Of a stretch of DNA of 8,342 bases, positions 1-8,342 are shown piece after piece (position 1 is the first letter of the stretch; each line of letters starts with the position of its first letter). This stretch comes from an uncultured Campylobacter sp. (GTDB lineage Bacteria; Campylobacterota; Campylobacteria; Campylobacterales; Campylobacteraceae), in NCBI RefSeq assembly GCF_937949835.1, contig NZ_CALEDC010000213.1:1-8342 (forward strand), read 5' to 3'. Under the pieces are notes generated by a model, which worked only from the letters and a program-made list of their open reading frames with translations, had not been told where the DNA came from and ran no database searches. Made by a program: the position numbers and the translations under genes.

Positions 1-77
1 GCAAAATTTACCGGCTCTTTTATAATTAAAATTTAATCGAACGTTGCGAATTTAGCGAGCGCGGCGGCATTAGATCA

Positions 78-113
78 CGGCGCGCTTTATATTATAAATT
101 TAAAGATGCGCCG
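78..113. other. imperfect hairpin downstream of the Excalibur gene
   Basis: CGGCGC (78-83) pairs with GCGCCG (108-113), and CTTTA (85-89) with TAAAG (101-105), with small bulges and an AT-rich loop. It lies 17 nt after the stop of the Excalibur gene and has no good U-tract on the minus strand. It may help end transcription. Positions 1-129 otherwise show no gene that I can support. Confidence 0.3.
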
Positions 114-129
114 AGATAAAATTTCGCAC

Positions 130-468
130 TTATGAAGCAAATTTTATAGCTATAACGCTACCATTAAATTTCTCCGCACCGCATGAGTCGGCAGCGCCCT
201 TTAAATTTGAAACTTCGCTCTTTTCATCGCGCGCGCTAGAAAATCCGCTAAATTTATGACCATTACGGCCGCACAGCTGTTTTTCGCACGGCACGCCGTC
301 GCCGTCGCCATCGGTATGCTGGGTGCCGCCTTCCTGAGCCCTGCCACACTCTCGCAGATACCGCGTCGCCTCTTCGCAGCTGCTAAACTGCGAGCAATAG
401 GTCTTGGCGTTGCAATCAAGCCCCAAAGCAAGACTAGCCAATACCGAAAACAATAAAACTAATTTCAT
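130..468 (-). CDS. secreted Excalibur-domain protein
   Basis: The protein has 112 residues with a strong AAGGAGA site 4 nt before the ATG at 468. Residues 1-16 form a signal peptide (KLVLLFSVLASLALG), probably cut after ALG by signal peptidase I; there is no proper lipobox. The mature part opens with CNAKTYCSQFSSCEEA and continues to DGDGDGVPCE (53-62) and LC. This is the Excalibur motif, a calcium-binding loop related to EF hands, with five cysteines in the region that could form disulfides. The domain is found alone or at the end of secreted nucleases and surface proteins. The tail (67-112) is Ser/Lys-rich and unassigned. It has its own promoter region and is probably a monocistronic gene unrelated to the operon upstream. 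Its partner or substrate is unknown. Confidence 0.85.
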   Translation of the reverse strand: MKLVLLFSVLASLALGLDCNAKTYCSQFSSCEEATRYLRECGRAQEGGTQHTDGDGDGVPCEKQLCGRNGHKFSGFSSARDEKSEVSNLKGAADSCGAEKFNGSVIAIKFAS

Positions 469-493
469 TGTCTCTCCTTAAAATTTTGATGGA

Positions 494-499
494 ATTGTA
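494..499 (-). promoter_or_regulatory. -10 candidate for the Excalibur gene
   Basis: On the minus strand TACAAT lies 25 bp before the ATG at 468, in an AT-rich stretch with T-rich runs upstream (500-535), as is usual for Campylobacter promoters. There is no clear -35. A 4-bp GCCG/CGGC stem at about 539-550 lies just upstream. The whole 469-654 region holds no gene that I can support. Confidence 0.4.
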
Positions 500-604
500 T
501 GGATAAATAGATAAATAATTAATAAAATAGTAAATTTAGCCGCAAACGGCGTAAATTTCACCGCTTGCGACGTTTCATTCGGCGGCTACGTCTAAAGAAA
601 TTTA

Positions 605-640
605 GCGGCTTTAGAGTTTATCTTTGCGCTTTAAAGCCGC
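605..640 (-). terminator. candidate terminator hairpin after the ferrosome-like operon
   Basis: GCGGCTTTA (605-613) and TAAAGCCGC (632-640) are perfect 9-bp inverted arms with an 18-nt loop, starting 14 nt after the TAG at 655. On the minus strand the hairpin is followed by TAAATTTC, a poor U-tract. It may be a weak terminator or an mRNA-end stabiliser. Confidence 0.45.
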
Positions 641-654
641 GACGCACTATGCCG

Positions 655-999
655 CTAGGCGCTTTTGCGCGCGCGAGGCTTTCTTTTTGGGGGAGCGCTT
701 TTTACTGACGTACTTTTGCCGTCCGGCAGGTTTTCCAAAGCTAAATTTGCTACGGATCTCTTTCTGCCCCGACTCTTTGCTTTTCTATTTTGTAAAAACT
801 CGCTGTATGGCGAGCCGTAAAGGCTAGCGTGCCAGATCGCGCTTGCCAGCATCACTGCACCCGAAACTTTATGCAGCTGCGACATATGCGAGTTCATATT
901 CAGCGCGGTTAGAGCCGTGATACCCATACTCAATCCCAGCGTCACTTTAGCCGCTTTGCGCTGAAAATTTAGATCCAAAATTTTATCTTCAATGCTCAA
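655..999 (-). CDS. small two-helix membrane protein with haem-type histidines, last operon gene
   Basis: The protein has 114 residues from the TTG at 999, overlapping the ATPase gene by 11 nt. A short amphipathic N-terminus (IEDKILDLNFQRKAAK) leads to membrane helix 1 (about 17-34), a loop NMNSHMSQLHK, membrane helix 2 (about 43-61, VSGAVMLASAIWHASLY) and a basic tail rich in Lys, Arg, Ser and Pro (72-114, ending PKRKPRARKSA). His43 and His57 are 14 residues apart on one helix face. The HKxxGxxxLxxxxxHxxLY pattern resembles membrane b-haem proteins of the DUF4405/ferric-reductase-like kind. A haem-binding iron reductase or electron carrier for the compartment is a possibility, but helix 1 has no His partner and haem binding is not shown. 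Ferrosome operons do carry small membrane proteins beside FezB. I do not assign a fez letter. Confidence 0.75.
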   Translation of the reverse strand: MSIEDKILDLNFQRKAAKVTLGLSMGITALTALNMNSHMSQLHKVSGAVMLASAIWHASLYGSPYSEFLQNRKAKSRGRKRSVANLALENLPDGKSTSVKSAPPKRKPRARKSA

Positions 1000-3070
1000 A
1001 TTTTACCCCTTTGATGGAATTTAGTAGAAGGCCTATCGTCGTGCCGTTGTGCAGCAGCGCCGTAGCTACGGGACTTAGCGCGCCAAAGGTCGCCAAAAAT
1101 AAAATGATCGAATTTATCCCCACGGTGGCGTTGAAATTTCGATTTACGAGCCGCAGCGTGTCGTTGGCCAGCGCCTTTACCTGCGCGACGCCCTCGATGT
1201 CGTTTTTCAAAAGCCCGATCTGTGCGGAAGCCTTGGCGATCTCGGCGCCGTTTAGCATGCTGATGCCGATGTCCGCCTTCATCAGGCTCGGCGCATCGTT
1301 TATGCCGTCGCCCACGAAGACCACCTTTCGCCCCTCGGCTTTTAACTGCTCTAAAATTTCGGTCTTTTGCGTCGGTAGCAGCTCGCCGTAATAGCGATCT
1401 ACGCCGAGCTTTTTGGCTACGGCGCGGGCTTTTGAGCTCACGTCGCCGCTTAGCATGACGATCTGTTCGGCGCCCAACTCGCGGAGCCTAGTAATGACGG
1501 CGCGAGCGTTTGCGCGCACCTCGTCTCTAAGCCCGATGAGCCCCAAAAGTCTGCCGTCAAATGCGATGTAAAGCAGCGCGAGCCCCTTTTGCATCGCAAG
1601 ATCGATGGTCTGCTCATGCGCCGCAAATGAGATCATCTCGTCGTCCTCTAGGAAGTGGCGCGAGCCGATGATGAGCTTTTTGCCCTCGATACTGGTCTTT
1701 ACGCCGTGAGCGACGACGAATTCCACCTCGTCGTGGTGTTTGTGGATAAAACCGTGCTTTTTAGCCGCATCCACGATCGCCTCGGCTACGGGGTGAAAGT
1801 AATGCTCCTCGGCGCTTGCGGTTAAATTTAAAATATCGTTTTTGCTGAAGCGCTCGTCAAACGATATGATCTCGGCGACCTCCAGGTTGCCGTACGTAAG
1901 CGTGCCCGTCTTATCGAATACGAAGGTGTCGGCGGCCGCAAGCGACTCAAGAGCCTTGGCGCCTTTGATCAAAATCCCGTTCTTGCCCGCCTTTGAAATG
2001 CTCGACTTAAAAGCAACCGGCGTAGGCAGCTTAAGCGCGCACGAGTAATCCGCCTGCAGCACCGAAGCCACACTCATAAAATTTCGATTTATCAGATATG
2101 ACACGCCCGCAAGCCCGAAGGTTACCGGCACGAGCTTGTCGGCTAAGTGAGTCGTATGCATGCCGATGCTGGAGCGTTCGTTAAGAGATGCCGTGATGTA
2201 GTGCTTTATGCGCTGCGTAGAGGTGTTTTCGCCGACGTTTTCCGCCCAGATACGGATCCTGCCCTCCTCTACGATCGTGCCGCTTAACACGCTATCGCCG
2301 CGAGATTTTTTCACCGCGACCGATTCGCCCGTCATATTGGCTTGATTTATCATCGCTTCGCCGCTTACGACGTGTCCGTCCACGGCGATGACGTCGCCTG
2401 CGCCCACGACCACGATATCGCCTACCTTTAGCTTAGAAGTTGCGATTTTGATCTCGGTCTTTTTGCCGTTTTGATCTATCTCGACCCACGCCTCGGCGAT
2501 GTCCGGACGGGCGAGCTCGCGGATAAGATCGTCGCTTTTATAAACGGTGCTTTCCTCCATGTATTCGCCAAGAGCAAGCATAGCGTTGGTGCTGTTTGCG
2601 GCAAATACATCGCCGCGAGCGAGCGAAATCCCGACAGCAGCGGCCTCCAAACCCTTTGAAGTAAGTCCATGACGAAAGCTTTCTTTAATGCCCTCTTTTA
2701 AGATAGGCACGCACGCTACGATGCTAAATGCGCGCACTAAAGGCGAAGTGCGAAAGATTAAATTTCCGCCCAACGCAAGAAGCGCTAAAATAAATTCGTT
2801 TTTGCTTGGCAAATTTTTATGGTTAGCGGGGATAATTGATTTTAGCTCGCTTAAATTTAAAACTTCAAGTTGCTTTAGAATTCCTGCCTTATTTACGCCT
2901 GAGTCAAGCCTAAGGATCAAAGAGCCAATTTTAGCGTTAAATCTAGCTTCCGTTACGCCTTCAAGCCTCGCAGTGGCTCTTTGCAACGCGCTCGTATCGA
3001 GCCCTTTAAAGCCCGCGACCTTTATGCGTAGTCTAGTTTTGGTCTCATGTAAAATTTTAAAATTTTGCAT
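989..3070 (-). CDS. fezB: P1B-6-type metal ATPase, FezB-like (ferrosome ATPase)
   Basis: This 693-residue integral membrane ATPase has all P-type catalytic parts: actuator TGES (247-250), phosphorylation motif DKTGTLT (Asp386), nucleotide-domain HP (426-427) and hinge GDGIND (587-592). The N-terminus (1-80) is an HMA_2-like domain with TRLRIKV and IGSLILRLD and no CxxC. The ion-site helix reads DYSCALKLPTP (341-351), so the CPC of copper and zinc ATPases is replaced by SC. The last helices contain HNGTTIGLLLNS (674-685). Hydrophobic segments before the actuator (about 92-122 and 140-170) are short, fewer than in CopA. This combination fits the P1B-6 group, whose founding member FezB is needed for ferrosomes and is thought to move iron into the vesicle. 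Transport of iron here is inferred from the family. The start codon lies 3 nt after the previous stop, and the 3' end overlaps the next gene by 11 nt. Ordinary annotation may call it a copper- or heavy-metal-translocating ATPase. Confidence 0.88.
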   Translation of the reverse strand: MQNFKILHETKTRLRIKVAGFKGLDTSALQRATARLEGVTEARFNAKIGSLILRLDSGVNKAGILKQLEVLNLSELKSIIPANHKNLPSKNEFILALLALGGNLIFRTSPLVRAFSIVACVPILKEGIKESFRHGLTSKGLEAAAVGISLARGDVFAANSTNAMLALGEYMEESTVYKSDDLIRELARPDIAEAWVEIDQNGKKTEIKIATSKLKVGDIVVVGAGDVIAVDGHVVSGEAMINQANMTGESVAVKKSRGDSVLSGTIVEEGRIRIWAENVGENTSTQRIKHYITASLNERSSIGMHTTHLADKLVPVTFGLAGVSYLINRNFMSVASVLQADYSCALKLPTPVAFKSSISKAGKNGILIKGAKALESLAAADTFVFDKTGTLTYGNLEVAEIISFDERFSKNDILNLTASAEEHYFHPVAEAIVDAAKKHGFIHKHHDEVEFVVAHGVKTSIEGKKLIIGSRHFLEDDEMISFAAHEQTIDLAMQKGLALLYIAFDGRLLGLIGLRDEVRANARAVITRLRELGAEQIVMLSGDVSSKARAVAKKLGVDRYYGELLPTQKTEILEQLKAEGRKVVFVGDGINDAPSLMKADIGISMLNGAEIAKASAQIGLLKNDIEGVAQVKALANDTLRLVNRNFNATVGINSIILFLATFGALSPVATALLHNGTTIGLLLNSIKGVKFEH
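1006..1010 (-). promoter_or_regulatory. ribosome binding site fixing a TTG start at 999
   Basis: AGGGG on the minus strand lies 6 nt before TTG (997-999), inside the last codons of the ATPase gene. The next in-frame ATG is 25 codons later and would remove the N-terminal helix. The TTG start is therefore favoured. Confidence 0.65.
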
Positions 3071-3073
3071 CGA

Positions 3074-3568
3074 CTACTCTTGCATCTCTGCCTTGGCGTC
3101 TTCGAATCGCTCCTTCATCTCTTCGATGCCCATCTGAAACATCTCGGTACCCTTTGCGATGAGCTTAAAAAGCTTTTTTTGCGCGTTTTCGTCGGTGAGA
3201 AAATAGGTCGCCATAGCACCCAGAGCGATGCCTGTGATAAATGAGTTGCTACCGAATAAGCCGTTCGCGTTTTGCCTGCCACCCAAGGAATTAAAAATTC
3301 CACCGGAAGTGGAATTTTGCGAGCTTTGAGTAGAATTTACGTCGCTTGAGCTTTGAGCGGCGGAGCCTTTATCATTCGAGTCGCTGTCAGAAGCCGAGCC
3401 GCTAAAAGGCGCGGAATTTACTCGCTCATTTATCCATTTAGCCCAACCGCCGAGCTTTTCGTCACCGGCAAAGCTACCCGCAGAGCCGCTAGCATATTTG
3501 TTGTCACCAAAATCGTAATCGTCTAGAATTTCTTTCAAATCTTTTTTTGTGATATACGGATTACTCAT
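3074..3568 (-). CDS. Ser-rich protein with C-terminal YtxH-like membrane helix
   Basis: The protein has 164 residues; its ATG at 3568 has AAGGTAGG upstream, inside the end of the previous gene. Residues 1-50 are hydrophilic with a Trp-containing patch (GGWAKWINERV, 40-50). Residues 52-90 are a low-complexity linker of Ser, Asp, Asn, Gly and Gln. One membrane helix (FITGIALGAMATYFL, 110-124) follows and leads into TDENAQKKLFKLIAKGTE and a charged amphipathic helix to the end (128-163). The helix plus T(D/N)ENAQKK segment is typical of YtxH-like proteins found in gas-vesicle and stress operons. It looks like the mirror image of the first operon protein, with the disordered part before rather than after the membrane helix. 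The function is unknown; a vesicle scaffold or adaptor is plausible. The stop is 3 nt before the ATPase start. Confidence 0.75.
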   Translation of the reverse strand: MSNPYITKKDLKEILDDYDFGDNKYASGSAGSFAGDEKLGGWAKWINERVNSAPFSGSASDSDSNDKGSAAQSSSDVNSTQSSQNSTSGGIFNSLGGRQNANGLFGSNSFITGIALGAMATYFLTDENAQKKLFKLIAKGTEMFQMGIEEMKERFEDAKAEMQE

Positions 3569-3863
3569 TGCCTACCTTAAGAATAAAATTTCTACCCGCA
3601 ATGAGCGCGCCTACGCATACTGCGACGCCTGCCGCTGCGCGTAGATACTCGCCTTGTACGAGCTTATTTGCGCTGTAAATCGCACCGCCGCCGATGATAC
3701 CGCCGCTTAGCGCGATATCTAACGCATCTCGAATCGCTTTAGATTTGCTTTTGCCTTCTTTTGCTTTAACGAGCTCTACGGCGCAACCGCCGATCGCCCC
3801 CGCTATAGCGCCGCTTAAAACGTGATCCAGCGGCGAACGCTGTGTCGTAAGTGATCTATTCAT
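3561..3863 (-). CDS. small glycine-rich membrane protein, MamC-like layout
   Basis: The protein has 100 residues, with AGAGG 5 nt before the ATG at 3863. It has two or three membrane helices. The first (about 15-32, SGAIAGAIGGCAVEL) is followed by a short charged stretch (KAKEGKSKSKAIRDALD, 33-49), then a glycine-zipper helix (about 50-68, SGGIIGGGAIYSA) and a third (about 74-95, RAAAGVAVCVGALIAG). GxxxG spacings recur, which favours close helix packing and membrane curvature. The arrangement of glycine-rich helix, charged helical loop and glycine-rich helix recalls MamC/Mms13 of magnetosomes, whose loop contacts magnetite. The similarity is judged by eye and may be convergent. Fez operons are reported to contain small hydrophobic proteins, so a vesicle-membrane structural role is the best guess. 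It overlaps the next gene by 8 nt (3561-3568), which implies coupled translation. Confidence 0.75.
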   Translation of the reverse strand: MNRSLTTQRSPLDHVLSGAIAGAIGGCAVELVKAKEGKSKSKAIRDALDIALSGGIIGGGAIYSANKLVQGEYLRAAAGVAVCVGALIAGRNFILKVGNE

Positions 3864-3871
3864 TTAGGCCT

Positions 3872-4351
3872 CTATTTTTCTGATTTATCGTCTGCGGACG
3901 TAAATTTAGCCGAAGAATTATCGTCCATCTTTACGATCTGCGGGATATTAAGCGGAGTAGTAGATACTGCGGATGTCTCACCTACCGGTGTTTCGCCCGT
4001 CTTAGCGCTCACGGTAGATTTTTTAGTTCTTTTAAATCCCGGTTTTGGTCCCGGTTTTTTTCTAGTTTTTTTTGCAGTGCTATCGCTACTTGTCGCAGCT
4101 TTTTTACCGCCAGCCTTTCTTTTACCTTTTACCGCCTCAGCGACATCGTCTAAGCCTTCTTTGGCTTCCGCAAAAATTTCTTTCGATTTTTTGCTTAATT
4201 TTTCCGCTCCGCCTTTGACGCTATTTTTCAGCTCCTCGACGCTTTTACTGCTCACGATTTTATTCGCACCTTCTTTAATTTTATCTCGATTGTTATAAGC
4301 GTAAACCGCCGCGCAACCAAGCGCAAAACCTGCTAGAAATGGGATCGGCAT
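3872..4351 (-). CDS. membrane-anchored Lys-rich protein of the ferrosome-like operon
   Basis: The protein has 159 residues. The ATG at 4351 has AAGGAG close upstream. Residues 3-20 form one hydrophobic helix (FLAGFALGCAAVYAY) followed directly by NNRDK, the pattern of YtxH-like small membrane proteins. Residues 22-75 are an amphipathic, charged helix (K/E/A-rich, probably coiled coil). Residues 76-112 are extremely basic, with KGKRKAGGKK and RKKPGPKPGFKRTKK, resembling histone-H1-like or AT-hook-like tails. The end (113-159) is a disordered Thr/Ser-rich, finally acidic stretch. I recognise no catalytic domain. In this operon an anchored protein with a long charged tail could line or scaffold a membrane vesicle, or bind phosphate-rich mineral or nucleic acid. 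That is inference. It is the first gene behind the main promoter, with the next gene 8 nt downstream. Confidence 0.75.
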   Translation of the reverse strand: MPIPFLAGFALGCAAVYAYNNRDKIKEGANKIVSSKSVEELKNSVKGGAEKLSKKSKEIFAEAKEGLDDVAEAVKGKRKAGGKKAATSSDSTAKKTRKKPGPKPGFKRTKKSTVSAKTGETPVGETSAVSTTPLNIPQIVKMDDNSSAKFTSADDKSEK

Positions 4352-4375
4352 TTCATTCTCCTTGTGTTAAGATTA

Positions 4376-4397
4376 TAAAGTTGTTTTATCAACTTTA
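4376..4397. promoter_or_regulatory. 8-6-8 perfect palindrome, candidate operator or leader hairpin
   Basis: TAAAGTTG, six bases (TTTTAT on the plus strand), then CAACTTTA form a perfect inverted repeat. It starts about 7 nt downstream of the predicted transcription start, and its far end overlaps the second TATAAT (4372-4377). That is a typical place for a repressor operator controlling both promoters. No T-run follows the arm, so a terminator is unlikely. As RNA it would form a small 5' hairpin that leaves the AAGGAG site free. The sequence does not look like a classical Fur box. The regulator is unknown. Confidence 0.6.
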
Positions 4398-4410
4398 CAT
4401 AGATTTTGAT

Positions 4411-4439
4411 ATTATAGCGACTTTTTTAGATTTTTGCAA
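4411..4439 (-). promoter_or_regulatory. sigma70 promoter of the five-gene ferrosome-like operon
   Basis: On the minus strand TTGCAA (4434-4439) and TATAAT (4411-4416) are separated by exactly 17 bp, with an A-rich spacer. The predicted start is near 4404, which gives a leader of about 50 nt before the ATG at 4351. It lies in the 95-bp gap after the ferritin-like gene, the largest gap inside the cluster. A second TATAAT at 4372-4377 could serve as a downstream promoter with a leader of about 14 nt. Confidence 0.7.
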
Positions 4440-4446
4440 TCCTAAT

Positions 4447-5058
4447 TTAATTTTTCTGCAAAATTCCTTTAATTAAATTGGAAAATGCGCTATTTAAGAT
4501 ATTTTGCAAATCGTATTTTTGAAATATCCGCTCTAATTCCTGCGGATTTTTTAAAATTTCATTTAATAAATCAGTGAAATTCAAAAAATTTAAATCAGCC
4601 TCGCATTTAGAATTTAGTTCCTTTAAAATCGGCAAAATTTCATTATACGAAACCGCCTGCGCCTTATATAGCTGCTCTTTAAATTCTGCGTTCTTACACG
4701 AATTAATTAAATCGTCATAAAACATCATAGAGCTTTTTTCTATCAAAAGTGCCGAAGTCAAAAACTCATTCATACCTTTTGTAGCCAGTGCCTCACTGCT
4801 ATTTTCAGGAGGCGTGGCGCCAAGCCCGCAAGAATTTGCAAAGTCTAACATCCGCTCAAGTAATCCAGCTCGTAAAGATAGAATTTCTCCTAACTTTTTA
4901 TCTTGAAATTTAACTGCGCCCAACGAATAAAACTGTAAAATTTGTGCCTCTTTTTCGAGCAAAAGAGCAATATCTGCAATTTGCGCCTCATTTAAATTCC
5001 GAGATTTATTAGAAATTCTGCGCGATTTTTTAGTGCTACGTAATACTTCTTCGCTCAA
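4447..5058 (-). CDS. ferritin-like four-helix protein without histidines (ferrosome cluster)
   Basis: From the TTG at 5058 the protein has 203 residues and is almost wholly helical. After a basic N-terminus (residues 8-20 rich in K, R and S) come four amphipathic helices at about 22-50, 54-76, 92-120 and 123-149, with a short helical tail to 203. The helices resemble rubrerythrin/bacterioferritin-type ferritin-like domains: EKEAQILQFYSLGA in helix 1 and LLIEKSSMMFYDDLI in helix 3 have the usual spacing of a metal-ligand Glu and a Tyr. The ExxH motifs of helices 2 and 4 are missing (LSLRAGLLERM and YKAQAVSYNEIL), and this version contains no histidine at all, so a normal di-iron site is unlikely. 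It may be a structural relative, or a carboxylate-only metal binder. It is translationally coupled to the HMA_2-like gene. The coding DNA is clearly more AT-rich than the ATPase gene. The ferritin-like assignment is moderate; a generic helical bundle is the alternative. Confidence 0.7.
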   Translation of the reverse strand: MSEEVLRSTKKSRRISNKSRNLNEAQIADIALLLEKEAQILQFYSLGAVKFQDKKLGEILSLRAGLLERMLDFANSCGLGATPPENSSEALATKGMNEFLTSALLIEKSSMMFYDDLINSCKNAEFKEQLYKAQAVSYNEILPILKELNSKCEADLNFLNFTDLLNEILKNPQELERIFQKYDLQNILNSAFSNLIKGILQKN

Positions 5059-5372
5059 GAAATCGCCTCTATATTGGAATTTACAAGCGCTACTAGCTCC
5101 GGCGAACTGATGCCGCTTAAAAACTGCTCCCAAAGGTGCATCGGAAAAACGCTTTCATCATAATGAATCGTCAGCGAGCCGATTAGAGAGTTAAATTTAT
5201 ACTCTTTTATCCCGCGAATTGCAGCTATTTTAGCCTTCAGACTCTCCTCGCTCACGCTATCTCGCAACTCCCTTATTTTAGGACTTACGCGGATGCGAAT
5301 ACGACCTTTGCTGTGGCTGATTTTGCTAAAATATTTATGAAATTCCAAAATATCGTTGTGATTTATTTTCAT
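5055..5372 (-). CDS. stand-alone HMA_2-like protein with RxRxR motif (ferrosome cluster)
   Basis: The protein has 105 residues with the ATG at 5372, chosen because AAGGA lies 5 nt upstream (5378-5382). An in-frame TTG at 5396 has no such site. The pattern is a ferredoxin-like metal-domain fold: strand GRIRIRVSP (23-31), a helix, then YKFNSLIGSLTIHYD (58-72). The same pattern opens the P-type ATPase of this cluster (TRLRIKV and FNAKIGSLILRLD), so the two domains are clearly related. Neither has the CxxC of ordinary heavy-metal domains; they have R24, R26 and R28 instead. This fits the HMA_2-type domain found with P1B-6/FezB ATPases. It may be a soluble partner or regulator of the ATPase, or a vesicle component. 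That role is inferred from the shared domain and the neighbourhood. No signal peptide or membrane helix is visible. Its TGA stop overlaps the TTG start of the next gene. Confidence 0.8.
   Translation of the reverse strand: MKINHNDILEFHKYFSKISHSKGRIRIRVSPKIRELRDSVSEESLKAKIAAIRGIKEYKFNSLIGSLTIHYDESVFPMHLWEQFLSGISSPELVALVNSNIEAIS
5066..5070 (-). promoter_or_regulatory. ribosome binding site fixing a TTG start at 5058
   Basis: On the minus strand AGAGG lies 7 nt before TTG (5056-5058), which itself overlaps the TGA stop of the HMA_2-like gene (TTGA). No comparable site precedes the upstream ATG at 5133, which would force a 79-nt overlap with the previous gene. This favours the TTG start and translational coupling. 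Confidence 0.7.
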
Positions 5373-5396
5373 ATTTTTCCTTAAATTTGCACCCAA

Positions 5397-5405
5397 ATAA
5401 TATCA
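5397..5405 (-). promoter_or_regulatory. extended -10 promoter candidate before the HMA_2-like gene
   Basis: On the minus strand this reads TGATATTAT, an extended -10 (TGn plus TATTAT), 25 bp upstream of the ATG at 5372. No good -35 is visible, which is common for Campylobacter sigma70 promoters. It overlaps a near-palindrome at 5395-5415 (AAATGAT, 7 nt, ATTATTT, one mismatch) that could be a regulator site. It would let the HMA_2-like and ferritin-like genes be expressed separately from mogA. This is motif evidence only. Confidence 0.4.
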
Positions 5406-5437
5406 TAAATCATTTAATTCCTGCTAAATTTTGCGAA

Positions 5438-5965
5438 TTATTTGCGTTTAGGACGGAATATTTTTATCTTATTTTCATCCGCTGTTATGTAATTTCCTCC
5501 CATTAAATCAATACAATACGGCACGGCAGGAAATACCGGCAGCAAGCATTCTTTAATCGCTTTTGGATTGCCCGGTAAATTTATAATCAGAGATTTTTTG
5601 CGGATCGCTGCTATCTGGCGCGATAAAATTGCCGTAGGCACGATCTTTTGGCTTTCTGCGCGCATTAGTTCGCCAAAGCCTGGCATTAATTTCTCACTTA
5701 CCGCTTCGGTCGCTTCAGGCGTTACATCGCGTGGAGCAGGACCCGTGCCACCAGTAGTTAGCACCAAATCACAACCCGCTTCATCGCAAAGATAAATCAG
5801 CTTATCTTTGATCAGCTCTAGCTCATCTGGAACTATTTCATAAAAATACTCTTTCTCGCAAGTTAGCCAATCATCCATCACGGCAATTATCTCTTTGCCT
5901 CCTAAATCCTCGTAAACGCCACCGCTAGCGCGATCACTGATCGTTAAAACACCTATTTTTACCAT
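5438..5965 (-). CDS. mogA: molybdopterin adenylyltransferase MogA
   Basis: The 175-residue cytoplasmic protein is a full-length MogA/MoaB-fold enzyme. It starts MVKIGVLTISDRASGGVYED, with the family SDR motif at 10-12. It carries TTGGTG at 70-75 followed by PRDVTPEAT (78-86), the molybdopterin-binding and catalytic region including Asp80, and LPGNPKAI (130-137), the conserved C-terminal phosphate-binding loop. MogA uses ATP to adenylate molybdopterin, giving MPT-AMP for molybdate insertion by MoeA, so it serves molybdoenzymes such as formate dehydrogenase or nitrate reductase. The ATG at 5965 has a strong GGAG site nearby. It lies 29 nt behind the FtsH-like gene and probably shares its transcript. 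The 65 bp after its stop lead into the HMA_2 gene with no clear terminator, so read-through into the next cluster is possible. MoaB is the alternative name, but the DVTPEAT and LPGNPKA forms fit Mog well. Confidence 0.92.
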   Translation of the reverse strand: MVKIGVLTISDRASGGVYEDLGGKEIIAVMDDWLTCEKEYFYEIVPDELELIKDKLIYLCDEAGCDLVLTTGGTGPAPRDVTPEATEAVSEKLMPGFGELMRAESQKIVPTAILSRQIAAIRKKSLIINLPGNPKAIKECLLPVFPAVPYCIDLMGGNYITADENKIKIFRPKRK

Positions 5966-5994
5966 TTTCCTCTCCTTTATTGGAATTTTAAAAT

Positions 5995-7776
5995 TTAATC
6001 GAAATTTAGCGTGCCGTCTTGCGGCTTTTCTTCAGAGCTTTCGCTATCTTTTTCCAGCTTTTGCAAATCTTGCTCTTGCTCGGAGACGCCTTCTTGCTCC
6101 GCACCATCGGATTCGCAAATCTTTTGAACATCCTCGAAAGTTATGAACTCATAAACGAAAATTTGCTTTGAAATTTGATTTAGCTTATCCTGCATTGTAC
6201 GGATTATCTCGCTTACCTCGTCGTAGCAATCTTGCAAAATTTTATTCACGCTCTGCGCACTAGGGGTGAAACTATCGCCCATCGCGAGCTCAAAAACCAT
6301 CTTTTGCGCCAGCGCGATAGCCTGCTTTACGTCGCTAGCGGAATTTGAAAAAGCGTCGTTTTTATGGATTTGTAGCGCCGCCATGCCGCTTAAAAGCACT
6401 TTGATTTGATTTAAAATTTGTGTTTTGGATTCGATCTCGAAATCCTCGTTTAAAAATTTATCGTTTAAAAGCTCGATCTTTTCGAAATCAAACGAATACC
6501 AATACGCGCTAAGCGCCTTTGCGCCCTGATAGAACGCCTGGATCTCCTTTTCGTATTCAGTTAGAATTCTGCTTTTTTGCACGCCGTAAAAGACCCTCAT
6601 TCGCACGTTTTCAAAATCGCTAAGCTCGATCGTATCGCTGCCGCGCTTAAGAGCGTTGATTGCGGCTTCATTTACCAGCGTCGCTACTCCCGCACCGCTA
6701 AAGCCCACGCAGAGGCGGCTTACTTTGTTGATATTCGCGCTGCATCTTTTGCCCTCGAGGTAAATTTTTAAAATTTCGATGCGGTCTTTGTAGTTCGGAA
6801 GCCCGATAAAAACGCGCCTATCAAAGCGCCCCGAGCGCAGAAGCGCATCGTCGATCAAATTTATTTTATTGGTCGCGCCGATTACCATCACGCCGCTATT
6901 TTCCTCAAATCCATCCATCTCGGTCAGCAGCTGATTTAGCGTCGCTTCCCGCTCGTCGTTGCGCCCGATACCGCGCTTGCCGCCGACCGCGTCAATCTCG
7001 TCGATAAAAATAATCGCAGGCGCGCAGGATTTGGCCTTCGCAAACAGCTCGCGAACCCGCCTAGCGCCGACACCCACAAAGACCTCGGCGAAGCTTGCGC
7101 CGCTTTGGTAAAAAAACGGTACATCTGCCTCTCCCGCCACGGCTTTTGCAATTAGCGTTTTACCGACGCCCGGCTCGCCGATCATTAAAATTCCTTTCGG
7201 CAGTTTGATGCCGAAATTTCGGTATTTTGCGGGATTTTTTAAAAAATCCACGATCTCTATGAGTTCGTCCTTAACCTCGCTGATGCCCGCGACGTCGCTA
7301 AATCTCACGTCGCTAACGCTTGGCGAAAGATCGCCGAGCTCGCCGCCCGAGCTAGCGCTCTGACGCGCGGCGCCGTCCATCTTGCGGCGTCTAGCCAAAA
7401 CGGTTTCAAAATAATATACGAAGAGAAAAAATGCGAATGTAAAAATTACCAAAATCGCGCTGATACCGCCGCTTTCGTTATCCTCTTCCTTCGTAATCAA
7501 AGCGTGGTTAGAAAGTTCTTTTAAATTAACGATATCGGTTAAAATTTTATAGCGTTTGCCGTCGTAAACGAAACTTAGCGTGCCGTCCTCGATATGCGCG
7601 CGCTTGATCTGATCTTTTCGCACGAGCTCGCTAAATTCGCGCTCGGTGATGTATCGCGAATCGTCTTTAAAATAAACGATCGAGAGCAAAACGATAAGCA
7701 GCACTAAAAAAATCAGAATTATATTTAGCTTGCTTTTTTTGATTTTATGCAAAATTTCCATCAAATTTAACCTCAT
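5995..7776 (-). CDS. FtsH-like membrane AAA+ protein with inactivated protease motif
   Basis: The 593-residue protein has the FtsH layout. It has a membrane helix at about 18-35, a small extracytoplasmic domain to about 104, a second helix at about 106-123, then an AAA+ module with Walker A GEPGVGKT (200-207), pore motif FVGVGA (233-238), Walker B IIFIDE (255-260) and an intact second region of homology with arginine fingers ([10 protein letters not shown], 312-321). The peptidase half is recognisable but dead. Where FtsH has HEAGH, this protein has YQGAK (416-420), and the GGRxAEE-type helix reads SGMAALQ. The ATPase therefore looks functional and the zinc protease does not, which suggests an unfoldase, chaperone or adaptor role. 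The tail from about 556 is acidic and Gln/Glu-rich. The start at 7776 overlaps mtaB by 32 nt. An ATG five codons later (7761), with GAGG 9 nt upstream, is equally credible. The stop lies 29 nt from mogA, so an operon is likely. Epsilonproteobacteria are known to carry a second FtsH-like gene, and this fits it. Confidence 0.9.
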
Positions 7777-8342
7777 AATCTCTTATCTCCATCCATTTTT
7801 TCGACAAATCCTCATCGCTTTTGATCCAAATTTTATCATAAAATTGATCATATCCTTCATAAAACTCTCCGTTTTTCCGCTCGATCAGCACATTTAGCGG
7901 CACTTTGTGCGAAAGGCGAAATTTATAATTATTCAGCGCCGTTATGTTTTGTAGCATCTTTAGCCGCGCCTTCGCCGTTTTGCCGTCTATGCGGCCTTTT
8001 AGCGACGCCGAGGCGGTCCCTTGTCGCGGCGAAAAAATAAAGGCGTGCAGATGCGTGAGCGGAAATTTTTTGAAATTTTCTACCGCTTCGAGCCAAATTT
8101 CTTCGCTCTCGCCCGGATGCGCGACGATAAAGTCCGTCCCCAGCGCAAATCCGCGCTCCGCAAGCTCGCAAAAAAGCTCCAAATCCCTTAGCGCGGAATT
8201 TCGGCGGCGCATTATGCTAAGCATCTTTTGCGAAGTATGCTGAAGCGCGATGTGCAGATGCCGCTCCAGCCACGGCTCGGATAAAATTTCGCGAAAGCTC
8301 TCATCAATCTGCGAGGGCTCGATGCTACCTAAGCGGATACGG
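7745..8342 (-). CDS. mtaB: tRNA (t6A37) methylthiotransferase MtaB, C-terminal part
   Basis: This is the 3' part of the gene: 198 codons are visible from the window edge to the TAA at 7745-7747, and the reading frame is open through 8341. The first residues (RIRLGSIEPSQI, then LSEPWLERHLHIALQ) match the end of the radical-SAM core of the MiaB/MtaB family, where SxEP and H(l/i)xxQ segments follow the 4Fe-4S cluster loop. The next segment (GTDFIVAHPGESEEIW) is the conserved TD-hyGFPGE-like strand, and HAFIFSPRQGTAS corresponds to the family's HvFxYSxRxGTxA motif. MtaB adds a methylthio group to N6-threonylcarbamoyladenosine 37 of tRNAs that read ANN codons. The N-terminal cluster-binding domain lies outside the window. 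The end is short and a TRAM domain is not obvious. The 3' end overlaps the start of the FtsH-like gene. MtaB rather than RimO or MiaB is inferred from the motif forms and from my recollection of a similar neighbour pair in Helicobacter. Confidence 0.88.
   Translation of the reverse strand, partial: RIRLGSIEPSQIDESFREILSEPWLERHLHIALQHTSQKMLSIMRRRNSALRDLELFCELAERGFALGTDFIVAHPGESEEIWLEAVENFKKFPLTHLHAFIFSPRQGTASASLKGRIDGKTAKARLKMLQNITALNNYKFRLSHKVPLNVLIERKNGEFYEGYDQFYDKIWIKSDEDLSKKWMEIRDYEVKFDGNFA

Follow-up and report, generated by a model that had tools for sequence, protein, structure and literature searches.

The question raised by this locus is whether a row of small genes around a P-type ATPase in an uncultured Campylobacter sp. 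encodes a ferrosome. FezA and FezB are required for ferrosomes in Clostridioides difficile (literature), and Rhodopseudomonas palustris is described, in the parts of PMC12016538 used here, as forming them from six fez genes (RPA2333-2338). Our literature search (the two founding ferrosome papers lying outside it) found no paper on ferrosomes in Campylobacterota; for the campylobacterotan Nitratiruptor, passages of PMC10092412 report polyphosphate granules by STEM-EDX. In the window, i.e. the whole stretch of 8,342 nucleotides analysed, the seven collinear genes claimed in a preliminary description were found as ORFs A to G, all on the minus strand between positions 655 and 5372 (Table 1). Most of them touch, with overlaps at three of the six junctions (A/B, D/E and F/G) and gaps of 3 bp (E/F), 8 bp (C/D) and 95 bp (B/C), and they are predicted to form one operon. 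By descent and gene content we read the row as a ferrosome (fez) cluster, known here from its genes alone, with a probability of roughly 0.8 and likely building membrane-bound iron stores.

Table 1. Genes of the candidate fez cluster in the window, in gene order.
Gene	Predicted product	Position	Strand	Basis or occurrence
A	small HMA_2/RxR-domain protein, first gene	5055-5372	minus	62/62 loci
B	predicted ferritin-like four-helix protein, DUF2202-type in relatives	4447-5058	minus	59/62 loci
C	one Gly-rich membrane helix, then Lys/Ala-rich tail; FezA-like	3872-4351	minus	62/62 loci
D	glycine-zipper membrane protein	3561-3863	minus	62/62 loci (one ORF with E in 4)
E	NPYI motif, membrane anchor, amphipathic KERFEDAKAE tail	3074-3568	minus	62/62 loci
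F	FezB-type P-type ATPase, RxR N-domain	989-3070	minus	motifs, trees, HMM searches
G	FezC-like two-helix membrane protein, HX13H (His43, His57)	655-999	minus	58/62 loci

The ATPase had been described as carrying SCALKLPTP and an RxR-type N-terminal domain, and F has both, SCALKLPTP at residue 343 and RLRIKV at residue 13, together with TGES (247), DKTGT (386), HP (426) and GDGIND (587), all catalytic motifs being intact. A phylogeny had been proposed as a check, and we reconstructed it without a PfeT row, with pump types assigned by motif and not by function and with outgroup pumps taken from the matches of a genome-contig scan dominated by a generic P-type motif. F and the Clostridioides FezB-type ATPases form one clade of 26 rows (bootstrap 100, SH-aLRT 99), outside of which stand 22 rows, namely six copper-type, six zinc-type, two CPH, one SPC, six second CPC pumps and one other. 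The same grouping was obtained in a larger tree of 105 rows with a FezB-type clade of 50 (SH-aLRT 98). Clustering with copper or zinc exporters had been named as the outcome that would count against a ferrosome; F lies within the FezB-type clade and outside these pumps, and the proposal thus holds on this point. A copper or zinc exporter identity for F was rejected on both trees, and the NCBIfam models of CopA and ZntA gave 283 bits (1316 needed) and 225.5 bits (1240 needed), respectively. Exporters of the PfeT, CopA and ZntA type have the P-type ATPase core in common with F, but the copper-, zinc- and SPC-type rows, which carry CPC or SPC motifs, fall into clades of their own (PfeT being outside the tree). 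The pattern CA[LIVM]K[LIM] occurs in 40 of the 50 members of the FezB-type clade, whose class label we take to be P1B-6, is absent from the other 10 and matches none of the 55 rows outside. As used here, the RxR pattern is absent from seven of the 50 members, all in the Campylobacterota group, and also matches 13 of 17 second CPC pumps outside, while LHN..T..LNS is found in only 22/50 members and 0/55 others.

A synteny search in Campylobacterota, likewise suggested beforehand, showed that the gene order is kept across the phylum, being intact in 62/62 loci examined (the 60 Campylobacterota loci were hand-picked from matches, mainly on long contigs, and the profiles behind the presence counts of Table 1 were iterated on the very loci counted). 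Between the window and the near-identical genome L144 the dN/dS values are 0.03-0.24 for A to F, and the small ORFs thus behave as genuine genes. For G the overall value is 0.51 because its tail diverges, with four amino-acid changes in the first 75 residues. We also observed a palindrome, AAAGTTG-N6-CAACTTT, in the gap between B and C; its copy in L144 differs by one change and we make no claim for it as a site.

The small proteins were also followed into more distant FezB-type loci, of which 37 of 40 were counted (L312 is the same genome as L003, L310 lies outside the clade, and L292 scored low and is absent from the tree), with 6817 ORFs in 75 control loci as the measure of profile specificity. 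A is the second RxR-type domain protein that had been claimed, with GRIRIR at residue 23 and a Pfam HMA_2 match above cut-off (33.6 bits, cut-off 30). It is found in 18/37 of the distant loci, ATPases excluded from the count, by a profile that is unspecific (13 matches in control loci, some of them other ATPases). D and E occur in 15/37 and 16/37 of these loci, respectively, and each in 0/6817 control ORFs. Single hhalign comparisons with the FezA-type set gave a probability of 93 over 39 columns for C and of 84 over 57 columns for E, weak but consistent signs that both resemble the FezA-type small membrane proteins beside fezB. Four D-E fused ORFs contaminate the profile comparisons made for D, against FezA as well as against the Gly-rich tails, and these were left unused. 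Of the YtxH-like proteins of the preliminary description, E shows a weak YtxH match below the Pfam cut-off (E 0.003) and C resembles this family by eye only.

The last gene, G, unnamed in the preliminary description, is by its sequence a FezC-like membrane protein. HX13H is present in 58/58 homologues and His43 and His57 are invariant in 34/34; 27/34 show DUF4405 similarity at E<=0.1 (best 1.7e-4), the window copy falls short, with 15.6 bits against a cut-off of 26.7. FezC is presented in the portions of PMC10979944 used here as a DUF4405-like ferrosome cytochrome that binds heme b. G resembles this description in being a small membrane protein with conserved His, DUF4405 similarity and, by prediction, a heme b site in the homodimer. 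The FezC-like gene is separate and last in the window, and separate also in the long-type Desulfobacterota clusters, whereas in L303 and L305 HMA_2/RxR is fused to it; A resembles the N-terminal half of these RxR+HX13H fusions, which adjoin a FezB-type ATPase. The C. difficile fez cluster resembles the window in its ATPase, which belongs to the same clade, has an RxR N-domain and SCALKL and is presumably FezB (the group was assigned from 91-94% matches named Clostridioides difficile), and in a one-helix FezA-type protein immediately upstream of it. Homologues of A, B, D and G were not found nearby at the thresholds used, so only F and the FezA-type protein are common to both. Clusters of R. 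palustris, Shewanella and D. magneticus lie outside the direct sequence comparison; the six-gene R. palustris type, a long type like the window cluster, was compared via Rhodobium gokarnense (L283), whose six genes encode an RxR protein, D, a Gly-rich protein, a second D, E and the ATPase.

The ferritin-like protein claimed in the preliminary description is B, for which the predicted fold agrees and the iron site does not. Window B has no Pfam match, but its AlphaFold2 model is a four-helix bundle (pLDDT 82), and among the 50 Foldseek matches listed (best E 4.3e-3) ferritins, bacterioferritins and Dps-like proteins predominate. DUF2202 is above cut-off in B of L003, L184 and L192 and does not match B of the window, L148 or L170. 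B has the fold in common with ferritin-like proteins of the DUF2202 or MJ0754 type, and its homologues differ from these in a C-terminal membrane anchor and their location in fez clusters. A correct ferrosome reading in which B also functions in this host, either as a ferritin-like iron store or as a ferroxidase, could appeal to this fold and to the 25/59 homologues with all five di-iron ligands, many relatives retaining both ligands and anchor. We consider it very improbable, as the five positions in the window read E, R, L, E and I (2/5 ligands), unlike in proteins of the DUF2202 or MJ0754 type, and the set is complete in 1/32 copies in the family of G001 versus 23/25 in other Campylobacterota. 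On these residues we rejected the idea that B functions as a ferritin in this host; the window copy is also without the C-terminal membrane anchor.

These losses count against the ferrosome reading for the window and bear on a further reading, in which the cluster descends from a ferrosome-making ancestor and granules are no longer made in this lineage. Loss of the anchor and the di-iron ligands would fit such decay, as would loss of the Fur linkage. According to the parts of PMC12574912 used here, the C. difficile ferrosome cluster is regulated by Fur. In 34/62 loci the 3 kb upstream contain a Fur-family gene of the same strand, and a Fur-box-like site (p<=0.05) was found in 22/62. No Fur gene adjoins the cluster in the window, and a Fur box ahead of its cluster was rejected, since the best match to what we assumed as the 15-base consensus (9/14 positions) was equalled by 0.81 of shuffles, i.e. 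chance level. Against decay, all seven ORFs are present and open, the catalytic motifs of F are complete and A to F show the dN/dS values given above; we give this reading very little credit. Somewhat less remote, but still improbable, is plain metal efflux, in which F would expel a divalent metal, ferrous iron or another, from the cell with the small proteins as accessories and no vesicle is made. P1B pumps are mostly exporters, 12 of the Campylobacterota loci read have a second ATPase, of the CPC type, next to the cluster, and the NCBIfam cadmium-family model passes its cut-off on F (347 versus 313.5 bits), as it does on the Clostridioides ATPase. The grouping of F with FezB-type pumps argues against efflux, and so does the conservation of the anchored Gly-rich set and the FezC-like protein, whose profiles match nothing in the control loci.

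For the preferred reading, a ferrosome cluster, we propose that iron is the substrate of F, which would pump it in ferrous form into vesicles, and that G may pass electrons across the vesicle membrane. The vesicles would be given their shape or their coat by the small anchored proteins, all roles named here for A to E being putative. Where relatives retain the complete di-iron site, B may act at the vesicle surface by oxidising iron or passing it on; in the window lineage, with site and anchor lost, it would be a structural or adaptor part only, if at all.

The partly different protein set expected for this host corresponds to a change of head. At the position equivalent to B, 12 loci of Desulfobacterota and Alphaproteobacteria encode a Gly/Pro-rich head, sometimes bearing Cys/His, on a similar membrane tail (the tail profile was made from eight of the same 12 loci), and this tail is shared with the B homologues. 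Thus, the Campylobacterota differ, also from the R. palustris type, in that a predicted ferritin-like head, newly recognised here, stands where related clusters encode a glycine-rich protein. We tentatively suggest, as a possibility and not as the favoured outcome, that Campylobacterota rebuilt the ferrosome with a tail-anchored ferritin-like domain in place of the Gly/Pro-rich scaffold head, and that the Campylobacter family then lost the iron site and the window lineage also the anchor, an enzyme-like part becoming structural. Protein-type iron chemistry would then have been joined to a membrane organelle.

If the ferrosome reading is true, a vesicle-type iron store has been overlooked in a phylum with many members from the gut, the mouth and vents, and iron-restricting hosts would encounter such stores. 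The head swap may serve as a natural experiment on the role of anchored ferrosome proteins: the head on a similar tail is of low complexity in two phyla and ferritin-like in a third, where it occurs in intact and in dead form. As the cluster is short, its parts could be removed individually and the granules counted.

The seven collinear genes that the preliminary description had placed at 655–5372 were found as ORFs of one direction on the minus strand, and the letters A to G follow the order of transcription. Their junctions comprise three overlaps, two spacings of 3 and 8 bases and a single 95-base gap between B and C, and A–G are probably co-transcribed. The closest genome detected, G073 (a single contig of 2,281,652 bases), carries the same seven genes with an ATPase 97% identical; named relatives at 61–65% are the Campylobacter protein matches P0004, P0005, P0006 and P0110. 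The G+C content changes from 0.55 in the ATPase stretch (1001–2000) to 0.36 across A and B (4001–5500), despite a gene order conserved in relatives. In the neighbouring FtsH-like protein the M41 part has no HExxH motif, so that it is probably not a working protease.

Features of the window and of compared loci (L numbers)
Feature	Location	Strand	Description
A	5055-5372	-	small HMA_2/RxR protein
B	4447-5058	-	predicted ferritin-like protein
C	3872-4351	-	FezA-like
D	3561-3863	-	glycine-zipper membrane protein
E	3074-3568	-	NPYI motif and anchor, weakly FezA-like
F	989-3070	-	FezB-type P-type ATPase
G	655-999	-	FezC-like membrane protein
Excalibur-domain gene	130-468	-	downstream of A–G; small secreted-looking protein, Excalibur calcium-binding domain
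FtsH-like gene	5995-7776	-	upstream of A–G; AAA protein
mog			upstream of A–G
mtaB, partial			upstream of A–G
Second ATPase	L148:4626-6803		P-type, CPC[AS]T motif
Symporter gene	L151:11023-12483		sodium:alanine symporter, between F and G
Second G-like protein	L003:11425-12027		SpoIIAA-like domain (E 1.3e-18), directly after G
Long G homologue	L156:11139-11714		G homologue itself 191 residues long

F possesses the P-type catalytic motifs, SCALKLPTP and the RxR N-domain. In a tree of 52 rows it is located inside a clade of 26 rows together with ATPases from Clostridioides, Desulfobacterota and Alphaproteobacteria (bootstrap 100, SH-aLRT 99), with four rows as sisters (locus L310, a cyanobacterium, a planctomycete and Marithrix), and a 105-row tree was concordant. 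The remaining 22 rows of the smaller tree stand apart; they are of the copper, zinc, CPH, SPC and second CPC types, plus one further type. Copper and zinc types were assigned by motif, and neither tree includes a PfeT. The phylogeny suggested in the preliminary description thus groups F with FezB-type ATPases, and its position apart from the motif-labelled copper- and zinc-type rows led us to reject a copper or zinc exporter. Among the Clostridioides rows, the ATPase of L275 matches proteins named Clostridioides difficile at 91–94%, and we take this type to be the FezB of the literature because it combines the RxR domain, SCALKL and an adjoining one-helix FezA-type gene. L148 encodes a second P-type ATPase, which carries a CPC[AS]T motif and recurs in 16 further loci. 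It is encoded 5' of A in the 12 of these loci that belong to Campylobacterota and 5' of the cluster in the 5 from Desulfobacterota; these ATPases form their own clade of 17 rows in the 105-row tree (SH-aLRT 100), 13 of them with the RxR pattern.

The ATPase F occurs in 48/48 genomes of one genus (E<=1e-100), in 91/153 genomes of the family and in 102 of the 298 genomes sampled from the phylum (both E<=1e-90). A synteny search in Campylobacterota, also proposed earlier, covered 62 loci (60 chosen Campylobacterota loci, one from a gammaproteobacterial MAG and the window), and the order A-B-C-D-E-F-G was broken in none of them. A, C, D, E and F are each present in all, whereas 59 loci have B and 58 have G. 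In four loci (L168, L170, L173 and L174) a single fused ORF corresponds to both D and E; L170, L173 and L174 are also without G, and their B is short and anchorless. Some loci have an extra gene between F and G, as the symporter gene in L151 and similar loci, where a quinolinate phosphoribosyltransferase-like gene lies 3' of G. Among 6817 ORFs in 75 control loci around other P-type ATPases, the A profile had 13 matches and those of B–E and G had none. Across 37 other FezB-type loci, the number with each gene was 18 for A, 16 for E, 15 for D, 9 for G, 6 for C and, by its tail only, 6 for B.

B had been called ferritin-like, and its predicted fold agrees with this: the models of B from the window and from L184 are both four-helix bundles (pLDDT 82), most of the Foldseek matches listed being ferritins, bacterioferritins, Dps-like proteins and MJ0754, with a best E of 4.3e-3 (window) and 2.0e-5 (L184). 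The metal ligands of the window protein do not follow, as its five positions read E, R, L, E, I. All five ligands (E, E, H, E, H) are retained by 25/59 homologues, namely 1/32 in the Campylobacter family branch, 23/25 in other Campylobacterota and L003. The DUF2202 cut-off is passed by B of L003, L184 and L192, with no match for B of L148, L170 and the window. A hydrophobic C-terminal helix is present in most homologues and was not found in B of the window, its near-identical relative L144, L146, L170, L173 and L174.

In Desulfobacterota and Alphaproteobacteria the B profile matches ORFs only by the tail, within positions 133–203 of 211, the sole exception (L312) being the Campylobacterota-type L003 again. 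A tailed protein with a low-complexity head is encoded upstream of the ATPase in 12 loci (L283, L284, L285, L287, L289, L313; L294, L295, L296, L298, L299, L300), the heads consisting to 59–82% of G, P, Q, Y, A, M or N and having 2–17 Cys and His. It is preceded directly by A in 5/6 Desulfobacterota loci (L300 counted with a start inside the ORF) and lies upstream of D wherever D was found, which, C aside, is the place of B in Campylobacterota. Between its tails and those of B the alignment spans 52 columns (probability 96.7) and takes in the helix that precedes the anchor. Our reading is a single anchored slot whose head is of either kind, ferritin-like or low-complexity. E tails also align over the 36-column anchor (probability 97.6; A as control 0.6), so the anchor itself is a feature of several of these cluster proteins, and a shared anchor recruited twice is a possible alternative to one slot with two heads.

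All 58 homologues of G contain HX13H, two invariant His 14 residues apart, a spacing of the type known from stacked b hemes in ferric reductases. G weakly resembles DUF4405 (E<=0.1 for 27/34 members, with 1.7e-4 the best; for the window 0.024, under the curated cut-off), and FezC is described as a DUF4405-like, heme-b-binding protein and possibly a homodimer (PMC10979944). Proteins adjacent to the ATPase in L303 and L305 join an N-terminal HMA_2 domain (above cut-off) to a C-terminal G-like HX13H part, with a similar layout by pattern only in L308 and L309; A and G of the window thus resemble the N- and C-terminal halves of what is a single protein elsewhere. A and G are also separate in long-type Desulfobacterota clusters.

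A Fur-family gene on the strand of A lies no more than 300 bases upstream of it in 18/62 loci and no more than 3 kb upstream in 34/62. A 15-mer resembling a Fur box was detected at p<=0.05 (100 shuffles) in 22/62 loci, where about 3 would be expected. Neither such a gene within 3 kb nor such a 15-mer at p<=0.05 was detected in the window.

Shewanella is among the bacteria from which ferrosomes, membrane-bound iron stores built by fez genes, are known. Others are D. magneticus (PMC12748827), R. palustris (PMC12016538) and C. difficile (PMC12574912), where according to the same review ferrosomes require FezA and FezB, both of which are under repression by Fur. We found no paper with ferrosome together with Campylobacter, Campylobacterota or Epsilonproteobacteria in title or abstract; supplements may already list Campylobacterota members.

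In summary the row A–G, known here from its genes, is by gene content and descent the ferrosome cluster that the preliminary description had put forward as a candidate, and its partly different protein set can now be specified as a phylum-specific ferritin-like head on one anchored part vs the low-complexity heads in 12 loci. The organelle, the metal moved and the direction in which F would move it are inferred for the window cluster.
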